Positions 1-64,000 of a stretch of DNA of 64,000 nucleotides are shown here, one piece after another (within the stretch, counting starts at the first letter, position 1; each line of letters opens with the position of its first letter). The stretch comes from Gammaproteobacteria bacterium (lineage in GTDB: Bacteria; Pseudomonadota; Gammaproteobacteria; Steroidobacterales; Steroidobacteraceae). The stretch is from assembly GCA_021773365.1 (NCBI GenBank), contig JAJFKF010000018.1:62001-126000 (forward strand). The letters run 5' to 3'. The translations under genes were made by a program, and so were the position numbers. Under the pieces are notes generated by a model. The model did no database searches and was not told the DNA's origin. It worked only from the letters and a program-made list of their open reading frames with translations.

Positions 1-1
1 G

Positions 2-1012
2 CGCATGAGCATCGACGAAGTGCAGCGCGATCCGGAATTGATGCTGGCGATCAAAACCGTGGTCGATTCACAGCGGCCGCAGCGCCGCGGACAGTTCGTG
101 CTCACGGGCTCGGCGAATCTGCTGATGATGAAACATGTCGGGGATTCCCTGGCGGGCCGTGCGTACTACCTGCGTCTGCACCCACTCACCCGCAGCGAGC
201 AACTGGGTCAGGGCGCCACGGGCATCTGGTCCCGGCTGTTCGACTCCGAGCCCGCCCAGTGGCTGGACCTGGTGCGCGAACAGGCATCGCCGCCGTGGGA
301 CTGGCGCGAGGCCGTCCAGCACGGTGGCTTTCCAGCGCCGTCCATCGAACTCGACAACGCCCGCACCCGGGCGCTGTGGTTCGAGGGTTACATTGCCACT
401 TACCTGGAGCGAGACCTGCGCGATCTGCAGGCGGTGACCAACCTGCATAACTTCCAATTGCTCATGCAGGCGGCGGCGCTTCGCATCGGCAATCTCCTGA
501 ACCACACCGAACTGGGCCGCGACGTGAAGATGCCCTCCACCACGGTGCATCAGTACATGAACCTTCTGGACACCTCATTCCAGGCCACCCGGCTCCTGCC
601 CTACGCGGTCAATCGCGGCAAACGTCTCATCAAGACACCCAAACTGTACTGGAATGATGTGGGCCTCGCCTTGCACCTGGGCGGGGCCACGCCGGGTGGT
701 GAGCACCTGGAAAATCTGGTGCTCACCGATCTGCTCGCGTGGAAGGAAACCGAATCTCCGCGGCCGGAGGTCTCGTACTGGCGCACCTCGCAGGGCGAAG
801 AAGTCGATTTCGTCATCACCCGCAAACGGCAGCTCCTGGCGGTCGAAGTCAAGGCAGGCGCAGCCCCCGCCCCACGGGATGCGCGGCACCTGCGCACCTT
901 CTGCGATGAATATGGCTCACGAGCCCATGGCGGCTTGCTCCTGCACGGCGGAGAAGAAACGTACTGGCTGGGGGAAAAAATCCTGGCCACGCCTTGGTGG
1001 CGGGTGCTTTGA
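2..1012 (+). CDS. DUF4143-type AAA ATPase, 5' truncated by window edge
   Basis: The reading frame is open to the left edge. The first visible residues (IDEVQRDPEL) match the Walker B region of the AAA_14/DUF4143 family, so the start and Walker A lie outside the window. FVLTGSANLL and SLAGRAYYLRLHPLTRSE are typical of the family's ATPase core. The C-terminal part (GEEVDFVI, then LLAVEVKAG) resembles the nuclease-like DUF4143 fold. Molecular role is not established for the family; such genes are common in accessory regions near toxin-antitoxin loci, which fits the AbiE module starting 97 bp downstream. Family assignment is confident, function is not. Confidence 0.8.
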   Translation, partial: RMSIDEVQRDPELMLAIKTVVDSQRPQRRGQFVLTGSANLLMMKHVGDSLAGRAYYLRLHPLTRSEQLGQGATGIWSRLFDSEPAQWLDLVREQASPPWDWREAVQHGGFPAPSIELDNARTRALWFEGYIATYLERDLRDLQAVTNLHNFQLLMQAAALRIGNLLNHTELGRDVKMPSTTVHQYMNLLDTSFQATRLLPYAVNRGKRLIKTPKLYWNDVGLALHLGGATPGGEHLENLVLTDLLAWKETESPRPEVSYWRTSQGEEVDFVITRKRQLLAVEVKAGAAPAPRDARHLRTFCDEYGSRAHGGLLLHGGEETYWLGEKILATPWWRVL

Positions 1013-1060
1013 AAGCACGTACGCGTCCCGCTGGAGCATCCCGGCCGAGGGGGGTAGCCA

Positions 1061-1106
1061 TAAGTGGACAAGAAAACTATAAAAAAGTAGTATCTACGTC
1101 CACTTA
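1061..1106 (+). promoter_or_regulatory. Inverted repeat and putative promoter of first AbiE module
   Basis: A perfect 9-bp inverted repeat, TAAGTGGAC (1061-1069) and GTCCACTTA (1098-1106), has a 28-nt spacer. It encloses a plausible sigma-70 promoter: TGGACA (1065-1070), 17 bp, TAGTAT (1088-1093). The right arm falls at the predicted transcription start, just before the ATG at 1110. AbiEi antitoxins are known to bind inverted repeats in their own promoter, so this is a good candidate autoregulatory operator. Confidence 0.65.
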
Positions 1107-1109
1107 CCA

Positions 1110-1658
1110 ATGAAAAAGTCGCACGCCACCGAAGTCTTACGGCATTGGGACAGTAAGGGCCGGTACGTCTTTACCCGGCGCGAACTGGCCAGGCTGTTCC
1201 CGTCCGACGGGCCACGGACTTTCGGTGAGGGTCTGAACCGGCTGGTGAAAAGCGGGCTGTTGGTCCGCGCCTGCCGCGGCGTTTTCGCCAATCCGCATGC
1301 GCAGTCCTTCGACAGCTACGCCGCAGAACGCATCGCCAGGGCCCTGCGGCCGGGTGAATACAACTACGTAAGCCTGGAGTCGATGCTGTCCGAGTACGGC
1401 GCGATCTCACAGATCCCCGTCGACCGGCTGACGGTGATGACCACCGGGCGCAAGGGCACGTACCGGACACCCTACGGCGTCATCGAATTCACGCACACCG
1501 CGCGGCCGGCGCGCGACATCATCGGACAGATCAAACAGGTGAACGGCCGGCCGCTGCGCATCGCCAGCAAGGCTGCCGCCTGGCGTGACCTGAAACGCGT
1601 GGGACGCAATGTACAAATGGTGGACCGGGAAATCGTGGAGGCGGCTGACGATGAGTGA
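1110..1658 (+). CDS. AbiEi-type antitoxin / transcriptional regulator (type IV TA)
   Basis: 182 aa. Residues about 18-62 form a winged-helix region (FTRRELARLF, GLNRLVKSGLLVRACRGVF), followed by the typical AbiEi motif YVSLESMLSEYGAI (86-99) and a C-terminal antitoxin domain. Known family role: neutralises the AbiEii nucleotidyltransferase toxin without stable complex formation and represses its own operon. The ATG has no clear Shine-Dalgarno sequence. The stop overlaps the toxin start by 8 bp (ATGAGTGA), implying translational coupling. The inverted repeat at 1061-1106 is the likely operator. Substrate and phage specificity cannot be read from sequence. Confidence 0.82.
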   Translation: MKKSHATEVLRHWDSKGRYVFTRRELARLFPSDGPRTFGEGLNRLVKSGLLVRACRGVFANPHAQSFDSYAAERIARALRPGEYNYVSLESMLSEYGAISQIPVDRLTVMTTGRKGTYRTPYGVIEFTHTARPARDIIGQIKQVNGRPLRIASKAAAWRDLKRVGRNVQMVDREIVEAADDE

Positions 1659-2544
1659 AATCGCGGATTTCCAGGCGCTGGTCGAGCGGGTCGTGCGGAG
1701 CGACGGCGGCAGCCGCGAACGCATGCGTCCCGTCATTGCGAAGGAGCTGCTGCATTACGACATCCTCTTTGCCCTGGAACAGGAGGGACTGCTGGATCGG
1801 GTGACTTTTCAGGGCGGAACCTCGCTGCGGCTGTGCTACGGCTCGCCACGCCACAGCGAGGACCTGGATTTCGTCGGCGGCCGGGAGTTCGCCGCCACGC
1901 AGTTGTTGAGCATGAAATCCTGCATCGAACGCTACGTCGGCGGGCGTTACGGGCTCGAAGTGACGGTCAAGGAACCCAGGGAAGTAATCATGGAACCGGA
2001 CGGGAAGAGTGTACGGGTACACAAGTGGCAGATCAGGGTCGTCACCGCGCCCGAGCGGCCGGACCTGCCCAAACAGATGATCAAGGTGGAAGTGGCCAGC
2101 GTGCCGGCGCACACCCGCGTTCCCCAGCTCCTGCGGCAGAACTACGATTTCCTGCCCGACGGTTACCAGGACATGCTGATCATGACCGAGGCGCGCGAGG
2201 AGATCATGGCCGACAAACTCGTGTCGCTGGTGGATTGCCCGTATCTGCGCCACCGGGATATCTGGGATCTCCTCTGGCTGCATCAGCAGGGCGTGGAAGT
2301 CGATGGGGCGCTGGTTCGCCTCAAACTGGCCGACTACAGCGTCCAGGAGTACGCGGACAAGACGGGCGGCATGATCGAACGACTGCCGCGGATCATTCAT
2401 GGCGCTGATTTCAGGGATCAGATGTCGCGGTTCATTCCGCTGGACGTTCAGGAAAGGACGCTGCTGAAGGACAATTTCCTCATTGCCCTGCAAGACACTG
2501 TCATCCGTCTTTTGACGCAGGCGAAGAGCGCCGACGCATTCTGA
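1651..2544 (+). CDS. AbiEii/AbiGii-type nucleotidyltransferase toxin
   Basis: 297 aa from the ATG at 1651, chosen because it overlaps the antitoxin stop. An upstream in-frame start would add 14 residues inside the antitoxin gene. The DNA-polymerase-beta-like nucleotidyltransferase motif is visible: GGTSLR (55-60), then SEDLDF (69-74) with acidic residues D71 and D73. Downstream, IMADKLVSL and RHRDIWDLLWL match the conserved K and RDxxD motifs of the family. AbiEii toxins are thought to use nucleotides to modify RNA targets such as tRNA acceptor ends; the target here is unknown. Second gene of a classic antitoxin-toxin pair. Confidence 0.82.
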   Translation: MSEIADFQALVERVVRSDGGSRERMRPVIAKELLHYDILFALEQEGLLDRVTFQGGTSLRLCYGSPRHSEDLDFVGGREFAATQLLSMKSCIERYVGGRYGLEVTVKEPREVIMEPDGKSVRVHKWQIRVVTAPERPDLPKQMIKVEVASVPAHTRVPQLLRQNYDFLPDGYQDMLIMTEAREEIMADKLVSLVDCPYLRHRDIWDLLWLHQQGVEVDGALVRLKLADYSVQEYADKTGGMIERLPRIIHGADFRDQMSRFIPLDVQERTLLKDNFLIALQDTVIRLLTQAKSADAF

Positions 2545-2555
2545 AGGCCGCAGCC

Positions 2556-2581
2556 CGCCTCGCCGTCCGGTTGGCGAGGCG
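2556..2581. terminator. GC-rich hairpin after abiEii and the receptor remnant
   Basis: A perfect 9-bp stem (arms 2556-2564 and 2573-2581) with an 8-nt loop, between the toxin gene and the converging receptor remnant. Its sequence closely matches the hairpin at 4336-4364 downstream of the intact receptor gene, so it was duplicated with the receptor 3' end. It lacks a long T run; terminator function is inferred. Confidence 0.5.
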
Positions 2582-2591
2582 AGGCCTTGCT

Positions 2592-2906
2592 TCAACGCCC
2601 GAAGCGCTTGGTGAAGGCGATGGAGTAGCGCCGCAGGCGCGGGTCGCCCTCGGTGGCGTAGCCGGCGTACAGGGAGGCGACACTGGCCAGGATGGGCGGG
2701 CTGGTGTCGAGCACGTTCTGCACCGACACCTGCAGTTCGGTGTTCTCCAGCAGACCGCGGGCGAAGCCCGGTGCGTTGTCGAAGCGGTAGCGGCCGTAGA
2801 CATCGTGATAGGTCTGCGTGGGGATCAACGCCGAACCCTGGCTGAGCACCGCCGTGTTGCGAATCGTGGTCGATGCGGTGCTGGTATACACCCGTGAAGC
2901 ATCGTA
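2592..2906 (-). pseudogene. 3'-terminal remnant of a TonB-dependent receptor gene
   Basis: Minus-strand translation gives about 104 residues that align without gaps to the C-terminus of the receptor at 4373-7642: YDASRVYTST, then QTYHDVYGRYRFDNA, GLLENTELQVSVQNVLDT, and a final RRYSIAFTKRFGR before stop. Homology stops abruptly upstream of YDAS (about 2906), where the operator of the second AbiE module begins. No start, signal peptide, STN, plug or most of the barrel remains, so it cannot make a receptor. The downstream hairpin (2556-2581) is also conserved with the intact gene, indicating a segmental duplication or a receptor truncated by insertion of the AbiE cassette. Confidence 0.85.
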
Positions 2907-2930
2907 CGTGCGCACACAGTCAAAGTCATA

Positions 2931-2959
2931 TTGCATGATAATGTACATAAGTGTACATT
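2931..2959 (+). promoter_or_regulatory. Palindromic operator/promoter of second AbiE module
   Basis: A perfect 8-bp inverted repeat, AATGTACA (2940-2947) and TGTACATT (2952-2959), is separated by TAAG. A possible sigma-70 promoter overlaps it: TTGCAT (2931-2936), 17 bp, TACATT (2954-2959), placing transcription start just before the ATG at 2970. The stretch TAAGTGTACA (2948-2957) matches 9 of 10 bases of TAAGTGGACA in the operator of the first module. Confidence 0.6.
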
Positions 2960-2969
2960 TCATTGCGTT

Positions 2970-3590
2970 ATGAATGCGCTCCTCGACGATGCCCGGCTGG
3001 TGGAACTGCACGCTCCTGCACTCGGCGGAGTCTTCACCCAGCCGGATCTGGCCACGCTGATGGCCGAGCCGCACCACAAGGCCTTCTACCGACGGCTGGA
3101 GCGACTGGAGCAGTCCGCTGTGCTCAGGCGCTTCACGCGCGGCATCTACATCACCGGGGACTTCTCGCCACGGGCGCTTTGCCAGGCAGTCCGCCCCGGT
3201 TCCTATGTCAGTTTCGGCAATGTGCTGGCCGATGCCCGGGCCATCGGTTCGGTTCCGGCGCTCCAGATCGACGCCGTCGTCGTGGGGCGGTCGAGAACCT
3301 TCAGCGCGCACGGCTGCACCCTGCGCTACTTCGGCATCCGCGAGGACCTGTGCTTTGGCTTCCAGACGCAGGATGGCATCAACATCGCCACCGTGGAGAA
3401 GGCGCTGCTCGACACGTTGTACTTCCACCAGCACGGCGCCCGGTTCTTCTTCGATATCTTCTCGGACATCAACCTCGCGGCAATGAACCGAACCAGGATC
3501 GATGTTTTGCTGCGAAAATACCGGAACCCCCGGTTCAAGACCTTCGTAAAGGACTATCTCGATGAACGTGGACTGGCAAAACGTCGATAA
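2970..3590 (+). CDS. Second AbiEi-like antitoxin
   Basis: 206 aa from the ATG at 2970; the frame extends 13 codons upstream to a TTG, but that stretch is occupied by the palindromic operator. Winged-helix-like N-terminus (GGVFTQPDLATLM, RLERLEQSAVLRRFTRGIYI), then SYVSFGNVLADARAIG, equivalent to the YVSLE-type motif of AbiEi proteins, and VEKALLDTLYF. Sequence is only distantly similar to the first antitoxin, so this is a different AbiEi subfamily, not a tandem duplication. Overlaps the toxin gene by 29 bp. Probable role: antitoxin and autorepressor. Confidence 0.75.
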   Translation: MNALLDDARLVELHAPALGGVFTQPDLATLMAEPHHKAFYRRLERLEQSAVLRRFTRGIYITGDFSPRALCQAVRPGSYVSFGNVLADARAIGSVPALQIDAVVVGRSRTFSAHGCTLRYFGIREDLCFGFQTQDGINIATVEKALLDTLYFHQHGARFFFDIFSDINLAAMNRTRIDVLLRKYRNPRFKTFVKDYLDERGLAKRR

Positions 3591-4320
3591 CGACCGGCTG
3601 ATGCTGTGGATCATGCATGCCTTCGCGGACCGCTTCAAACACCACGCGGTTCTCAAAGGCGGCATGCAGCTGATGCTCATGAGCAGCGCGCGGGCGACGA
3701 ATGACCTGGACTATGTCTTCGTCCCCTACACCTCCAAGACCGAGATCGTGCCCCGGATCGAGGACCTGCTGAAGGCGATCCCGGCCGCGCGCATCGACAA
3801 ATCCCTGCATTCCAGCAGCGGCCGTTTCCGGATCGCGGTGGGCCGCGCGGATGTCCAGATCGAGTTCAACGTCTCGCCGGAGACGCCGTCCGTGGAGCTG
3901 ACCACCGAACTGCTGGCACACCGCCTGAACGCGCGCCCGCGCATCATCCGCGTCATGAGCCCGGACGTTGCCCTGGCGCACAAGCTGGCGGCATGGAATG
4001 AAAGACGGCTGCTGCGTGACTTGTACGATGCGTACTACTGGTACACCCATGTCGGCGCCCGACCGGAGGCGCAAACGCTCGCGAAAAGGCTGAGCGACAT
4101 CAAAAGCCGGCTGCCGGCGCTGAAGAAAACCCGGAACATGACGATGAGCACCTTTTCCGTGGAGCTGAGCAAGGCGATCGGCGAACTGACCGAGTCGGCC
4201 CTGCAACGGGAACTCACTCCGGTGTTGAGCGCCGAACGGCTCAAAGGTTTGTTGCCGGTGCTGAAGGCTCAACTCAGTGAACTGGTAGCGGTGGTGAAAC
4301 GGTTGGACGCGCCCGCGTAA
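3562..4320 (+). CDS. Second AbiEii-like nucleotidyltransferase toxin
   Basis: 252 aa. Nucleotidyltransferase core visible as LKGGMQLML (31-39), then NDLDY with D48 and D50, and QIEFNV. NERRLLRDLYDAYYW contains the conserved RDLYD-type motif. The GG motif is followed by M-Q instead of the T-S of the first toxin, so the nucleotide-binding Ser position differs; GGxA-type variants exist in the superfamily, so inactivity is not implied. Translationally coupled to the antitoxin by a 29-bp overlap. Converges on the TonB receptor gene, sharing the hairpin at 4336-4364. Confidence 0.77.
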   Translation: MNVDWQNVDNDRLMLWIMHAFADRFKHHAVLKGGMQLMLMSSARATNDLDYVFVPYTSKTEIVPRIEDLLKAIPAARIDKSLHSSSGRFRIAVGRADVQIEFNVSPETPSVELTTELLAHRLNARPRIIRVMSPDVALAHKLAAWNERRLLRDLYDAYYWYTHVGARPEAQTLAKRLSDIKSRLPALKKTRNMTMSTFSVELSKAIGELTESALQRELTPVLSAERLKGLLPVLKAQLSELVAVVKRLDAPA

Positions 4321-4335
4321 CCCTATCGGCCATAT

Positions 4336-4364
4336 CCCGCCTCGCCGTCCAGTGGCGAGGCGGG
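4336..4364. terminator. Bidirectional hairpin between abiEii and TonB receptor
   Basis: Perfect 11-bp stem CCCGCCTCGCC (4336-4346) / GGCGAGGCGGG (4354-4364), 7-nt loop, between converging genes. No long T tract on either side. Probable shared terminator or mRNA 3'-end stabiliser. Confidence 0.6.
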
Positions 4365-4372
4365 GTCTTGCC

Positions 4373-7300
4373 TCAGCGCCCGAAGCGCTTGGTGAAAGCG
4401 ATGGAATAGCGCCGCAGGCGCGGGTTACCCTCATAGGCGTAGCCGGGGAACAGCGGACTGGTGCTGGCCCGGATGGGCGGGTTGGTATTGAGCACGTTCT
4501 GCACCGACAGCTGCAGCTCCGCGTTCTCCAGCAGGCCGCGGGCGAAGCCCCATGCATTGTCGAAGCGGTAGCGGCCGTAGGCATCGTGGTAGGTCTGCGT
4601 GGGGATGAACGCCGAACCCTGGCTGAGCACCGCCGCGTCGCGAAGCGTGAGCGAGTTGGTGCTGGTGTACACGCGCGAGGCGTCGTAGTACTGCAGGTTC
4701 CAACCCAGCTCCAGCGGGCCGCGGCTCCATCTGAGTCCCGCGTTGGCGCGCCATTTCAGCGGACCATCGCTGTAGCCCACGATGTTGAGTTCCTCCGCGC
4801 CCGGTACCGGCTGCTGCGCCAGCCGCGGCTGCACGGTGGCGATCACATGGGCCGCGAAGGCGCCCAGGCGCGTGTTCCAGGTGTAGTCGGCCTGGATGTC
4901 CACCGCTTCCATCAGGCTGTGGGCGATATTGACCGGCCCCGCATTCAACTCACGAATCGTGCCGCCGGTGTAGCCCAGCGCCTGATCCGCCGGTGTCAGC
5001 GGATCGCGCACGATGGCGCCGGGGAAGCTATCTCCCAAGTCGATCAGCACCTGCGTATTCAGGGTACCGATCTCATCGATCTTCTCAATGCGGGTGTAGT
5101 CCAGCGACAACCGCAGGCCCGGCAGGCTCGCCGGGGTGAGAATCGCTCCTGCCGACCAGCTCTGCGAGTGCTCCGGGCGCAGCAGCAGGCTGCCTAAGAG
5201 GGAGTATTTCTCGACCGTGGCGCCGGTAATGATCTCACCATCGCGTTTGGGGTCCATGTACCCCGAGAACGCAAGAAAGGCCGGCGAGAAGTCAGCCTCG
5301 GAGAGCTGGAGAGGCGCCGGCGGCAGTATCCCTTCGCCATAGCTGACGCGCAGCGCCAGACTTTCCAGGGGCGTGTATCGCACGCCCAGCGTGTACTGAT
5401 GGCCGGTGACCTCGTTGATCTGCATCGGCACATCCGGAAAGGGGCCGTCGGCAGAGGGCACGGTTATTTGTGAGCCAAAAGGGTGCGTACCGGTGCGGGT
5501 GGCATCGTGGCGGTAGGAGGCCTGCAGATCGAGACCGAGCAGCCCACGCCGCGCATTGACCGCGGATACCAACGGCGCGGTCAGCTCGGTGTACACGCTC
5601 TCGGTGGTCGAGCCAATTTCAGGATAGTAATAGTAGGTATAGCTCGGAGTGGTTGCGCCCGGGACAGACTGAGTCAAGAGCCGATCCCCGGTGTATTGCT
5701 GCCGCTGCTCCAGCAGCGCAGCCAGCCGCAGCGGCCCAGCGGGCAGCTGCAGCAGCGGGCCGGCCACGCGCAGCGTGGCATTCTTCTGCACCGCCGGCCA
5801 TTCTGCCCCATAGAAGTCGCTTTGCCCCGGGCCGCCTGGGACGTAGCTGGAGAAATCCAGCGGATAGGCATTCACATCACTCAAGGGATTGAGTCGCCCA
5901 TCGATCAGGGCGGCGGCACCGTCCGCTGTAAACAGGTCTCGCGGGTAGTCAAACGTGGAATTCGACTGGCTCCAGCTGTATTCAGCCTGCACCGTCCACT
6001 GCCGCGGCAGGCGCACGATCAGTCCGCCGCCGACCTGCTCCGTCAATGAATCAAAGTGGGTTCGCAGCCGGCTGGCATCGTAACCGGGCAGTGGAATGGA
6101 CAGCCTCACCGCCTCGGTGAAGGGATTGTTCGCGCCCACCGGCAGGGTGAGATTGGCATCTGTCAAAGCTGAGTAGCTCCCCATGCGCAATGAGCGGCTG
6201 TCATAGCGGGAGATATCGACGAAGGCCTCGACATGATCGGTAAACTCACGCCGCAGATTCAGCGCCAGCGAGCGGACCGTGGGCGAATTAAGCAGCGAGT
6301 ACTGGTTGCCGCGCGGATCGTTGGGCAGATCCAGGTTGTAGTGCCCGGCAGTGCCCAGAAAGGCCGCGCCATTGTCACTGGCCGGGCCCGCATACCCCAC
6401 CGGCACGTGGGCAATGGGCGAATTCAGGGAGCCGCCTGCGAGCAGTTCCAGGCTTCTGCCGCTGATGCTCCTCACATTGGTGGTGTAGCCGTACACCGGC
6501 TGGCTTGCGGCCACAAGAGCCGCATGATTGTTTTCATCCTGCAGACGGCGGGAGCGGACCGTGAAATCCCGGTCGCCGATGTACAGGGGATTGCTGTCGC
6601 GGTAGCTGGCCATCACCATCACACGGGTGCGTCCGCCTTCCAGGGTAAAGCCGCCGGTGGCATCCAGCCGGCGCTCGGCGCCGCCGCCGGCGAAGGTGCC
6701 GTCGTAGCGGGCGCTGAGTTCCAGATCGTTGTAATTGCGTTTCAGAATGATGTTCACCACCCCGCCGGTGGCGCCGCCGCCGTAAATGCCGCCCGCCGTG
6801 GAGGGCAGGATCTCGATACGCTCCACTGCCGACATCGGGATGCCATTGATGTCCGGCTGACCGAAGTCAAAGGGACTGGCAACCCCCGGCATGCGCCGGC
6901 CGTTGACCAGGATCAGGGTCTGATCGGCGCCCAGGCCGCGCAGGTCGACGGTGCTTTGATCGCCCGACAGCCCACCGAGACTCTGGCCATTGCTGGCACG
7001 CGACTGGTTCATCGGCAGGCGGGTCCTCAGGAAGGTCTCCAGGTCCGGCGCCATGGAGCGGCTGATTTCCTCCGCATCGAACACCACGTAGGGCTGCACA
7101 TCGTCCTCGGTACGGCGGATGTCGGTGTTGGAGGTGCGGGCGCCTTTGACCAGGATTTCGGGGATGCCCTTGGAAGAGGCGGCCGTCTCCGGTTCGGCAG
7201 AGGACCGGCGGTCGATCACTTCGTCCGCGGAGGACTCGCCGCCGGTAACCCGCGCCAGCCGAAGTTCTCCCGGGGTCGCGTGCTTCACCGCACCGGTGGC

Positions 7301-7642
7301 GCCGGACGAAGTGGAGATGGCGCTCTGCGCCGACCGGATGGTGACGGTGCGCGGATTGATGAAGTGGTACTGCAGCTGCGATTTAGCCAGCAGCTGCTTC
7401 AGCGCCGCCTCCGGCGTGAAGTCGCCCGACAGGGGTGGCGCCATCAGGTTCCGGGCTACCTTAGAGGAAACAATCATCTGCAGGCCGGTCTGCTGGGCGA
7501 ACTCGGCCAGCGCATCGGCCAGCGGCTGCGCGGCGATCTTCAGGCTCACCGGCTGGCCGGCGGCGCGGTCCTCCGCCGTGGCAGGCCCGGCGAGCACGAG
7601 CGCGCATCCAAGGATCAGGACGCTGCGGATAAGACTGTTCAT
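4373..7642 (-). CDS. STN-domain TonB-dependent outer-membrane receptor
   Basis: 1089 aa. Signal peptide at residues 1-23 (ends PATA). STN/secretin domain about 30-105 (LADALAEFAQQTGLQ), used in signalling to FecR-type anti-sigma proteins. Plug about 170-300 with LVNGRRMPGV and IEILPSTAGGIYGGGATGGVVNIIL. The rest is a long beta-barrel ending RRYSIAFTKRFGR. Divergent from fecI-fecR at 7815-9385, so likely part of a surface-signalling uptake system; the large barrel and domain order resemble receptors of Xanthomonadales-like bacteria, and the substrate is unknown. GGGAGAG precedes the ATG. Strongly paralogous to the receptor at 55122-58409, especially in the plug and C-terminus. Confidence 0.92.
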   Translation of the reverse strand: MNSLIRSVLILGCALVLAGPATAEDRAAGQPVSLKIAAQPLADALAEFAQQTGLQMIVSSKVARNLMAPPLSGDFTPEAALKQLLAKSQLQYHFINPRTVTIRSAQSAISTSSGATGAVKHATPGELRLARVTGGESSADEVIDRRSSAEPETAASSKGIPEILVKGARTSNTDIRRTEDDVQPYVVFDAEEISRSMAPDLETFLRTRLPMNQSRASNGQSLGGLSGDQSTVDLRGLGADQTLILVNGRRMPGVASPFDFGQPDINGIPMSAVERIEILPSTAGGIYGGGATGGVVNIILKRNYNDLELSARYDGTFAGGGAERRLDATGGFTLEGGRTRVMVMASYRDSNPLYIGDRDFTVRSRRLQDENNHAALVAASQPVYGYTTNVRSISGRSLELLAGGSLNSPIAHVPVGYAGPASDNGAAFLGTAGHYNLDLPNDPRGNQYSLLNSPTVRSLALNLRREFTDHVEAFVDISRYDSRSLRMGSYSALTDANLTLPVGANNPFTEAVRLSIPLPGYDASRLRTHFDSLTEQVGGGLIVRLPRQWTVQAEYSWSQSNSTFDYPRDLFTADGAAALIDGRLNPLSDVNAYPLDFSSYVPGGPGQSDFYGAEWPAVQKNATLRVAGPLLQLPAGPLRLAALLEQRQQYTGDRLLTQSVPGATTPSYTYYYYPEIGSTTESVYTELTAPLVSAVNARRGLLGLDLQASYRHDATRTGTHPFGSQITVPSADGPFPDVPMQINEVTGHQYTLGVRYTPLESLALRVSYGEGILPPAPLQLSEADFSPAFLAFSGYMDPKRDGEIITGATVEKYSLLGSLLLRPEHSQSWSAGAILTPASLPGLRLSLDYTRIEKIDEIGTLNTQVLIDLGDSFPGAIVRDPLTPADQALGYTGGTIRELNAGPVNIAHSLMEAVDIQADYTWNTRLGAFAAHVIATVQPRLAQQPVPGAEELNIVGYSDGPLKWRANAGLRWSRGPLELGWNLQYYDASRVYTSTNSLTLRDAAVLSQGSAFIPTQTYHDAYGRYRFDNAWGFARGLLENAELQLSVQNVLNTNPPIRASTSPLFPGYAYEGNPRLRRYSIAFTKRFGR

Positions 7643-7659
7643 GGCCGGCTCTCCCGTGG

Positions 7660-7692
7660 GTATGGTTGTAACGCGCGGCGCCGCAAGTCAAT
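7660..7692 (-). promoter_or_regulatory. Candidate ECF-type promoter of first TonB receptor
   Basis: Reading the minus strand, ATTGACTTGC (7692-7683) is followed about 20 nt later by ATAC (7663-7660), 18 nt from the receptor ATG. The same ATTGACTTGC...ATAC layout precedes the other receptor gene at 58454-58484. This copy is the weaker match, with a 3-nt longer spacing. Confidence 0.4.
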
Positions 7693-7733
7693 GATTCAGT
7701 GGCCGTGCACAGCGTGTGTGGGGCGGGAAGCGG

Positions 7734-7771
7734 AAAAGGGGGTAGAAATGTCGCTTCGACTACCCCCTTTT
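7734..7771. terminator. Terminator-like hairpin in the divergent receptor/fecI region
   Basis: Perfect 12-bp stem AAAAGGGGGTAG (7734-7745) / CTACCCCCTTTT (7760-7771), 14-nt loop, with T-rich 3' sides in both directions. A small second hairpin GCCTG-tcg-CAGGC follows at 7773-7785. Because the flanking genes diverge, it may sit in the fecI leader as an attenuator or insulate the two promoters. Confidence 0.6.
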
Positions 7772-7814
7772 TGCCTGTCGCAGGCACATAGGGAACGGAG
7801 GGCCATTCTGCGTC

Positions 7815-8360
7815 GTGGACACTGAATCTGAAATCGGGACCGCCGGGACCACAAAGGCCGCCGCGAAGTTCGCGCAGGCCGCCTTTGAGAAGCACTACCG
7901 GGCGCTGCACCGCTACCTGGTGCGCCGGCTGCCGCGCAAACAGGACGCAAATGACCTGATACAGGAGGTGTTCCTGCGGGTGCTGCGGCTGGATCGCAGC
8001 GAAATGGTGCGCAAGCCCCAGGCCTATGTGTATGGCATTGCCTCGCATGTGGTGCACGAGCACCGGATGCGCGAGCACGGCGACCGGGTGACCTACGACT
8101 CTCATGCGGTGGAGCAGATGGCCGAACACCCGGCCGAACTGTCCCCCGACGAACTGGCCGACCGGCTGGGCCTGCAGCGGGAGTTCGCGCGCGCGCTGGC
8201 GCGGCTGTCCCCCACGCATCAGGCTGTGCTGCTGCTGCACAAACGCGACGGGCTGTCGCGCGAGGAGGTGGCGGTGGCGCTGAACCTTTCCGCGCACACG
8301 GTGAAGAAGTATGTCTGTCAGGCGCTGGCGCAGGTCAGGGCCGAGTGGAGGGAGGCATGA
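7815..8360 (+). CDS. FecI-type ECF sigma-70 factor
   Basis: 181 aa from a GTG at 7815, with GGAGGG at 7797-7802 (12 nt away). Sigma region 2 is seen as FEKHYRALHRYLVRRL and DANDLIQEVFLRVLR (about 30-62); region 4 as LSPTHQAVLLLHKRDGLSREEVA and LSAHTVKKYVCQALAQVR (about 136-178). Extracytoplasmic-function sigma factors of this group direct transcription of the adjacent TonB receptor in response to a signal relayed through FecR. ATGA overlap with fecR, divergent from the receptor. Confidence 0.9.
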   Translation: MDTESEIGTAGTTKAAAKFAQAAFEKHYRALHRYLVRRLPRKQDANDLIQEVFLRVLRLDRSEMVRKPQAYVYGIASHVVHEHRMREHGDRVTYDSHAVEQMAEHPAELSPDELADRLGLQREFARALARLSPTHQAVLLLHKRDGLSREEVAVALNLSAHTVKKYVCQALAQVRAEWREA

Positions 8361-9385
8361 ACGGCCAGGCACAGCGCGAGGAAACTCTGCGGATCGCGGA
8401 GCGGGCAGCGGAGTGGCTGTGCGCGCTGGAGGACGGCGGCGCGCGGGAGCGTGCGGCCTTCGCGGAATGGGTGAGCGCCTCGCCGCTGCACCTGCAGGAA
8501 TTTCTGTTCATGTCGGCGCTGGAAAGCGAAAGCCGGCGGCTGGATCCGGAGCGCAGGATCGCAGTGGACGAAATCCTGGCACGCGCCGGCGGAAACGTCA
8601 TCGGACTTCGAAACAAAGCGCCTCGCCCCGGCAGCGGCGCGTACCACCCTGCGCGGCAAACAGGCAGAAGGACATGGTGGCTGGGTGCGGCGGCGGCCAG
8701 CGCACTGCTCCTGGTGGCTGCCTGGACGACGCTGATCTCCGGGGGAGAACGCTATGTCACCGCCATCGGCGAGCAACGCCGGGTCGAACTGCTGGACGGC
8801 TCGGTGGTGCACCTCAATACCCGATCACGCGTGGAGGTGACCTTCACCGATAGCGCGCGTGACATCCGCCTGCTCGAGGGCGAGGCCCTGTTCACGGTCG
8901 AACGCGATGCGGCACGCCCGTTCAGCGTGTACTCCGGCGGCACCGTCATCCGCGCCATCGGCACGCAATTCAACGTGCTGCGCCGGCCTTCGGGCACGAC
9001 GGTGCAGGTGATCGAAGGCCGGGTGCGGGTTTCGACCGGTGTTCGTCAGGAACCACTGTCGATCGGCGAGGAAGTGCGCGTCGACGACGGCGGCCATCTC
9101 AGAAAACGCAGGGCGCCGGATGCGACCCACCTGGCGGCGTGGCAGCGCGGCCGCCTGGTGTTCCGTGATGAAACCCTGGAGGACATCGCTGCGGAGTTCA
9201 ATCGCTACAACCGTGGCGCGCGCATCGTGCTGCCCGCCGGCGAGGTGCGCAGCCGGCGCTACACCGCCGTCTTCGATGCCGACGATCCCGATTCGCTGCT
9301 TGAGTTCCTGCGCCAGGACACCGGCCTGCGGGTCGAGGATGGCGGTACGGAAATTCTCATCCAGGCCGACGAGCACCGGCGCTAG
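8357..9385 (+). CDS. FecR-type anti-sigma/sigma-regulator
   Basis: 342 aa from the ATG at 8357, preceded by a strong GGAGGGAGG; an upstream GTG at 8345 is in frame but less likely. N-terminal cytoplasmic DUF4880-like region (AERAAEWLCALEDG), one membrane segment around WWLGAAAASALLLVAAWTTL, periplasmic FecR domain (VELLDGSVVHLNTRSRVEV, EGEALFTVERDAARPFSV), and C-terminal DUF4974/STN-like part (LEDIAAEFNRYN). Expected role: holds or activates FecI according to receptor occupancy. Confidence 0.9.
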   Translation: MNGQAQREETLRIAERAAEWLCALEDGGARERAAFAEWVSASPLHLQEFLFMSALESESRRLDPERRIAVDEILARAGGNVIGLRNKAPRPGSGAYHPARQTGRRTWWLGAAAASALLLVAAWTTLISGGERYVTAIGEQRRVELLDGSVVHLNTRSRVEVTFTDSARDIRLLEGEALFTVERDAARPFSVYSGGTVIRAIGTQFNVLRRPSGTTVQVIEGRVRVSTGVRQEPLSIGEEVRVDDGGHLRKRRAPDATHLAAWQRGRLVFRDETLEDIAAEFNRYNRGARIVLPAGEVRSRRYTAVFDADDPDSLLEFLRQDTGLRVEDGGTEILIQADEHRR

Positions 9386-9576
9386 TTGCGCGATAGTATC
9401 TGATGCCAATCCCCTGGGCAGGCCGGCCCACGGAGGCGATCGGTTATCGAATGCAGTTCAGACTCCTTGCAAGGGGTTGTTTGCATGGCTACCCGTGATT
9501 GATCGCGCACCGGTCTGCTGATAGCGTGTGCGTCATGATCATTCGTCACAGTCGCCACCAGGCACAGGAAGTGCGT

Positions 9577-9957
9577 ATGGGCCTCATTCACACGGATCTG
9601 AAACTGACCAACCTCTTCACGGAGCAGAGTGTCAACATTAGGGCAATGGTCGACACGGGCGCGATGCATATGTGCGTCACGGCGGAAATCGCCCGGCAGC
9701 TGGGCTTTGATGTCGAGGAGATGCCCAGGGTCCTCGTCAGGGTGGCGGATGGCAGGCATGTCAAGGTGCCCAGCATTGCGCCCATCAGAATCGAGTTCTC
9801 CAACCGCAGCTACACAACCGAGGCTTTGGTGCTGGGTGAGGAGCCGCTGGTCGGCGTATTGCCGCTGGAAGCGATGGACCTGGTTGTCGATCCAGTACAG
9901 CAGCAGATCATGGTCAATCCCCTGCACCCGAATTTCCCGGTGTTCCCGGTCAAGTAG
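9577..9957 (+). CDS. Small clan AA (retropepsin-like) aspartic protease
   Basis: 126 aa from the ATG at 9577, chosen for AGGAAG 5 nt upstream and because family members begin MGLIHTDLKLTN-like. Upstream in-frame starts (9535, 9499) would add residues without family resemblance. The catalytic motif is VDTGAM with D26-T27-G28. Such single-domain proteins must dimerise to form an active site if they are proteases at all; similar stand-alone genes occur near toxin-antitoxin or mobile regions. No signal peptide. Substrate unknown. The 190 bp between fecR and this gene show no other feature. Confidence 0.72.
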   Translation: MGLIHTDLKLTNLFTEQSVNIRAMVDTGAMHMCVTAEIARQLGFDVEEMPRVLVRVADGRHVKVPSIAPIRIEFSNRSYTTEALVLGEEPLVGVLPLEAMDLVVDPVQQQIMVNPLHPNFPVFPVK

Positions 9958-10079
9958 GACTCCAGCCGACGCCGGGGTGGCTGCGAAATTGTTCGGTGCA
10001 CTGCTCGACGGTGAACGGAACACGGCTATTGCGGTAGAGTGCCCTGCCGGCGCGCCGCCGGCGCCGCTGCGGAGCCGCC

Positions 10080-10640
10080 ATGAACGCTCTTCGCGTGATT
10101 CTCCCGGCCAGCTGCCTGGTTGCGGCAATAGTGGTGCTTATCGCGGCTCTGGCCGCCTGCACCGGCAAGCCGCCCTACCCCCGCTTTGAACCCACACCGA
10201 TGGAGATCGTGCACGAGATGCTCAAGCTCGCGCGCGTGGGGCCAGGCGATGTGCTCTACGACCTGGGCTCCGGCGACGGGCGCATCCCGATTGCGGCGGT
10301 GAACATCTCCAGCGCCGACCGGGCGGTGGGCGTGGAACTGGATGATCAGCTGCTGGCGCGTGCAGAGCAGAAGGCGCGCGATGCGGGCGTGGCGGACCGG
10401 GTCACCTTCGTTCGTCAGGATCTGTTCGAATCGGATATCGCAAAGGCGACGGTGGTCACGCTGTACCTGCTGCCGGAGACCAACCTGGCGCTGCGGCCCA
10501 AGCTGCTGCGCGAGCTCAAACCCGGCACGCACATCGTTTCACACAGTCATGACATGGGCGACTGGGCGCCGGACCGCACGCTGGACGTCGAGGACCGGTA
10601 CGGCAAGCTGCATCGTCTTTACCTCTGGAGAGTGCCATAG
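10080..10640 (+). CDS. Class I SAM-dependent methyltransferase with lipoprotein signal
   Basis: 186 aa. N-terminus is hydrophobic (SCLVAAIVVLIAALAAC) with an LAAC lipobox at C27, so the protein is probably a lipid-anchored or membrane-tethered envelope protein. Downstream is a Rossmann methyltransferase with motif I DLGSGDGRI (61-69), acidic VGVELDD, and VTFVRQDLFE. Similar short methyltransferases are annotated without a defined substrate. A periplasmic SAM enzyme is biochemically odd because SAM is cytosolic, so the anchor may instead keep it at the inner face. The last 22 bp overlap the converging lnt gene. Confidence 0.75.
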   Translation: MNALRVILPASCLVAAIVVLIAALAACTGKPPYPRFEPTPMEIVHEMLKLARVGPGDVLYDLGSGDGRIPIAAVNISSADRAVGVELDDQLLARAEQKARDAGVADRVTFVRQDLFESDIAKATVVTLYLLPETNLALRPKLLRELKPGTHIVSHSHDMGDWAPDRTLDVEDRYGKLHRLYLWRVP

Positions 10641-12169
10641 CGCGGAGCACGATAGCTGCGCCACACACCGAACAGCGCCATCGCCAGACAGAAGGCTATA
10701 ACCGGCACGTTGCCGGCACGCGCATAGGGCGTCAGGCCCGCGAGCGGTTCGACCTCCGCCTCCAGCACATCCGGCCTGAACTGCGGCAGGGACTTCACGA
10801 CCTTCCCATCCGGCCCGATCACCGCGGTGATGCCGTCGTTGGCGGCACGCAGCAGGTAGCGTTGCGCTTCCAGGGCGCGCATACGCGCAATTTCCAGGTG
10901 CTGATGCGGCGCGGTGGAATCGCCAAACCAGGCGTCATTGGTCACGTTGACCAGCAGCGTCGCTTCACGCAGCACGTCCAGCTGCTGGCTGCCGTAGGCA
11001 TCCTCATAACAAATGGTGGCGCCCAGACTCTGCCCACCCGCATGCAGTGCCGGCTGCACCGGCTTCCCCGCGGTCAGGTCGGTGTACGGCAGACTCATCA
11101 GCCGCATCCAGCCTCGAACAAATTCGGGCACGGGGAAGAATTCACCGAAGGGCACCAGCCGGCGCTTGTCATACCACTGCCGCTCTCCGTCCAGCACCAG
11201 GATGGAATTGTGATAGCTGCCGCCATCGATGTCGTAGCGCAGGATGCCCAGCACCATATCCGAACCGCGCGCCTGTGCCCGCTGCTGCAGGGCGGTGAGA
11301 TGGTCTTCGAGCTCATGCGCCAGCATGGGCAATGCCGCTTCCGGCCAGATCACGATGCGGTTGCCCAGCACCCGATCGGTGAGTTCATCGTAGAGCTGGA
11401 GCGTGCGGTCGCGATTTGCAGCCTGCCATTTCATATCCTGTGGCACCGCGCCTTGCACCAGGCCAACCGTCAATGGCGCGCCCGCCGGCTGCGTCCATTG
11501 CACGTCCCTGAGGTATGCGCCCGCACCCCACAGCAGCGCCAGCACAGTGAGGGCGATTCCCCGCGCCGGCCAGCTGCCGCGAACAAGGGCAACCACGCCA
11601 CCTGCCGACAGGGCGACAACCAGGCTCAACAGATACACGCCACCCACCGGCGCGTATCCGGCCAGCCAGGAATCGACCTGACTGTATCCCAGCGACATCC
11701 AGGGAAAGCCGCTGAGCACCCAGCCGCGCAGCCATTCCACCACCACCCAGAGGGCGGGCAGGGCCAGCAGCCAGCGCAACAAACCGCTGCGCGGCAGCCA
11801 GCGCGCGGCCACGTACCCCACCAGGGCGTGATACAGCCCCATGACGGCCACCAGCCCCAGCATCAGCAGCAGCGCCACCCACAGCGGCGCCTTGCCGAAC
11901 ACGTGAATGCTGGTGTACAGCCAGTAGGTGCCGGCGAGGAAAGTGCCGGCGCCGAACCAGAATCCCAGTCGTGCCGCCCGCCGCGCGGCCACGTCTTCCC
12001 ACAGCAGGAACAGCGCCGCCGGACACAGCACGGCCAGCGGAAACAGGTCGAAGGGCGCAAAGGCCAGCGACAGGGCGCCGCCCAGCAGAAAGCTGGCGGC
12101 TGACGACAAACGCGGGGAAAGTGCTCTCACGATGCCATCAGCCGGTTCCGTCGTCCCGCTCCGGGACAT
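10619..12169 (-). CDS. lnt: Apolipoprotein N-acyltransferase
   Basis: 516 aa as the longest frame; a GTG at 12130 would avoid most of the 32-bp overlap with corC, so the start is uncertain. Several N-terminal membrane helices (from SAASFLLGGALSLAFAPF) precede a C-terminal nitrilase domain. The catalytic triad is recognisable: E in IWPEAALP, K in YDKRRLVPFGEFFP, C in ATICYEDAYG. Performs the third step of lipoprotein maturation, N-acylating the lipid-modified cysteine in the inner membrane. Last gene of the miaB-phoH-ybeY-corC-lnt operon. Confidence 0.94.
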   Translation of the reverse strand: MSRSGTTEPADGIVRALSPRLSSAASFLLGGALSLAFAPFDLFPLAVLCPAALFLLWEDVAARRAARLGFWFGAGTFLAGTYWLYTSIHVFGKAPLWVALLLMLGLVAVMGLYHALVGYVAARWLPRSGLLRWLLALPALWVVVEWLRGWVLSGFPWMSLGYSQVDSWLAGYAPVGGVYLLSLVVALSAGGVVALVRGSWPARGIALTVLALLWGAGAYLRDVQWTQPAGAPLTVGLVQGAVPQDMKWQAANRDRTLQLYDELTDRVLGNRIVIWPEAALPMLAHELEDHLTALQQRAQARGSDMVLGILRYDIDGGSYHNSILVLDGERQWYDKRRLVPFGEFFPVPEFVRGWMRLMSLPYTDLTAGKPVQPALHAGGQSLGATICYEDAYGSQQLDVLREATLLVNVTNDAWFGDSTAPHQHLEIARMRALEAQRYLLRAANDGITAVIGPDGKVVKSLPQFRPDVLEAEVEPLAGLTPYARAGNVPVIAFCLAMALFGVWRSYRAPRYGTLQR

Positions 12170-12998
12170 CCTGCGGCATCGTCACCCGCAGCGTATCGAT
12201 GCGCCGCCGGTCCGCCCGTACGACCTTGAACTCGATGCCCTGCACCGTGATCGCCTCGCCGCGCCGCGGCAGGCGGCCCAGCTGATGCGTCACCAGCCCG
12301 CCGATGGTGTCGAAGTCCGCATCGGAGAACTCCAGGCCGAAGTACTCGTTGAACTCATCAATACGCGCGATGGCCCGCACGGTGAAATGCCGCGCGCTGT
12401 CGCGGCGGATGGGATGATCATCTTCCACGTCGTACTCATCATCAATCTGTCCGACAATCTGCTCGATGACATCCTCGATGGTGACCAGTCCCGACACGCC
12501 GCCGTACTCATCCGCCACGATCGCCATGTGGTTGTGACTGAGGCGAAATTCCTTCAGCAGCACGTTGAGCCGCTTGCTCTCCGGCACCACCACTGCCGGC
12601 CGCAGAAATTCCTTGATTTCAAAGTCTCCATCCTGGTGTCCGGCGAAAAGCTTAAGCAGATCCTTGGCCAGCAGAATGCCCACCACGTCGTCACGGTCGG
12701 CGCCGGTTACCGGAAAACGCGAGTGACCGGACTCCACGACCACGGGCAGGATGGCCTCGGGCCTGTCATCGCGCTGGATCAGCACCATCTGCGAGCGCGG
12801 AATCATGATGTCGCGCACCTGGATGTCGGAAACCTCGAGCACACCTTCGATCATCGACAGGGCATCCTGATCGATCAATCCGCTCCGACCCGCATCCTCG
12901 AGCACCTCGATCAGTTCGTCGCGGTCGCGGGGTTCCCCGGTAATGCTTTGCGTGAGGCGTTTCAGCCAGCGGCCAGTGGCGTTGATCTCGTCTGTCAT
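12138..12998 (-). CDS. corC: CBS-domain protein CorC (YbeX)
   Basis: 286 aa. Two CBS domains (IMIPRSQMVLIQRD; AIVADEYGGVSGLVTIEDVIEQIVG) followed by a C-terminal CorC_HlyC transporter-associated domain (FDTIGGLVTHQLGRLPRRGE). No membrane segment, as expected for the short CorC type. Historically linked to Mg/Co efflux; more recently the family member YbeX has been tied to ribosome and magnesium homeostasis. Stop of ybeY overlaps its start by 4 bp; lnt follows with overlap. Confidence 0.93.
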   Translation of the reverse strand: MTDEINATGRWLKRLTQSITGEPRDRDELIEVLEDAGRSGLIDQDALSMIEGVLEVSDIQVRDIMIPRSQMVLIQRDDRPEAILPVVVESGHSRFPVTGADRDDVVGILLAKDLLKLFAGHQDGDFEIKEFLRPAVVVPESKRLNVLLKEFRLSHNHMAIVADEYGGVSGLVTIEDVIEQIVGQIDDEYDVEDDHPIRRDSARHFTVRAIARIDEFNEYFGLEFSDADFDTIGGLVTHQLGRLPRRGEAITVQGIEFKVVRADRRRIDTLRVTMPQDVPERDDGTG

Positions 12999-13453
12999 GA
13001 TGTTTGCAGGTAGGGATTGGCGTAGCCCAGGGATTTCAAAACGGCGATCTCACGGCGTTCCATGCGCGCGGCATCCCGTGGTTGCAGGTGATCGTAACCT
13101 AGAAGGTGCAGCGTACCGTGCACGATCATGTGCGCCCAGTGCGCCTGGCGCGACTTGCCCTGCTCGCGCGCCTCGCGCGCCACGACGGGAGCACAGACGA
13201 CCAGATCACCGAGGAGGCGGCGGGCAACCGGCGCACCGGGACCGTAGGGAAATGCCAGCACATTGGTCGATTTGTCCTTGTTGCGATAGCGTTTGTTCAA
13301 CCGCCGGCTCTCGGCGCTGCCGACGACGCGCACCGACAAGTCGCAGCGATCGCCGCGGCGGCCCAGGGCGCCATAGATCCACAGGGCAATCAGGTTGCGA
13401 GCCGGAACCCACGGCTTGCGCGTGGCAAACTGCACTGTGACCTCGAGCGTCAC
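12995..13453 (-). CDS. ybeY: Endoribonuclease YbeY
   Basis: 152 aa, usual length. Zn-binding HGTLHLLGYDH motif (H-x3-H-x5-H) in the C-terminal half and the conserved LNKRYRNKDKSTNVLAFP segment. Functions in 16S rRNA 3'-end maturation and ribosome quality control. ATGA-type 4-bp overlaps with phoH upstream and corC downstream make this a tightly coupled operon gene. Confidence 0.96.
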   Translation of the reverse strand: MTLEVTVQFATRKPWVPARNLIALWIYGALGRRGDRCDLSVRVVGSAESRRLNKRYRNKDKSTNVLAFPYGPGAPVARRLLGDLVVCAPVVAREAREQGKSRQAHWAHMIVHGTLHLLGYDHLQPRDAARMERREIAVLKSLGYANPYLQTS

Positions 13454-14481
13454 CGGGAGCCTTCCTTTTCATAGGCCAGCACGATGCGCTGCACCAGGGG
13501 ATGGCGCACCACGTCACGCGCGGTGAAGTGCGTGAAGGCCACTCCGTCCACATCCTTGAGCACTTCGATCACATGCCTGAGGCCGGACATGCGCCCGGCA
13601 GGCAGATCCGTCTGCGTGATGTCGCCGGTCACCACCGCCCGCGAACCGAAACCGATGCGGGTGAGGAACATCTTCATCTGTTCAGGCGTCGAGTTCTGCG
13701 CCTCATCCAGGATGACGAAGGAGTCGTTGAGTGAGCGACCGCGCATGAAGGCCAGCGGCGCCACCTCGATCACCCCCCGCTCCACGTAGCGCGCTGCGCG
13801 ATCGAAGCCGAGCATCTCGTACAGTGCGTCGTACATGGGGCGAAGGTATGGATCGACCTTCTGCGTCAGGTCTCCGGGCAGGAAGCCCAGCCGTTCGCCG
13901 GCCTCCACCGCCGGACGCACCAGCACGATGCGGCGCACCTGGTCGGACTGCAGCGCTTCCACGGCGCAGGCCACGGCCAGGTAAGTCTTGCCGGTGCCGG
14001 CCGGCCCGATGCCAAAGGTCAGATCATGGCTGCGGATATGGGCCAGGTACTGCTTCTGGTTCGGACCACGGGCCTGGATACCGCCGCGATGCGTCCTGAC
14101 GCGCATATCTTCGCCCGTCCTGCCCTCTGCCGCCGGATTGGCGCGCTTCGCCGGGGCAGCACTTTTGCGCGGTTCACTGCGCTCATCCCGGGTCGTGGCT
14201 GCATCGCCCATTCCAAGTTCGCGCAAGGACAGATGCACCCGTTCGGGCGTCACCTCACCACGCTCGCTCATGGCGAACAGGTCCAGCAGCACCTGTTCGG
14301 CATCGGCGGTCTGCGCAATGCCGCCCGACACCTGGAAGCGGGCGCCGCGATGGCGGATCTCCACGCCCAGGCTTTGCTCCACCTGACGCAGATGCTCGTC
14401 CAGCGGGCCGCAAAGGCTGGCCAGCCGCGCGTTGTCCGGCGGAGTGAGTTCAAAATCGCGGGTGGCAGTGTCAGGCGCCAA
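13450..14481 (-). CDS. ybeZ: PhoH-family ATPase (YbeZ)
   Basis: 343 aa. Walker [12 protein letters not shown] and Walker B region [16 protein letters not shown] identify a PhoH-like helicase/NTPase, with an N-terminal KH-like extension ([16 protein letters not shown]). The linker around 110-140 is rich in Arg, Lys and Ala. YbeZ interacts functionally with YbeY in rRNA processing in other bacteria. Located 5 bp after miaB and overlapping ybeY by 4 bp. Confidence 0.95.
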
Positions 14482-14486
14482 GTGAG

Positions 14487-15857
14487 TTATACGGCCCCCT
14501 CACCCTGATCCTGCACCACTGCGGGCGGAACGGCACTACGCTGCAGGCGACCGCGCAGACTGTTGCGCAGCGCCTCGGTAATGACCACGTCCGTGAAACG
14601 GCTAATCAGGCTGGCCGGACCGTCGAAATTCACCCAGCGGTTGTTTGCCGTGCGCCCGGCCAATTGCCGGGGATCGCGCCGCGAAGGACGTTCCACCAGC
14701 ACGCGCTGCACCGAACCCACCATGCTCTCGCTGATCCCGCGGGCATTGCTCTCGATCCGCGCCTGCAGGGTCTGCAGACGTCGCAGCTTCTCCTCATGCG
14801 GCACATCATCGGGCAACGAGGCCGCCGGCGTGCCGGGGCGGCGGCTGTAGATGAAGCTGAAGGACTGGTCGAAGCCCACTTCCTCGATGAGTTTCAGGGT
14901 GCCGGCGAAATCCCGTTCGGTCTCGCCGGGAAAACCAATGATGAAATCCGAAGACAGGCTGATGTCCGGTCGCGCGGCGCGCAGCTTGCGGATCTTGTGC
15001 TTGAACTCCAGTGCCGTATAGCCGCGCTTCATCTGCGCGAGGATGCGATCCGATCCGCTCTGCACCGGCAGGTGCAGGTGGTTGGCCAGTTTGGGCACGT
15101 TGGCGAAGGCCTCGATCAGACTGTCGTTGAATTCTGCCGGATGAGAGGTGGTGAAGCGGATGCGCTCGATGCCATCGATCCGCGCCACGTAGTGGATGAG
15201 CGTACCGAGATCCGCCAGAACTCCATCGTCCATGGGACCGGCATAGGCATTGACGTTCTGCCCCAGCAGCGTCACCTCACTCACGCCCTGGGACGCCAGC
15301 GTGGCCACCTCCGCCAGCACCTGACCGAAAGGACGGCTGATCTCCTCACCACGGGTATACGGCACTACGCAGAACGTGCAGTACTTGCTGCAGCCTTCCA
15401 TAATCGACACAAAGGCCGTGGCGCCTTCGGCGCGTGGCGCGGGCAGATGGTCAAATTTCTCGATCTCGGGAAAGCTGATGTCCACCACCGCGCGGCCACG
15501 ATCGCGTGCCTCGCGGATCATCTCGGGCAGCCGGTGCAGGGTCTGCGGACCGAACACCAGGTCGACGTAGGGCGCGCGTGCCGTGATGCCCTCGCCTTCC
15601 TGACTGGCGACACAGCCGCCCACGCCGATCATGACCTGCGGGCGCCGTTGTTTTATCTCGCGCCACTCACCGAGCAATGAAAATACCTTCTCCTGCGCCT
15701 TCTCCCGCACCGAACAGGTATTCACCAGCAGCAGGTCGGCCTGCTCGGCATTGTCGGTGGATTCAAAGCCCCCGGCCGCGCGCAACACGTCCGCCATGCG
15801 GGCGGAATCGTACTCGTTCATCTGGCAGCCAAAGGTCTTGACGTACAGTCGCGGCAT
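14487..15857 (-). CDS. miaB: tRNA-2-methylthio-N6-dimethylallyladenosine synthase
   Basis: 456 aa. N-terminal UPF0004 domain with the three cluster cysteines C11, C48 and C82; radical-SAM motif [16 protein letters not shown]-terminal TRAM region ([22 protein letters not shown]). Adds the methylthio group to A37 of tRNAs reading UNN codons. First gene of the minus-strand operon; 42 bp separate it from the ssb stop, so it may be co-transcribed with ssb. Confidence 0.96.
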
Positions 15858-15899
15858 ATTCAGGATAAAATCGACCGTGGCAAGTCAGTCGGAGCCATT

Positions 15900-16397
15900 T
15901 CAGAACGGGATGTCGTCGTCGAACTCATCCCGGCTGCCGCCACCGGACGGTTCGGAATCCTGACCACCGCTGCGCGCAGGCCGGCTCTCATCACTACCGC
16001 CGTGGCCGCCCTGCGCGCCACCGCGCCCGCCGCCACCGCCTTGTCCACCCTGACCGCCACCGCGACTGTCGAGCATCTGCATTTCGTTTCCCACGATCTC
16101 GGTGCTGTACCGGTCCTTGCCTTCCTTGTCCTGCCACTTGCGGGTGCGGATACTGCCTTCGATATAGACCTTCGAACCCTTGCGCAGGTATTCCCCGGCC
16201 ACCTCGGCCAGGCGCCCGAACAGGGCCACACGATGCCATTCGGTGCGCTCCTGCCATTCGTTGGTCTGCTTGTCCTTGAAGCTGTCGGTGGTGGCCAGGC
16301 GGAGGTTGGCGACCTGGGTGCCGCTGGGCATGGAGCGGGTCTCCGGGTCTGCGCCCAAGTTACCGATTAATATGACTTTATTGACACCGCGCGCCAT
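15900..16397 (-). CDS. ssb: Single-stranded DNA-binding protein
   Basis: 165 aa. OB-fold in residues 1-110 ([36 protein letters not shown]), a long Gly-rich linker ([15 protein letters not shown]), and the conserved acidic tip DDDIPF that recruits repair and replication partners. Divergent from uvrA as in many Gammaproteobacteria. The 118-bp gap shows no CTGT-N8-ACAG LexA box. Confidence 0.96.
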
Positions 16398-16515
16398 GAG
16401 GATCTCCGTTGGGTCCGATACTACGAGCGCCGTATTGTATGCGCCCGGCCGGCACGGCGACAGCAGGAAAAAGTCCGGGAACGACCCCCCTCAGGCCCGC
16501 TATAGTCCGGCCCCC

Positions 16516-19110
<2,595 letters not shown>

Positions 19111-19146
19111 CGCGATCAGAACTGACAATTGGAGATGGTGCCGGAC

Positions 19147-19262
19147 GCAGAGGTATTCGGGGCGGGTTTCCGGGGACCGGCGCAAGACCCCATCCATGGG
19201 GGCCTTGGGAAAAACCATCCAGGTTTTTCACATCCCCGGAAACCCGCCCCGAACACCTCTGC
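19147..19262. repeat. Structured repeat, copy A (30-bp arms, conserved core)
   Basis: Arms 19147-19176 and 19233-19262 are inverted repeats with one mismatch in 30, surrounding a 56-nt core that holds smaller hairpins (CCCCATCCATGGGGG; AAAAACCATCCAGGTTTTT). Lies between the 3' ends of converging uvrA and pilE. Related to the element at 47434-47548. May terminate or stabilise transcripts from both sides. The remaining bases of the 200-bp gap hold no gene. Confidence 0.8.
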
Positions 19263-19311
19263 GCCGATAGGCTGTGCCGATCATGAACAGGACGTGCGTG
19301 AGAAATCAGAC

Positions 19312-19737
19312 TCAGCGCCAGCAGGTGGCGAGATTGCCCGGACTGGTTGTGCGCGTGCCCTGCTCATTGATGGTGAAAGTAGTGCAGTTCGAGTCCCGCT
19401 GCTGCCCACCGACAGCGGTAGCACGAACGGTGAACGTCGTGCCGGTCTGTGCGGTGAAGTCAATGGTGTAGTAGCCGTTCTCCGAGGCCATCGTCGTGCC
19501 GTCGGCACCAGTGAGTTTCAGTCCTGCCGGTCCCAGCTGGCTGGTATAGGAGTTGTTCTGCAGGAAGAATTTCTCCTGCGCCACGCGTACGCGCAGCAGC
19601 ACCGAAGTGGCATCCGAGCGCTGGGCACGCAGCAGATAGCTGCGGTACGAAGGAATGGCGATGGAGGCGATGATGGCCAGCACCGCCACCACCACCATCA
19701 GTTCGATCAGCGTCACGCCCTGCATGCGGTGTTTCAT
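19312..19737 (-). CDS. pilE: Type IV pilin PilE-like
   Basis: 141 aa. Short leader then the class III pilin cleavage region G-VTLIELMVVVAVLAIIAS, with Glu5 of the mature protein, followed by the amphipathic helix and a small globular head containing two cysteines (DSNCTTF, LATCWR) for a disulphide loop. Last gene of the fimT-pilV-pilW-pilX-pilY1-pilE cluster, 2 bp after pilY1. In related operons PilE is a minor pilin that primes assembly; whether it could be the major pilin here is not decidable. Confidence 0.92.
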   Translation of the reverse strand: MKHRMQGVTLIELMVVVAVLAIIASIAIPSYRSYLLRAQRSDATSVLLRVRVAQEKFFLQNNSYTSQLGPAGLKLTGADGTTMASENGYYTIDFTAQTGTTFTVRATAVGGQQRDSNCTTFTINEQGTRTTSPGNLATCWR

Positions 19738-19739
19738 GG

Positions 19740-22700
19740 TCAGTTCGCTCCGTTTTCACGCCAGTAGGTCTTTACCCGACTGTTGAAGTTGCGGCAGGCG
19801 CCGAGCACTTCCACGCCCGAGAGGCACACCACCACATCCTTGCTGGGGAACAGGAAGGCCACCTCGGGCGCGATGCCGCCCTGGCGCAGGTCATCGTAGC
19901 GATCCTCAGGCAGCAGGCCACCGTCATTGCCGCCGGAGCCACCCTCCCCACCTTCCTCGCCACCAGTCTCACCGTCATGGCGTGGCAGTGGCGCACCATT
20001 GAACACATTGACCACGTAGGCGCGGTTGCTGCCCGTGGTGCTGGCACCGCAGGAGGTAGCCGAAGTACCGTTCGGTGGAGTGTAGGTGGTGAAGAAGATT
20101 GCGTTGTTGAAGGTGTTCGACGCACTCAGGGACTTCTCGCCGCGCCAGTCAGGCGCATTCAGCAACAGCTTCCAGCCCAAAGAATTGGCTGGAATGCTGG
20201 GACTTACATCCGTGGTGATGTCCTGCAGGCCAGCGTCCGTGATCAGACTGTTGGCAGTGAAATCGCTGTACTGCTGCTGCGTCATACGCGTGAAGGGCTT
20301 GTGATCGCGTATGGAATAGAAGCGGTCCTGCACCAGCGTGTTCAGCGGATGGCCACGAAAGCCCGAGCCGATGGCAATGTTCATGAACGGTGAGCCACCG
20401 GAGCGCCGCAGGGCCGCAACATCCGGCGCGCTGTAGAAGCGACGAGCATTCGTCGGCACCGGCACAAGGTCATCGTGCGTACCCAACGAGGCGATCACCC
20501 CGCCCGCCGCCAGCGAGCCGGCGTTGTTGCCGTTGGTCAAATCAAAGCGCCACAGCTGCGCGCCCATATCGCCCACGTACATCCGGTCGGCGTAACCGTC
20601 ACTGTCGGTGTCAAGCACGGTCACTCCGCTGGGAATGCTGTGCGTCATGCGTGCATTCTCGAAGTTCGCCCCCGAACTGGCGGGGCCGGCGGACCACAGC
20701 CGGGTGCCGCGCAACGCATCGACGATGAAGATGCGGTTGCCCACACCACTGGAATCCAGATAAATGGTACCGTCCTCTGCCGGGTCATAGCCACCGCCAA
20801 ACACCAGCGCCAGTTTCTGCGAATTCTGTGTTGCGCCATTGATGTTCACTCGCGTGATGACCGGCGGCGACCAGGTCTGCCCTATGCCAGGCAGCTGCGA
20901 GGGACCAATGGTCCACATGAATTTCGGTGCATTCTTGGAAGTAACATCCAGCGCGTAGTAGTTATCGCCGCCGCGGGCCTGACCGAAGTACAGAATGACG
21001 CGATCGCCAGCAGCCGAGGAAATGATCCCGTCGCCGTTGATGTCATACCGAAGCACGCGGATTTCCCCGTCCAGCGTGTACTGCTTGGCTGGAACCGGAT
21101 CATCGAAATACAGGTTCTTCAGATTGCCGAGGAATTCCTGCGGAATGAAGGACCACAGTTCGTTGCCGGAACTTGAGTCTATCGCATGCAGATAGCCGTC
21201 ATTGGTCGTAACGTATACCGCCGCATCATCGATGTCAGGTGTCGAAGTAGTACCACCGTAGATGACGACTGCCGGCGGTGAATGCAGCGGATCGCCCATG
21301 GCCTTCCTAACCAGGGTGGCCGCATCACCATCCTCGTTGCGGCTGTCCAGGCCGCGGGCCCACAGGATCAATTCCTCCCGCAATGGATCGCCGGGTGTCC
21401 CAAGATTCAGCGTGCCACTGGTGAGCGTGAGATTGAGCACATCCACGGCGTGGAAGAGACTGGAGCTCAGGGTAGCCGGGGTGGCGGGATTGGCGCCAAG
21501 ATAGGTATAGAGCTTGCGGGATACCGCGCCCGGCAGCTGGCTGGCGGCGCCACCCTCCTGTACCTGCGAACCGTCCGCACCACCGGACCAGTAACTGCGG
21601 GCGCCATCAGAAAAGAAACCGGTAAGCGGATCGACCGCCGCCTTCGATGGACTGCTGTTGTCCATGATCACGCCTTCTTCCACACGATACTTCTTCAGAT
21701 TACCCGGCCAGTGCAGGCTGGAATTGGGCTGGAACACCGAGACGAACAGGTCACTTAACGTCTGGGTGCGATTGAAGGCGTTCACCGCCACGGTGGGCGT
21801 AGTAAAGGTGGTGCTGGTCTGGAAGATGCTGGTGATGATGGAGTTGAACACCGCCGTCAGTCCGGTCAGGTCATTGGCCTGGTAAGCCTGGCCGCCACCC
21901 CGGTTGGCTGCGGTCTGCAGATATTGGTAGGAGGAGTTCGACACGCCACTGAATGCCGCACCAAAACCAATGTAGAAGGTACTCACATTCTGCTGTCCCT
22001 GCACATCGGAGCGCAGATCGGCATTGTGCATGTACTCAGACAAGGCGCCCAGGCACCGGCCGGAGCCGGAGCCCTCACAACCCGTGCCAGCCAGGGTGCC
22101 GAAATTGGGCAGGCCGGTAATCGAGTTGTCGGCGTCGTTGTCCGAGGTGGGCTGACCGTCTGTCAGATAAACGATGTAATTTGCCTGACAGGGCTCAGCA
22201 GCGGGGCTGATGTAGTTGCTTCCGCTCTTGGAGGCGGAAACGCTGGGAAAATCGACCACGTTCGAGTTGGAGCATGACCCGGTGCTGCCCGGACTGGCAT
22301 TATTGTTCGTACAGATTTCCGTGCCATTGCCATAGCGAGGCTGGCCGCCAGAGAAGTAACGATAGGCTTCGAACAGCGTCTCCGACAGCGGCGTGTTGCC
22401 GTACGGTTCATATTGATTGCTGGTGGTGATGTCGGCAATGAGCTGGGCGCGTTTGGTATCCAGCGGCGATATCGGCGACATGATCATGCCGCCCTGGGCA
22501 CCGCCGGCGTCGAAGCGCGCAACACCGAGATTCACATTGGGCAGGGAGTTGAGCAGGCTGGCCGCCGCGGCTTTCACCACCTCCATACGGGTCTGGATGG
22601 AGGTGGAACCGTTGCGCACGTAGCGGATGTAGTTGGCGCTGTACAGCGTGCGGGCCAGGCCCGTGTTGCCCGAAATACCCCACCAGGAACTGGACGCGGT

Positions 22701-23264
22701 GGAGGTCCAGCGCCCGTCCGGATAACTGTTCTTGTGGTGCGAGCCACTCATTGGATACTTCGCCGAGGAGCCACTGCTCTCGCCATGAGTGCCCTCGTCC
22801 TCCAGACACTCCACATAGCCCGCATTGTTCGGGTTGAGGCTGCTTGACCAGGCGCGATTACTCCCCGATCCACCCCAGCGAATGTAGCGGTCGGAGTAGT
22901 AGCCGGAGCCCGAATCAAGCGCCACCAGGGCCTTGGCGCACTTCAGGTCGCTCAGCGGAAACCAGTTCAGGCCATCGCAATCGTTGGGTGCAGTGGAACT
23001 GCTGGAGTAGTACACCCGGCTACTGTTGCAGTTCGCCGGTCCGTCGTTGTAACTCTCATTCGGATCAAAAGGCACCGGCGAGGTGCCCGCCGTTTCGTTC
23101 ATACTGCCCGAGGTATCGATGACCAGCAGGATGTTCGACTGTACGGTGCTGGCCGGCTGGGAGATGAAGATCTCCGTATCGTCGGCCGGCAGATCCGAGG
23201 CGCCCAGCATCACGGCCAGGGCACCGACGGTCAGGCTCAGAACACGTGAATATGAGTTACGCAT
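19740..23264 (-). CDS. pilY1: Type IV pilus tip/biogenesis factor PilY1
   Basis: 1174 aa. Signal peptide near residues 1-27, then a von Willebrand A domain beginning LLVIDTSGSMNE (MIDAS DxSxS). The C-terminal half is a PilY1 beta-propeller (AVYVTTNDGYLHAIDSSSG, RIFIVDALRGTRLW) with calcium-binding-like loops DINGDG and DTDSDGYAD. A Gly/Glu-rich linker lies near the C-terminus (GGEEGGEGGSGG). PilY1 caps the pilus, promotes adhesion and surface sensing. Sits between pilX and pilE as in Pseudomonas-type minor pilin operons. Confidence 0.95.
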   Translation of the reverse strand: MRNSYSRVLSLTVGALAVMLGASDLPADDTEIFISQPASTVQSNILLVIDTSGSMNETAGTSPVPFDPNESYNDGPANCNSSRVYYSSSSTAPNDCDGLNWFPLSDLKCAKALVALDSGSGYYSDRYIRWGGSGSNRAWSSSLNPNNAGYVECLEDEGTHGESSGSSAKYPMSGSHHKNSYPDGRWTSTASSSWWGISGNTGLARTLYSANYIRYVRNGSTSIQTRMEVVKAAAASLLNSLPNVNLGVARFDAGGAQGGMIMSPISPLDTKRAQLIADITTSNQYEPYGNTPLSETLFEAYRYFSGGQPRYGNGTEICTNNNASPGSTGSCSNSNVVDFPSVSASKSGSNYISPAAEPCQANYIVYLTDGQPTSDNDADNSITGLPNFGTLAGTGCEGSGSGRCLGALSEYMHNADLRSDVQGQQNVSTFYIGFGAAFSGVSNSSYQYLQTAANRGGGQAYQANDLTGLTAVFNSIITSIFQTSTTFTTPTVAVNAFNRTQTLSDLFVSVFQPNSSLHWPGNLKKYRVEEGVIMDNSSPSKAAVDPLTGFFSDGARSYWSGGADGSQVQEGGAASQLPGAVSRKLYTYLGANPATPATLSSSLFHAVDVLNLTLTSGTLNLGTPGDPLREELILWARGLDSRNEDGDAATLVRKAMGDPLHSPPAVVIYGGTTSTPDIDDAAVYVTTNDGYLHAIDSSSGNELWSFIPQEFLGNLKNLYFDDPVPAKQYTLDGEIRVLRYDINGDGIISSAAGDRVILYFGQARGGDNYYALDVTSKNAPKFMWTIGPSQLPGIGQTWSPPVITRVNINGATQNSQKLALVFGGGYDPAEDGTIYLDSSGVGNRIFIVDALRGTRLWSAGPASSGANFENARMTHSIPSGVTVLDTDSDGYADRMYVGDMGAQLWRFDLTNGNNAGSLAAGGVIASLGTHDDLVPVPTNARRFYSAPDVAALRRSGGSPFMNIAIGSGFRGHPLNTLVQDRFYSIRDHKPFTRMTQQQYSDFTANSLITDAGLQDITTDVSPSIPANSLGWKLLLNAPDWRGEKSLSASNTFNNAIFFTTYTPPNGTSATSCGASTTGSNRAYVVNVFNGAPLPRHDGETGGEEGGEGGSGGNDGGLLPEDRYDDLRQGGIAPEVAFLFPSKDVVVCLSGVEVLGACRNFNSRVKTYWRENGAN

Positions 23265-23301
23265 TGTGTGGGTCCTCGGAATGCCGGGTTACAGCCTGCG
23301 G

Positions 23302-23793
23302 CTACGGCGTCAAAGTGGTGGTGGTCGGATCGATGGGCGCAACCGTTGGATCCTTTGGCGCGATCACCGCGATGCCCTGCAAATTTCTCGCCGCGGCATT
23401 GCGCGCCGACCTGCCCTGACTGTCGATCTCGAAATGGAATGTGGAAAAACTGTCCCAGCTTGAGCCCCACAGCGCCGGCTGCGCCGTACCGCTGAGCTGG
23501 GGGGTAATAACGGCAGTGTAGAAGTCAGTGGTGGTGTCGGCTATGGCCACATTGGCGTCGGTCTGGGTGCCGCCACCGGGATTGAAAATACCGACAACCA
23601 GGGATTGTTCGATTCCCGTCTCCGCGGCCTGAAAGGCATTTTGCTGGAACTGCGCGTTGCCGGCGGCCACCAGCTCGGTGCTGGCCGTGTTCATGCTGGA
23701 AACCGCCAGCAGGGTCAGCACCAGCAACAGCAGCAGACCGATCACCAGGGCGGCGCCCGACTGCCTGTTTCTGCTTGTAACGATATGCTTCAT
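23302..23793 (-). CDS. pilX: Minor pilin assembly protein PilX
   Basis: 163 aa from the ATG at 23793; longer in-frame starts run into pilW. PilX_N signature RQSGAALVIGLLLLLVLTLLAVSSMNTA, with a mature-end Gly/Ala instead of the classical FTLIE, then a conserved QAAETGIEQSL region. Minor pilin of the type IV pilus priming complex. Follows pilW by 13 bp and precedes pilY1 by 37 bp. Confidence 0.9.
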   Translation of the reverse strand: MKHIVTSRNRQSGAALVIGLLLLLVLTLLAVSSMNTASTELVAAGNAQFQQNAFQAAETGIEQSLVVGIFNPGGGTQTDANVAIADTTTDFYTAVITPQLSGTAQPALWGSSWDSFSTFHFEIDSQGRSARNAAARNLQGIAVIAPKDPTVAPIDPTTTTLTP

Positions 23794-23806
23794 TGATTGG
23801 CTCGCA

Positions 23807-24778
23807 TCAGGTCCCGAGTGCATTGCGAAGCTGGATGGTGCGCGACACCAGCAGACGACGGAAACCATCGTTCGGCCGGTAGGCCTGCGTGGCGGCGCCA
23901 ATGGCGTTGAGATCCGCCGTCACGCCGTTGTCGTCATCGCGATCACCGTACTCGTAGGTTCGGTCGTCAACGAATCCGACTTCCGCGTTTTCGGCACGCA
24001 CCAGCAACCACAGCCGAACCGAAACCACCTGCGCACCGGCGGGCATTGCCCCCGGATTGATGTACTGCGTAGCCACGCCATTCGTGCCTGACGGATCGAT
24101 GCCGAACTGCACCTGCATGTCCTCCACGGCAGGAATGATCTCCACATCCTGGAATGCCGGACCATTGATCAGCGTATGGCGACGCAATGCCGGCAGACCC
24201 GGGCGATTGGGTTGCTCGGAGTCGCGACTCAGGTAATAAGTGCTGACGATGAGGTTGTTGACCTGGCCGGCGGGCGCGGCGGTGCAGACGCCACCATCGC
24301 TGTAGAGGCGCGCGGACAGCCGCGTGGAGCAAATCTGCAGCATGCCGGCAGTGGAAACCGTGGTCGCCGCGGAAGCGCGCCGCACAGTGAGTGTGTCGGC
24401 ACTGCCTACCGCACCGGCGCCGTAGGCGGCGCAGCCCAGTCCATAGCTGTTGTTGTCACCTTCAAGGTTGGTCAGCAGATCATGCGCAAAATTGGTGCCG
24501 CAGGAGGTGGGTTCGCCCAACGAGGTTGCGGTCTGCGCGGCCTGATCGGTGATCACGCCAGCGCCCTTGACCAGGCCCCAGTAGTTGGACATGCGCACAT
24601 CAGGCTCGATGACGCTGATGGCGTAGCGCGCGGTGTCCTGCAGGCGGGCCACCGCGTCATTGACGGCGTAGGAATCGCGGCTCTTCATGTACACGAAGAG
24701 GGCGCCGGCGATCATCACCGAGCCGATGGTCAGCGCCACCATCAATTCAACCAGGCTCAGGCCGCGCTGGGTCTTCAT
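23807..24778 (-). CDS. pilW: Minor pilin PilW
   Basis: 323 aa. Prepilin peptidase site RG-LSLVELMVALTIGSVMIAG close to the N-terminus, then the long PilW head with several cysteines (SCGTNF, LGCAAYG, ICSTRL, GGVCTAA). Part of the PilVWX-E-Y1 priming complex. Overlaps pilV by 4 bp (ATGA). Confidence 0.93.
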   Translation of the reverse strand: MKTQRGLSLVELMVALTIGSVMIAGALFVYMKSRDSYAVNDAVARLQDTARYAISVIEPDVRMSNYWGLVKGAGVITDQAAQTATSLGEPTSCGTNFAHDLLTNLEGDNNSYGLGCAAYGAGAVGSADTLTVRRASAATTVSTAGMLQICSTRLSARLYSDGGVCTAAPAGQVNNLIVSTYYLSRDSEQPNRPGLPALRRHTLINGPAFQDVEIIPAVEDMQVQFGIDPSGTNGVATQYINPGAMPAGAQVVSVRLWLLVRAENAEVGFVDDRTYEYGDRDDDNGVTADLNAIGAATQAYRPNDGFRRLLVSRTIQLRNALGT

Positions 24779-25281
24779 ATCTGCATTCTCAGGACGTAGG
24801 TGAGCGGGTCCGGCTCAGTGGGCTCGACCCAGGTCACGGTGATGGTGTAGGTGCGGGGCGCAGCGCCGGTGACGGCCACAATACCCTGAGGCGTAGCTCC
24901 ATCGCCGTCATCCGGCAGCGCGCCGGCCAGTTGCACGCGCCAGCGCCACAGGTCATCGGCCGCCATCTGCGGCGCGCTGCACGTGGCCGGCGCCGCGCCG
25001 GCGCAATTGTTGTTGGCTGCCGTACCCTCGTAAGCGAGGCCGGCATTGGGGTTGGCACGAATGCGGTCGGCCATGTCACCGGCAAGGTTCACAGCCTGCA
25101 TGCGCAAAAGCGCGCTGCCGCTGGCCTGCAAAGAGGTCACATACAGACCGGCAATACCGAGCATGCCTACGGCCAGAACTACCAGCGCCACCAGAACTTC
25201 CACGATGCTGAAGCCGCACTGGGCGCCGCTTCGCCTCGCCTTTTCTTCGTTTGTCGTTGTTGCTCTCACGGGATTCCTCAC
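24775..25281 (-). CDS. pilV: Minor pilin PilV
   Basis: 168 aa. Cleavage site CG-FSIVEVLVALVVLAVGMLG at residues 23-42, followed by the typical PilV sequence MADRIRANPNAGLAYEG. The N-terminal leader is long and basic. Translationally coupled to fimT upstream and pilW downstream through 4-bp overlaps. Confidence 0.93.
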   Translation of the reverse strand: MRNPVRATTTNEEKARRSGAQCGFSIVEVLVALVVLAVGMLGIAGLYVTSLQASGSALLRMQAVNLAGDMADRIRANPNAGLAYEGTAANNNCAGAAPATCSAPQMAADDLWRWRVQLAGALPDDGDGATPQGIVAVTGAAPRTYTITVTWVEPTEPDPLTYVLRMQI

Positions 25282-25922
25282 GGGCAGGTGGCGCCTATCG
25301 CTGTCAATGCCGTATTGATGTCCGCAGGCGTGCGGCTGACGCGCGCACGACCGGTGGGGCTGATCTGTACCAGACGCGCAGGGGAAGTAGCGCCTGCAGC
25401 TGCCGTGCCGCGCACGTCACACATCACGACGTTGCGCGTCGGCGTGGTGGCATCGGCAGGTGAAGCAAAGCCGGTCAGGCTGTACCTGACCACTCCGTCG
25501 TTGTCGCTGCGCAGCGTGATGGAATCATCGAGCGCGGTATAGCGGGCAAGCACCGGCTCGGCAGCATTGTTGTCCGGCGCCCAGTCCCCATCGGCATCGA
25601 CCCATACGATCCACGCTGAGGAGGCGCCCGCAGCCCAGGCTCCGCTGCAGGATGGCGTGGAATCCGTGTCAGGGTCCGACGTGGCGCATACCGCCACACC
25701 GCCCGGCAAGGGCAGCTGTCGCTTGATCGCTTCGCTGCGCGCGACGCTCAGTGCCGCCAGCAGTTCATTGGCGCCGCCCGCCAGCCGGTTGTTACGCATG
25801 AAATCACGCATGTTGGGAACGGCCAGCCCGAGAATGAGCCCTGCAATGGCCAGCACCACCATCAGCTCCATGAGGGTAAAGCCGCGCTGGCGGGGAGTGG
25901 ACAATTTCGGATATGCGCACAT
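25278..25922 (-). CDS. fimT: FimT/GspH-family pseudopilin
   Basis: 214 aa from the ATG at 25922, preceded by AAAGG 5 nt upstream; a longer frame starts at 25958 without a good ribosome site. Prepilin site RG-FTLMELMVVLAIAGLILGLA, then MRNNRLAGGANELLAALSVARSEAIKR, diagnostic of GspH/FimT. Minor pilin at the head of the operon; some FimT proteins bind DNA during competence. Two cysteines in the head (ATSDPDTDSTPSCSG; MCDVRG). Confidence 0.9.
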   Translation of the reverse strand: MCAYPKLSTPRQRGFTLMELMVVLAIAGLILGLAVPNMRDFMRNNRLAGGANELLAALSVARSEAIKRQLPLPGGVAVCATSDPDTDSTPSCSGAWAAGASSAWIVWVDADGDWAPDNNAAEPVLARYTALDDSITLRSDNDGVVRYSLTGFASPADATTPTRNVVMCDVRGTAAAGATSPARLVQISPTGRARVSRTPADINTALTAIGATCP

Positions 25923-26015
25923 GGCAGCCTTTATCCAGCAGCGCCGCGCAGGGCTCAAGCCGGACCGACAACCGGTGCTCGCGGCCGGATAAGCGGTCTC
26001 AGATTGAGAACAGGC

Positions 26016-26240
26016 TCACATTTCACCCGGCTGTGACCCGCTTCCACCGCGCGGCGATCCGGGCCGTCCGTCCAGCGCTTCGGCGCGAATCCGCTCGTAC
26101 ACCTCTTCCCGGTGCACGGTCACATCCCTTGGCGCATTCACGCCCAGCCGCACCTGATTGCCCTTGGTGCCAAGAACAGTTACCGAAATGGCATCCCCGA
26201 TCATGATGGTTTCGTTCAGACGCCGCGTCAGGATCAGCAT
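26016..26240 (-). CDS. csrA: Carbon storage regulator / translational regulator CsrA
   Basis: 74 aa; core [38 protein letters not shown] is the CsrA/RsmA fold with R44-region RNA-binding residues, followed by a 15-residue Gly/Pro/Ser tail longer than in E. coli. GGAGG lies 6 nt before the ATG. Binds GGA motifs in mRNA leaders; flagellin leader in this window contains such motifs. The 135-bp gap to the divergent HTH gene should contain both promoters. Confidence 0.96.
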
Positions 26241-26374
26241 GGCAGTACCTCCGTTCAGACAATTCCTGTGTAACTTCCCTCTACCCGCAGTCGTAGTCTA
26301 CCTATGTACCGTTGAGCGGTATATATGCTGCTTTGAACGGGCATTCTGCCGTGCGGCCACCGTCCACGTATTAA

Positions 26375-26647
26375 ATGGATCCCTCGAGAGGGGGATATCG
26401 ATTGCCCGCACCCAAAGAGAAAGCCACGGAACGCCTGAATCGCGCCATCGGCACGGTGATTGCCGCTACCCGCAGGGATGCGGACTTCACCCAGGAAAAT
26501 CTCGCCGCCAGCATGGACTGGCACCGCTCCACCATAGCCAAGATCGAGGCTGGCGAGATCGGCGTGAAAGCTGCCGACCTGATCCTCATCGCCCAGGTCC
26601 TGAATACCGATCCGGAAGTCCTTTTCCGCCGCATCCTGCGCTGGTAG
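26375..26647 (+). CDS. Small XRE-family HTH protein
   Basis: 90 aa if the ATG at 26375 is used; a TTG at 26402 with GAGAGGGGG upstream is an equally credible start giving 81 aa. Helix-turn-helix is seen as DFTQENLAASMDWHRSTIAKIEAGE, followed by a short helix (LIAQVLNTDPEVLFRRIL). No effector domain, toxin partner or phage context is visible. Divergent from csrA. Target unknown. Confidence 0.75.
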   Translation: MDPSRGGYRLPAPKEKATERLNRAIGTVIAATRRDADFTQENLAASMDWHRSTIAKIEAGEIGVKAADLILIAQVLNTDPEVLFRRILRW

Positions 26648-26666
26648 CGCCGATCCTGCCCCCGCC

Positions 26667-27539
26667 CTAGTTGCCGAGCGCCTGGCGCAGTGCCGCAATC
26701 TCCGTCTTGGTATCCTCCATGATCTTCTCGGCTTTGGCGCCGTCCAGCTCCAGCCGGTGGAACGACTGAATGCCCTGCATGTTCAGCTCCAGATCCGTGG
26801 GATGATCGGCATAGGCGGCCATCATCACAGCCACCGTCACGATGTCGGTCAAATCCGGCGGCCCGCGGTTCTCCCGCGCTATATCCTCGTGATCAGCCAC
26901 CGCCTGAACCACATCGTCGGGCAGCTCCCAGTTCTCCAGGATGGCCTTGCCAATGCTGGCATGCCAGGTGCGCAGCAGATCCTGCAGGCTGGCCTCGTCG
27001 TTGAACAACGCCGGCTGATTGACGATTCGCGTAAGGATGTAGAGCTTGCCGATGCCGTGCAGGAGCCCCGCCAACAGCGCCTCGTCGGCATTGCGGCGGG
27101 TGAATCCCTTCGCAAGGACATAGGCCAGCGCGGCCACGTGCGTGCTCTGCGTCCAAAGCTCGTTCAGATGCGGCTCAATGGCCTTGAGCGCGCCGGCCTG
27201 GCGTATCTGCGCCATGGCGAAGGACATGGCCGCGCTCCGTACCATGTTGAAGCCCATGCGATTGATGGCAGTGCGCAGATCCGTAACCTGTTTGCCGCGG
27301 CTGAAGGCTGCTGAATTGGACATCTTCAGCAGTCGCGCCGCCAGAGCGGGCTCGGAACCCACCACGCGCACCACCTGCTCGATGTTGGTGCTCTCATCAG
27401 CCAGGATCTTGCGCACACGGATGGCCACATCGGGAAAGGAGGGCAGGTCCACCTTGCCGGCGGTCAGCTCGGCGGCGAGGTTCTGGATAAAGGCAAAGGC
27501 GTCCATGTCCGGAGAAGCTGGGGCTGATGACACTCGCAT
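26667..27539 (-). CDS. HDOD-domain signalling protein
   Basis: 290 aa. HDOD domain spans about 30-235: LPSFPDVAIRVRKILADE, EPALAARLLKMSNSAAFSRG, LLAGLLHGIGKLYILTR, WHASIGKAILENWELPDDVVQAVADHED. The H-D pair is degenerate relative to true HD phosphohydrolases, as usual in HDOD proteins, which act by protein interaction in motility, c-di-GMP and stress networks. A Met at codon 12 (27506) is an alternative start. A second HDOD gene lies at 30103. Confidence 0.88.
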   Translation of the reverse strand: MRVSSAPASPDMDAFAFIQNLAAELTAGKVDLPSFPDVAIRVRKILADESTNIEQVVRVVGSEPALAARLLKMSNSAAFSRGKQVTDLRTAINRMGFNMVRSAAMSFAMAQIRQAGALKAIEPHLNELWTQSTHVAALAYVLAKGFTRRNADEALLAGLLHGIGKLYILTRIVNQPALFNDEASLQDLLRTWHASIGKAILENWELPDDVVQAVADHEDIARENRGPPDLTDIVTVAVMMAAYADHPTDLELNMQGIQSFHRLELDGAKAEKIMEDTKTEIAALRQALGN

Positions 27540-27607
27540 TCCTCGTATGTCATTGGCGAATAAAGGGAATCATGCGGGCTTGGACGCCTCCGCGACAAGC
27601 CTTTTTT

Positions 27608-28114
27608 TCAGGGAGCGGCGCGGACGGCAGAGTTGAAGCGCTGGTGGACTTCACCATCGAGCATCCGCTCGACATACCGTCCGTCAGTGTAGTTACCAAT
27701 AACCCGGCGCCAGAATTTTACGGCGTCGACATTGCTCGAGTATTCGCTGACCTCCCAGCGCCCCGTGAATCGGCTGAATATCAGCTGCGCAGCCTCACGT
27801 CCCACGCCCAAGCGCCGATGCGGGCGCTGAATGAAGAACTCGGTCAGGCGAAAATCCGCCGAGATGCCCACCGGCGCACCCACCACCAGCGCGAAACCCA
27901 CGGGACGCCCGGATTTCAGAACAAGCAGCGGACAAGCCCGCTCGCTGGTGAACCAGTGGGCGACCAGATCCGGCCCACGCTCGCCGAATTCGCCCAGCAC
28001 CGGAAAAACGCCGGTCTCCAAGCGGGAGAGATCCTCCAGGTACTCGCGATAGGCGCGACGGACCCATTCGCGATCCTCGGGTGCGCGCTTGGCATCGCGG
28101 AGACTGACAGGCAT
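27608..28114 (-). CDS. GNAT-like acetyltransferase
   Basis: 168 aa from the ATG at 28114; upstream in-frame residues look non-conserved and include a hairpin. LVVGAPVGISADFRLTEFFIQRPHRRLGVGREAAQLIF contains the acetyl-CoA binding R/Q-x-x-G-x-G/A-like segment (RRLGVG), followed by NVDAVKFWRRVIGNY, a common GNAT C-terminal motif. Substrate unknown. Stand-alone gene between the HDOD gene and the small lipoprotein. Confidence 0.75.
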   Translation of the reverse strand: MPVSLRDAKRAPEDREWVRRAYREYLEDLSRLETGVFPVLGEFGERGPDLVAHWFTSERACPLLVLKSGRPVGFALVVGAPVGISADFRLTEFFIQRPHRRLGVGREAAQLIFSRFTGRWEVSEYSSNVDAVKFWRRVIGNYTDGRYVERMLDGEVHQRFNSAVRAAP

Positions 28115-28152
28115 GGCGTCGGCTATGGCTGTACGGGGGACCGAAAGGATAC

Positions 28153-28182
28153 GGCCCCGGGCCGGCGAGCCGACCCGGGGCC
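28153..28182. terminator. GC-rich hairpin downstream of small lipoprotein gene
   Basis: Perfect 9-bp stem GGCCCCGGG (28153-28161) / CCCGGGGCC (28174-28182), 22 nt after the lipoprotein stop in the minus direction. T run is weak (GTATCCTTTC). Probable terminator. Confidence 0.55.
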
Positions 28183-28204
28183 GATCAGGCATCCTGCTGC
28201 AGGA

Positions 28205-28441
28205 TCACCCCTGTGCGGGCGGCTCTTCCGCCGGCACTTCTTCCGGCATCGGCTCCCCAGGAGGCGTGCCTTCGGCAGGCATTTCCTCACTGGACATTTC
28301 GTCCATGGGCGGCGTGGCCTCTGGCTCGGGCATGGTTTCAACCGGCGGCGGAGTCATGTGCTCGTCCGTGGAATGATCTCCCCCGCAGGCGCTGAGCAAC
28401 AGCGCTGCAGCGAAAGCGCCAATCAACAATTTGATCTTCAT
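28205..28441 (-). CDS. Small Pro/Glu/Met-rich lipoprotein
   Basis: 78 aa. Signal peptide with lipobox LSAC ending at C19 (LLIGAFAAALLLSAC). The mature part is low-complexity: repeated P, E and M units such as METMPEP-like, PPMDEM, SSEEMPAEG, PMPEEVPAEEPP, strongly acidic and without predicted fold. Could be a periplasmic spacer, metal-binding or envelope-stress protein; no family recognised. Own promoter probably in the 28442-28530 region. Confidence 0.8.
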   Translation of the reverse strand: MKIKLLIGAFAAALLLSACGGDHSTDEHMTPPPVETMPEPEATPPMDEMSSEEMPAEGTPPGEPMPEEVPAEEPPAQG

Positions 28442-28615
28442 TTCGTTACCCCGAAGACTGTGAAGTTTTAGAACACTGGACCGTCGTCATCAGGGTAAGC
28501 TTGAATATTGGAGTAGGAAGTCACCCTGACCGTGGCGGCGAATTCTAGGCCCTGCATCCGGGCATGGAAACCGCAGCACACTAACACTGTTGCCGATTGG
28601 CAACGCCTGATACCC

Positions 28616-29950
28616 ATGAAAAACCAGCAGACGGCACCGGAATCACTTTACGGCGAGCTCTATCGGACTCACCTGGCTTCTGTTTGCGCCCGAGCCGACA
28701 AGGCTCTGGAGCGAGCAGACTGCGACAATCTCGTCGTGTACTCCGGGGCTCCGCCCATGCAGTTCCTCGACGATCAGGCCTATCCGTTCAAGGTCAATCC
28801 GCACTTCAAGCAATGGGTGCCGGTGCTGGACAACCCCGGCTGCCTGCTGGTTTATCAGCCTGGACGGCGCCCGCGGCTGCTGTTCAACCACCCCACAGAC
28901 TTCTGGCACAAACCGGCCGCGCTCCCGCAAGCGCCCTGGGCCGAGGCCTTCGACATCGTTCCCATACCGAATCTGGCTGCCGCACGAGCGCATCTGCCCG
29001 ACACCCTGGCGCGCACCGCCCTGATCGGTGAGCTGCCACTGAAGTTCGGGCAGGTGAATCCCCAATCGCTGCTCGACAGCCTGCACTATCACCGTGCATT
29101 CAAAACCGGATATGAAGTGGAGTGCCTGCGCCACGCCAACCACTTCGGTGCGCTGGGTCACCGCGCCGCCCAGGCCAGCTTTCTCGCCGGCGGTTCGGAG
29201 TTTGATGCCCACCTTGCATATCTGCAGGCCTGCAATCAGCGCGAAGAGGAACTGCCGTACAACAGCATCGTCGCCATCGACACCAATGCCGCGGTGCTGC
29301 ACTACCAGCACCTGGAGCGCTCCCGGTCCACGCAGCGTCGTTCTTTCCTGATTGATGCGGGCGCGAACTTCAACGGCTATGCCAGTGACATCACACGCAC
29401 CTGTTCGGCACACGAAGATGATTTCGCCATGCTGGTCTCGGGCATGGACCAGCTGCAACAGGACCTTTGTGCCACGCTGAGGCCCGGGGCGGACTGGGCC
29501 GATGTGCAGATGGACACCCATCTGCGGGTCGGACATTTGCTGCGTGAGGCCGACCTGATCCGGATCGATGGCGAGGCCGCAGTGGCCGAAGGTCTGACCG
29601 CACTGTTCTTTCCTCACGGAGTGGGGCACCTGCTCGGGCTGCAGGTCCATGATGCCGGTGGATTCCTGCGCGATGAGTCCGGCGCCACCATCGACAAGCC
29701 ACCGGGACAGCCCTTCCTCAGGCTCACCCGCCGCCTCGAGTCTGGTTTCGTAGTGACGGTGGAACCTGGCCTTTACTTCATCGACCCGCTACTCGAGCCT
29801 GTCCGGCAGATGGCGCTGGGCAGACAGATCAACTGGAACCGGGTGAAGGCGCTGCGCCCCTGCGGCGGCATCCGCATCGAGGACAACGTGCTCATCACCG
29901 AAACCGGTTCGGAGAACCTGACACGTCAGGCCTTTGCTGCGCTGGGTTAA
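28616..29950 (+). CDS. pepQ: Xaa-Pro dipeptidase (prolidase)
   Basis: 444 aa from the ATG at 28616; an upstream start at 28532 is in frame but non-conserved. Pita-bread metallopeptidase: LIDAGANFNGYASDITRT supplies two Asp ligands, FFPHGVGHLLGLQVHD the His, VTVEPGLYF and GGIRIEDNV the Glu ligands. Length and the NPHFKQWVP motif match gammaproteobacterial PepQ. Cleaves Xaa-Pro dipeptides in the cytosol; some homologues also hydrolyse organophosphates. No operon partners. Confidence 0.94.
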   Translation: MKNQQTAPESLYGELYRTHLASVCARADKALERADCDNLVVYSGAPPMQFLDDQAYPFKVNPHFKQWVPVLDNPGCLLVYQPGRRPRLLFNHPTDFWHKPAALPQAPWAEAFDIVPIPNLAAARAHLPDTLARTALIGELPLKFGQVNPQSLLDSLHYHRAFKTGYEVECLRHANHFGALGHRAAQASFLAGGSEFDAHLAYLQACNQREEELPYNSIVAIDTNAAVLHYQHLERSRSTQRRSFLIDAGANFNGYASDITRTCSAHEDDFAMLVSGMDQLQQDLCATLRPGADWADVQMDTHLRVGHLLREADLIRIDGEAAVAEGLTALFFPHGVGHLLGLQVHDAGGFLRDESGATIDKPPGQPFLRLTRRLESGFVVTVEPGLYFIDPLLEPVRQMALGRQINWNRVKALRPCGGIRIEDNVLITETGSENLTRQAFAALG

Positions 29951-30102
29951 CTGCATTGGGTTGACTGCAAACAGCGACATCACGCCGCCAGAGCCCTTTC
30001 CTCAGGACACAGTTCTCAAAACACGGCGGCGGAAATTCCACACCTAAGGAAATCCCCTACACTGCCGACATTCCATACTCCCAAGCCGGAATCTGTCAGC
30101 AC

Positions 30103-31626
30103 ATGCGCCAGGAAATAGAGGCCCGACTGAAGGGGCCCATCAGCCTTCCCAGCCCCCCCGGGGTCGCCCAGCAAATCATTGAGCTGGCGCAGGACCCTGA
30201 GATCGACGTCGGCCGCATTGCGGAGATGATCGGCAAGGACCCTGGATTGTCCGCCAAGATCCTGCGCACAGCGAACTCCCCCATCTATGCCCAGCGCCGC
30301 CGCAGCCAGAACCTTCGCCAGGGTGTGCTGGTGCTGGGCCTGAATGCGACAGTAACCCTGGCCTTGAGCTTTTCCATCATCTCCGGTCTGCGCAACGGCA
30401 AGAAAGGTGGCCTGGACTACGCGGCCTTCTGGCGCCGCACTCTGCTGGCTGCCACCGCAGCCCGAACCGCCGGTGAGTTGATTGATGTCAAGCAGACCGA
30501 GGACCTTTTCCTGGCTGCGTTGTTGCAGGATCTGGGCCGGCTGGCCCTGGACCGCAGCCGCCCCGGTTTCTACGCCGAGTTGCCGGCCGAGGCCAGTAAT
30601 GCCGAGCTACTGTCCTACGAAAAAACCCGGGCTGGCGATGACCATGCGGCAGTGGGCGGCTGGATGCTGCGCAACTGGAACCTGCCCGAGCACCTGTGCC
30701 GCGCGGTGGAACTCAGCCATCAGCCCGAGCAGGCTGGCACGGGCACTGACTCGGGGCGCTTCATTCGCTGCGTGGCCCTGGCCGGCGAACTGGCCGACAT
30801 GTTCGTCTCGGCGAACCGCGCCAGCGCCATGAGCCGCCTGGGTCCGCGCGCCATGACGCTGCTGGGCCTGCGCCCCGCGCAACTGGCCGAGATCATCAAT
30901 GTTGTCGCCCGCCGGGCGGCGGAAACCGAGCAGCTGTTTGAAATGAGCCTGCTGGACGATCACGACGCAGGGCTGCTGACGGATCAGGCGCGCGAGATCC
31001 TGGCCATACGCAACCTCGCCGCGCTCAACGAGATCGACGACCTGCGCCAGAGCACCGATTCACTGGCGGCGCGCACCGAGGCGCTGGAAGACGCCAGCCG
31101 ACGCGACGGACTGACGGGTGTATTCAGCCGCTCCTGCCTAGACGAGCGCCTGGCCATGGAGTTCGACAGCGCGCGCCGCAATGGCTGGCCGATGAGCATC
31201 GCCTTCGTCGACCTGGATCACTTCAAGGACGTCAACGACACCCATGGTCACCAGGCAGGCGACCGGGTGCTGCGCGCAACCGCCCAGCTGCTGGTGCAGT
31301 CGGTGCGCGAAACGGACATCGTCGGTCGCTATGGCGGCGAGGAGTTCGTCATCATCTTCCCGGGCCTGAATCAGGAAAGCGCCTGGCACGCCTGTGACCG
31401 GGTACTTGAGGCCATCCGCCGCACGACGCACGATGTGGGTGGATGCATGATAACTGCCACCGCCTCAATCGGTCTGGCCACGCACACGTCGCAGATTTCC
31501 TTCGGTGGCGTTTCCAAGCTGGTTCACGCCGCCGACATGGCGGTGTATTCGGCCAAACACAATGGCCGCAATCGGGTCGAAGCCTTCAGACCCACCGCGC
31601 CGGGACCCACCGCGCTGGCGGGCTGA
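30103..31626 (+). CDS. HDOD-GGDEF protein, probable diguanylate cyclase
   Basis: 507 aa. N-terminal HDOD (about 10-215: SLPSPPGVAQQIIELAQDPEID, SAKILRTANSPIYAQRR, LAALLQDLGRLALD), coiled linker (DDLRQSTDSLAARTEALEDASRRDGLTG), C-terminal GGDEF domain with active RYGGEEFVIIFPG and an intact inhibitory I-site RETD five residues before GGEEF. Predicted to synthesise c-di-GMP with product inhibition. The regulatory HDOD fusion, FleQ, two PilZ proteins and YajQ in this window point to a local c-di-GMP network controlling motility and pili. Confidence 0.93.
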   Translation: MRQEIEARLKGPISLPSPPGVAQQIIELAQDPEIDVGRIAEMIGKDPGLSAKILRTANSPIYAQRRRSQNLRQGVLVLGLNATVTLALSFSIISGLRNGKKGGLDYAAFWRRTLLAATAARTAGELIDVKQTEDLFLAALLQDLGRLALDRSRPGFYAELPAEASNAELLSYEKTRAGDDHAAVGGWMLRNWNLPEHLCRAVELSHQPEQAGTGTDSGRFIRCVALAGELADMFVSANRASAMSRLGPRAMTLLGLRPAQLAEIINVVARRAAETEQLFEMSLLDDHDAGLLTDQAREILAIRNLAALNEIDDLRQSTDSLAARTEALEDASRRDGLTGVFSRSCLDERLAMEFDSARRNGWPMSIAFVDLDHFKDVNDTHGHQAGDRVLRATAQLLVQSVRETDIVGRYGGEEFVIIFPGLNQESAWHACDRVLEAIRRTTHDVGGCMITATASIGLATHTSQISFGGVSKLVHAADMAVYSAKHNGRNRVEAFRPTAPGPTALAG

Positions 31627-31657
31627 GCCACGCCAGCCGGCACGATCTGGCGCTACC

Positions 31658-32053
31658 TTACCTGTTCGCCAGCAGGTCGCGAATTTCCTGCAACAGCACT
31701 TCCTGCCGCGGCGGCGACGCCGGAGCGGCGGGAGCAGCCGGCTTCTTCAGCTTGTTCAACATGCGAATGGCCATGAACAACACCAGGGCGATGATGAGGA
31801 AGTCGAACAGTGCCTGCAGGAACAAGCCATAGCGCAGCACGACAGGCTCGCCGGTCTCGGCATTGATGCCCAGCTGACAGACCAGTTCGGTAAAACGGAC
31901 ACCACCGATGGCCATTCCAATAGGCGGCGTGATCACATTAGCCACCAGCGATGAAATGATCTTGCCGAAGGCCGTGCCGATGATGACGCCCACCGCCATA
32001 TCGACCACATTGCCCTTCATGGCGAATTCTTTGAATTCGGAAGTGATTTTCAT
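31658..32053 (-). CDS. mscL: Large-conductance mechanosensitive channel
   Basis: 131 aa. Starts with the conserved EFKEFAMKGNVVDMAVGVIIG, TM1 gate, periplasmic loop and TM2 (FLQALFDFLIIALVLFMAI). C-terminal helix carries an Ala/Pro insert (KKPAAPAAPASPPRQE) before the bundle-forming LLQEIRDLL. Homopentameric safety valve against hypo-osmotic shock. Stand-alone gene. Confidence 0.96.
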   Translation of the reverse strand: MKITSEFKEFAMKGNVVDMAVGVIIGTAFGKIISSLVANVITPPIGMAIGGVRFTELVCQLGINAETGEPVVLRYGLFLQALFDFLIIALVLFMAIRMLNKLKKPAAPAAPASPPRQEVLLQEIRDLLANR

Positions 32054-32110
32054 GGACGAGCCCTCCGCAGATGATAGTGATGAACGCGAACAGACGCCGC
32101 AGCGGCGGCG

Positions 32111-33544
32111 TCACAAACCGTATTTGCGCAACTTCTCAACCAGCGTGGTGCGGTTCATTTTCAGTAATCGTGCCGCCTCGGCAACCGTGCCACCGGCTTC
32201 TACCAGCGCGCGGCGGATCAGCGCCATCTCCACGCTGCTCAGGTGATCCTTCAGGTCCAGTCCGTCGGCCGTCCACACCAGGCTATCGACCAGGCCGTCA
32301 ACACCCCCGCCGCCATCCCGCTGCACGACCTGCGCAGCCTGAATTTGCGCGTCATGCGAAGTCTGCGCCAGTGATGGCTCCTGCCGATAGCGCGCCGGCA
32401 GATCACCGACCTCGATGCGCCGCCCCGTATCGAGAATAGCCAGCCGCTCGAGCAGGTTGGCCAGCTCGCGTACGTTACCCGGCCATTCATGACCACACAG
32501 CGCGTGCAGCGCCCCGGCATCGAACCTCAGTGCCGTGCCCCTGCGGGCCAGGAGGTCCTCGATGAGCCGCGGCAGATCCTGGGCGCGTTCGCGCAACGGC
32601 GGCATCTCGATGGGAAATACATTGAGCCGGTAGTACAGATCCTCACGGAACCAGCCCTCACGCACACCCGCCTCCAGGTCACGGTGCGTCGCCGCCACGA
32701 TGCGCGCATTGCAGGGCACGGTGCGGTTACTGCCGACCCGCTGAATGGTGCGTTCCTGCAGCACGCGCAGGAGCTTGACCTGCATCTGCAGGCTCATGTC
32801 GCCGATCTCGTCGAGGAACAGCGTACCGCCCTCGGCAAACTCGAAGCGCCCCTGTCGCGCCGACAATGCGCCGGTGAAGGCACCGCGCTCGTGGCCGAAC
32901 AGCTCGCTTTCGAGGAGTTCTGCGGGGATGGCGCCGCAGTTCACTGGCACGAACGGACCCGCCGCGCGGGCGGAGCACTCGTGAACATGGCGCGCGGCCA
33001 CTTCCTTGCCCGTACCGGATTCGCCGAGGATGAGCACATGCGCATCGTGCGGCGCGACCCGCTCGATGAGCCGGCGCACTTCAACGATGGCGGGTGAGCG
33101 GCCGGAGGGCGCATGGACGTGGCCGGACGTTGGCGCCGGCAGGCGGCGCATTTCGTGCGCGCGCTTCAGAATGGATGACAGCTGCGGATAGCGGATGGGC
33201 AACTCCATCTGCAGACAGGGCAGCTCCTCGCACTGGGGCCAGTCAACCTCACCGGTCTCTCCGCTCACCCGTACCAGGGGCATGCGTGGATCGTAGCTGC
33301 GCAACTGTTCAAGAAAGTGGTGCAGGGCGCCGGTGGACGCCTGCTGTCCGAGAAGGACTGCGATCCAGTCCTGCTGCTGCGGCGCTGGCCACTGCACGGC
33401 GTGAAAATCGGCCACGACGATGGGATCGTAGTCAAGAAAGCGCAGCACCGTTTCCCAGGTGCGGGACTGAGCCTGATCGGGCTCGATGACGAGAACCTTG
33501 GCGTCAGTCACTAGTTCTTCTTGCGATGCGGCGATGACCGCCAT
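32111..33544 (-). CDS. fleQ: Sigma-54-dependent flagellar master regulator FleQ
   Basis: 477 aa as the longest frame; GTG at 33511 ([11 protein letters not shown]) with AAGAAG upstream may be the true start. N-terminal FleQ receiver-like domain, AAA+ domain with Walker [16 protein letters not shown] and the sigma-54 contact motif GAFTGA, C-terminal Fis-type HTH ([23 protein letters not shown]). The RxxxR-type c-di-GMP-responsive activator of class II flagellar genes; fits the sigma-54 sites found before flgA, flgB and fliD. Confidence 0.92.
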
Positions 33545-33564
33545 TCCCCTACGACGGGACTGAG

Positions 33565-33593
33565 CTTATACGCGTAAGCTTATGTATTGTCTA
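33565..33593 (-). promoter_or_regulatory. Sigma-70-like promoter with palindrome, upstream of fleQ
   Basis: On the minus strand TAGACA (33593-33588), 17 bp, TATAAG (33570-33565) precedes fleQ by about 20 bp. AGCTTA (33563-33568) and TAAGCT (33575-33580) form a 6-bp inverted repeat across the -10 box, a possible repressor site. Confidence 0.55.
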
Positions 33594-33629
33594 TCGCCTG
33601 CCCGCGAGACACTGCGTAGCAGCAAAGGA

Positions 33630-34202
33630 TCAACGACTGTGGCGCGCCTCGGCCACCTGCCGGCGGTGGTGGCGAAAGACAAGTTTTTCGAGCAGATCGG
33701 TGACCAATGTACCAAGACCGCGGAATTCCACGCGCAGCGCGGTTTCTTCGCCGGCAGGAAAGGTGGTTATCAGCTCGCAGGGCAGTTCCACCGGATAGGG
33801 CAATGCGCGATTGATATGCAGCGACACCAGCCCCAGCGCGCCCTGCTCCAGTGTCGGCGCCGATTCGATCCATTCCAGCCCCTGGGCGTACATGCGAAAC
33901 CTGCGGCGCGCAGGCAGTCCCTGCTGTTGCTCGATCAGCGTACTCATCAGGCGCAATATGATGTCGAGCTTGAATTCCAGTCGATGCAGTTCCTGAAACA
34001 CCGGCTGGCTGTCGTCCTTCGACTCCGCTACGCCACGGTGCTCGTCAAGAGAGGCGTCGGCCTGCAGCAGATGCGCGTTCTGCGCATTGAGCTGCTGCAA
34101 CTCCACCCCGTCCGGCAACTGCTTGAGTGGCTTCCAGCCCAGCGGCGCCTCGTCTTCGTAGGCGAGGCCGCTGACAGCGAGCATGCGGATGGTATCGGTC
34201 AC
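33630..34202 (-). CDS. Atypical PilZ (tPilZ-like) flagellar protein
   Basis: 190 aa. No canonical RxxxR PilZ motif; the N-terminal half carries a helical heptad-like region (VFQELHRLEFKLDIILRLMSTLIEQQQ) and the C-terminal half a beta-rich PilZ-like part (GLVSLHINRALPYPVELPCEL). This matches, from memory, the tetrameric PilZ type (XC6012-like) of xanthomonads, which sits next to fliS in flagellar clusters. Overlaps fliT-like gene by 4 bp. Probably supports motility; c-di-GMP binding is doubtful given missing motif. Confidence 0.7.
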   Translation of the reverse strand: MTDTIRMLAVSGLAYEDEAPLGWKPLKQLPDGVELQQLNAQNAHLLQADASLDEHRGVAESKDDSQPVFQELHRLEFKLDIILRLMSTLIEQQQGLPARRRFRMYAQGLEWIESAPTLEQGALGLVSLHINRALPYPVELPCELITTFPAGEETALRVEFRGLGTLVTDLLEKLVFRHHRRQVAEARHSR

Positions 34203-34501
34203 GGTGCCGAATGATAGGCCGCAACGGCCTGCCGGCCCACTCTGACTGTATCGGCTTCACGAACCAGCGCCCGCTGGCTGTGCTGCACCGCGCCGATGAG
34301 TGCGTCGTTCAGTTCAAGTACCTGCGTCAGTGCGGCGATGGTCTGCGGCGCGGTGCTCTGCGGCTCAAGGCCTGCGCAGAAGGCCCGCAGCCGCATCTGG
34401 CGTTCGCCGTCCAGGCGGGCCGCCTCGGCCCACTCACCCTGTTCGGCCAACGCCGAAACCCGGTGGGTCAGGTCGACAACGACCTGAAGCGCTTCATTCA
34501 C
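34199..34501 (-). CDS. fliT: FliT-like flagellar chaperone
   Basis: 100 aa, all-helical small protein between fliS and tPilZ with 4-bp overlaps on both sides. Residues QVVVDLTHRVSALAEQGEWAEAARLDGERQMRLRAF resemble FliT family helices. FliT binds FliD and FlhDC/export components in enteric bacteria. Assignment rests on size, helicity and position more than sequence. Confidence 0.65.
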   Translation of the reverse strand: MNEALQVVVDLTHRVSALAEQGEWAEAARLDGERQMRLRAFCAGLEPQSTAPQTIAALTQVLELNDALIGAVQHSQRALVREADTVRVGRQAVAAYHSAP

Positions 34502-34875
34502 TGCGGCAACGCTTCCCAGGCGGACTTCACCTCGCGCAGGAGCGAAGCGACCTCTTCGAGCATGTTCGCATCGCTGTGCAGGTTGGCCTCGACGAGCCGG
34601 CGGGCAGCGTAGTCATACAGCTCGCGCAGGTTCAGGGCAATCTGCCCGCCCTGCTGCATGTCCAGCGCCTCGTTCAGGCCACTGACCAGACCGATGGCCT
34701 TGCTGATGTTCTCCCCCTTGGCAGCCACCTCACCGCGCTCAATGCAACCGCGCGCGGTTGCCAGGCGCACCAGCGCCGTGTCGAGCATGACCTGGATGAG
34801 CTGGCGCGGATCGGCGGCAGCAACCTGACTGTGAGCACTGACGTTGCGGTAGGTGTTGATGTTGGGGTGGTTCAT
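34498..34875 (-). CDS. fliS: Flagellin export chaperone FliS
   Basis: 125 aa. Conserved FliS signature: YRNVSAHSQVAAADPRQLIQVMLDTALVRLATARG, then EKGENISKAIGLVSGLNEALD-type sequence and LYDYAARRLVEANLHSD. Prevents premature flagellin polymerisation and delivers it to FlhA. Follows fliD by 78 bp and begins the fliS-fliT-tPilZ unit. Confidence 0.95.
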   Translation of the reverse strand: MNHPNINTYRNVSAHSQVAAADPRQLIQVMLDTALVRLATARGCIERGEVAAKGENISKAIGLVSGLNEALDMQQGGQIALNLRELYDYAARRLVEANLHSDANMLEEVASLLREVKSAWEALPQ

Positions 34876-34953
34876 GAAGGAAATCCGCCTGTTAGCTGTT
34901 GCGATATATCGTTGTACTGCGGGCGATCATCATCGGCCGCGCTGCTGCTGTCA

Positions 34954-36360
34954 CTATCTACCGCGCTGTTGCGCGAGAATGGCGCTGCCGTTGAGGGTGT
35001 TGATCTGCTGGGTGAGGAAGTTGCTGGTGTTGTTCAGCTGCGCCACCAGGGAATCCATGGCGGTGAACTGCGCGCGCAGGCGTGCTTCCAAAGTTGTCAG
35101 ACGCTGCTCCAGTACTTCGCGCTGTTCGTCGATGACATCGATGCTGGACTTCAGGCCGGCGGTGCGCGCCTCCAGCAGGCCATTGCTGCCGGTATAGGTT
35201 TCGATCAGCGCATCGAGCCGACGGGCCAGTCCGTCCACCGGCGCGCGCTCTCCCGCTTCGTTTGCAAACAGCCCACCCACCTGGTCGAAATCAGTGGCGA
35301 TAAACCCGTCCAGCCGCGCCGCGTTGACCTCCAGCGTGCCGTCCACGTTGCTCACGATGCCGATCTCGGCCAGCGTCGAGAACGAATCGCTCACACCGCT
35401 GACCTGCACACCCAGTTCGCGGCGCACCGCGTACATGAAATCGCGCAGAGTGGAATCACCCAGCAGCGGCCCGCCCGTGCCACTGGCGGCATTGAAACTG
35501 TTCAGGCCCCGCAGACTGCTCACCAGCGAGTTGTAGGCGGTGACGAAGGTGTTCACCGACTGTCTGGCGGCGTCCTTGTTATAGACGATGCCCACCGGCG
35601 TGGTCACATCCTCCTCGGATGGGGCGAGCAGGTTGAAGGTCAGCCCGTCCACTGCGGTGGTAACGCTATTGCTGGCGCTTTCGTGGGCAAACCCGTTGAT
35701 GACGATGCGCGAGTCCTGCGCGGCCTGCCCCTCGGTGAGCCCGGCGATCAGGGCCTGCAGTCCACCATCGCCCGGCGTCTGCGTCAGTTCGATGGTGTTG
35801 TCAGCGCCGGTCAGGGTAGAGGAGAGAATCAGCCGCGAGCCAACGCCGGTTTCATTGACGATGCTGGCTACTACCCCCGTATTGTTGCTGGCGCTGTTGA
35901 TGGCGTTGCGGATATCTCCCAGAGCGTTGGCTTCCTCGCCGATGACGATATCGAAGGATTGCTCGCCGATGGCGATGTGCAGAGTTCCGGTGCCCACCGC
36001 CGTATTCGAGGTGGCATATGCGGCGGAAACCAGCCGGTGCGAGGTGGCCAGCCGTTCGACCTCCACGTCATAGCTGCTGGGCGCCGCTGTGGCGCTGGCC
36101 GTAACGGTCAGAACGGTGTTGTCGCCCACCGTCACCGATCGGCCCTGGAACTGGGTGACATCCTTCAGCGGCGCTAGTGCGGACTGCAGTGAATCCAGCG
36201 CGCTGCGGAAGGAACCGAAGGCGGACAGCTTGGCCTGGAAGCCGGCCTCGCGGGCGGCCAGCCGCGCACCGCGGGCACTGCCCTGCGCGGCAACCAGCTG
36301 CGTGACCAGGCCATCGATATCGATGCCCGAACCGATCCCTGATGAAATAAGACTGGCCAT
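34954..36360 (-). CDS. fliD: Flagellar filament cap protein FliD (hook-associated protein 2)
   Basis: 468 aa. N-terminal FliD_N (GSGIDIDGLVTQLVAAQGSA) and C-terminal FliD_C (GLARRLDALIETYTGSNGLLEARTAGLKSSID) with terminal coiled regions; central Flagellin_IN motif. Caps the filament and folds incoming flagellin. A sigma-54 -24/-12 site lies at 36373-36388, with +1 predicted 2 nt before the ATG, which lacks a Shine-Dalgarno sequence. Confidence 0.95.
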   Translation of the reverse strand: MASLISSGIGSGIDIDGLVTQLVAAQGSARGARLAAREAGFQAKLSAFGSFRSALDSLQSALAPLKDVTQFQGRSVTVGDNTVLTVTASATAAPSSYDVEVERLATSHRLVSAAYATSNTAVGTGTLHIAIGEQSFDIVIGEEANALGDIRNAINSASNNTGVVASIVNETGVGSRLILSSTLTGADNTIELTQTPGDGGLQALIAGLTEGQAAQDSRIVINGFAHESASNSVTTAVDGLTFNLLAPSEEDVTTPVGIVYNKDAARQSVNTFVTAYNSLVSSLRGLNSFNAASGTGGPLLGDSTLRDFMYAVRRELGVQVSGVSDSFSTLAEIGIVSNVDGTLEVNAARLDGFIATDFDQVGGLFANEAGERAPVDGLARRLDALIETYTGSNGLLEARTAGLKSSIDVIDEQREVLEQRLTTLEARLRAQFTAMDSLVAQLNNTSNFLTQQINTLNGSAILAQQRGR

Positions 36361-36372
36361 TAGCGCGAATAA

Positions 36373-36388
36373 AGCAAGTTCGGTGCCA
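36373..36388 (-). promoter_or_regulatory. Sigma-54 promoter of fliD
   Basis: Minus strand TGGCACC-GAAC-TTGCT (36388-36373) matches the consensus TGGCACG-N4-TTGCW with GG-N10-GC spacing. The C of -12 is at 36374, giving +1 near 36362; the fliD ATG starts at 36360. Confidence 0.85.
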
Positions 36389-36390
36389 AC

Positions 36391-36750
36391 TCAGGCCAGC
36401 GCATCGAACAGCAGGCCCGCCTCGCGCAGGGTGCGAGCCAGTGTCAGCAGTTCCTCGGGTGGAATCTGCCGCACGATTTCATTGGTTTCCGGATTGACCA
36501 CCGTGATGACGGTGCGCCCGCTGGCCTCGTCGACACGAAAGTTGAGGTTACGCTGGCTGCTCTCCAGAAACCGGTTCAGACCTTCCACCACGCGGCTCAG
36601 ATCTACCGGTCGCGGCGCGGGCCGCGGCAAATCCTTGCCGCTGTCTGCAGTCGGAGGGGGGGCTTCAGTTGCCTGAGGTTTTACTGCGGCGCGGGCTATC
36701 GCTGCCTGGCGCAGGTCCAGTGTCTGGCTGGACAACACATCGTTCACCAT
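36391..36750 (-). CDS. flaG: Flagellar protein FlaG
   Basis: 119 aa from the ATG at 36750 (a longer frame starts at 36777). FlaG domain in the C-terminal half: LNRFLESSQRNLNFRVDEASGRTVITVVNPETNEIVRQIPPEE. The N-terminal half is Pro/Ala-rich and disordered. Located between fliC and fliD, as in Vibrio and Pseudomonas; modulates filament length in some species. Expression probably by readthrough from fliC or its own unseen promoter. Confidence 0.9.
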   Translation of the reverse strand: MVNDVLSSQTLDLRQAAIARAAVKPQATEAPPPTADSGKDLPRPAPRPVDLSRVVEGLNRFLESSQRNLNFRVDEASGRTVITVVNPETNEIVRQIPPEELLTLARTLREAGLLFDALA

Positions 36751-36792
36751 GACACACCGTTGATGTGATTGATCCACCTCTTATCTGAGGGA

Positions 36793-36886
36793 CCCGGGCA
36801 TGCCCCGCCCGGGCCGATCACTGCCGTTGTGCAAGGCCGCCATCCCGGGCGGCCTCAATCCTTCGTTCGGCGACCGACTGTCGCCG
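36793..36886 (-). terminator. Three consecutive hairpins downstream of fliC
   Basis: Perfect 7-bp stems at 36868-36874/36880-36886, 36835-36841/36848-36854 and 36793-36799/36807-36813 follow the fliC stop. None has a long T run. Likely termination or 3'-end protection of the abundant flagellin mRNA. Confidence 0.65.
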
Positions 36887-36889
36887 ATC

Positions 36890-38440
36890 TTACTGCAACA
36901 GACCCAGTACGCTCTGCGGCACCGCGTTGGCCTGCGCCAGAATAGCGATGCCAGCCTGCTGCAGGATCTGGGCGCGGGTCAGCGCAGCCGTTTCGGCGGC
37001 GAAATCCGCGTCCAGGATGCGGCTGCGGGCGGCTTCGAGGTTCTCGCTGACCGCCTGCAGGTTCGAGATGGTCGACTCGAAGCGGTTCTGGATGGCGCCG
37101 AAGGTGCTGCGCAGGGTGCTGACCTGGGTCAGCGCCGAGTCAACCCGGTAGATGGCGTCGTTGGCGTTGGCGACCGTCGTCACACCCACCGTCGCCAGGC
37201 TGCCGGCGGCAGTGAAGCTGGTGGCGGAGAACACCGTGGCCGCATCGGTACCACCGATGGTGATGGCCTCGCCGGAAACGATGCTCATCACGTTGGTGGT
37301 GGTGTTCAGCGTGGCCGTGGCGTTGCCGCCCAGGGCGGTGTTGACCGCGTCGACCAGGGACTGAACGGTTGAATAGTCGTCTGCCGCGACAGTAACCGCG
37401 TCAGCATCGCCGATCTGGATCGTCAGGTCAGCGATGGTCAGGGGAGCAGCCACTTCAGCTTCGGATCCATCAGCGGTAGTCAGCCCTGTAACGTCATTCA
37501 CGCCGGCAAAACCGGTGGTGGTCGTGGCGGTACCGTCACCGGCAAATACTTCCGTGACATCGAAGTTCGCGCCATCGGCGCGCGAAAAGCTCAGCGTACC
37601 GGCGGTCAGCGCATCCTCGGCGCTGGCTTCACCACCGTAGCTGATGGTGAACCCGTCGACCGTGGTGTCATCGGCTGTAAAGCCAGCGCTGTTCAGGGCG
37701 GCAGCGAAGGTGGCTGCAGTACCGGTTCCACTCGCGAGAACCGTGTCGGTGATATCAACCGAGTTGGTGCCATCGTCCAGTGTCAGCGTATAGGTATAGG
37801 GATCGGAAGTGCTCGTCTCGATGCCACCTGGAGCGAACACGCCCAGATTGCCGGTCGTGGCGGCCACCGCATCGGCGTCTTCGGTAATTAAACCGCTGAT
37901 ATCCACCGTGGTGGCGGTAGCCACCGCACCGATGTCGCCCTGGCGCGTGCTGGTGGTCAGATCGAGGCCGATGGTCTCGCCCACGTTGGCGCCGACCTGG
38001 AAGGTCGCGCTGCCGAAGGTGCCGTCGAGGACCTTCTGGCCATTGAACGAGGTCTGGGTGGCGATGCGCTCGATTTCCGCCAGACGCTGCTGCACTTCGA
38101 GATCAAGCGCGGAGCGGTCGGATGCGGAATTGGTGGAGTTGGCCGCCTGCACCGCCAGTTCGCGGATGCGCTGCAGGTTGTTGGTGAGTTCGCCCAGGGC
38201 GCTTTCCGCCGTCTGCGACAGCGAGATACCGTCGCTGGCGTTACGCGCCGCCTGGTTCAGGCCGCGGATCTGGGTGGTGAAGCGATCGCTGATCGCCAGG
38301 CCCGCGGCGTCGTCCTTGGCGCTGTTGATGCGCAGACCGGAGGACAACCGCTGCAGTGCGGTGGCCAACGACGACTGCGACGTGGTCAGGTTGCGCTGCG
38401 CATTCAGCGAAGCAACGTTGGTATTGATGACTGCCGCCAT
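36890..38440 (-). CDS. fliC: Flagellin FliC
   Basis: 516 aa. Conserved N-terminal D0/D1 ([36 protein letters not shown]) and C-terminal D1/D0 ([41 protein letters not shown]). The central 230 residues are a Thr/Ala/Asp-rich, surface-exposed variable domain, longer than in minimal flagellins. Filament subunit. A sigma-28 promoter at 38541-38567 gives a leader of about 90 nt with GAGGAG 9 nt before the ATG and other GGA motifs, possible CsrA sites. This is the only flagellin gene in the window. Confidence 0.97.
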
Positions 38441-38540
38441 GTTCGATCACTCCTCAAGAGTTTTTTGATATCGGCCTCTTGGCCATCCTGTGTGGTCGGA
38501 CGGCCCTTGGCGGGCGCGCCGGTATCCACATTCGAAGTAC

Positions 38541-38567
38541 TTATCGGGCGCCGCGGCGACTTCTTTA
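38541..38567 (-). promoter_or_regulatory. Sigma-28 (FliA) promoter of fliC
   Basis: Minus strand TAAA (38567-38564), exactly 15 nt, CCCGATAA (38548-38541), one base from consensus TAAA-N15-GCCGATAA. Predicted +1 about 38530. The stretch 38441-38863 otherwise holds only the fliC leader and the divergent upstream region of the small gene at 38864; no gene seen. Confidence 0.8.
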
Positions 38568-38863
38568 GTGAGGAAATACAAAGAGTTATGCGCAGACAGG
38601 CGGGGCGCAAAGCGGGGCAGCCACTGTAACGGCCGCTTTCCGGAATTCCTTAACTGTCGCCAGCAGACCATCTGATTGCGGCCCGCTGTCGGACTAGCTA
38701 TCGGGCTGGCGGACACGCCATGGCGTGCCAGCGGCCGGTCCGAAGTGGTTTCAGTTTTTCTGAACAATACTTAAACACTTCAGAACACCAGAACCCGGCG
38801 CTTTGCGATCCTATCGCCACCGGAATACTCCGGAGCACATGCGAGGATCTTAAGGAGACCACC

Positions 38864-39076
38864 ATGATTCGCCTGACATATAGAAACGTACTCGGCTTTA
38901 TCGGCTCTGCAATCATGACCGTGGGTTCCTTCACCGTGCTGCAATCCTCCATCGCCGGCGGCAACGCCCACCGGGATACTGTCCGCGCCACGCCCATCGC
39001 ATTGCATTCGGCTACGATGGGTGCATGGCAAGTGGCACAGGAAGATCTCATCGTCGTAACCGCGCCCCGCGCCTGA
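38864..39076 (+). CDS. Small protein of unknown function, predicted single TM/signal
   Basis: 70 aa. The ATG at 38864 has AAGGAG (38852-38857) 6 nt upstream, one of the best ribosome sites in the window. N-terminus RLTYRNVLGFIGSAIMTVGSFTVLQSSIAGG looks like a signal peptide or membrane helix; the short tail ends QEDLIVVTAPRA. Ends inside the LysR gene (52-bp overlap, different frame), suggesting translational coupling. No family recognised. Possibly exported or an inner-membrane microprotein linked to the LysR regulator. Confidence 0.65.
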   Translation: MIRLTYRNVLGFIGSAIMTVGSFTVLQSSIAGGNAHRDTVRATPIALHSATMGAWQVAQEDLIVVTAPRA

Positions 39077-39996
39077 CCTCCACGACCCCGCGGCGCTTGC
39101 CACTGGCAAGCCTGCGGGTGTTCGTCGCCACCGCCGAACATCTTTCCTTCTCCCGCGCGGCCACCACGCTCGGCGTGACCATCGGCGCGGTCAGCATGCA
39201 GGTCCGCGCACTCGAGGAATATCTCAAGGCGCCGTTGTTCATGCGACGCGGCCGCGTAGTACAGCTCACCGGCGAAGGCGAGCGGCTACTGCCGAAGGTG
39301 CGCAACAGCCTCGCGCAGCTCGAGCGCGCCCTCAACGAGGCGCGCCAGGACGCGCGCACCGGCGCGCTGATGGTGAGCATGCTGTCCTCCTTCCTGCAGC
39401 AGTGGTTCATGCCCCGGCTGCCGGACTTCAACGAGCGCCACCCCGACATCGCCCTGCGCATGAACACCTCCGCATCGCTGGTGGACTTCCTGCATTCGGA
39501 TATCCAGGTAGCCATCCGCTTCGGTCTGGGTCAATGGCCGGGACTGCACGCGGAAAAATTGCTGGATGAATGGCTGGTGCCGGTGTGCACGCCGAAGCTT
39601 CTGGCCAGACATGGGCCGGTTTCGACCGCAGCGGATCTGAAGAAGTACCGCCTGCTGCACTCCACCTCTGAACCCTGGCGTGCCTGGTCCGATGGCCCAA
39701 CGCTTGATATCGAATGGGCGCCGACCGGCGCGAGCTTCGACGACTCGGTGGCCACCATCCGCGCGGCAGAGGCCGGCCAGGGACTTGTACTGGCACGCTG
39801 GAGCCTGGTGGAACAGGAGATCGAAACCGGGCAGCTGGCGGTAGCCAGTCGCAAGATCGTCACTACCCACCGCGCATACTACTTCGTCTGTCCGCCGTCG
39901 TATCTGACGCTGCCGAAGGTGACGGCCCTGCAGGCATGGATGAAAGACCAGGCACAGAAGGCACCGCGACCGCGACTGGATCCGTCGCTGGTGTAG
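39025..39996 (+). CDS. LysR-type transcriptional regulator (GcvA-like)
   Basis: 323 aa as ORF from 39025. Winged HTH LASLRVFVATAEHLSFSRAATTLGVTIGAVSMQVRALEE (about 27-65), then a periplasmic-binding-protein-like effector domain (LMVSMLSSFLQQWFMPRLPDFNERHP, VQVAIRFGLG-type, GLVLARWSLVEQEIETGQL). The N-terminal 25 residues are basic and may indicate a later true start. Convergent with flgL (22 bp gap), so it is unlikely to be part of the flagellar operon. Effector and target unknown. Confidence 0.88.
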   Translation: MASGTGRSHRRNRAPRLTSTTPRRLPLASLRVFVATAEHLSFSRAATTLGVTIGAVSMQVRALEEYLKAPLFMRRGRVVQLTGEGERLLPKVRNSLAQLERALNEARQDARTGALMVSMLSSFLQQWFMPRLPDFNERHPDIALRMNTSASLVDFLHSDIQVAIRFGLGQWPGLHAEKLLDEWLVPVCTPKLLARHGPVSTAADLKKYRLLHSTSEPWRAWSDGPTLDIEWAPTGASFDDSVATIRAAEAGQGLVLARWSLVEQEIETGQLAVASRKIVTTHRAYYFVCPPSYLTLPKVTALQAWMKDQAQKAPRPRLDPSLV

Positions 39997-40018
39997 CGGC
40001 GCCGATGCTTCAAAGCAC

Positions 40019-41221
40019 TCAGAAATAATTGAACAGCGACAGACCCTGCGTGCGCGCGAACGAGGCCTGCGCAGCTTCCAGGGCCGTGAGCTGCTGCTGC
40101 AGTCGCGTCAGCGCATCGGCATAGTCCAGGTCGCGCAGTTCCGACAGCAGGGTCTTGATGTTCAGCTCCACGTCGGCGTTGACGCTGGCCTGGGCATCAA
40201 TGGCGCTCAGACGGCTGCCCGCAGCCGAACGCACCTCCAGCATCTTTCCGAGCCCCTGATCGATATCGACGATGGAGCGATTGATCGTATTGCCCAGACG
40301 CGCCTTCGAGGCTGTGTCGCTCACCGGTGTATTCAGGGCGTCGGCGAAGGCCTGTACGATGCCGAAAAGGTCGGAGTTCCGGCTGGGTGAGACGGTGAAC
40401 TGGTCGCCCGCAGCGGGCTGGCCCGCCAGGTCGAACTGCGTGCCGGCAAAGGCAATGGCCTGACCGGGGGCGAAGGTACCGGCAGTCACCAACGTGCCAC
40501 CGCCATCGTGCACCTCGTAGTCGGTGGTGCTGGTGAAGGTCACGGTGTAGGTGTCGCCGTCATAGAGCGCCGGGTTGGTGACGCTGCTGGCGCCAATCAC
40601 GCCGCCGCCAGTGTTGGCCACCGCTGCGTCGGCAACAAAAGTGCCATTGCCGCTGCGAATGCTGAGAAACACCGCCGCTCCGCTGTCACCATCTGCTATG
40701 CGCCGATCCTGCCCGATCTGCAGCATGCGCACGCCCTGATCACCGTTGTAGGTCACCACGCCAGCCTGCACGGAAAACGGCTGCGTGCGGGTCTTGTAAC
40801 CGCCAAACAGGTAATCCCCTGTGCCGTCCTGCGCATTGGCCAGTTCCACCAGCGCATCGAGCTGCTGTTCAACTTCAGTGCCAATTGCCGCGCGCGTCTC
40901 ATTTGTCTGCGTGGCATTGGCGGCCAGCACGGCCAGCTCACGCAGCCGCTGCAACACCCCGCCGATCTGTCCTATCGTGCTTTCCTCCAGACTGAGGCGG
41001 CTGCGCGCCAGTTCGGCGTTGCGCGCGTACTGCGAAGTTTGTTGCAGGGCGCCGTCGAGTTGCAGCGAGCGGGTCGCGGCCACCGGATCCTCGGCAGGGC
41101 GGGAAAAACGCTGGCCAGTGGAGACCTGCAATTGCGTGCGACTGAGGTTCGCCTGCAGGGTCTGCACCGCCTGCAGCCAGGCCTGGCGAGTGGATGTAGC
41201 GGTGACTCTGAACGCCGTCAT
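40019..41221 (-). CDS. flgL: Flagellar hook-filament junction protein FlgL
   Basis: 400 aa. Flagellin-like N-terminus (TSTRQAWLQAVQTLQANLSRTQLQVSTGQRFSRPAEDPVAA) and C-terminus (LLSELRDLDYADALTRLQQQLTALEAAQASFARTQGLSLFNYF). Hook-associated protein 3. Last gene of the flgB-flgL operon, 6 bp after flgK. Confidence 0.95.
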   Translation of the reverse strand: MTAFRVTATSTRQAWLQAVQTLQANLSRTQLQVSTGQRFSRPAEDPVAATRSLQLDGALQQTSQYARNAELARSRLSLEESTIGQIGGVLQRLRELAVLAANATQTNETRAAIGTEVEQQLDALVELANAQDGTGDYLFGGYKTRTQPFSVQAGVVTYNGDQGVRMLQIGQDRRIADGDSGAAVFLSIRSGNGTFVADAAVANTGGGVIGASSVTNPALYDGDTYTVTFTSTTDYEVHDGGGTLVTAGTFAPGQAIAFAGTQFDLAGQPAAGDQFTVSPSRNSDLFGIVQAFADALNTPVSDTASKARLGNTINRSIVDIDQGLGKMLEVRSAAGSRLSAIDAQASVNADVELNIKTLLSELRDLDYADALTRLQQQLTALEAAQASFARTQGLSLFNYF

Positions 41222-41227
41222 GATGCC

Positions 41228-43123
41228 TCAGCGCTGAAAAGCGGACAAAAGGGTCTGGAACATGGAGTTGGCCACGGAGATGGTCTGCGCCGCAGCCTGG
41301 TAAGCCTGCTGCCAGCGCAGCATGTCGGCCGCCTCCTCGTCGAGATTGACGCCCGAGGTAGCAAGCACCTGCTCGCGTGCCTGCGCGGCAATGGCCGACT
41401 GTGCCTCGCGATTCAATGCCGCCTGCTGGGCCTTGGAGCCGATGCTGCCGACGAGTGAGCCGAAGGTATCGGAAATGCTGGCGGTGCCGCCGGCCAGCAC
41501 GGCCTGATTCTGCAACTGTGCCAGCTGCAGAGCGTTGCGATTGTCGCCGACGCCGCCGGAGTTGCTTTGTATCGTGAACGTGTCGTTCACGGCCGGGGCG
41601 CCGGTGATCTGTACCCGCCAGCCGTTGATGTCGATGTCACCGCCGCCGGTATAAGCGAATGAACCGGCGCCGTTGACGCTGTAGGTGCTGTCCGTGAGGA
41701 ATTCGATGGTCACCGTGTCAAGCAACGCCCCGTCGCTGACGTCCAGCACTTCTCCGGCGCTCACGGCACCGCTACCGGTATTGGTGCCGGCCGCTGAGGT
41801 GCGGATGGGTGCGGCAGCAGCCACCGCGCGCGGGTCGGAGATCGCGGTCTGCAGCGTGGCGGCGCCGAGCCGGGTGGGCCGCAGCAGGAAGCGGTCGCCG
41901 GCATTGGCCGTGCCGCTGAGGACGATGGACAAACCATCAGCCACGAAGGGATCGGCGCCGGTGCCTGATCCGGTCAGGGCAACGGCCTGGCCGTCGCTAC
42001 CACGCAGCAGACCGTAGTTCGCACCGTCATAGCGCAGAGAATAATCCTCGGCAGTGAGCCCGGAGATATCACTGATGCTGAATGCCACGCTGGCGGAGCC
42101 TGTATTGCTCTCATCGGCCAGTGCCTGCGGCGGGCTCAGCGTGAACAGATCCGCACCCAGCGCACCGGTGAGATCCATGCCCTCGCGGTGCTGGGCGTTG
42201 ACACTCAGCGCCAGCGCAGTGGCCACCTGGCCGAGGGCATTGCGCGCCGGATCGAGTAACTCCGTGCGCGCCTGCAGGAGTCCGCCGAGTTTTCCGCCAT
42301 CCGACAGTGCGCTGGTCACCAGCTGGCTGGAGCCCCCGCCGCCCCGGTAGATCACGTCAAGGCGGCTGGGATCGAACTCATTGAGTCCTGCCTCCAGCCC
42401 CAGCACCTGCGAACGCAGCACTATCGCCTGGCCGCTGCCGATAAAAACATTCACCGAGCCGTCGGGCTCGTCCAGCACCGTCATGTTCGTCAGGGCGGAG
42501 AGCTTCTCCAGCGCCTGGTCGCGCTGGTCGAGCAGGTCGTTGGGCGGCTGGCCGAGGCCGGCCGTGGCCTTGACGATGTCATCGTTGTAGCGCGCGATGG
42601 TGGTGGCCAGGCTGTTGATCTCGGTGATGGTGCTGCGGATGCGGCCGTTGAGGTCGCGCTCAATGTCGTTCAGCCGCGAATCGGTACTGCTGAAGCGATC
42701 CGCCAGACTCTGCGCTTGCGCCAGCAGCAACTGGCGCGCAGGCAGCGAGGCCGGATCGTTGGACACGTCCTGCCAGGCGTTGAAGAACGATTGCATCCCG
42801 CTGGCGATACCGGCGTTGGGATTGCCCAGCAGGTCATCAAGCTGGTTGGCGAAAGAGCTGAAGGCATCGAGCTGGCCCAGCGAGGAACTGGAGGTGCGCA
42901 GCTGGTTGATGCCGAACTGGTCGAAGATGCGGCGGACGGACGCCACTTCCACACCGGTGCCGACATAGCCGTAGCCGAAGCCCTGCGGCGTACGGGAAGC
43001 CAGATCCACACGCTGGCGGCTGTAGCCCTCGGTGCTGGCGTTGGCAACATTATTGGCCGTCGTGGACAGCCCACGCTGAAAGGCGAGCAGCCCCGATAGC
43101 CCGATTTGCAGAACGTCCGTCAT
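41228..43123 (-). CDS. flgK: Flagellar hook-associated protein FlgK
   Basis: 631 aa. N-terminal rod/hook signature LLAFQRGLSTTANNVANASTEGYSRQRVDL and C-terminal SGVNLDEEAADMLRWQQAYQAAAQTISVANSMFQTLLSAF. Junction protein between hook and FlgL. 4 bp after flgJ, so transcribed with the basal-body genes. Confidence 0.96.
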   Translation of the reverse strand: MTDVLQIGLSGLLAFQRGLSTTANNVANASTEGYSRQRVDLASRTPQGFGYGYVGTGVEVASVRRIFDQFGINQLRTSSSSLGQLDAFSSFANQLDDLLGNPNAGIASGMQSFFNAWQDVSNDPASLPARQLLLAQAQSLADRFSSTDSRLNDIERDLNGRIRSTITEINSLATTIARYNDDIVKATAGLGQPPNDLLDQRDQALEKLSALTNMTVLDEPDGSVNVFIGSGQAIVLRSQVLGLEAGLNEFDPSRLDVIYRGGGGSSQLVTSALSDGGKLGGLLQARTELLDPARNALGQVATALALSVNAQHREGMDLTGALGADLFTLSPPQALADESNTGSASVAFSISDISGLTAEDYSLRYDGANYGLLRGSDGQAVALTGSGTGADPFVADGLSIVLSGTANAGDRFLLRPTRLGAATLQTAISDPRAVAAAAPIRTSAAGTNTGSGAVSAGEVLDVSDGALLDTVTIEFLTDSTYSVNGAGSFAYTGGGDIDINGWRVQITGAPAVNDTFTIQSNSGGVGDNRNALQLAQLQNQAVLAGGTASISDTFGSLVGSIGSKAQQAALNREAQSAIAAQAREQVLATSGVNLDEEAADMLRWQQAYQAAAQTISVANSMFQTLLSAFQR

Positions 43124-43127
43124 GTAC

Positions 43128-44045
43128 TCATGCCTCTGGGATTGTCCAGTTCATCGGCGCCAGGTCCGGGGTCTTGAGCGTGGCCATGGCTTCACGCAGG
43201 GTGGAACCACCCCATATGCCTTTGATCTTGCTTGAATATTCGGGGTCGGTGGCATAGCCGCTGCGGCCCATGGCATCGGCGAATCCCTCCACCGTACCGC
43301 CCTGTTCGCGCACCGCCTGGTAACGTGGACTGGAGGCGATGAGCCGGACGTAATCCTGAAAACTCTCCGCCAGCGATCCGTAGCTGCGAAAGCTCGCCTG
43401 GCGGGGCACGGGCAGACCGCCCTCCACCTCCATCGTGCGCGCGGCAACCTTCGCACCGTTCCACTGCTCACCGACCTTGATGCCGAAGAGGTTGAAGCTG
43501 CTGCCACCCGCCGCACCCGGCACCACATGCTTTCCCCAGCCGGTCTCAACGGCAGCCTGCGCCACCAGCCCCAGCGGATGCACGCCCAGTTCCGCCGCAG
43601 CCTTGCGCGCGTGCGGCAGGATCTCGCGGACAAACTCGCCCGGACTGGCCGGCCGCCACGCCTGCGCGCCACCCGTTGCTGCCGCCCCTTCGACCGCAGG
43701 CGGCGCGCCGGGCGCCTGCGCGGCCAGCTGCCGCATCAGCAGTTCCGCGATACCCAGGCCCTTTCCCTGACCGTGCGCCAACTCGGTGGCAATCTGTTTG
43801 TCGAACATGCTTTCGTAGAATTTTCCGGCGTCGCTGTCGAACATGCCCTCGCCCAGCCTGGCCTCGCGCATGCCTTTGAGCATCATCTCCAGGAACAGCG
43901 CCTCGAACTGCCGCGCGACCTTCTCCAGCGCCTCGGGCGAGCGCTCCTGTGCCTCGACCTTCAGGCGCGCAAGCGCGGCGAAGTCGGTGTAGGAACCGGC
44001 ATCGGCGGGCGCCATGGGAAGGAGGGGAAGGGCGAGTTTGTCCAT
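43128..44045 (-). CDS. flgJ: Flagellar rod assembly protein / muramidase FlgJ
   Basis: 305 aa, two-domain type. N-terminal rod-binding domain (KVARQFEALFLEMMLKGMREARLGEGMFDSD), Pro/Ala linker, C-terminal glucosaminidase domain (EFVREILPHARKAAAELGVHPLGLVAQAAVETGWGKHV with catalytic Glu, and NLFGIKVGEQWNG). Cuts peptidoglycan for rod passage. Stop/start contact with flgI (1-bp overlap). Confidence 0.95.
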   Translation of the reverse strand: MDKLALPLLPMAPADAGSYTDFAALARLKVEAQERSPEALEKVARQFEALFLEMMLKGMREARLGEGMFDSDAGKFYESMFDKQIATELAHGQGKGLGIAELLMRQLAAQAPGAPPAVEGAAATGGAQAWRPASPGEFVREILPHARKAAAELGVHPLGLVAQAAVETGWGKHVVPGAAGGSSFNLFGIKVGEQWNGAKVAARTMEVEGGLPVPRQASFRSYGSLAESFQDYVRLIASSPRYQAVREQGGTVEGFADAMGRSGYATDPEYSSKIKGIWGGSTLREAMATLKTPDLAPMNWTIPEA

Positions 44046-45151
44046 CAGATCACGATAAGCTCCGCGCGCAGCGCGCCGGCTTCGCGCAACGCCTCGAGAA
44101 TGGCCACCAGATCACCGGGCGCGGCGCCGACCTCATTGATCGCGCGCACAATCTCGTCCAGTCCCACGCCGGGCTGGAACAGGAAGGCATTGCCGCGCTC
44201 CTGCTCCACCTCGATCTGCGAGTCCGGCACCACCACCGTCTGCCCGCCCCGCGACAACGGTCCGGGCTGGCTGACTAACAGATCTTCCTTGATGGTGACC
44301 GACATCGAACCGTGCGCCACAGCTGCCGGCATCACGCGCACATGATTGCCAATGACCACCGTGCCGGTGCGTGAGTTGACGATAACCCGCGCGGCAGCAT
44401 CACCGGGCTCAAACTCCAGATTCTCGATGACGGACACGAAGGCAATGCGCTGACTGGAATCGACTGGCGCCTGCACCCGCACCGATGTGGCGTCCAGGGT
44501 CACCGCAGTCCCCACGCCCAATTCGCCATTGATGCGTTCGGCAAGCCTGGAGGCGGTGGTGAAGTCCGCGCTGTTGAGATTGAGAACAACAAACTCCCCC
44601 TCCGCGAACCGGTTCGGGCTGGCGCGCTCCACCGTCGCTCCGCCGGGCACGCGGCCCGCGCTCGGCACATTCAATGAAACGCGCGAACCGTCCCTCCCTT
44701 CGATACCGAACCCGCTGACGATCATGTTCCCCTGCGCCACCGCATATACCTGTCCGTCCAGACCCTTCAACGGCGCTACCAGCAAGGTGCCACCCCGCAG
44801 GCTCTTGGCATTGCCGATAGACGACACCGTCACATCGATGGTCTGCCCCGGCTTGGCAAAAGCCGGCAGCGTGGCATTCACCGCCACCGCCGCCACGTTC
44901 TTCAGCTGCGGATTCACATCAGCTGGCACCACCACGCCGAGTTGCGCCAACATGTTCTTCAGACTCTGAACAGTGAACGGCGCCTGGCTGGTCTGATCGC
45001 CCGTGCCATCGAGACCCACCACCAGGCCATAACCGATCAACTGGTTCCCTCGCACACCTGCGACATGCGTAAGGTCCTTGATCCGTTCCGCGTGCGCGGA
45101 GCCGGAGATAACAAGCAGCATGGCGGCACAAAATTGCATCTTTAATTTCAT
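44045..45151 (-). CDS. flgI: Flagellar P-ring protein FlgI
   Basis: 368 aa from the ATG at 45151, which gives a clean signal peptide ([17 protein letters not shown], cleavage about residue 21); the longer frame to 45205 would run into flgH. Conserved [32 protein letters not shown] and [10 protein letters not shown]-like regions. Periplasmic ring around the rod in the peptidoglycan layer. Confidence 0.96.
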
Positions 45152-45162
45152 GGACAAAACTC

Positions 45163-45834
45163 TCAGTAAGGCCACATCGACGAATTGAAGAACCGTGCCA
45201 GCCACCCCGCCCGATTGGCATTGGCCAGCTGCCCCCGCCCGCTGTAGCGGATACGCGCCTCCGCTACCTTGTCGGAGGTCACCGTGTTGTCCGGCGCAAT
45301 GTCATACGGACGCACAATCCCGGAAACGCGCACCAACTCGTCTCCCTGGTTGAGCGTCAACCACTTCTCCCCCTCGATCAGCAGATTCCCGTTCGGCAAC
45401 CGCTCGATCACCGTAACGGTCACGCTCCCTACCAGGCTGTTGCTCTGGTTGCTGGCCCCCTCCCCGGTAAACTCCCGCTGCCCGTCAACAGACATATCCA
45501 GGATAGGCGTACCACTGGCCGTCACCGGCCGCCCGCCGAGTGTGGGTCCGCCCAGGCTGGTGGTGCTCTCCTTGCTGGTCTCGGTGCTGGAGCTCTTCGA
45601 GGCGTTTGTGGTTTCCACCAGTCGAATGGTGAGAATGTCGCCGGCACGCCGGGCCTTTAGATCCTCGAAATAGGCCACATCGCGCCCGGTCTGATAGATG
45701 GCACCCGGCGTGGTGACGGTGTCCGGAACGGAATAGGCCACCCGTGGCGGTGGCGGCTCGCCCTGGCCGGACATGAGGCCACAACCGGCAGTCAGCATCA
45801 CAAGCGCAAGCAGGGAAGAAAGCCGGTGAATCAT
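45163..45834 (-). CDS. flgH: Flagellar L-ring lipoprotein FlgH
   Basis: 223 aa. Lipobox LTAGC with C18 as lipid-anchored residue, then [24 protein letters not shown], and [35 protein letters not shown], the FlgH signature. Outer-membrane L ring. 11 bp upstream of flgI and 18 bp after flgG. Confidence 0.96.
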
Positions 45835-45852
45835 GATGATGGCGCCCCAGGT

Positions 45853-46638
45853 TCAAAGATTGTTTGTCAGGTATTGCAGCATGCGGTCGGTGGTGGACAC
45901 AGCCTTGGAATTCATTTCATAGGCACGCTGGGTCTCGATCATGTTGACCAGTTCCTCCACCACATTGACGTTGGAGGCTTCCAGCACACCCTGGGCCAGG
46001 CTGCCCAGGCCGTTCAGGCCCGGGGTGCCCACCTGCGGCGGTCCGCTGGCCACCGATTCGAGCAGCAGATTTCCGCCACGCGGTTGCAGGCCGGAAGGAT
46101 TGATGAAGTCTGTCAGCTGCAGCGTGCCAATCTGCTGGGGCGCGGTTTGCCCACCGATATTGGCCGTGATGGTGCCGTCGGCGGCAACGATGAGCGCGGT
46201 GGCGCCGGCAGGAACAGTGACAGGCGGCTGCAGCGAGAAACCCTCGGCAGTAACCATGTTGCCTTGTGAGTCGACCTTGAAGGAGCCATTGCGGGTATAG
46301 CCGGTGCTGCCATCCGGCAGCAGAATCTGGAAAAAGCCGCGGCCCTCGATAGCCATGTCAAAGGCACTGCCCGTCTGCACCAGGCTGCCCTGCGTGTAAA
46401 GCTTCTCATTGGCGACGATGCGCGAGCCGGTGCCGAGGTGCAGGCCGGTGGGGCTCTGCGTGTCCTGCGAGGTCTGCGCGCCAACCTGATGCAGATTCTG
46501 GTACAGCAGGTCCTCGAATACAGCGCGGTCGCGCTTGAAACCATTGGTATTGACGTTGGCGAGGTTGTTCGAGATCACCGTCATGCGCATTTGCTGCGCG
46601 TCTAATCCGGTTTTGGCGGCCCAGAGTGCGGGGTTCAT
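45853..46638 (-). CDS. flgG: Distal rod protein FlgG
   Basis: 261 aa, canonical length. [45 protein letters not shown] at the N-terminus and [35 protein letters not shown] at the C-terminus. Distal rod. 15 bp after flgF. Confidence 0.96.
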
Positions 46639-46653
46639 TATGAGGGTCCTTGA

Positions 46654-47394
46654 TTAAATGAGATTCAGCATCTTGGTGGCGGTGGCAGCGTTCTCTTCGG
46701 CCATGGTCATGGCCTTGACCTGCAGATCGAAGAGGCGGGCCAGTTCGATGAGCTGGATCATCGATTGTGAGGCGTTGACGTTGCTGGCCTCGAGCGCGCC
46801 TGAGACCAGCCGCACTGAAGCATCGGCCGGAGCGCTGCTGCCGTCTTTCATGCGCACCAGGCCGTCATTGCCCTTGGCAAGTTCGGCGACCGCCGGGTCA
46901 ACCAGCTTGATGCGCGCGACGCTGGCGAGGGTTTCGGGACCGAGGCCCTGCGGAACGATGGAGATGGTGCCATCGCCGCCGATGGCCAGCTGTGTGCTGG
47001 GCGGTACCGTGACCGGGCCGCCGTCACCCAGTACGGGATGACCGGTGGCGGTTTCCAGGATGCCGGTGGAGGTAATTCGCAGGTTCCCCGCGCGGGTGTA
47101 GGCCTCGCTGCCGTCCGGAGCCTGGATGGCGATCCAGCCGCTGCCCTGAATGGCGATGTCAAGTTTGCGGCCGGTTTCGTGCAGGGTGCCGGAACCAGGG
47201 TCGAAGCCGAGGTTTTCCGCTACGGCGTTGGCGCGGGTGGGGTAGCCGGCGCCGTACACCGGGTATGTCGAGAAGCGGTGCAGGTCGGCACGGAAGCCGT
47301 CGGTGCTGGCGTTGGCCATATTGTGGTTGTTCACGGCCTGCGCCTGCAGGATCTGCTTGGCGCCGGTCATGGCTACGTAGAGCATCTTGTCCAT
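46654..47394 (-). CDS. flgF: Proximal/distal rod protein FlgF
   Basis: 246 aa. DKMLYVAMTGAKQILQAQAVNNHNMANASTDGFRADL at the N-terminus and NVNASQSMIQLIELARLFDLQVKAMTMAEENAATATKML at the C-terminus, both rod-type coiled regions. Separated from upstream flgE by a 219-bp gap that contains a structured repeat instead of the usual short spacer. Confidence 0.94.
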   Translation of the reverse strand: MDKMLYVAMTGAKQILQAQAVNNHNMANASTDGFRADLHRFSTYPVYGAGYPTRANAVAENLGFDPGSGTLHETGRKLDIAIQGSGWIAIQAPDGSEAYTRAGNLRITSTGILETATGHPVLGDGGPVTVPPSTQLAIGGDGTISIVPQGLGPETLASVARIKLVDPAVAELAKGNDGLVRMKDGSSAPADASVRLVSGALEASNVNASQSMIQLIELARLFDLQVKAMTMAEENAATATKMLNLI

Positions 47395-47433
47395 GGGTTG
47401 TCGTTTCTCTTGCCTGGTCTCTAGGTTCTAACC

Positions 47434-47548
47434 GGAGGTTCGGTACGGGGAGGGGTTTTCCGGGCCGCCGTGAATACATCCCTGTAGGCTGCGGGAAAAA
47501 CTTCCTGTTTTTCACGCCCCGGAAAACCCCTCCCCGTACCGAATCTCC
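47434..47548. repeat. Structured repeat, copy B, inside the flg operon
   Basis: Arms 47434-47464 and 47518-47548 are inverted repeats with one mismatch in 31; the 53-nt core contains CATCCCTGTAGGCTGCGGG and AAAAACTTCCTGTTTTT. The core aligns with copy A at 19177-19232, while arm sequences differ between copies but stay complementary within each. Lies between flgE stop (47614) and flgF start (47394), so it is in the operon transcript and could adjust expression of downstream genes. Confidence 0.8.
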
Positions 47549-47613
47549 TTCCGCCTCAGTTGCCGGAACTTGTCTCTGAAGTTGCCTCGAAAGAGCGGAA
47601 CTGGCTGCTCTCC

Positions 47614-48831
47614 TTACCTGATGTTGATGATGGTCTGTGTCACCTGGTCTTCCGTGGTGATCATCTGGGCATTGGCCTGGAAGTTTCTTTGCGCGGTGAT
47701 CATCGTCACCAATTCGTTGGTGATGTCGACGTTGGAGCCTTCCAAGGCGCCGGACTGGATCAGGCCGAAGCTGGCCGAGCCCGGCTGGCCGCGGATGACG
47801 TCGCCGGAATTGAAGCTCTCGCCCCAGGTGTTCTCACCGAGCTGGCGCAGTCCCTGGGTGTTGGGGAAGTTCGACAGGGCCACCTGGCCGAGCTCGGTGG
47901 CACGGCCGTTGGTGTAGCGGGCAAAGACCACACCGCTTTCGTCGATGTCGATGGAGGTCAGGCGCCCGGAGGTGAACCCGTCCTGACTGATGGAGTTGAC
48001 GCCGAACTGGCTGCCGAACTGGGTGGAGTTGGCGAAGCCGAAGGATACGTTGATGGGATCGGCGCCAGTGCCGGGATCGTAGGCCGGAAAGGTCACGTTT
48101 CCACCCACCGGAGCGGTCAGTGCGCCAGTGGAGGAGAACTGCAGGGTGTTCAGTCCGCCCACCTGGGAGCCGTCGACGGTCAGGGCAACATTCCATTCAT
48201 TAGGGTTGGCGGTCTTCGTAAAAAAGAATGTAGCGTTGAAAAGATTGCCTAACGAGTCATACACCGCCGTGGAGGTGGTGTGGTTGTAGGTCTGCGGATC
48301 GGTGGGATCAAACGGACCCACAACCGGGGTAGAAGCGTTGGCTGGCAGATTGACGCTGACGTCGCCGGTGCCAGTGGCTTGCGGTGAACTTTGCGTGGTC
48401 TGCAGGCGCAGGTCCGTCAGCACGCCGGTGTTGAAGCCGCCGATGGCCAGCGAGGGATAGACCTGCATGCGCTGGTTCTGAGCGTTGACCACATTGCCTT
48501 CGCGGTCGACGTTGAAGGCGCCGTTGCGCGAGTAGACGAAACCAGTGGCGTCAGCCAGCGTGAAGAACCCCTCGCCGCTGATGGCCAGGTCCAGGTTGTT
48601 GTTGGTGAACTCCACGTTCCCCTGACCAAATTGCTGCTGCACGGCGGCCAGTCGCACGCCGCTGCCCACGGTGTTGGTACTCACACCCAACGCGCCGGCA
48701 TTGATGACATCGGCGAATTGCGCGCGCGAGCCCTTGAAGCCAGTGGTGTTGGTGTTCGCCACGTTGTTGGCGGTGACGTTCAGCTCGGTGGCTGCCGCGT
48801 TCAGACCGCTCAGTGCCGTACGGAATGCCAT
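47614..48831 (-). CDS. flgE: Flagellar hook protein FlgE
   Basis: 405 aa. FRTALSGLNAAATELNVTANNVANTNTTGFKGSRAQFADV at the N-terminus; GALEGSNVDITNELVTMITAQRNFQANAQMITTEDQVTQTI at the C-terminus. Medium-length hook protein. Preceded by flgD after 75 bp. Confidence 0.96.
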   Translation of the reverse strand: MAFRTALSGLNAAATELNVTANNVANTNTTGFKGSRAQFADVINAGALGVSTNTVGSGVRLAAVQQQFGQGNVEFTNNNLDLAISGEGFFTLADATGFVYSRNGAFNVDREGNVVNAQNQRMQVYPSLAIGGFNTGVLTDLRLQTTQSSPQATGTGDVSVNLPANASTPVVGPFDPTDPQTYNHTTSTAVYDSLGNLFNATFFFTKTANPNEWNVALTVDGSQVGGLNTLQFSSTGALTAPVGGNVTFPAYDPGTGADPINVSFGFANSTQFGSQFGVNSISQDGFTSGRLTSIDIDESGVVFARYTNGRATELGQVALSNFPNTQGLRQLGENTWGESFNSGDVIRGQPGSASFGLIQSGALEGSNVDITNELVTMITAQRNFQANAQMITTEDQVTQTIINIR

Positions 48832-48906
48832 GTGAGTTCTCCTGCTGTAATAACTTGAATGAGTTGACTAACTGATGTTGCTGGCTGAATTGGTTGGCTG
48901 AACTGG

Positions 48907-49581
48907 CTAGCTGATCTGGCGCACGCTGCTGACATCCACCTCACCCAGGCCGCTGACACTCAGCGCCAGCCCCCGGCCGGCAGCGCCCAGAGTGACGCTT
49001 TCCACGGTGGCTTCGATGAGCGTGGGCGCGGCTGCGGCTTCGCCGTTGTTCACTGTCTGCGCCACCAGGGTGTATTCGCCCGCACCTGCCTGCACACCGC
49101 TGTCAGTCATGCCGTCCCAGGTAAAGTTGACCATTCCGGCGGGCTGGGTGCCGAGTTCGAGCCTGCGCACCACCGCGCCGGTGTCGTCGACGACCTGCAC
49201 CACGACGCGACCCGCACTGCTGTCCAGTTCGACGGCGCCATTGACTGTTCCACCGGCGCCGAGCTGCACCGTGTCGGTTTCCACCAGGACACTGCGACCG
49301 AGAAGTGATGAGGCCTGCAGGGTCTGCGTGGACATCAGTGAGGCCGAGAGGTCGGCGAAGGAATTCTTCAGGTCACTCAAGCCAGCCACGCTGCTGAACT
49401 GTGCGAGCTGACCGAGGAACTCCCCGTTCTCCATGGGCTTGAACGGATCCTGATTGCGGAACTGGGTGATCATCAGGCGCAGGAAATCCTCCTGTCCCAG
49501 TTCCTTTTTCTTCGGCTGACCGGTCTCTTCAGCGCTTCTGAGACCGAGCGCTGCGAGGTCGAAATTCGAGTCTATGGCCAT
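48907..49581 (-). CDS. flgD: Hook-capping/scaffolding protein FlgD
   Basis: 224 aa. LGQEDFLRLMITQFRNQDPFKPMENGEFLGQLAQFSSVAGL is the FlgD N-terminal signature; C-terminal FlgD Ig-like and Tudor-like parts (MVNFTWDGMTDSGVQAGAGEYTLVA). Required for hook polymerisation. 16 bp after flgC. Confidence 0.95.
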   Translation of the reverse strand: MAIDSNFDLAALGLRSAEETGQPKKKELGQEDFLRLMITQFRNQDPFKPMENGEFLGQLAQFSSVAGLSDLKNSFADLSASLMSTQTLQASSLLGRSVLVETDTVQLGAGGTVNGAVELDSSAGRVVVQVVDDTGAVVRRLELGTQPAGMVNFTWDGMTDSGVQAGAGEYTLVAQTVNNGEAAAAPTLIEATVESVTLGAAGRGLALSVSGLGEVDVSSVRQIS

Positions 49582-49597
49582 GGCGATGCGTTCCTGT

Positions 49598-50047
49598 TTA
49601 GCGGCCCATGGAGAGGGTCTTCAGCAGCAGATCGCGCGAGGTGTTGATCACCTCCACGTTGCTCTGGAAGGTGCGCGAGGCGGAGATCATGTTGGTCATC
49701 GCCTCGATGGTGTTGACGTTGGAGGTGTAGATGTAGCCCTCGGTGTCTGCGAGCGGGTTGCCCGGCTCGTAGCGGCGGGCAATCGGCGCCTGGCTCTCGA
49801 CGATGCCGAGCACGCGCACGCCAACCGCTTCGCCCCCGTCCAGCGGACCAGACAACGGTCCGTCGATGCTGTGCATCCCGTACTGGCGCATGACGGCCGC
49901 AAACACCGGCTCGCGGGCGCGGTAGGCGCTGGCCGCATCGCCGGCAACGCTGTCGGCATTGGCCAGATTGCTGGCAGTGGTGTTCAGGCGCATGGACTGG
50001 GCGGCGAGTCCGGAGCCTGCAATGTCGAAAATACTGAGCAGTGACAT
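49598..50047 (-). CDS. flgC: Proximal rod protein FlgC
   Basis: 149 aa. SIFDIAGSGLAAQSMRLNTTASNLANADSVAGDA at the N-terminus; NTIEAMTNMISASRTFQSNVEVINTSRDLLLKTLSMGR at the C-terminus. Rod component; 14 bp after flgB. Confidence 0.96.
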   Translation of the reverse strand: MSLLSIFDIAGSGLAAQSMRLNTTASNLANADSVAGDAASAYRAREPVFAAVMRQYGMHSIDGPLSGPLDGGEAVGVRVLGIVESQAPIARRYEPGNPLADTEGYIYTSNVNTIEAMTNMISASRTFQSNVEVINTSRDLLLKTLSMGR

Positions 50048-50061
50048 GTAGAGTGACCTGC

Positions 50062-50466
50062 CTATTGACCTGAAATAGCCGATTCAAGACCGGCAATGCG
50101 GCGGTTGATGAACATGAGACTGGCCTGGTAACGCACGGCGCTCTCCGAGAACGCGGCTTGCTCGATGGGCACTTCCACGGTGTTGCCATCCAGCGAAGGC
50201 TGAAAGGGCACGCGGTACTTCATTTCCGCACCGCCGGCGGGAGCGCCAGCAATAGCACCGGCCGTGTTCATGTGATGGGCGTGGGTAGCTTTCAGCGCCA
50301 TTGCCTTCCCGCCTTCACCCTTGAGTACCGCGGCGAAATCCAAATCACGCGCCTTGTAGTTGGGGGTGTCGGCATTGGAGAGGTTGGCGGCCAGCACGCC
50401 GAGGCGCTCGCCGTGGAGCTTCAGGGCGGTTTCGTGAATGCCGAAAATGTTGCTGAGTGCCTGCAT
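50062..50466 (-). CDS. flgB: Proximal rod protein FlgB
   Basis: 134 aa. GIHETALKLHGERLGVLAANLSNADTPNYKARDLDFAAVL is the FlgB N-terminal motif. First gene of the 11-gene flgB-flgL operon. No Shine-Dalgarno before the ATG; a sigma-54 promoter at 50481-50496 puts +1 about 4 nt upstream of the start codon, so the operon mRNA may be nearly leaderless. Confidence 0.95.
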   Translation of the reverse strand: MQALSNIFGIHETALKLHGERLGVLAANLSNADTPNYKARDLDFAAVLKGEGGKAMALKATHAHHMNTAGAIAGAPAGGAEMKYRVPFQPSLDGNTVEVPIEQAAFSESAVRYQASLMFINRRIAGLESAISGQ

Positions 50467-50480
50467 GACGGGATGGATTC

Positions 50481-50496
50481 AGCAACTTCCGTGCCT
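50481..50496 (-). promoter_or_regulatory. Sigma-54 promoter of flgB operon
   Basis: Minus strand AGGCACG-GAAG-TTGCT (50496-50481) fits TGGCACG-N4-TTGCW except the first base; GG-N10-GC spacing holds. C of the -12 element at 50482 gives +1 near 50470; ATG at 50466. Confidence 0.8.
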
Positions 50497-50613
50497 AGGC
50501 GCTTAAAGTATTGATAAATAATATAAAAACAGAAAATCTGCGCCTGACTGGAATGGTGAAATGACGGGGAGCGGCAGAGGTTTGCCGCAACAGGTAGACG
50601 CTCCGGCAAGGGG

Positions 50614-50750
50614 TGGCCGGTGAATGTGCTGCGCCGGAAAGCGCGGCCTCAGGGATGAAGAGGGATGAGGCCGGTGAACAGGGAGAGTTACCCGCATTTC
50701 ATGGAAGGGATGCCCATGAAATGCGGACAGTTCCCCCCGCTCACCGGCCA
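50614..50750. repeat. Nested inverted repeats between flgB and flgA promoters
   Basis: Outer perfect 10-bp arms TGGCCGGTGA (50614-50623) / TCACCGGCCA (50741-50750). Inside are CGCATTTCAT (50693-50702) / ATGAAATGCG (50716-50725) and GGCCTCA (50645-50651) / TGAGGCC (50666-50672). GGCCGGTGA is also directly repeated at 50669-50677. Fills most of the 324-bp flgB-flgA gap; no gene in it. Has several GGGATG words, like the core of the two structured repeats. Confidence 0.7.
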
Positions 50751-50763
50751 TGCCTGCTACAGG

Positions 50764-50779
50764 TGGCACGCGCATTGCA
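50764..50779 (+). promoter_or_regulatory. Sigma-54 promoter of flgA
   Basis: TGGCACG-CGCA-TTGCA is a perfect match to the -24/-12 consensus. C of -12 at 50778 places +1 at about 50790, one nt before the flgA ATG (50791). Confidence 0.88.
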
Positions 50780-50790
50780 CATGCAGCAGC

Positions 50791-51489
50791 ATGAAGAAGT
50801 TCCTTGCCGTACTGGCATCCGCGCTGACGATGGCCGCGTATGCCGGTGATGCACAGTGGCAGTCGATCGCATCGATCGAGGCGGCCGCGCGGGCGCATGT
50901 TGAAGCTCACGGCCTGAAGATCGGTACACGGCAGCAACTGGAGGCCGGGCCACTGGATCCACGACTGCTGCTGGCCAACTGCCCGCGCAAGCTGGTGACA
51001 GCGATGGCGCCCGGGGTGAATGCGCCGCCACGCATGACTGTTGAGGTTCGCTGTCCGGGTGCGGGTGGATGGAAGGTCTATGTGCCGGTGCTGATCAGCG
51101 CCTTCGATCGCGCAGTCGTGGTAACGCGCGCCCTCGAACGTGGGCACGTGCTGACCGCGGCCGACATGACCGTGGCCGATGCCGAAGTCTCCGGCCTGCC
51201 GGCCGGCTATGCGCGTGACGTTGCGGCGGTGGAAGGCGTGCGGCTGGCGAGGCCAGTGGGCGCTGGCACAGTGCTGACGCCGGCTGTGCTGAAGATCGAC
51301 CCACTGGTACAGCGCGGCGAGCGGGTAACGACATTGGCGCAGCTGAACGGAATTTCGGTGCGTTCACAGGCGGTCGCCCTGGCCTCCGGCGCGGCCAATC
51401 AACGCATTAAGTTAAAAAACCTGTCCTCGGGCAGGGAGATCGAAGGCGTGGTCCGGAGCAAGGGTCTGGTCGAGATTCTCGTTCACTGA
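50791..51489 (+). CDS. flgA: P-ring assembly chaperone FlgA
   Basis: 232 aa from the ATG at 50791; the frame extends upstream through the sigma-54 promoter and repeats, so earlier starts are unlikely. Signal peptide KKFLAVLASALTMAAYA, then SAF-like C-terminal domain (ALERGHVLTAADMTVADAEVSGLPAGY, LTPAVLKIDPLVQRGERVTTLAQ). Periplasmic chaperone for FlgI. First gene of the divergent flgA-flgM-flgN unit. Confidence 0.94.
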   Translation: MKKFLAVLASALTMAAYAGDAQWQSIASIEAAARAHVEAHGLKIGTRQQLEAGPLDPRLLLANCPRKLVTAMAPGVNAPPRMTVEVRCPGAGGWKVYVPVLISAFDRAVVVTRALERGHVLTAADMTVADAEVSGLPAGYARDVAAVEGVRLARPVGAGTVLTPAVLKIDPLVQRGERVTTLAQLNGISVRSQAVALASGAANQRIKLKNLSSGREIEGVVRSKGLVEILVH

Positions 51490-51505
51490 ATGTTGACTCC
51501 CTTGT

Positions 51506-51532
51506 TAAAGTTCTGCCCATCCCGGACGATAC
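51506..51532 (+). promoter_or_regulatory. Sigma-28 (FliA) promoter of flgM
   Basis: TAAA (51506-51509), exactly 15 nt, GACGATAC (51525-51532), 6 of 8 bases of the GCCGATAA box with exact spacing. Lies in the flgA-flgM gap, so flgM would be made both by sigma-54 readthrough and by sigma-28, the usual feedback design. Confidence 0.75.
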
Positions 51533-51562
51533 CCTCTACGAGCCCTCTGGCTCCGGAGCGTG

Positions 51563-51889
51563 ATGTCGATGTCCAACAAAATCCAAGGCTATGGCCAGCC
51601 CGCACTGCCCAGCAGCAGCGGAACCCGTACCACCCCGGCGGAGGGCGTGGCCCGTGGCGACGGCAAGGCCGTGGAACCTGTGGCCCCGACGCGCGATTCT
51701 GTTTCGGTCAGCGACTCGGCGCTGCTCATGCAGCGACTGGAAAAGGCCATCGGCAAGGCCTCGCCGTCGGACGTGGAGCAGGTGCAGAAGATCAAGGATG
51801 CGCTGGCGCGGGGCGAGTACAACATCGATGCGCAGCGCATCGCCGACAAGATCCTCGAGTTCGAACGCGATCTGGCCGGTCGGAGCTGA
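51563..51889 (+). CDS. flgM: Anti-sigma-28 factor FlgM
   Basis: 108 aa from the ATG at 51563 (GGAG at 51555-51558); an ATG at 51569 is an alternative. Disordered Ser/Thr-rich N-terminus followed by the FlgM C-terminal sigma-binding helices (DSALLMQRLEKAIGKASPSDVEQVQKIKDALARGEYNIDAQRIADKILEFE). Binds FliA until secreted through the completed hook. Confidence 0.94.
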   Translation: MSMSNKIQGYGQPALPSSSGTRTTPAEGVARGDGKAVEPVAPTRDSVSVSDSALLMQRLEKAIGKASPSDVEQVQKIKDALARGEYNIDAQRIADKILEFERDLAGRS

Positions 51890-51899
51890 ACACATACTC

Positions 51900-52406
51900 A
51901 TGAACGACCGCATCGAAGGCTGCCGTCATCTGGCCCAGCTGATCGAAACGCAGATTCTTGCTGCCAGCGAGCTGCTCGGAGTACTGACTGAAGAGAAGCG
52001 CGCCCTCACCGGCTCCAGCGTCGAGGTTCTGCAGGAAATCGACACCCGCAAGCGCGCGCTACTGGCGCGCACCGAGCAGATGGAGCAGGCACGCAGAAAA
52101 TTCTGCCACACACTGGGCGTCGGCGCGGAGCGCGGCGCGATGGATTTCCTCATCAACGACCTGGCCGCGGCCGGTCACGAGGGCCTGCAGGCGACACTGC
52201 GCACCAGCTGGCAGCGACTGAAGGAACTGGTCCTGCAATGCCGCGACGTCAACGAAATCAACGGCTCCATTGCGCAATTCAAGCAGCGCCAACTGCTGCA
52301 GCTGCTCGGATTGCTGCGTGGTGGCGGTGGCAATCACCTGACCTACCAGGCGAGCGGTGCAGCCGCGAACGTGCTCACTCCTTCCAGGGCCATTGCCGAG
52401 GCCTGA
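51900..52406 (+). CDS. flgN: FlgN-family flagellar chaperone
   Basis: 168 aa from the ATG at 51900, 10 bp after flgM. Helical protein: HLAQLIETQILAASELLGVLTEEKRALTGSSVEVLQEIDTRKRALLA and NEINGSIAQFKQRQLLQLLGLLRG fit FlgN. Export chaperone for FlgK and FlgL, which lie in the neighbouring operon. Confidence 0.9.
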   Translation: MNDRIEGCRHLAQLIETQILAASELLGVLTEEKRALTGSSVEVLQEIDTRKRALLARTEQMEQARRKFCHTLGVGAERGAMDFLINDLAAAGHEGLQATLRTSWQRLKELVLQCRDVNEINGSIAQFKQRQLLQLLGLLRGGGGNHLTYQASGAAANVLTPSRAIAEA

Positions 52407-52514
52407 CCGAAGTCTGACTTCCCCCTTGCAGCATTCGCCACTGCGGGCATAATTGCGGCTGCCGGCGCCGGCGCCCAGGCCGACCGGAGCCACATTGGTC
52501 CGCAGGGTGACTCA

Positions 52515-52835
52515 ATGACGACAGAGACTTCCAGGTCGAACGAAAGGGGCCAGTGGGCTGAACGCAGACTGCACACCCGGCACCGCGCGCGCACTACGGT
52601 CTACCTTGTCAGCCTTCCCGGTAAACGCGGCCACATCTGCCGCGCACAGAATCTCAGCGCCACCGGTGTCTACATCGAAACCGACGGCCTCGGGTTGCAG
52701 CTGGGTCAGCACGTGGAACTGGCCTTCGCCATCAATCTCGGATCGGTCACCAAGATTCACCGCCGCACTGCCGTTGTCGCACATGTGTCGGGCGGCGGCA
52801 CCGGTCTGCAGATGGAAAACTACGCCGGCCGCTGA
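52515..52835 (+). CDS. PilZ-domain protein, probable c-di-GMP receptor
   Basis: 106 aa. R-x3-R-type motif in ERRLHTRHRARTTVYL and downstream NLSATGVYIET matching the canonical (D/N)-x-S-x-x-G motif, so c-di-GMP binding is plausible. No other domain, so it likely acts by interaction. Follows flgN after 108 bp; may act as a motility effector such as a YcgR-like brake without the YcgR N-domain. Confidence 0.88.
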   Translation: MTTETSRSNERGQWAERRLHTRHRARTTVYLVSLPGKRGHICRAQNLSATGVYIETDGLGLQLGQHVELAFAINLGSVTKIHRRTAVVAHVSGGGTGLQMENYAGR

Positions 52836-52877
52836 GTGCCCTTCCCACCGGGAGCGCGGCCCGGCCGGGTCATCGAC

Positions 52878-53909
52878 ATGATCGACATCCGCAGCGACAC
52901 CGTCACCCGCCCCACTCCTGCCATGCTGCAGGCCATGATGGCCGCACAGGTGGGCGATGATGTCTTCGGCGAGGATGCCACCGTCAACGCCCTGCAGGAG
53001 CGGGCGGCGCGCCTGTTCGGCATGGAAGCGGCCCTGTACTGCCCCAGCGGCACCATGACCAACCAGATCGCCATCAAGATCCACACCCAGCCCGGGGACG
53101 AGGTGATCTGCGATGAGCTGGCGCATGTGTATCTGTATGAAGGCGGCGGCATCGCCTTCAATTCCGGCGCTTCCGTGCGCACCTTGCGCGGCAACAACGG
53201 ACGCTTTACGGCTGATCAGGTCGAGGAAAACATCAACGGACGCGAGAACGCGCATTTCCCGTGCAGTCAGCTGGTGACCGTGGAGAACACGGTGAACAAG
53301 GGTGGCGGATGCTGCTGGGATCTGGCTGAAATCGAGCGCATCCGCGATGTGTGCAACCGGCACGGGCTGGCGCTGCACCTGGACGGCGCCCGATTGTTCA
53401 ATGCCCTGGTGGCGCGTGGACAGACTCCGCAGCGCTACGGCGAGCTCTTCGACACGATTTCGGTGTGTCTGTCCAAGGGGCTCGGCGCACCGGTAGGCTC
53501 GCTGCTGCTCGGAAGCAAGGCACATATCGTGAAGGCGCATCGCGTGCGGAAAGTGCTGGGCGGCGGCATGCGACAGGCCGGTTTCCTTGCCGCCGCAGGA
53601 CTTTACGCGATCGAGCATCACACTCAGCGCCTGAGCCAGGACCACGACAAGGCGCGGGTGACGGGAGAAACCCTGCAGACCCTGCCCTATGTGGCAACGG
53701 TCCTGCCGGTGGAAACCAACATCGTCGTATTCCGGCTCGGGGAGGCGGTGGGCACCGCGGCTTTTCTGCAGCACCTGCGGGAGCATCAGGTATTGGCGTT
53801 CGCCATCGGCAAGCAGACGGTACGCTTCGTTTTCCACCTGGATGTGTCCGACGAACACTTCGGGCAGCTGCTGACGGCACTACAGGCCTTTCGGCCGGCT
53901 GCTCCTTGA
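52878..53909 (+). CDS. ltaE: Low-specificity L-threonine aldolase
   Basis: 343 aa from the ATG at 52878. PLP-dependent fold type [17 protein letters not shown] at the start, [25 protein letters not shown], and the PLP-Schiff-base lysine K200 in [14 protein letters not shown]. Converts threonine/allo-threonine to glycine and acetaldehyde in the cytosol. Stand-alone gene converging with yajQ. Confidence 0.94.
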
Positions 53910-53927
53910 GGGCCGGCGGCTGCCTGC

Positions 53928-54410
53928 TCAGTCGCGAAAATTGGTGAATTGCAGCGGCAGATCGAGTTTGGCGCCGCGCACCAGCGAAATCGCCTCCTGC
54001 AGCTCATCGCGGCTCTTGCTGCTCACCCGCACCTGTTTCTCCTGAATGGCGGCCTGGGCCTTCAGCTTCGAGTCCTTCACCAGCCGCTGGATCTTCTTGC
54101 CCAGCTCCGTCTCGATGCCCTGACGCAACGTGACCGCCTGGCGCGCCGTCTGCCCGGTCACCACCGGTTCGTCGACTTTCAGGCAGGCCACGTCGATACC
54201 GCGCTTGGTGAGTTTCAGCCGCAGGATATCCAGCATCTGCTTAAGCTGGAAGTCCGCTGGCGCCGTCAGCGTAACGACCAGTTCCTTCAGCTCGTACTTC
54301 GATCCAGTGCCCTTGAAATCGAAGCGCGTACCTACTTCGCGATTGGCCTGATCGACCGCGTTGACCACTTCGTGACTGTCCACCTCGGAGACGATGTCGA
54401 AAGACGGCAT
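53928..54410 (-). CDS. yajQ: YajQ-family nucleotide-binding protein
   Basis: 160 aa, usual length. PSFDIVSEVDSHEVVNAVDQANREVGTRFDFKG and LLDILRLKL-type with GIDVACLKVDE; C-terminal KSRDELQEAISLVRGAKLDLPLQFTNFRD. In Xanthomonas a family member is a c-di-GMP effector that binds a LysR regulator; other members bind nucleotides or tRNA. Operonic with the CoA-binding protein gene upstream (4-bp gap). Confidence 0.94.
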   Translation of the reverse strand: MPSFDIVSEVDSHEVVNAVDQANREVGTRFDFKGTGSKYELKELVVTLTAPADFQLKQMLDILRLKLTKRGIDVACLKVDEPVVTGQTARQAVTLRQGIETELGKKIQRLVKDSKLKAQAAIQEKQVRVSSKSRDELQEAISLVRGAKLDLPLQFTNFRD

Positions 54411-54414
54411 GGCG

Positions 54415-54885
54415 TCAAATCACCTGATTCAGCCGGCGATGCTCGACCATCAGGCAACGGTCCTGCACCACCTCGATGCCGGCCTCCGCCAGCTTCTGCG
54501 CCACTTCGTCATTGCGGATGCCCAGCTGCATCCATACCGACCTGGGCTTTTTTGCAAGCATGTCGTCGAGGTGCCCGGGCACATCCTGGGGGCGACGGAA
54601 GACATTGACCATGTCCACCGGACCGGGAATATCGACCAGACGACGGTAGACCTTGTGGTCCAGGATGATGCTGACGTCCGGGTAGTAAACCGGCACCGGA
54701 ATGATCTCGTAGCCGGCCGCCCGCAGATACCGCGGCACGTTGTAGGCAGGCTGCTCGGCCTGCTGCTCGGTCTTGATGCCGAGAACGGCGATGGTCCTGG
54801 TCGCCTGCAGCAGTGCAGCGATCCGGGCAGGGTCGGTAATGATGTTGTCGCGCCAGTTGAGCATCGGGATCGGGAATTCCTGCAT
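54415..54885 (-). CDS. CoA-binding domain protein (YccU-like)
   Basis: 156 aa. Rossmann-type CoA_binding_2 domain: ATRTIAVLGIKTEQQAEQPAYNVPRYLRAAGYEIIPVPVYYPDVSIILDHKVYRRLVDIPGPVDMVNVFRRPQDVPGH, with conserved GIRNDEVAQKLAEAGIEVVQDRCLMVEHRRL. Binds CoA in homologues; physiological role unclear. Immediately downstream (plus orientation) comes the tRNA-Thr fragment at 54892. Confidence 0.88.
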   Translation of the reverse strand: MQEFPIPMLNWRDNIITDPARIAALLQATRTIAVLGIKTEQQAEQPAYNVPRYLRAAGYEIIPVPVYYPDVSIILDHKVYRRLVDIPGPVDMVNVFRRPQDVPGHLDDMLAKKPRSVWMQLGIRNDEVAQKLAEAGIEVVQDRCLMVEHRRLNQVI

Positions 54886-54891
54886 TGAGAA

Positions 54892-54941
54892 TGCTGCCGG
54901 CTGAGGGAACCCCCCGCCCCCTGATTACGAATCCAGGCGCC
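54892..54941 (-). repeat. Degenerate tRNA-Thr 3' fragment, candidate att site
   Basis: About 50 nt on the minus strand align with the anticodon-to-3'-end half of tRNA-Thr(UGU) at 60584-60659: the anticodon-arm segment GTAATCAGGGGG and acceptor end CCCTCAGCCGGCA are kept, four nt of the T loop are lost. Same orientation as the complete tRNA, as expected for the distal att copy of an element integrated at the tRNA 3' end. Not a functional tRNA. 54942-55121 shows nothing else. Confidence 0.75.
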
Positions 54942-55121
54942 AAAGGATACCTGCCAGCCCCAACAGACTCAAAGACTTGCTTGAGTCCGTTGGCGCCCAG
55001 GTGGGACACCTTGAGGTGGTGAGTGTGCCACAGGTGCGCAAGGAATTGATGTGGCGCAGACTTCAGCGAAACCTGGCCGCGCTGGCGGCCAGGGAGCCGG
55101 AACTCACTATCGCCGCTGGCG

Positions 55122-58100
55122 CTACAAACCGAAACGCCTGGTGAAGGCGATGGAGTAGCGCCGCAGGCGCGCGTTGCCCTCGGTGGCGTAGCCGCGAACG
55201 ATGAAGGCGCCGGTGGAGACCACGATGGGCGGGCTGGTGTCGAGCACATTCTGCACCGAGATCTGCAGCTCGGCGTTCTCCAGCAAACCGCCGGCGAAAC
55301 CGGACATGTTTTCGAAACGGTAGCGGCCGTATACGTCGTGATAGGTCTGAGTGGGGATCAGGGCCGAACCCTGATCGAGCACGTCGGCATCGCGGCTCGC
55401 ATTCGAGGCCGTGCTGGTATACACCAGCGAGGCATCGTAGTACTGCATGTTCCAGCCCAGATCCCAGGCGCCGCGGCTCCAGCGCAGGCCCGCATTGCCC
55501 CGCCACTTCAGCGGGCCGTTGCTGTAGCCCACGGTATTGGTCTCATCACTATCCGGCGTGGGCTGGCGCAAGAGGTGCGGCTGTACAGTGGCGATGAGGT
55601 TGGCGGCAAACAATCCGAAACGCGTCTCCCAGCGATAGTCGGCCTGAATGTCGACTGCCTCCACCAGACTCCTGGTGATATTGACCTGCCCGCCATCGAA
55701 TTCCCGGATCGTGCCGCCCGTGTAGCCCAGCGCCGCGTCCGCCGCAGTCAGCTCGTTACGCACGATCTTGCCCGGAAACTTGTCCTCCAGGTCGAGCAAT
55801 ACCTGCGGACTCAGCGCACCGATCTCGTCGGTTTTCTCGATGCGGGTGTAGTCCAGCGACAGCCTGAAACCCGGCAGGTTCACCGGCGTGAAAATCACCC
55901 CGCCCGACCAGCTCGCGGAGCGCTCCGGGCGCAGCAGCAGGCTGCCACCGGCATTGCTTGTGTATCGCTCGATCGTTGTGGTGTTGACAGGCAGTCCACC
56001 CCGCTGCGGATCACGCGCGCTGCTCAAAAGCAATCTAGTCAAAAATGAGGAAACATCCACCGCGGACAACTGGAGCGGCGCAGGCGCCAGTATCCCCTCG
56101 CCATAGCTGAGCCGCAGCGCCATATTCTCCACCGGCGTGTAGCGAAAACCCAGCGTGTACTGGTTGCCCGTCACCGTGTTCGTCTGGAACGGCAGATCCG
56201 GAAACGGGCCGTCGGGCGAGGGCACGGCCACGGATCTTTCGGAGTTCCCCCGGGTCGTAGTCTCGGTCGTGTCGTGGCGATAGGATGCACGCAGGTCCAG
56301 GCCCAGCAATCCCGGCCGCGCACTGGTCGCCGAAATCAGCGGCGCGTTCAGCTCCGCATAGCCGCTGTCGGTACTCGAACCCACTTCAGGGTAATAGGTG
56401 AAAGTGGGCGTGCCGCCGTCGCCGGGATAGTTGGAGTAAACGCGATCACCGGTGAACTGCTCGCGACGCTCCAGCAGGGCGGAGAGGCGCAGCGGGCCAC
56501 CGGGCAGTTGCAACAGCGGGCCGGACACCCGCAACGTGGCATTGTCCCGTTCCGCGGAGAATTCGTAGTACTGGTGCTCCTCGTCCGGATAGAAAGCGGA
56601 GAAGTCCAGCGGCCAGGCATTCACATCCCGCAGCGGATCCAGCCGTCCATCGATCAGCGCCGTTTCGCCGTCCGCGATCAATGGTGGCGGCGGTTCGCGG
56701 CGAGTGCTGCTCGATCGACCCAGGCTGTACTCGCCCTGCACCGTCCACTCCCGCGGCAGGCGCACGATCACGCCACCGCCAAGCTGTTCGCTCAGGGACT
56801 GATAGGACGTCCGTATTCTGCCAACCTCATAGCCGACCATCGGCACCATCAGTCTCACCTCCTGGGCAAACGGGTTGTTCGGGCCAACCGGCAGGAAGAC
56901 ATCGGCCAGGCCGCTCCCGCTGAAACGCCCTATGCGCACCGCACGGTTGTCGTAGCGAGTGGCATCCACGAACGCCTCGATGTGATCAGAAAACGTCCGA
57001 CGCAGGTTCAACTGCAGCGAGCGCACCGTGGGGGCATGCAGCAGCGCGTACTGCCTGCCCAGCACATCGTTGGCCGGCATGATGTTGTACTCATTGGCCG
57101 TACCCAGAAACGCCGCACCGTTGTCGCTGTCCGGCCCCGCATAGCCCACCGGGACATGGGCGATGGGCGATCCCAGCTCACGCCCGTCCGTCAGCTCCAG
57201 ATCGCTGCCATCGGCGCTGAGAATGTTGGTGGTATAGCCATGCACCGGAATGCTCGCGGCAACAAAGAGCTCATGATTGTCCAGGTTCTTGTCCAGCAAG
57301 GCCCGTGCGCGTGCCGCAAAGTCCCGATCACCAACGTACAGGGGATTGCCATCGCGATAGCTGCCCGTGATCATCACGTGGGTACGCCCGCCTTCCAGGG
57401 TGAAGCCCGCCGCGGCGTCCAGGCGCCGCTCGGCAGCGCCGCCGGCGAAGGTGCCGTCGTAGCGTGCGGCGAGTTCCAGGTCGTTGTAGTTGCGCTTCAA
57501 GATGATATTGACCACTCCGCCGGTGGCTCCACCGCCGTAGATGCCGCCGGCCGTGGAGGGCAGGATCTCGATGCGCTCGACCGCCGAGAGCGGAATGCCG
57601 TTGATATCCGGCTGAAGAATGTCGGTGTTGGTGGCCACTCCAGGCATGCGCCGGCCGTTGACCAGGATCAGGGTCTGATCGGCGCCCAGGCCGCGCAGAT
57701 CGATCGAGCTTTGGTTGCCGCGAGTGCCGGAAATACTCTGCCCCTCGCTCTCGCGCGACTGATTCATCGGCAGACGGGTTTTCAGGAATGTCTCCAGGTC
57801 CGGCGCCATGGAACGCCCGATCTCCTCCGCATCAAAGACTACATAGGGCTGCACATCATCCTCGGTGCGGCGAATGTCAGTGTTGGAACTGCGCGAACCT
57901 TTTACGAGGATTTCCGGAATACCTTTATTTGCAGAGATATCGCCGGCTTGCTGATCCGCAGGGGACTGGACCTTCTCCGCCGCCTCGGTAGCGACTTCCA
58001 CGGTACCTGTCCTTGCATCATTTTCCGCCCGCACCAGATGAAGTCCTGCCTTGTCTGTCATTCGGGATGAGTGAGTCGGCGCGGCCGAAGAAGACGGCGC

Positions 58101-58409
58101 CGCCGCCGATACCATGATCGCGCCGCTGGCTTCGTCCGTTCTCAGGCGTAACGCCGTTCCCTTGATCAGTCGCTGTACGGCCTCACGCGGCGTCAGTACC
58201 CCACTGACCCCCTCTGTCTTCACGCCCCTCAGCTCGCTGCTGGTGTAGATGACATTGACGCCGAACTGCCGGGCTACCGCCTCCAGTGCATCATCGAGAT
58301 CTCCCGCGTTGACGTTCACCTCTTTCGGCGTCTCGGCGCAGACAACGGACATCCCCAGGACGGTGGCCAGCGCCACCAGCACAGCGTGAAGAGCAGTCAT
58401 TCCAGGCAT
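55122..58409 (-). CDS. STN-domain TonB-dependent outer-membrane receptor (islet)
   Basis: 1095 aa. Signal peptide to about residue 25 (ends VVCA), STN domain about 30-105 (LDDALEAVARQFGVNVIYTSSELRG), a Ser/Ala-rich linker, plug with KGIPEILVKGSRSSNTDIRRTEDD and LVNGRRMPGV, barrel ending RRYSIAFTRRFGL. The plug and C-terminus are nearly identical to the receptor at 4373-7642 while the barrel loops differ, so substrates may differ. Downstream of fecI-fecR in the same operon direction, though its own promoter motif lies at 58454-58484. A Met at codon 4 is an alternative start. Between tRNA-Thr and its 3' fragment, so probably acquired. Confidence 0.92.
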   Translation of the reverse strand: MPGMTALHAVLVALATVLGMSVVCAETPKEVNVNAGDLDDALEAVARQFGVNVIYTSSELRGVKTEGVSGVLTPREAVQRLIKGTALRLRTDEASGAIMVSAAAPSSSAAPTHSSRMTDKAGLHLVRAENDARTGTVEVATEAAEKVQSPADQQAGDISANKGIPEILVKGSRSSNTDIRRTEDDVQPYVVFDAEEIGRSMAPDLETFLKTRLPMNQSRESEGQSISGTRGNQSSIDLRGLGADQTLILVNGRRMPGVATNTDILQPDINGIPLSAVERIEILPSTAGGIYGGGATGGVVNIILKRNYNDLELAARYDGTFAGGAAERRLDAAAGFTLEGGRTHVMITGSYRDGNPLYVGDRDFAARARALLDKNLDNHELFVAASIPVHGYTTNILSADGSDLELTDGRELGSPIAHVPVGYAGPDSDNGAAFLGTANEYNIMPANDVLGRQYALLHAPTVRSLQLNLRRTFSDHIEAFVDATRYDNRAVRIGRFSGSGLADVFLPVGPNNPFAQEVRLMVPMVGYEVGRIRTSYQSLSEQLGGGVIVRLPREWTVQGEYSLGRSSSTRREPPPPLIADGETALIDGRLDPLRDVNAWPLDFSAFYPDEEHQYYEFSAERDNATLRVSGPLLQLPGGPLRLSALLERREQFTGDRVYSNYPGDGGTPTFTYYPEVGSSTDSGYAELNAPLISATSARPGLLGLDLRASYRHDTTETTTRGNSERSVAVPSPDGPFPDLPFQTNTVTGNQYTLGFRYTPVENMALRLSYGEGILAPAPLQLSAVDVSSFLTRLLLSSARDPQRGGLPVNTTTIERYTSNAGGSLLLRPERSASWSGGVIFTPVNLPGFRLSLDYTRIEKTDEIGALSPQVLLDLEDKFPGKIVRNELTAADAALGYTGGTIREFDGGQVNITRSLVEAVDIQADYRWETRFGLFAANLIATVQPHLLRQPTPDSDETNTVGYSNGPLKWRGNAGLRWSRGAWDLGWNMQYYDASLVYTSTASNASRDADVLDQGSALIPTQTYHDVYGRYRFENMSGFAGGLLENAELQISVQNVLDTSPPIVVSTGAFIVRGYATEGNARLRRYSIAFTRRFGL

Positions 58410-58453
58410 GTCGCTTCCTCCGGATCATCCCGATATGGGCTGTTTTCAGGAAG

Positions 58454-58484
58454 GACGTATGGTTATCTCAAACCCGGCAAGTCA
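58454..58484 (-). promoter_or_regulatory. Candidate ECF (FecI-type) promoter of islet TonB receptor
   Basis: Minus strand TGACTTGCCGGGTTTG (58484-58469), 8 nt, ATACGTC (58460-58454), 45 nt before the receptor ATG. The identical pair with identical spacing occurs on the plus strand at 60128-60158, and a looser version precedes the other receptor. Arrangement suits recognition by the FecI-type sigma factors encoded nearby. Confidence 0.65.
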
Positions 58485-58502
58485 ATTTAACGCCATTGCA
58501 GA

Positions 58503-59540
58503 TTACCGCGCCGACAACACGGTCCGGTCTCCTGACCGGGATACCTTGAGGGAAAGGCCATCCTCGATCAGCCGGACAAACGGATCCAGATCCGTGGACC
58601 GGAACACACCACCCACCTCGATGGCGGCGATTCCCGGATCCTCGATGAAAATCTGTCGCTCGTTGTAGCGATTGAACTCCGCGACCGCCTCCATCAGCGG
58701 CGTGTTACGGAAGGTCAGGATACCCGTCCGCCAGGTCAGTTGCTGTTCGATCTCCGCGATCGATTGCTCCTGCACGCGCACGCCGGTGCGCTCGGCACGC
58801 GCAACCGCACCCGGCGACAACAGCACCCCGGGCGCCTGCTCGCCTGCAACCGCTTGAGGAGAGGCCATCAATCGCACCGCGCCCTCGGTCACCGCCACCC
58901 GGATGTTCTCACCCTCCCGGCGTACCGAGAACTGCGTGCCCACCGCTACGATTTGCTTCTCGCCCGCGGTCACCACAAAGGGCCGACTGGGATCCTTGGC
59001 GACCTCGAAGAAAGCCTCGCCCCGCTGCAAGTCGATGCGACGCGCATGTTTGTCGACGACGATCCGAACCCTGCTATTGGTATTGAGTATGACCCGTGAG
59101 CCGTCTGCCATGGGGACCGCCGTCAATCCGCCAACTTCAGTGCTGTAACTATTGAGCCCGAAAATCTCGTTGCGGAACAGGAACAGCGCGAAAACCACCG
59201 CCAGCAGCACACTGGCGACCAACGCATAGCGCGGCACCCGGCTTCCATGCACTGGCAGAGACGCCTGCGAAGTATCAGGTTCATCAAAAGTATCCGACAG
59301 CCGCTGCTCCGGCAGCGCATCCGAACCCAGCGCGCCGAGCCGCCCGACCTCCCCCCAGGTCCTCTTGAAGCGGTAGTAGGCCACTTGACGACTCATCGAG
59401 CCGCTCAGCCAGCGCTCAAACGCCACCTCGTCCTGCTCACTCCACGGCCCGGTCTCGCGTCGCGCTATCCAGCTGACCGCCGCCTGCTCTGCCTGCTCTC
59501 TACTTTCCATGCTGGGGCTCAATGTCACTTTCGTGCTCAT
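58503..59540 (-). CDS. FecR-type anti-sigma/sigma-regulator (islet)
   Basis: 345 aa from 59540, overlapping fecI by 41 bp; a Met at 59510 would reduce the overlap to 11 bp. N-terminal DUF4880-like region (AAVSWIARRETGPWSEQDEVAFERWLSGS), TM segment PRYALVASVLLAVVFALFLFR, periplasmic FecR domain (GSRVILNTNSRVRIVVDKHARRIDLQRGEAFFEVAKDPSRPFVV) and C-terminal DUF4974/STN-like part (LMEAVAEFNRYNERQIFI). Partner of the sigma factor and STN receptor beside it. Confidence 0.9.
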   Translation of the reverse strand: MSTKVTLSPSMESREQAEQAAVSWIARRETGPWSEQDEVAFERWLSGSMSRQVAYYRFKRTWGEVGRLGALGSDALPEQRLSDTFDEPDTSQASLPVHGSRVPRYALVASVLLAVVFALFLFRNEIFGLNSYSTEVGGLTAVPMADGSRVILNTNSRVRIVVDKHARRIDLQRGEAFFEVAKDPSRPFVVTAGEKQIVAVGTQFSVRREGENIRVAVTEGAVRLMASPQAVAGEQAPGVLLSPGAVARAERTGVRVQEQSIAEIEQQLTWRTGILTFRNTPLMEAVAEFNRYNERQIFIEDPGIAAIEVGGVFRSTDLDPFVRLIEDGLSLKVSRSGDRTVLSAR

Positions 59541-60072
59541 GGTTCACTCTATCCGTGCGGATAGCGTTTCCATTCAGGGCCTCGGACAGGGTTTTGACCG
59601 CTCGGTATAAATGCTTCTCCACCGTTGCCTCGGCCAACCCCAGACGGACGGCTACCGCCTTCTGGGGCAACCCCTCTATCTTGCGCATCCACAGCACTTC
59701 ACGGCAGCGGCGCGGTAGCCGGTCGAATAGATGCGCCAGCCGTTGCAGCTGCTGGCGCCCACTGGCCTGCTGCTCCGTCGAGATGTCATCTACAAGGACG
59801 TTTGTCACCGCCAAACCTTCCAACTGATCTATTTTCACCACTCGATCGTGGCGGGTACGGTCGATCAGGAGATTGCGCGCGGTGGCAAACAGAAACGCCC
59901 GGGGCACCGTCGGCCGCACCGCGCTCGCTGATTCCAATACACGAATATAGATATCGTTTCTTAAATCCTCGACATCATGGGCGCGACTACGCTTCTGGGC
60001 CAGATAGCGCGTCAGCGCCGCCTCGTAAGGCAGAATCTCCTGAATAAACCAGGCTTCCAGGGCTTTATCCAC
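59500..60072 (-). CDS. FecI-type ECF sigma-70 factor (islet)
   Basis: 190 aa. Region 2: ILPYEAALTRYLAQKRSRAHDVEDLRNDIYIRVLESA, RAFLFATARNLLIDRTRH; region 4: LFDRLPRRCREVLWMRKIEGLPQKAVAVRLGLAEATVEKHLYRAVKTL. First gene of the fecI-fecR-receptor operon of the islet. The sigma factor at 7815 belongs to a different branch. Its upstream region carries a receptor-type promoter motif pointing the other way (60128-60158). Confidence 0.9.
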   Translation of the reverse strand: MDKALEAWFIQEILPYEAALTRYLAQKRSRAHDVEDLRNDIYIRVLESASAVRPTVPRAFLFATARNLLIDRTRHDRVVKIDQLEGLAVTNVLVDDISTEQQASGRQQLQRLAHLFDRLPRRCREVLWMRKIEGLPQKAVAVRLGLAEATVEKHLYRAVKTLSEALNGNAIRTDRVNHEHESDIEPQHGK

Positions 60073-60127
60073 ACGCCTACAATAGGCGCAAAATCAGCTG
60101 CTTACAAAGAAATTGCGCTGGCGAAAA

Positions 60128-60158
60128 TGACTTGCCGGGTTTGGGCCGCTGATACGTC
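60128..60158 (+). promoter_or_regulatory. Orphan receptor-type ECF promoter motif
   Basis: TGACTTGCCGGGTTTG (60128-60143), 8 nt, ATACGTC (60152-60158), identical to the islet receptor promoter but on the plus strand, divergent from fecI. No receptor gene follows it: downstream is the inverted receptor remnant at 60291-60455. Likely the leftover of a lost divergent receptor gene. The 60073-60583 gap otherwise contains only this motif, the remnant and the tRNA. Confidence 0.65.
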
Positions 60159-60290
60159 TTATTCAGGTTGGGCTTCAGGAATTCGTTCGTCTTGATGGGG
60201 TTCTTTAGATCACGGGGACTGTGCGCTTGGTTGCCCTCTGGCTACCGTGGCCACAGCGTTTGCTTCCTGTGGATTCAGATCAAGCGTGAC

Positions 60291-60455
60291 GGCGCGCAGC
60301 TCGGTGTTCTTCAACAAGCTGCTGGAGAAACCGGGTGTGTTCCCGAAGCGGTAGCGGCCGTACACGTCGCGACAGGTCTCGGTCGGAATCAAGGCCGGGC
60401 CCTGATGGAGCACCGCAGTATTGCGCAACTCATTCGAGGTCGTGCTGGCAGCTTG
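60291..60455 (-). pseudogene. Fragment of a TonB-dependent receptor C-terminus
   Basis: Minus-strand translation reads STTSNELRNTAVLHQGPALIPTETCRDVYGRYRFGNTPGFSSSLLKNTELR, clearly related to the QTYHDVYGRYRFDNA...LLENAELQ segment of both full receptors, but with several substitutions (e.g. H to C/R changes) and without the terminal VQNVLDT...FGR part. Short, no start or signal. Lies within the candidate islet next to tRNA-Thr. Boundaries are approximate. Confidence 0.7.
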
Positions 60456-60583
60456 GGGTATCGGCCAGGCTGCAGAGCCAGCGCGCGGGCTGGCGAGGTG
60501 CTGGATCAGGCACCTGGCGGGCGTTCCCAGTGGGAGAAATGCGCCGCCAAGTGCCCATTTGACCTTTCGGACCTGGGAAAAGA

Positions 60584-60659
60584 TGGTGCCGGCTGAGGGA
60601 TTCGAACCCCCGACCCCCTGATTACAAATCAGGTGCACTACCAGCTGTGCTAAGCCGGC
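60584..60659 (-). tRNA. tRNA-Thr (anticodon UGU)
   Basis: 76 nt with encoded CCA. Acceptor GCCGGCT/AGCCGGC, anticodon stem CCTGA/TCAGG around TTTGTAA (anticodon TGT at 60624-60626, minus strand), T arm GGGTTCGAATCC. Sits after SPOR, in the place where many Gammaproteobacteria have the Thr-Tyr-Gly-Thr tRNA cluster and tufB; those are absent here. Confidence 0.97.
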
Positions 60660-60693
60660 CCAGATATCCGGACGCGGAGAATTCTACCAGCTC

Positions 60694-61368
60694 CTATGGA
60701 GCCGGGCAGGCCTGCACCTGCAGCCGCACGATGCGACCACCGCTTTCGCCATCCAGGCCCTGTAAATCAGCCGGATCAAGGGGACTGTCACCGGGTTTCA
60801 GATCCATATCCAGCCAATAGACAGTGCCCTTGCGGGTGTGATCGACGGTGGTGGGTTTCAGCCCCAGGCGCCGGGCATCCTCGGCGCGTCGCTGGGCGCG
60901 CGGCGGCTCGCTGAAGATTCCCAGGGAAATCTCATTGCTGCCGGTCAGCGACGGCATGATGTAGGCATCGGTCATGCCATTTTGTTTGAGCAGGGCCATG
61001 ATGCGCTGGGCCTCGGCCCGCGAGGGCAGCCCTTCCAGGTACACCCACAGGCCGGCCCAAATTTCACCCTCTGCCGCCCGTGTCCTGGGTTCGTGACCGC
61101 TTTCGCGCAAGGTGGTTGCGGCCCGGCTTGCTTGCGGCAGATCGGGGAAGGGACCGATGCTCCGGCAGCCCGCAATCCTGTCGGGTGACTCAGTCCGCGG
61201 CGCGGCGTTCCCGCTCGGCACTTCACCATTCACCTCATCGGCCAGCATCAGTGTCGGCGGCGGCGAGGATGCAGCAGCGTAATCTTCCTGTGCAGCAGGC
61301 GCATGCCAGCGCGACCAGGCGAAGAAGAATACATTGGCCAGCAGCACTGCAAGGAACACGGCCTTCAT
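60694..61368 (-). CDS. SPOR-domain protein
   Basis: 224 aa from the ATG at 61368 with AGGA 8 nt upstream; longer in-frame starts reach to 61422. N-terminal membrane anchor KAVFLAVLLANVFFFAWSRW, Pro-rich periplasmic spacer, C-terminal SPOR-like region (LWVYLEGLPSRAEAQRIMALLKQNGMTDAYIMPSLTGSNEISLGIFSEPPRAQRRAEDARRLGLKP). SPOR domains bind denuded peptidoglycan at division sites. Follows coaX directly. Confidence 0.85.
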   Translation of the reverse strand: MKAVFLAVLLANVFFFAWSRWHAPAAQEDYAAASSPPPTLMLADEVNGEVPSGNAAPRTESPDRIAGCRSIGPFPDLPQASRAATTLRESGHEPRTRAAEGEIWAGLWVYLEGLPSRAEAQRIMALLKQNGMTDAYIMPSLTGSNEISLGIFSEPPRAQRRAEDARRLGLKPTTVDHTRKGTVYWLDMDLKPGDSPLDPADLQGLDGESGGRIVRLQVQACPAP

Positions 61369-61425
61369 GGGCGTCATCCTACGTGACGACGGGGGTGACT
61401 GCGGCAGGCCTTCCATGACCACCGC

Positions 61426-62199
61426 CTATGTGCGAGCCAGCAGGGCAAGGCCCTGCAGGACCAGGTCGGGCACGATCTGCAGCGTGGATGTCTGCATGAC
61501 CTTGCTTACCCGTTCCGCATCACCGCCCGTAAGAAATACACGGGGCTCGGCGCTGACGCGGCGGCTGACCTCTACTATGGCACGGTCCGCAACCGCGGCG
61601 ACCGCCAGCACCGCTCCATTGGCGACCGCCTGCGCGGTGTCGGTGGCCAGCAGGCCCGCGGCGCCGGAGGCATCGGCACCCGGCATGGCGGAAATCCGGC
61701 GTGCCTGGCGGGCAATGTCCGCGGTGCGGCCGAACAGCGCGTCTATCATCATCTGTACGCCCGGCAGAATCAGGCCGCCCAGATGCAGTCCTTTCGCGTC
61801 GACGCCGTCCACCGTCATCGCTGTGCCGGCATCGACCACGCAGGCCGCGCCGCCGGCCAGGCGATAAGCGGCGATCGTGGCCAGCCAGCGATCTACGCCA
61901 TGTGCTGCAACGTCGCGATAGGCATGCGTAACTCCTTGCGCAACGGCGGCCACAACCGCGAACTGCGGCTCAACCTGCCACAGCCGCTGCGCTTCGGCGG
62001 CGATGCGCTCCTGCATTTCAATGCCCGCCACGTTAGCTACCAGCAGGCGCGCGGGACGGAAGCGCTCACGGAACAGCGCCTTCATCCATACCTGTGGATC
62101 CGCGTCCCGATGCACCAGCAACTGCTGCGGTGTCAACGCGCCGTCGAGCAACTGGGCCCATTTGAGAGTGGTATTGCCGATATCCAGCAGCAGGATCAC
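61426..62199 (-). CDS. coaX: Type III pantothenate kinase
   Basis: 257 aa. DIGNTTLKWAQLLDG (phosphate-1), GVDRWLATIAAYRLAGG, DAGTAMTVDGVDAKGLHLGGLILPG, the CoaX ASKHA-fold motifs. First step of CoA synthesis, insensitive to CoA feedback in known members. 4-bp overlap with birA. Confidence 0.95.
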   Translation of the reverse strand: MILLLDIGNTTLKWAQLLDGALTPQQLLVHRDADPQVWMKALFRERFRPARLLVANVAGIEMQERIAAEAQRLWQVEPQFAVVAAVAQGVTHAYRDVAAHGVDRWLATIAAYRLAGGAACVVDAGTAMTVDGVDAKGLHLGGLILPGVQMMIDALFGRTADIARQARRISAMPGADASGAAGLLATDTAQAVANGAVLAVAAVADRAIVEVSRRVSAEPRVFLTGGDAERVSKVMQTSTLQIVPDLVLQGLALLART

Positions 62200-63260
62200 C
62201 TTGCATCTCCCTTTCTCAGGCTAATTTCTCCGGAATTGAAGCGCAGCAGCCTGCCGGGCGTTTCCAGCAACAGCGCGCCCTCCTCATCGATGCCGCGGGC
62301 GATGCCGCTGTGAGTATTCTCGCCCACCAGCACGCGCACCGGCGCGGCCGCCAGGACATCGGCGCGGCGCCATTCATCGGCAAAGGTGTGAAAGCCGCTT
62401 TTCTGATATTCATTCAGCATGGCGATAAGCTCATCGACCAGTGCGGCCGCCAGGACGTTACGGATGTGCGCGGCTTCGGCAAGAACCTCGGACAGGGCCA
62501 CCGCTTCGATAGCATGCACGGGTCCGTCAACGCTGTCGCGGATGCGTTGCCTCGCGGCGGCACCAAGCTGCAGGTTGAGGCCCAGACCTACGACAACGTA
62601 CACCGGCCCGCCCGCTTCGGCGCGCAGCTCCGTCAGGATACCGCCCAGCTTGCGCCCCAGCAGCAGCAGATCGTTGGGCCATTTCAAGCCCGCACCCGCA
62701 ACTTCAAACCGCCCCAGCGCCCGCATCACTGCCACCCCTGCCGCCAGGCTGAGCGCACTCAATTGGCGCGGAGTTTCCGTGAACAGACGATTTACCGACA
62801 AACAAAGGCTGCCGCCGAAAGGCGCAATCCATTCGCGTCCGCGCCGCCCGCGGCCGGCTGATTGATACTCGGCGAAGCACGCGTCGCTGCGCCCCGCAGG
62901 AAGATCCTCGACCTGCAGCAGGCTCTGGTTTGTGGAATTGGCCTGCAGCACCACATCGAGATTGCGCAGCTGCTGCCGGCTCGGCGCACCAAGCCCCTTG
63001 CGAATGGCGTCGGCATCCAGCAACTCCAGACCTGGCCGTGAACCCACGGGTTCGTACTGCCTCCAGCGATAGCCGTGCCGCGGCAGTCGTTCAATTTCCA
63101 TACCCATGGTTCGCATTCCGTTCAGGGCTTTCCACACCGCAGTGCGGCTCACGCCCAGACTGCCGGCGAGTTGCTCGCCGGAGTGCCAACCGCCATCGGC
63201 CAGCATACCGATCAGGCGCTCGCGCACGCCGGATCGCGGAACTACTGTCGTCGCTGCCAT
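62196..63260 (-). CDS. birA: Bifunctional biotin ligase / biotin operon repressor
   Basis: 354 aa. N-terminal winged HTH (HSGEQLAGSLGVSRTAVWKALNGMRTMGMEIE), catalytic domain with QSAGRGRRGREWIAPFGGSLCLSV biotinyl-AMP loop and LKWPNDLLLLGRKLGGILTE, and C-terminal SH3-like part (GIARGIDEEGALLLE). Biotinylates AccB and represses bio genes. Overlaps plsY by 19 bp. Confidence 0.96.
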   Translation of the reverse strand: MAATTVVPRSGVRERLIGMLADGGWHSGEQLAGSLGVSRTAVWKALNGMRTMGMEIERLPRHGYRWRQYEPVGSRPGLELLDADAIRKGLGAPSRQQLRNLDVVLQANSTNQSLLQVEDLPAGRSDACFAEYQSAGRGRRGREWIAPFGGSLCLSVNRLFTETPRQLSALSLAAGVAVMRALGRFEVAGAGLKWPNDLLLLGRKLGGILTELRAEAGGPVYVVVGLGLNLQLGAAARQRIRDSVDGPVHAIEAVALSEVLAEAAHIRNVLAAALVDELIAMLNEYQKSGFHTFADEWRRADVLAAAPVRVLVGENTHSGIARGIDEEGALLLETPGRLLRFNSGEISLRKGDAR

Positions 63261-63883
63261 GGCCGGCGCACGCGATGTTCATTGCCAGCGAACAGGCGCG
63301 CGATGTTGCCGCGGTGGGTGTACGCCACGAACGCGGCAAAGAAAATGCTGAACACCAGCAGGGGCGGCGACAGCGGTTCACCGGCAAAGCCCACGTACAG
63401 TGGCAAACTTGCGCCGGCACAGATCGTACCCAGCCCGACATAGCCGGTGATCAGAATAACAAGCGCCCACACCACCAGCACCGGCAAGAGCAGCGGCGGA
63501 TGGATTCCGGCCAGCGCACCGATAAAAGTGGCCGCGCCCTTGCCACCGCGGAAACCGAACCATAGTGGATAAACATGCCCAAGAATGACGGCGGCCGCGC
63601 AGGCCATGGTCAGCCACTGCCGATTGACCTGGGCATCCACGCCGACTCCGGGAATATCCAGCGAGGGCAGCACGGCTACGGCCAGCACACCCTTGCCTAT
63701 ATCGATGAGCAATACCCAGAGTGCGAACAGCCTGCCGTGAGTACGCAGGGCATTGGTGCCACCGGCGTTACCGCTGCCCACGGCACGCAAGTCCTGTGTG
63801 CCCCGCAGGCGGCCAACGAGCAGCGCACCGAGGAGGGAGCCCAAGAGATAGCTCAGCAGCGACTTAAGACCCAGTTCCAGCAC
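63242..63883 (-). CDS. plsY: Glycerol-3-phosphate acyltransferase PlsY
   Basis: 213 aa. Five membrane segments; motifs GSGNAGGTNALRTHGR (motif 1), GHVYPLWFGFRGGKGAATFIGALAGI (motif 2) and GTICAGASLPLY. Uses acyl-phosphate to acylate glycerol-3-phosphate, first step of phospholipid synthesis in the inner membrane. The final 117 bp of the window show no recognisable gene. Confidence 0.96.
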   Translation of the reverse strand: MLELGLKSLLSYLLGSLLGALLVGRLRGTQDLRAVGSGNAGGTNALRTHGRLFALWVLLIDIGKGVLAVAVLPSLDIPGVGVDAQVNRQWLTMACAAAVILGHVYPLWFGFRGGKGAATFIGALAGIHPPLLLPVLVVWALVILITGYVGLGTICAGASLPLYVGFAGEPLSPPLLVFSIFFAAFVAYTHRGNIARLFAGNEHRVRRPWQRRQ

Positions 63884-64000
63884 AGCACCACCTCGTCGGG
63901 AGTGACCAGCATTCTACAGGGGACGTCCGGGAGCCGCGATGTGGCGGCGGAGCTGCAGTTCATTCCCGGCGGGGCAGATGAATATCGGCCAGCATGCAGC

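Follow-up and report, generated by a model that had tools for sequence, protein, structure and literature searches.

The stretch of DNA analysed here (the window, 64,000 nucleotides) corresponds to positions 62001–126000 of contig C67 in a 3.97 Mb genome that is 99% complete and the sole member of its genus in the genome collection used. It holds a flagellar region in which flgA, recognised by its ChapFlgA domain, and flgB are divergently oriented, together with genes for a FleQ-type activator, fliC, flaG, fliD and the series flgB to flgL (fliC and flgC–L were identified from their translations). Sigma-54 is encoded on contig C88 (Sigma54_DBD match), and the source genome therefore contains both the sigma factor and an enhancer-binding activator. 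The N-terminus of FlgA, MKKFLAVLASALTMAAYA, resembles a signal peptide, as judged by eye and without a predictor. At flgB, an in-frame TGA lies just 5' of the ATG and no alternative start is found nearby. The window also contains two sets of TonB-type receptor, FecR-like and ECF sigma-like genes, at 4373–9385 and 55122–60072 (names read from translations).

Table 1. Genes and promoter features of the flagellar region, in window coordinates.
Feature	Coordinates	Strand	Remarks
flgA sigma-54 -24/-12 element	50764–50779	+	TGGCACGCGCATTGCA; TGGCACG-N4-TTGCA with CGCA as N4, perfect consensus
flgA predicted transcription start	50790–50791	+	nominal +1 = 50790 (C), by spacing convention
flgA, P-ring assembly chaperone	50791–51489	+	232 aa; Pfam ChapFlgA, SAF, ChapFlgA_N; ATG 50791–50793
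flgB sigma-54-like element	50481–50496	-	AGGCACGGAAGTTGCT; near-consensus; nominal +1 = 50470, leader 4
flgB, rod protein	50062–50466	-	Pfam Flg_bb_rod; ATG 4 nt past nominal +1, no Shine-Dalgarno
fliD sigma-54-like element	36373–36388	-	TGGCACCGAACTTGCT; near-consensus; nominal +1 = 36362, leader 2
fliD, filament cap	34954–36360	-	Pfam FliD_N, FliD_C; ATG 2 nt past nominal +1, no Shine-Dalgarno
flaG	36391–36777	-	Pfam FlaG; 2 bases separate its end from the fliD sigma-54 element
FleQ-type sigma-54 activator	32111–33544	-	Pfam Sigma54_activat, FleQ, HTH_8

In sigma-54 promoters the C of the GC dinucleotide is numbered -12, and this convention was used to place each +1. The flgA element presents the -24 GG and -12 GC motifs at the fixed spacing, with 0 mismatches to TGGCACG-N4-TTGCA, and leaves a nominal leader of a single nucleotide; the A of the ATG itself, preceded by a pyrimidine, is an alternative initiating purine. 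The sequence-only reading of this DNA, which had proposed a perfect element with its start one nucleotide before an ATG that lacks a Shine-Dalgarno sequence, is thus borne out at flgA. Markov shuffles (both strands) predict 0.017 perfect consensus strings per 64 kb, and one was observed, while sites with up to two mismatches show no excess in the window (10 observed, 10.55 expected). A weight matrix (PWM) built from the sigma-54 consensus ranks the sites of flgA (leader 1), fliD (leader 2) and flgB (leader 4) highest in the window. Across the genome, the pattern GGCAY-N5-TTGC is enriched (140 occurrences, 40 in the reversed control), and the spacing longer by one base (N6) shows no such excess (69 versus 73). 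A short overlapping frame begins with an out-of-frame ATG at 50781–50783 (+), which precedes the flgA ATG by 10 nt and also lies 5' of the predicted +1. When plasmids were searched with the flgA region, no match was obtained.

Two further strong sigma-54 sites lie outside the window on the minus strand of contig C23 of the source genome. By eye, a GC-rich inverted repeat and a T-run can be made out in the roughly 100 nt downstream of the one at about 4674–4560, TGGCACGGCCATTGCT. No ORF of 60 aa starts there, and Rfam gave only sub-threshold matches in this region (ncS54, sX13), which is a candidate for a sigma-54-dependent small RNA. The second, TGGCACGCCGACTGCA, at about 4433 and some 240 nt downstream of the other, precedes a short ORF that may encode a signal peptide.

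To quantify ribosome binding, we used the duplex energy of the 20 nt before the ATG with the 16S tail, for which 46 of 48 window rows were usable (pepQ and flgI were dropped owing to wrong start coordinates). By this measure flgA is the weakest of the 46 genes (+0.3) and fliD the second weakest (-0.3), with flgB (-1.1) within the weakest five. All three begin with ATG and none is preceded by a Shine-Dalgarno sequence. Energies between -5.1 and -15.9 were obtained for flgC, D, E, G, H, J, K, L, M and N and for fliC; flgF (-2.9) and flaG (-3.7) are weak too. Folding of the first 40 nt from the predicted 5' ends revealed no unusually open structure (z-scores 0.53, 0.28 and -0.93).

The arrangement at flgA had been said to recur at flgB and fliD, and in the source genome it does, with no Shine-Dalgarno sequence at either gene, although both sites are imperfect and both leaders slightly longer than that of flgA. 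At fliD, read-through from flaG is possible in view of the short distance between the end of flaG and the promoter element. A general leaderless design of sigma-54 genes, on the other hand, was rejected, since other such genes of the same genome are leadered: flrB (leader 54, GTG start, Shine-Dalgarno energy -10.8), fliL (27; -5.8), pilA (57 or more) and a C40 gene (31, with GAGGAG as Shine-Dalgarno). Conservation of the flgB geometry was likewise rejected. The flgB sites of relatives have their ATGs mainly 19–60 nt downstream, and an ATG at +1 to +3 was found in 0/30 family/order sites and 1/69 sites of named genomes (together 1/99), the lone case, L173 at +1, having another in-frame ATG at +31. 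Widening the interval to -2 to +6 gives 3/69 named sites (L141 and L176 at 6, L173 at 1), all three with a further in-frame ATG at 27–31, the usual place, and 0 of 29 family/order relatives. For fliD, 13 of 29 relatives have a site (PWM of at least 11.5), with ATG leaders of 17 nt or more, so that conserved geometry was rejected here also; the exceptions are L117, with a TTG only, and L131, with an additional TTG at +6. Near-leaderless flgB and fliD are therefore close to private to the source genome in this sample. L141 (contig DAIDHD010000036.1), whose FlgB is the most similar among the named loci, combines a near-leaderless flgA (leader 4) with flgB ATGs at +6 and +30.

The distance between sigma-54 site and start codon was then compared among flgA homologues. 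No start codon was selected manually: the position of each in-frame ATG ahead of the FlgA domain was taken relative to the highest-scoring sigma-54 site (PWM of at least 13, within 330 nt). The family/order set comprised 30 loci with 28 FlgA and 27 sites, and the named-genome set 80 loci with 61 FlgA and 34 sites. In the class-wide sample FlgA was present in 211 of 370 genomes; 145 of 150 places yielded 133 re-found FlgA and 87 sites, and the five further places (G416, G197, G321, G326 and a second one in G217) comprised two with a site, two without and one without upstream DNA, none of them near-leaderless, which brings the total to 89 sites. The sets overlap, the source genome, G049 and a few others being present in two of them.

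An flgA ATG lies at +1 to +3 in 13/27 family/order sites, 10/34 named sites and 16/89 class-wide sites (16/87 before the additions), the last spread over 12 family codes. At -2 to +6 the counts are 16/27, 12/34 and 17/89, leaving 11/27, 22/34 and 72/89 sites without the geometry, and many flgA genes have no sigma-54 site at all at the PWM threshold. Against the flgB controls at +1 to +3, Fisher's test gives 1.8e-10 for the family and named sets, a value that overstates independence, as p-values do here, because the rows are related. In the three sets ATGs at 7–18 are few (3 family/order, 1 named, 5 class-wide), so that the short-leader genes form a discrete class, separate from the leadered ones. 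In a pseudomonad-like genus (that of genome G202), in which the N-terminus of FlgA is similar to the Pseudomonas one, all 30 loci read (of 53 genomes) have an flgA ATG at +1 (25) or +2 (5). This genus also has 19 in-frame ATGs at 7–18, mostly at +13, which could be the true flgA start there. The scan of homologues thus bears out the short distance for flgA. As for the suggestion of a systematic sigma-54 design, it fails as a general rule, given the leadered flrB and fliL and the leadered flgB and fliD of relatives, but holds for flgA across numerous gammaproteobacterial families. Of the 53 genomes in the genus of G202 (G425–G475), 26 encode an additional FlgA that is more distant and perhaps belongs to a second flagellar system.

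The history of the trait was followed on an FlgA tree built by a quick method (67 rows, 30 of them near-leaderless; the genus of G202 left out, as from the Shine-Dalgarno and pyrimidine counts below). The near-leaderless state requires 13 changes, at least 6 of which are forced by the starred branches; shuffles require 22.2, and 0 of 500 shuffles were as low as 13. By this reconstruction the state is clustered yet was gained or lost repeatedly, gain and loss being indistinguishable, and the 13 changes indicate that it is easily acquired or given up. Recurring in so many families, the flgA geometry looks kept by selection. On the same tree, the genomes assigned to the family of the source genome include those closest to named Steroidobacter and Peristeroidobacter records, which makes Steroidobacteraceae (Gammaproteobacteria) the probable family.

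Taken globally, the predicted transcription of flgA with no leader, or with one of 1–4 nt, is well supported by sequence comparison. Across genomes, the median Shine-Dalgarno energy is -2.2 for near-leaderless flgA (n=42), -4.1 for leadered flgA (n=57) and -6.5 for leadered flgB (n=79), the median of random sequence being already -3.9. Counting against a leaderless reading, 29% of the near-leaderless flgA genes have an energy of -4 or lower.

How the message is started can be explained in several ways. It is quite conceivable, though we lean against it, that the sigma-54 site is real and that flgA carries a leader of 2–6 nt translated by a standard, Shine-Dalgarno-independent pathway (e.g. S1 or AUG recognition by the 30S subunit) rather than through a 5'-terminal AUG: nominal leaders in the family range over 1–6 nt, those of flgB and fliD in the source genome are 4 and 2 nt, and not one flgA ATG falls at -2 to 0 of the nominal +1. 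The narrow peak at +1/+2 speaks against this, as does the base before the ATG. Transcription usually starts at a pyrimidine-purine step, and a pyrimidine precedes the ATG in 36/42 near-leaderless flgA genes (31/57 leadered flgA, 47/79 leadered flgB), which fits initiation on the A itself. The element of C. jejuni sigma-54 promoters lies 8–13 nt upstream of the transcription start, according to the available text of PMC3847290. Since sigma-54 start positions vary by a few nucleotides, the flgA leader may be 1–5 nt long or the transcript may start within the ATG itself, and such short leaders may be translated poorly.

We regard it as unlikely that flgA is expressed mainly from a more distant promoter with a normal leader, the sigma-54 site being minor or accessory. 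In many relatives the best site is far upstream, or there is none at the PWM threshold, and the accessible text of two papers offers precedents, with V. cholerae flgA reported as RpoN- and FliA-independent (PMC3930126) and a Z. mobilis flgA transcript having a 173-nt leader (PMC7566282). However, the consensus at flgA is perfect, a leadered message would have no usable Shine-Dalgarno sequence, and the P. putida flgA promoter was FleQ-dependent in beta-galactosidase assays (available text of PMC5026340). Scanning of the flgB–flgA interval also revealed neither a sigma-70-like site nor a sigma-28-like site on the flgA strand. The same sigma-28 pattern marks fliC (38541–38567, -, 1 mismatch) and flgM (51506–51532, +, 2 mismatches), as expected for two late flagellar genes. 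A wrongly assigned start is very improbable. The open frame does reach upstream to 50665, where an ATG is one of several candidates for an upstream start, and an in-frame ATG exists at +40; but an upstream start would place the promoter inside flgA, starting at +40 would remove the signal peptide-like N-terminus, and in 17 of 72 near-leaderless flgA genes the frame offers no further start ahead of the domain. Mere coincidence of promoter-like strings with three start codons can be given almost no credence: matches with up to two mismatches do occur in the window at the chance rate, but the perfect site is very rare by expectation, each of the three highest-scoring PWM sites is at a flagellar start, and the flgA geometry is repeated in many genomes.

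The flgA mRNA is thus probably leaderless, transcribed from a sigma-54 promoter with its 5' end no more than about 3 nt from the AUG, and translated from a 5'-terminal AUG. Mechanistically, the FleQ-type protein encoded in the window would be the most likely activator of this promoter, the 5' end of the message would lie at the AUG or within some 3 nt of it, and ribosomes, finding no Shine-Dalgarno sequence, would begin on the terminal AUG, i.e. by leaderless initiation. In consequence, FlgA would be produced solely from transcripts that begin at the sigma-54 promoter, because a read-through mRNA carries a buried AUG without a Shine-Dalgarno sequence. Leaderlessness would also hold FlgA, a chaperone, at a low level.

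Parts of this proposal have counterparts in known systems. The flgA and flgB promoters of Pseudomonas are FleQ targets, P. putida flgA being listed among those found by ChIP-seq (PMC5026340 and PMC6120874, in their available portions), and of the ten named Pseudomonas loci, eight contained a recognisable flgA, all eight with the 1–2 nt geometry; the other two, L210 and L218, yielded no flgA in the sequence read. Halopseudomonas has it in 0/2. Within their available main text, neither of these two papers uses the term leaderless or discusses leader length. With the natural leaderless mRNAs of S. meliloti, Z. mobilis, C. jejuni and Leptospira, flgA shares a predicted start no more than 5 nt from the AUG and no Shine-Dalgarno sequence; in the text portions available, every leaderless start of S. 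meliloti begins with AUG (PMC3616915) and the limit for Z. mobilis was set at 5 nt or less (PMC7566282). The leaderless genes of C. jejuni, in contrast, have sigma-70 promoters and show poor conservation between species, as leaderless mRNAs do in Epsilonproteobacteria (PMC3847290, in part), whereas the flgA promoter is of the sigma-54 type and the state is repeated at one orthologue across families. Ordinary leadered sigma-54 genes, such as flgB of relatives and flrB and fliL here, have the same promoter element as flgA but ATGs mostly at 19–60 nt, usually with a Shine-Dalgarno sequence. PMC3616915 (in part) cites the occurrence of leaderless transcripts in P. putida, and the available main texts of PMC3460626 and PMC4362757 mention neither flgA nor leaderless mRNAs. 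Full-text literature searches listed no report of a leaderless flgA; supplementary start-site tables, which lie outside that coverage, may well list it.

The best reading is a leaderless sigma-54 flgA that would be a conserved variant assembled from known parts. More tentatively, and with some doubt on our side, it could be an old, selected gammaproteobacterial device that ties FlgA to FleQ/sigma-54 transcripts and has spread here to flgB and fliD. Leaderless mRNAs are few in those Gammaproteobacteria for which counts are quoted in the source text available (E. coli at most 5, Alteromonas 10, Legionella 12, Salmonella 23). If the proposal is true, flgA would represent a leaderless gene shared by orthologues and determined by a regulated class of promoter whose start is sharply defined, and leaderless translation could be studied on it as a natural model in a convenient host, for example Pseudomonas putida. 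It may also explain how the timing and level of a flagellar chaperone are controlled.
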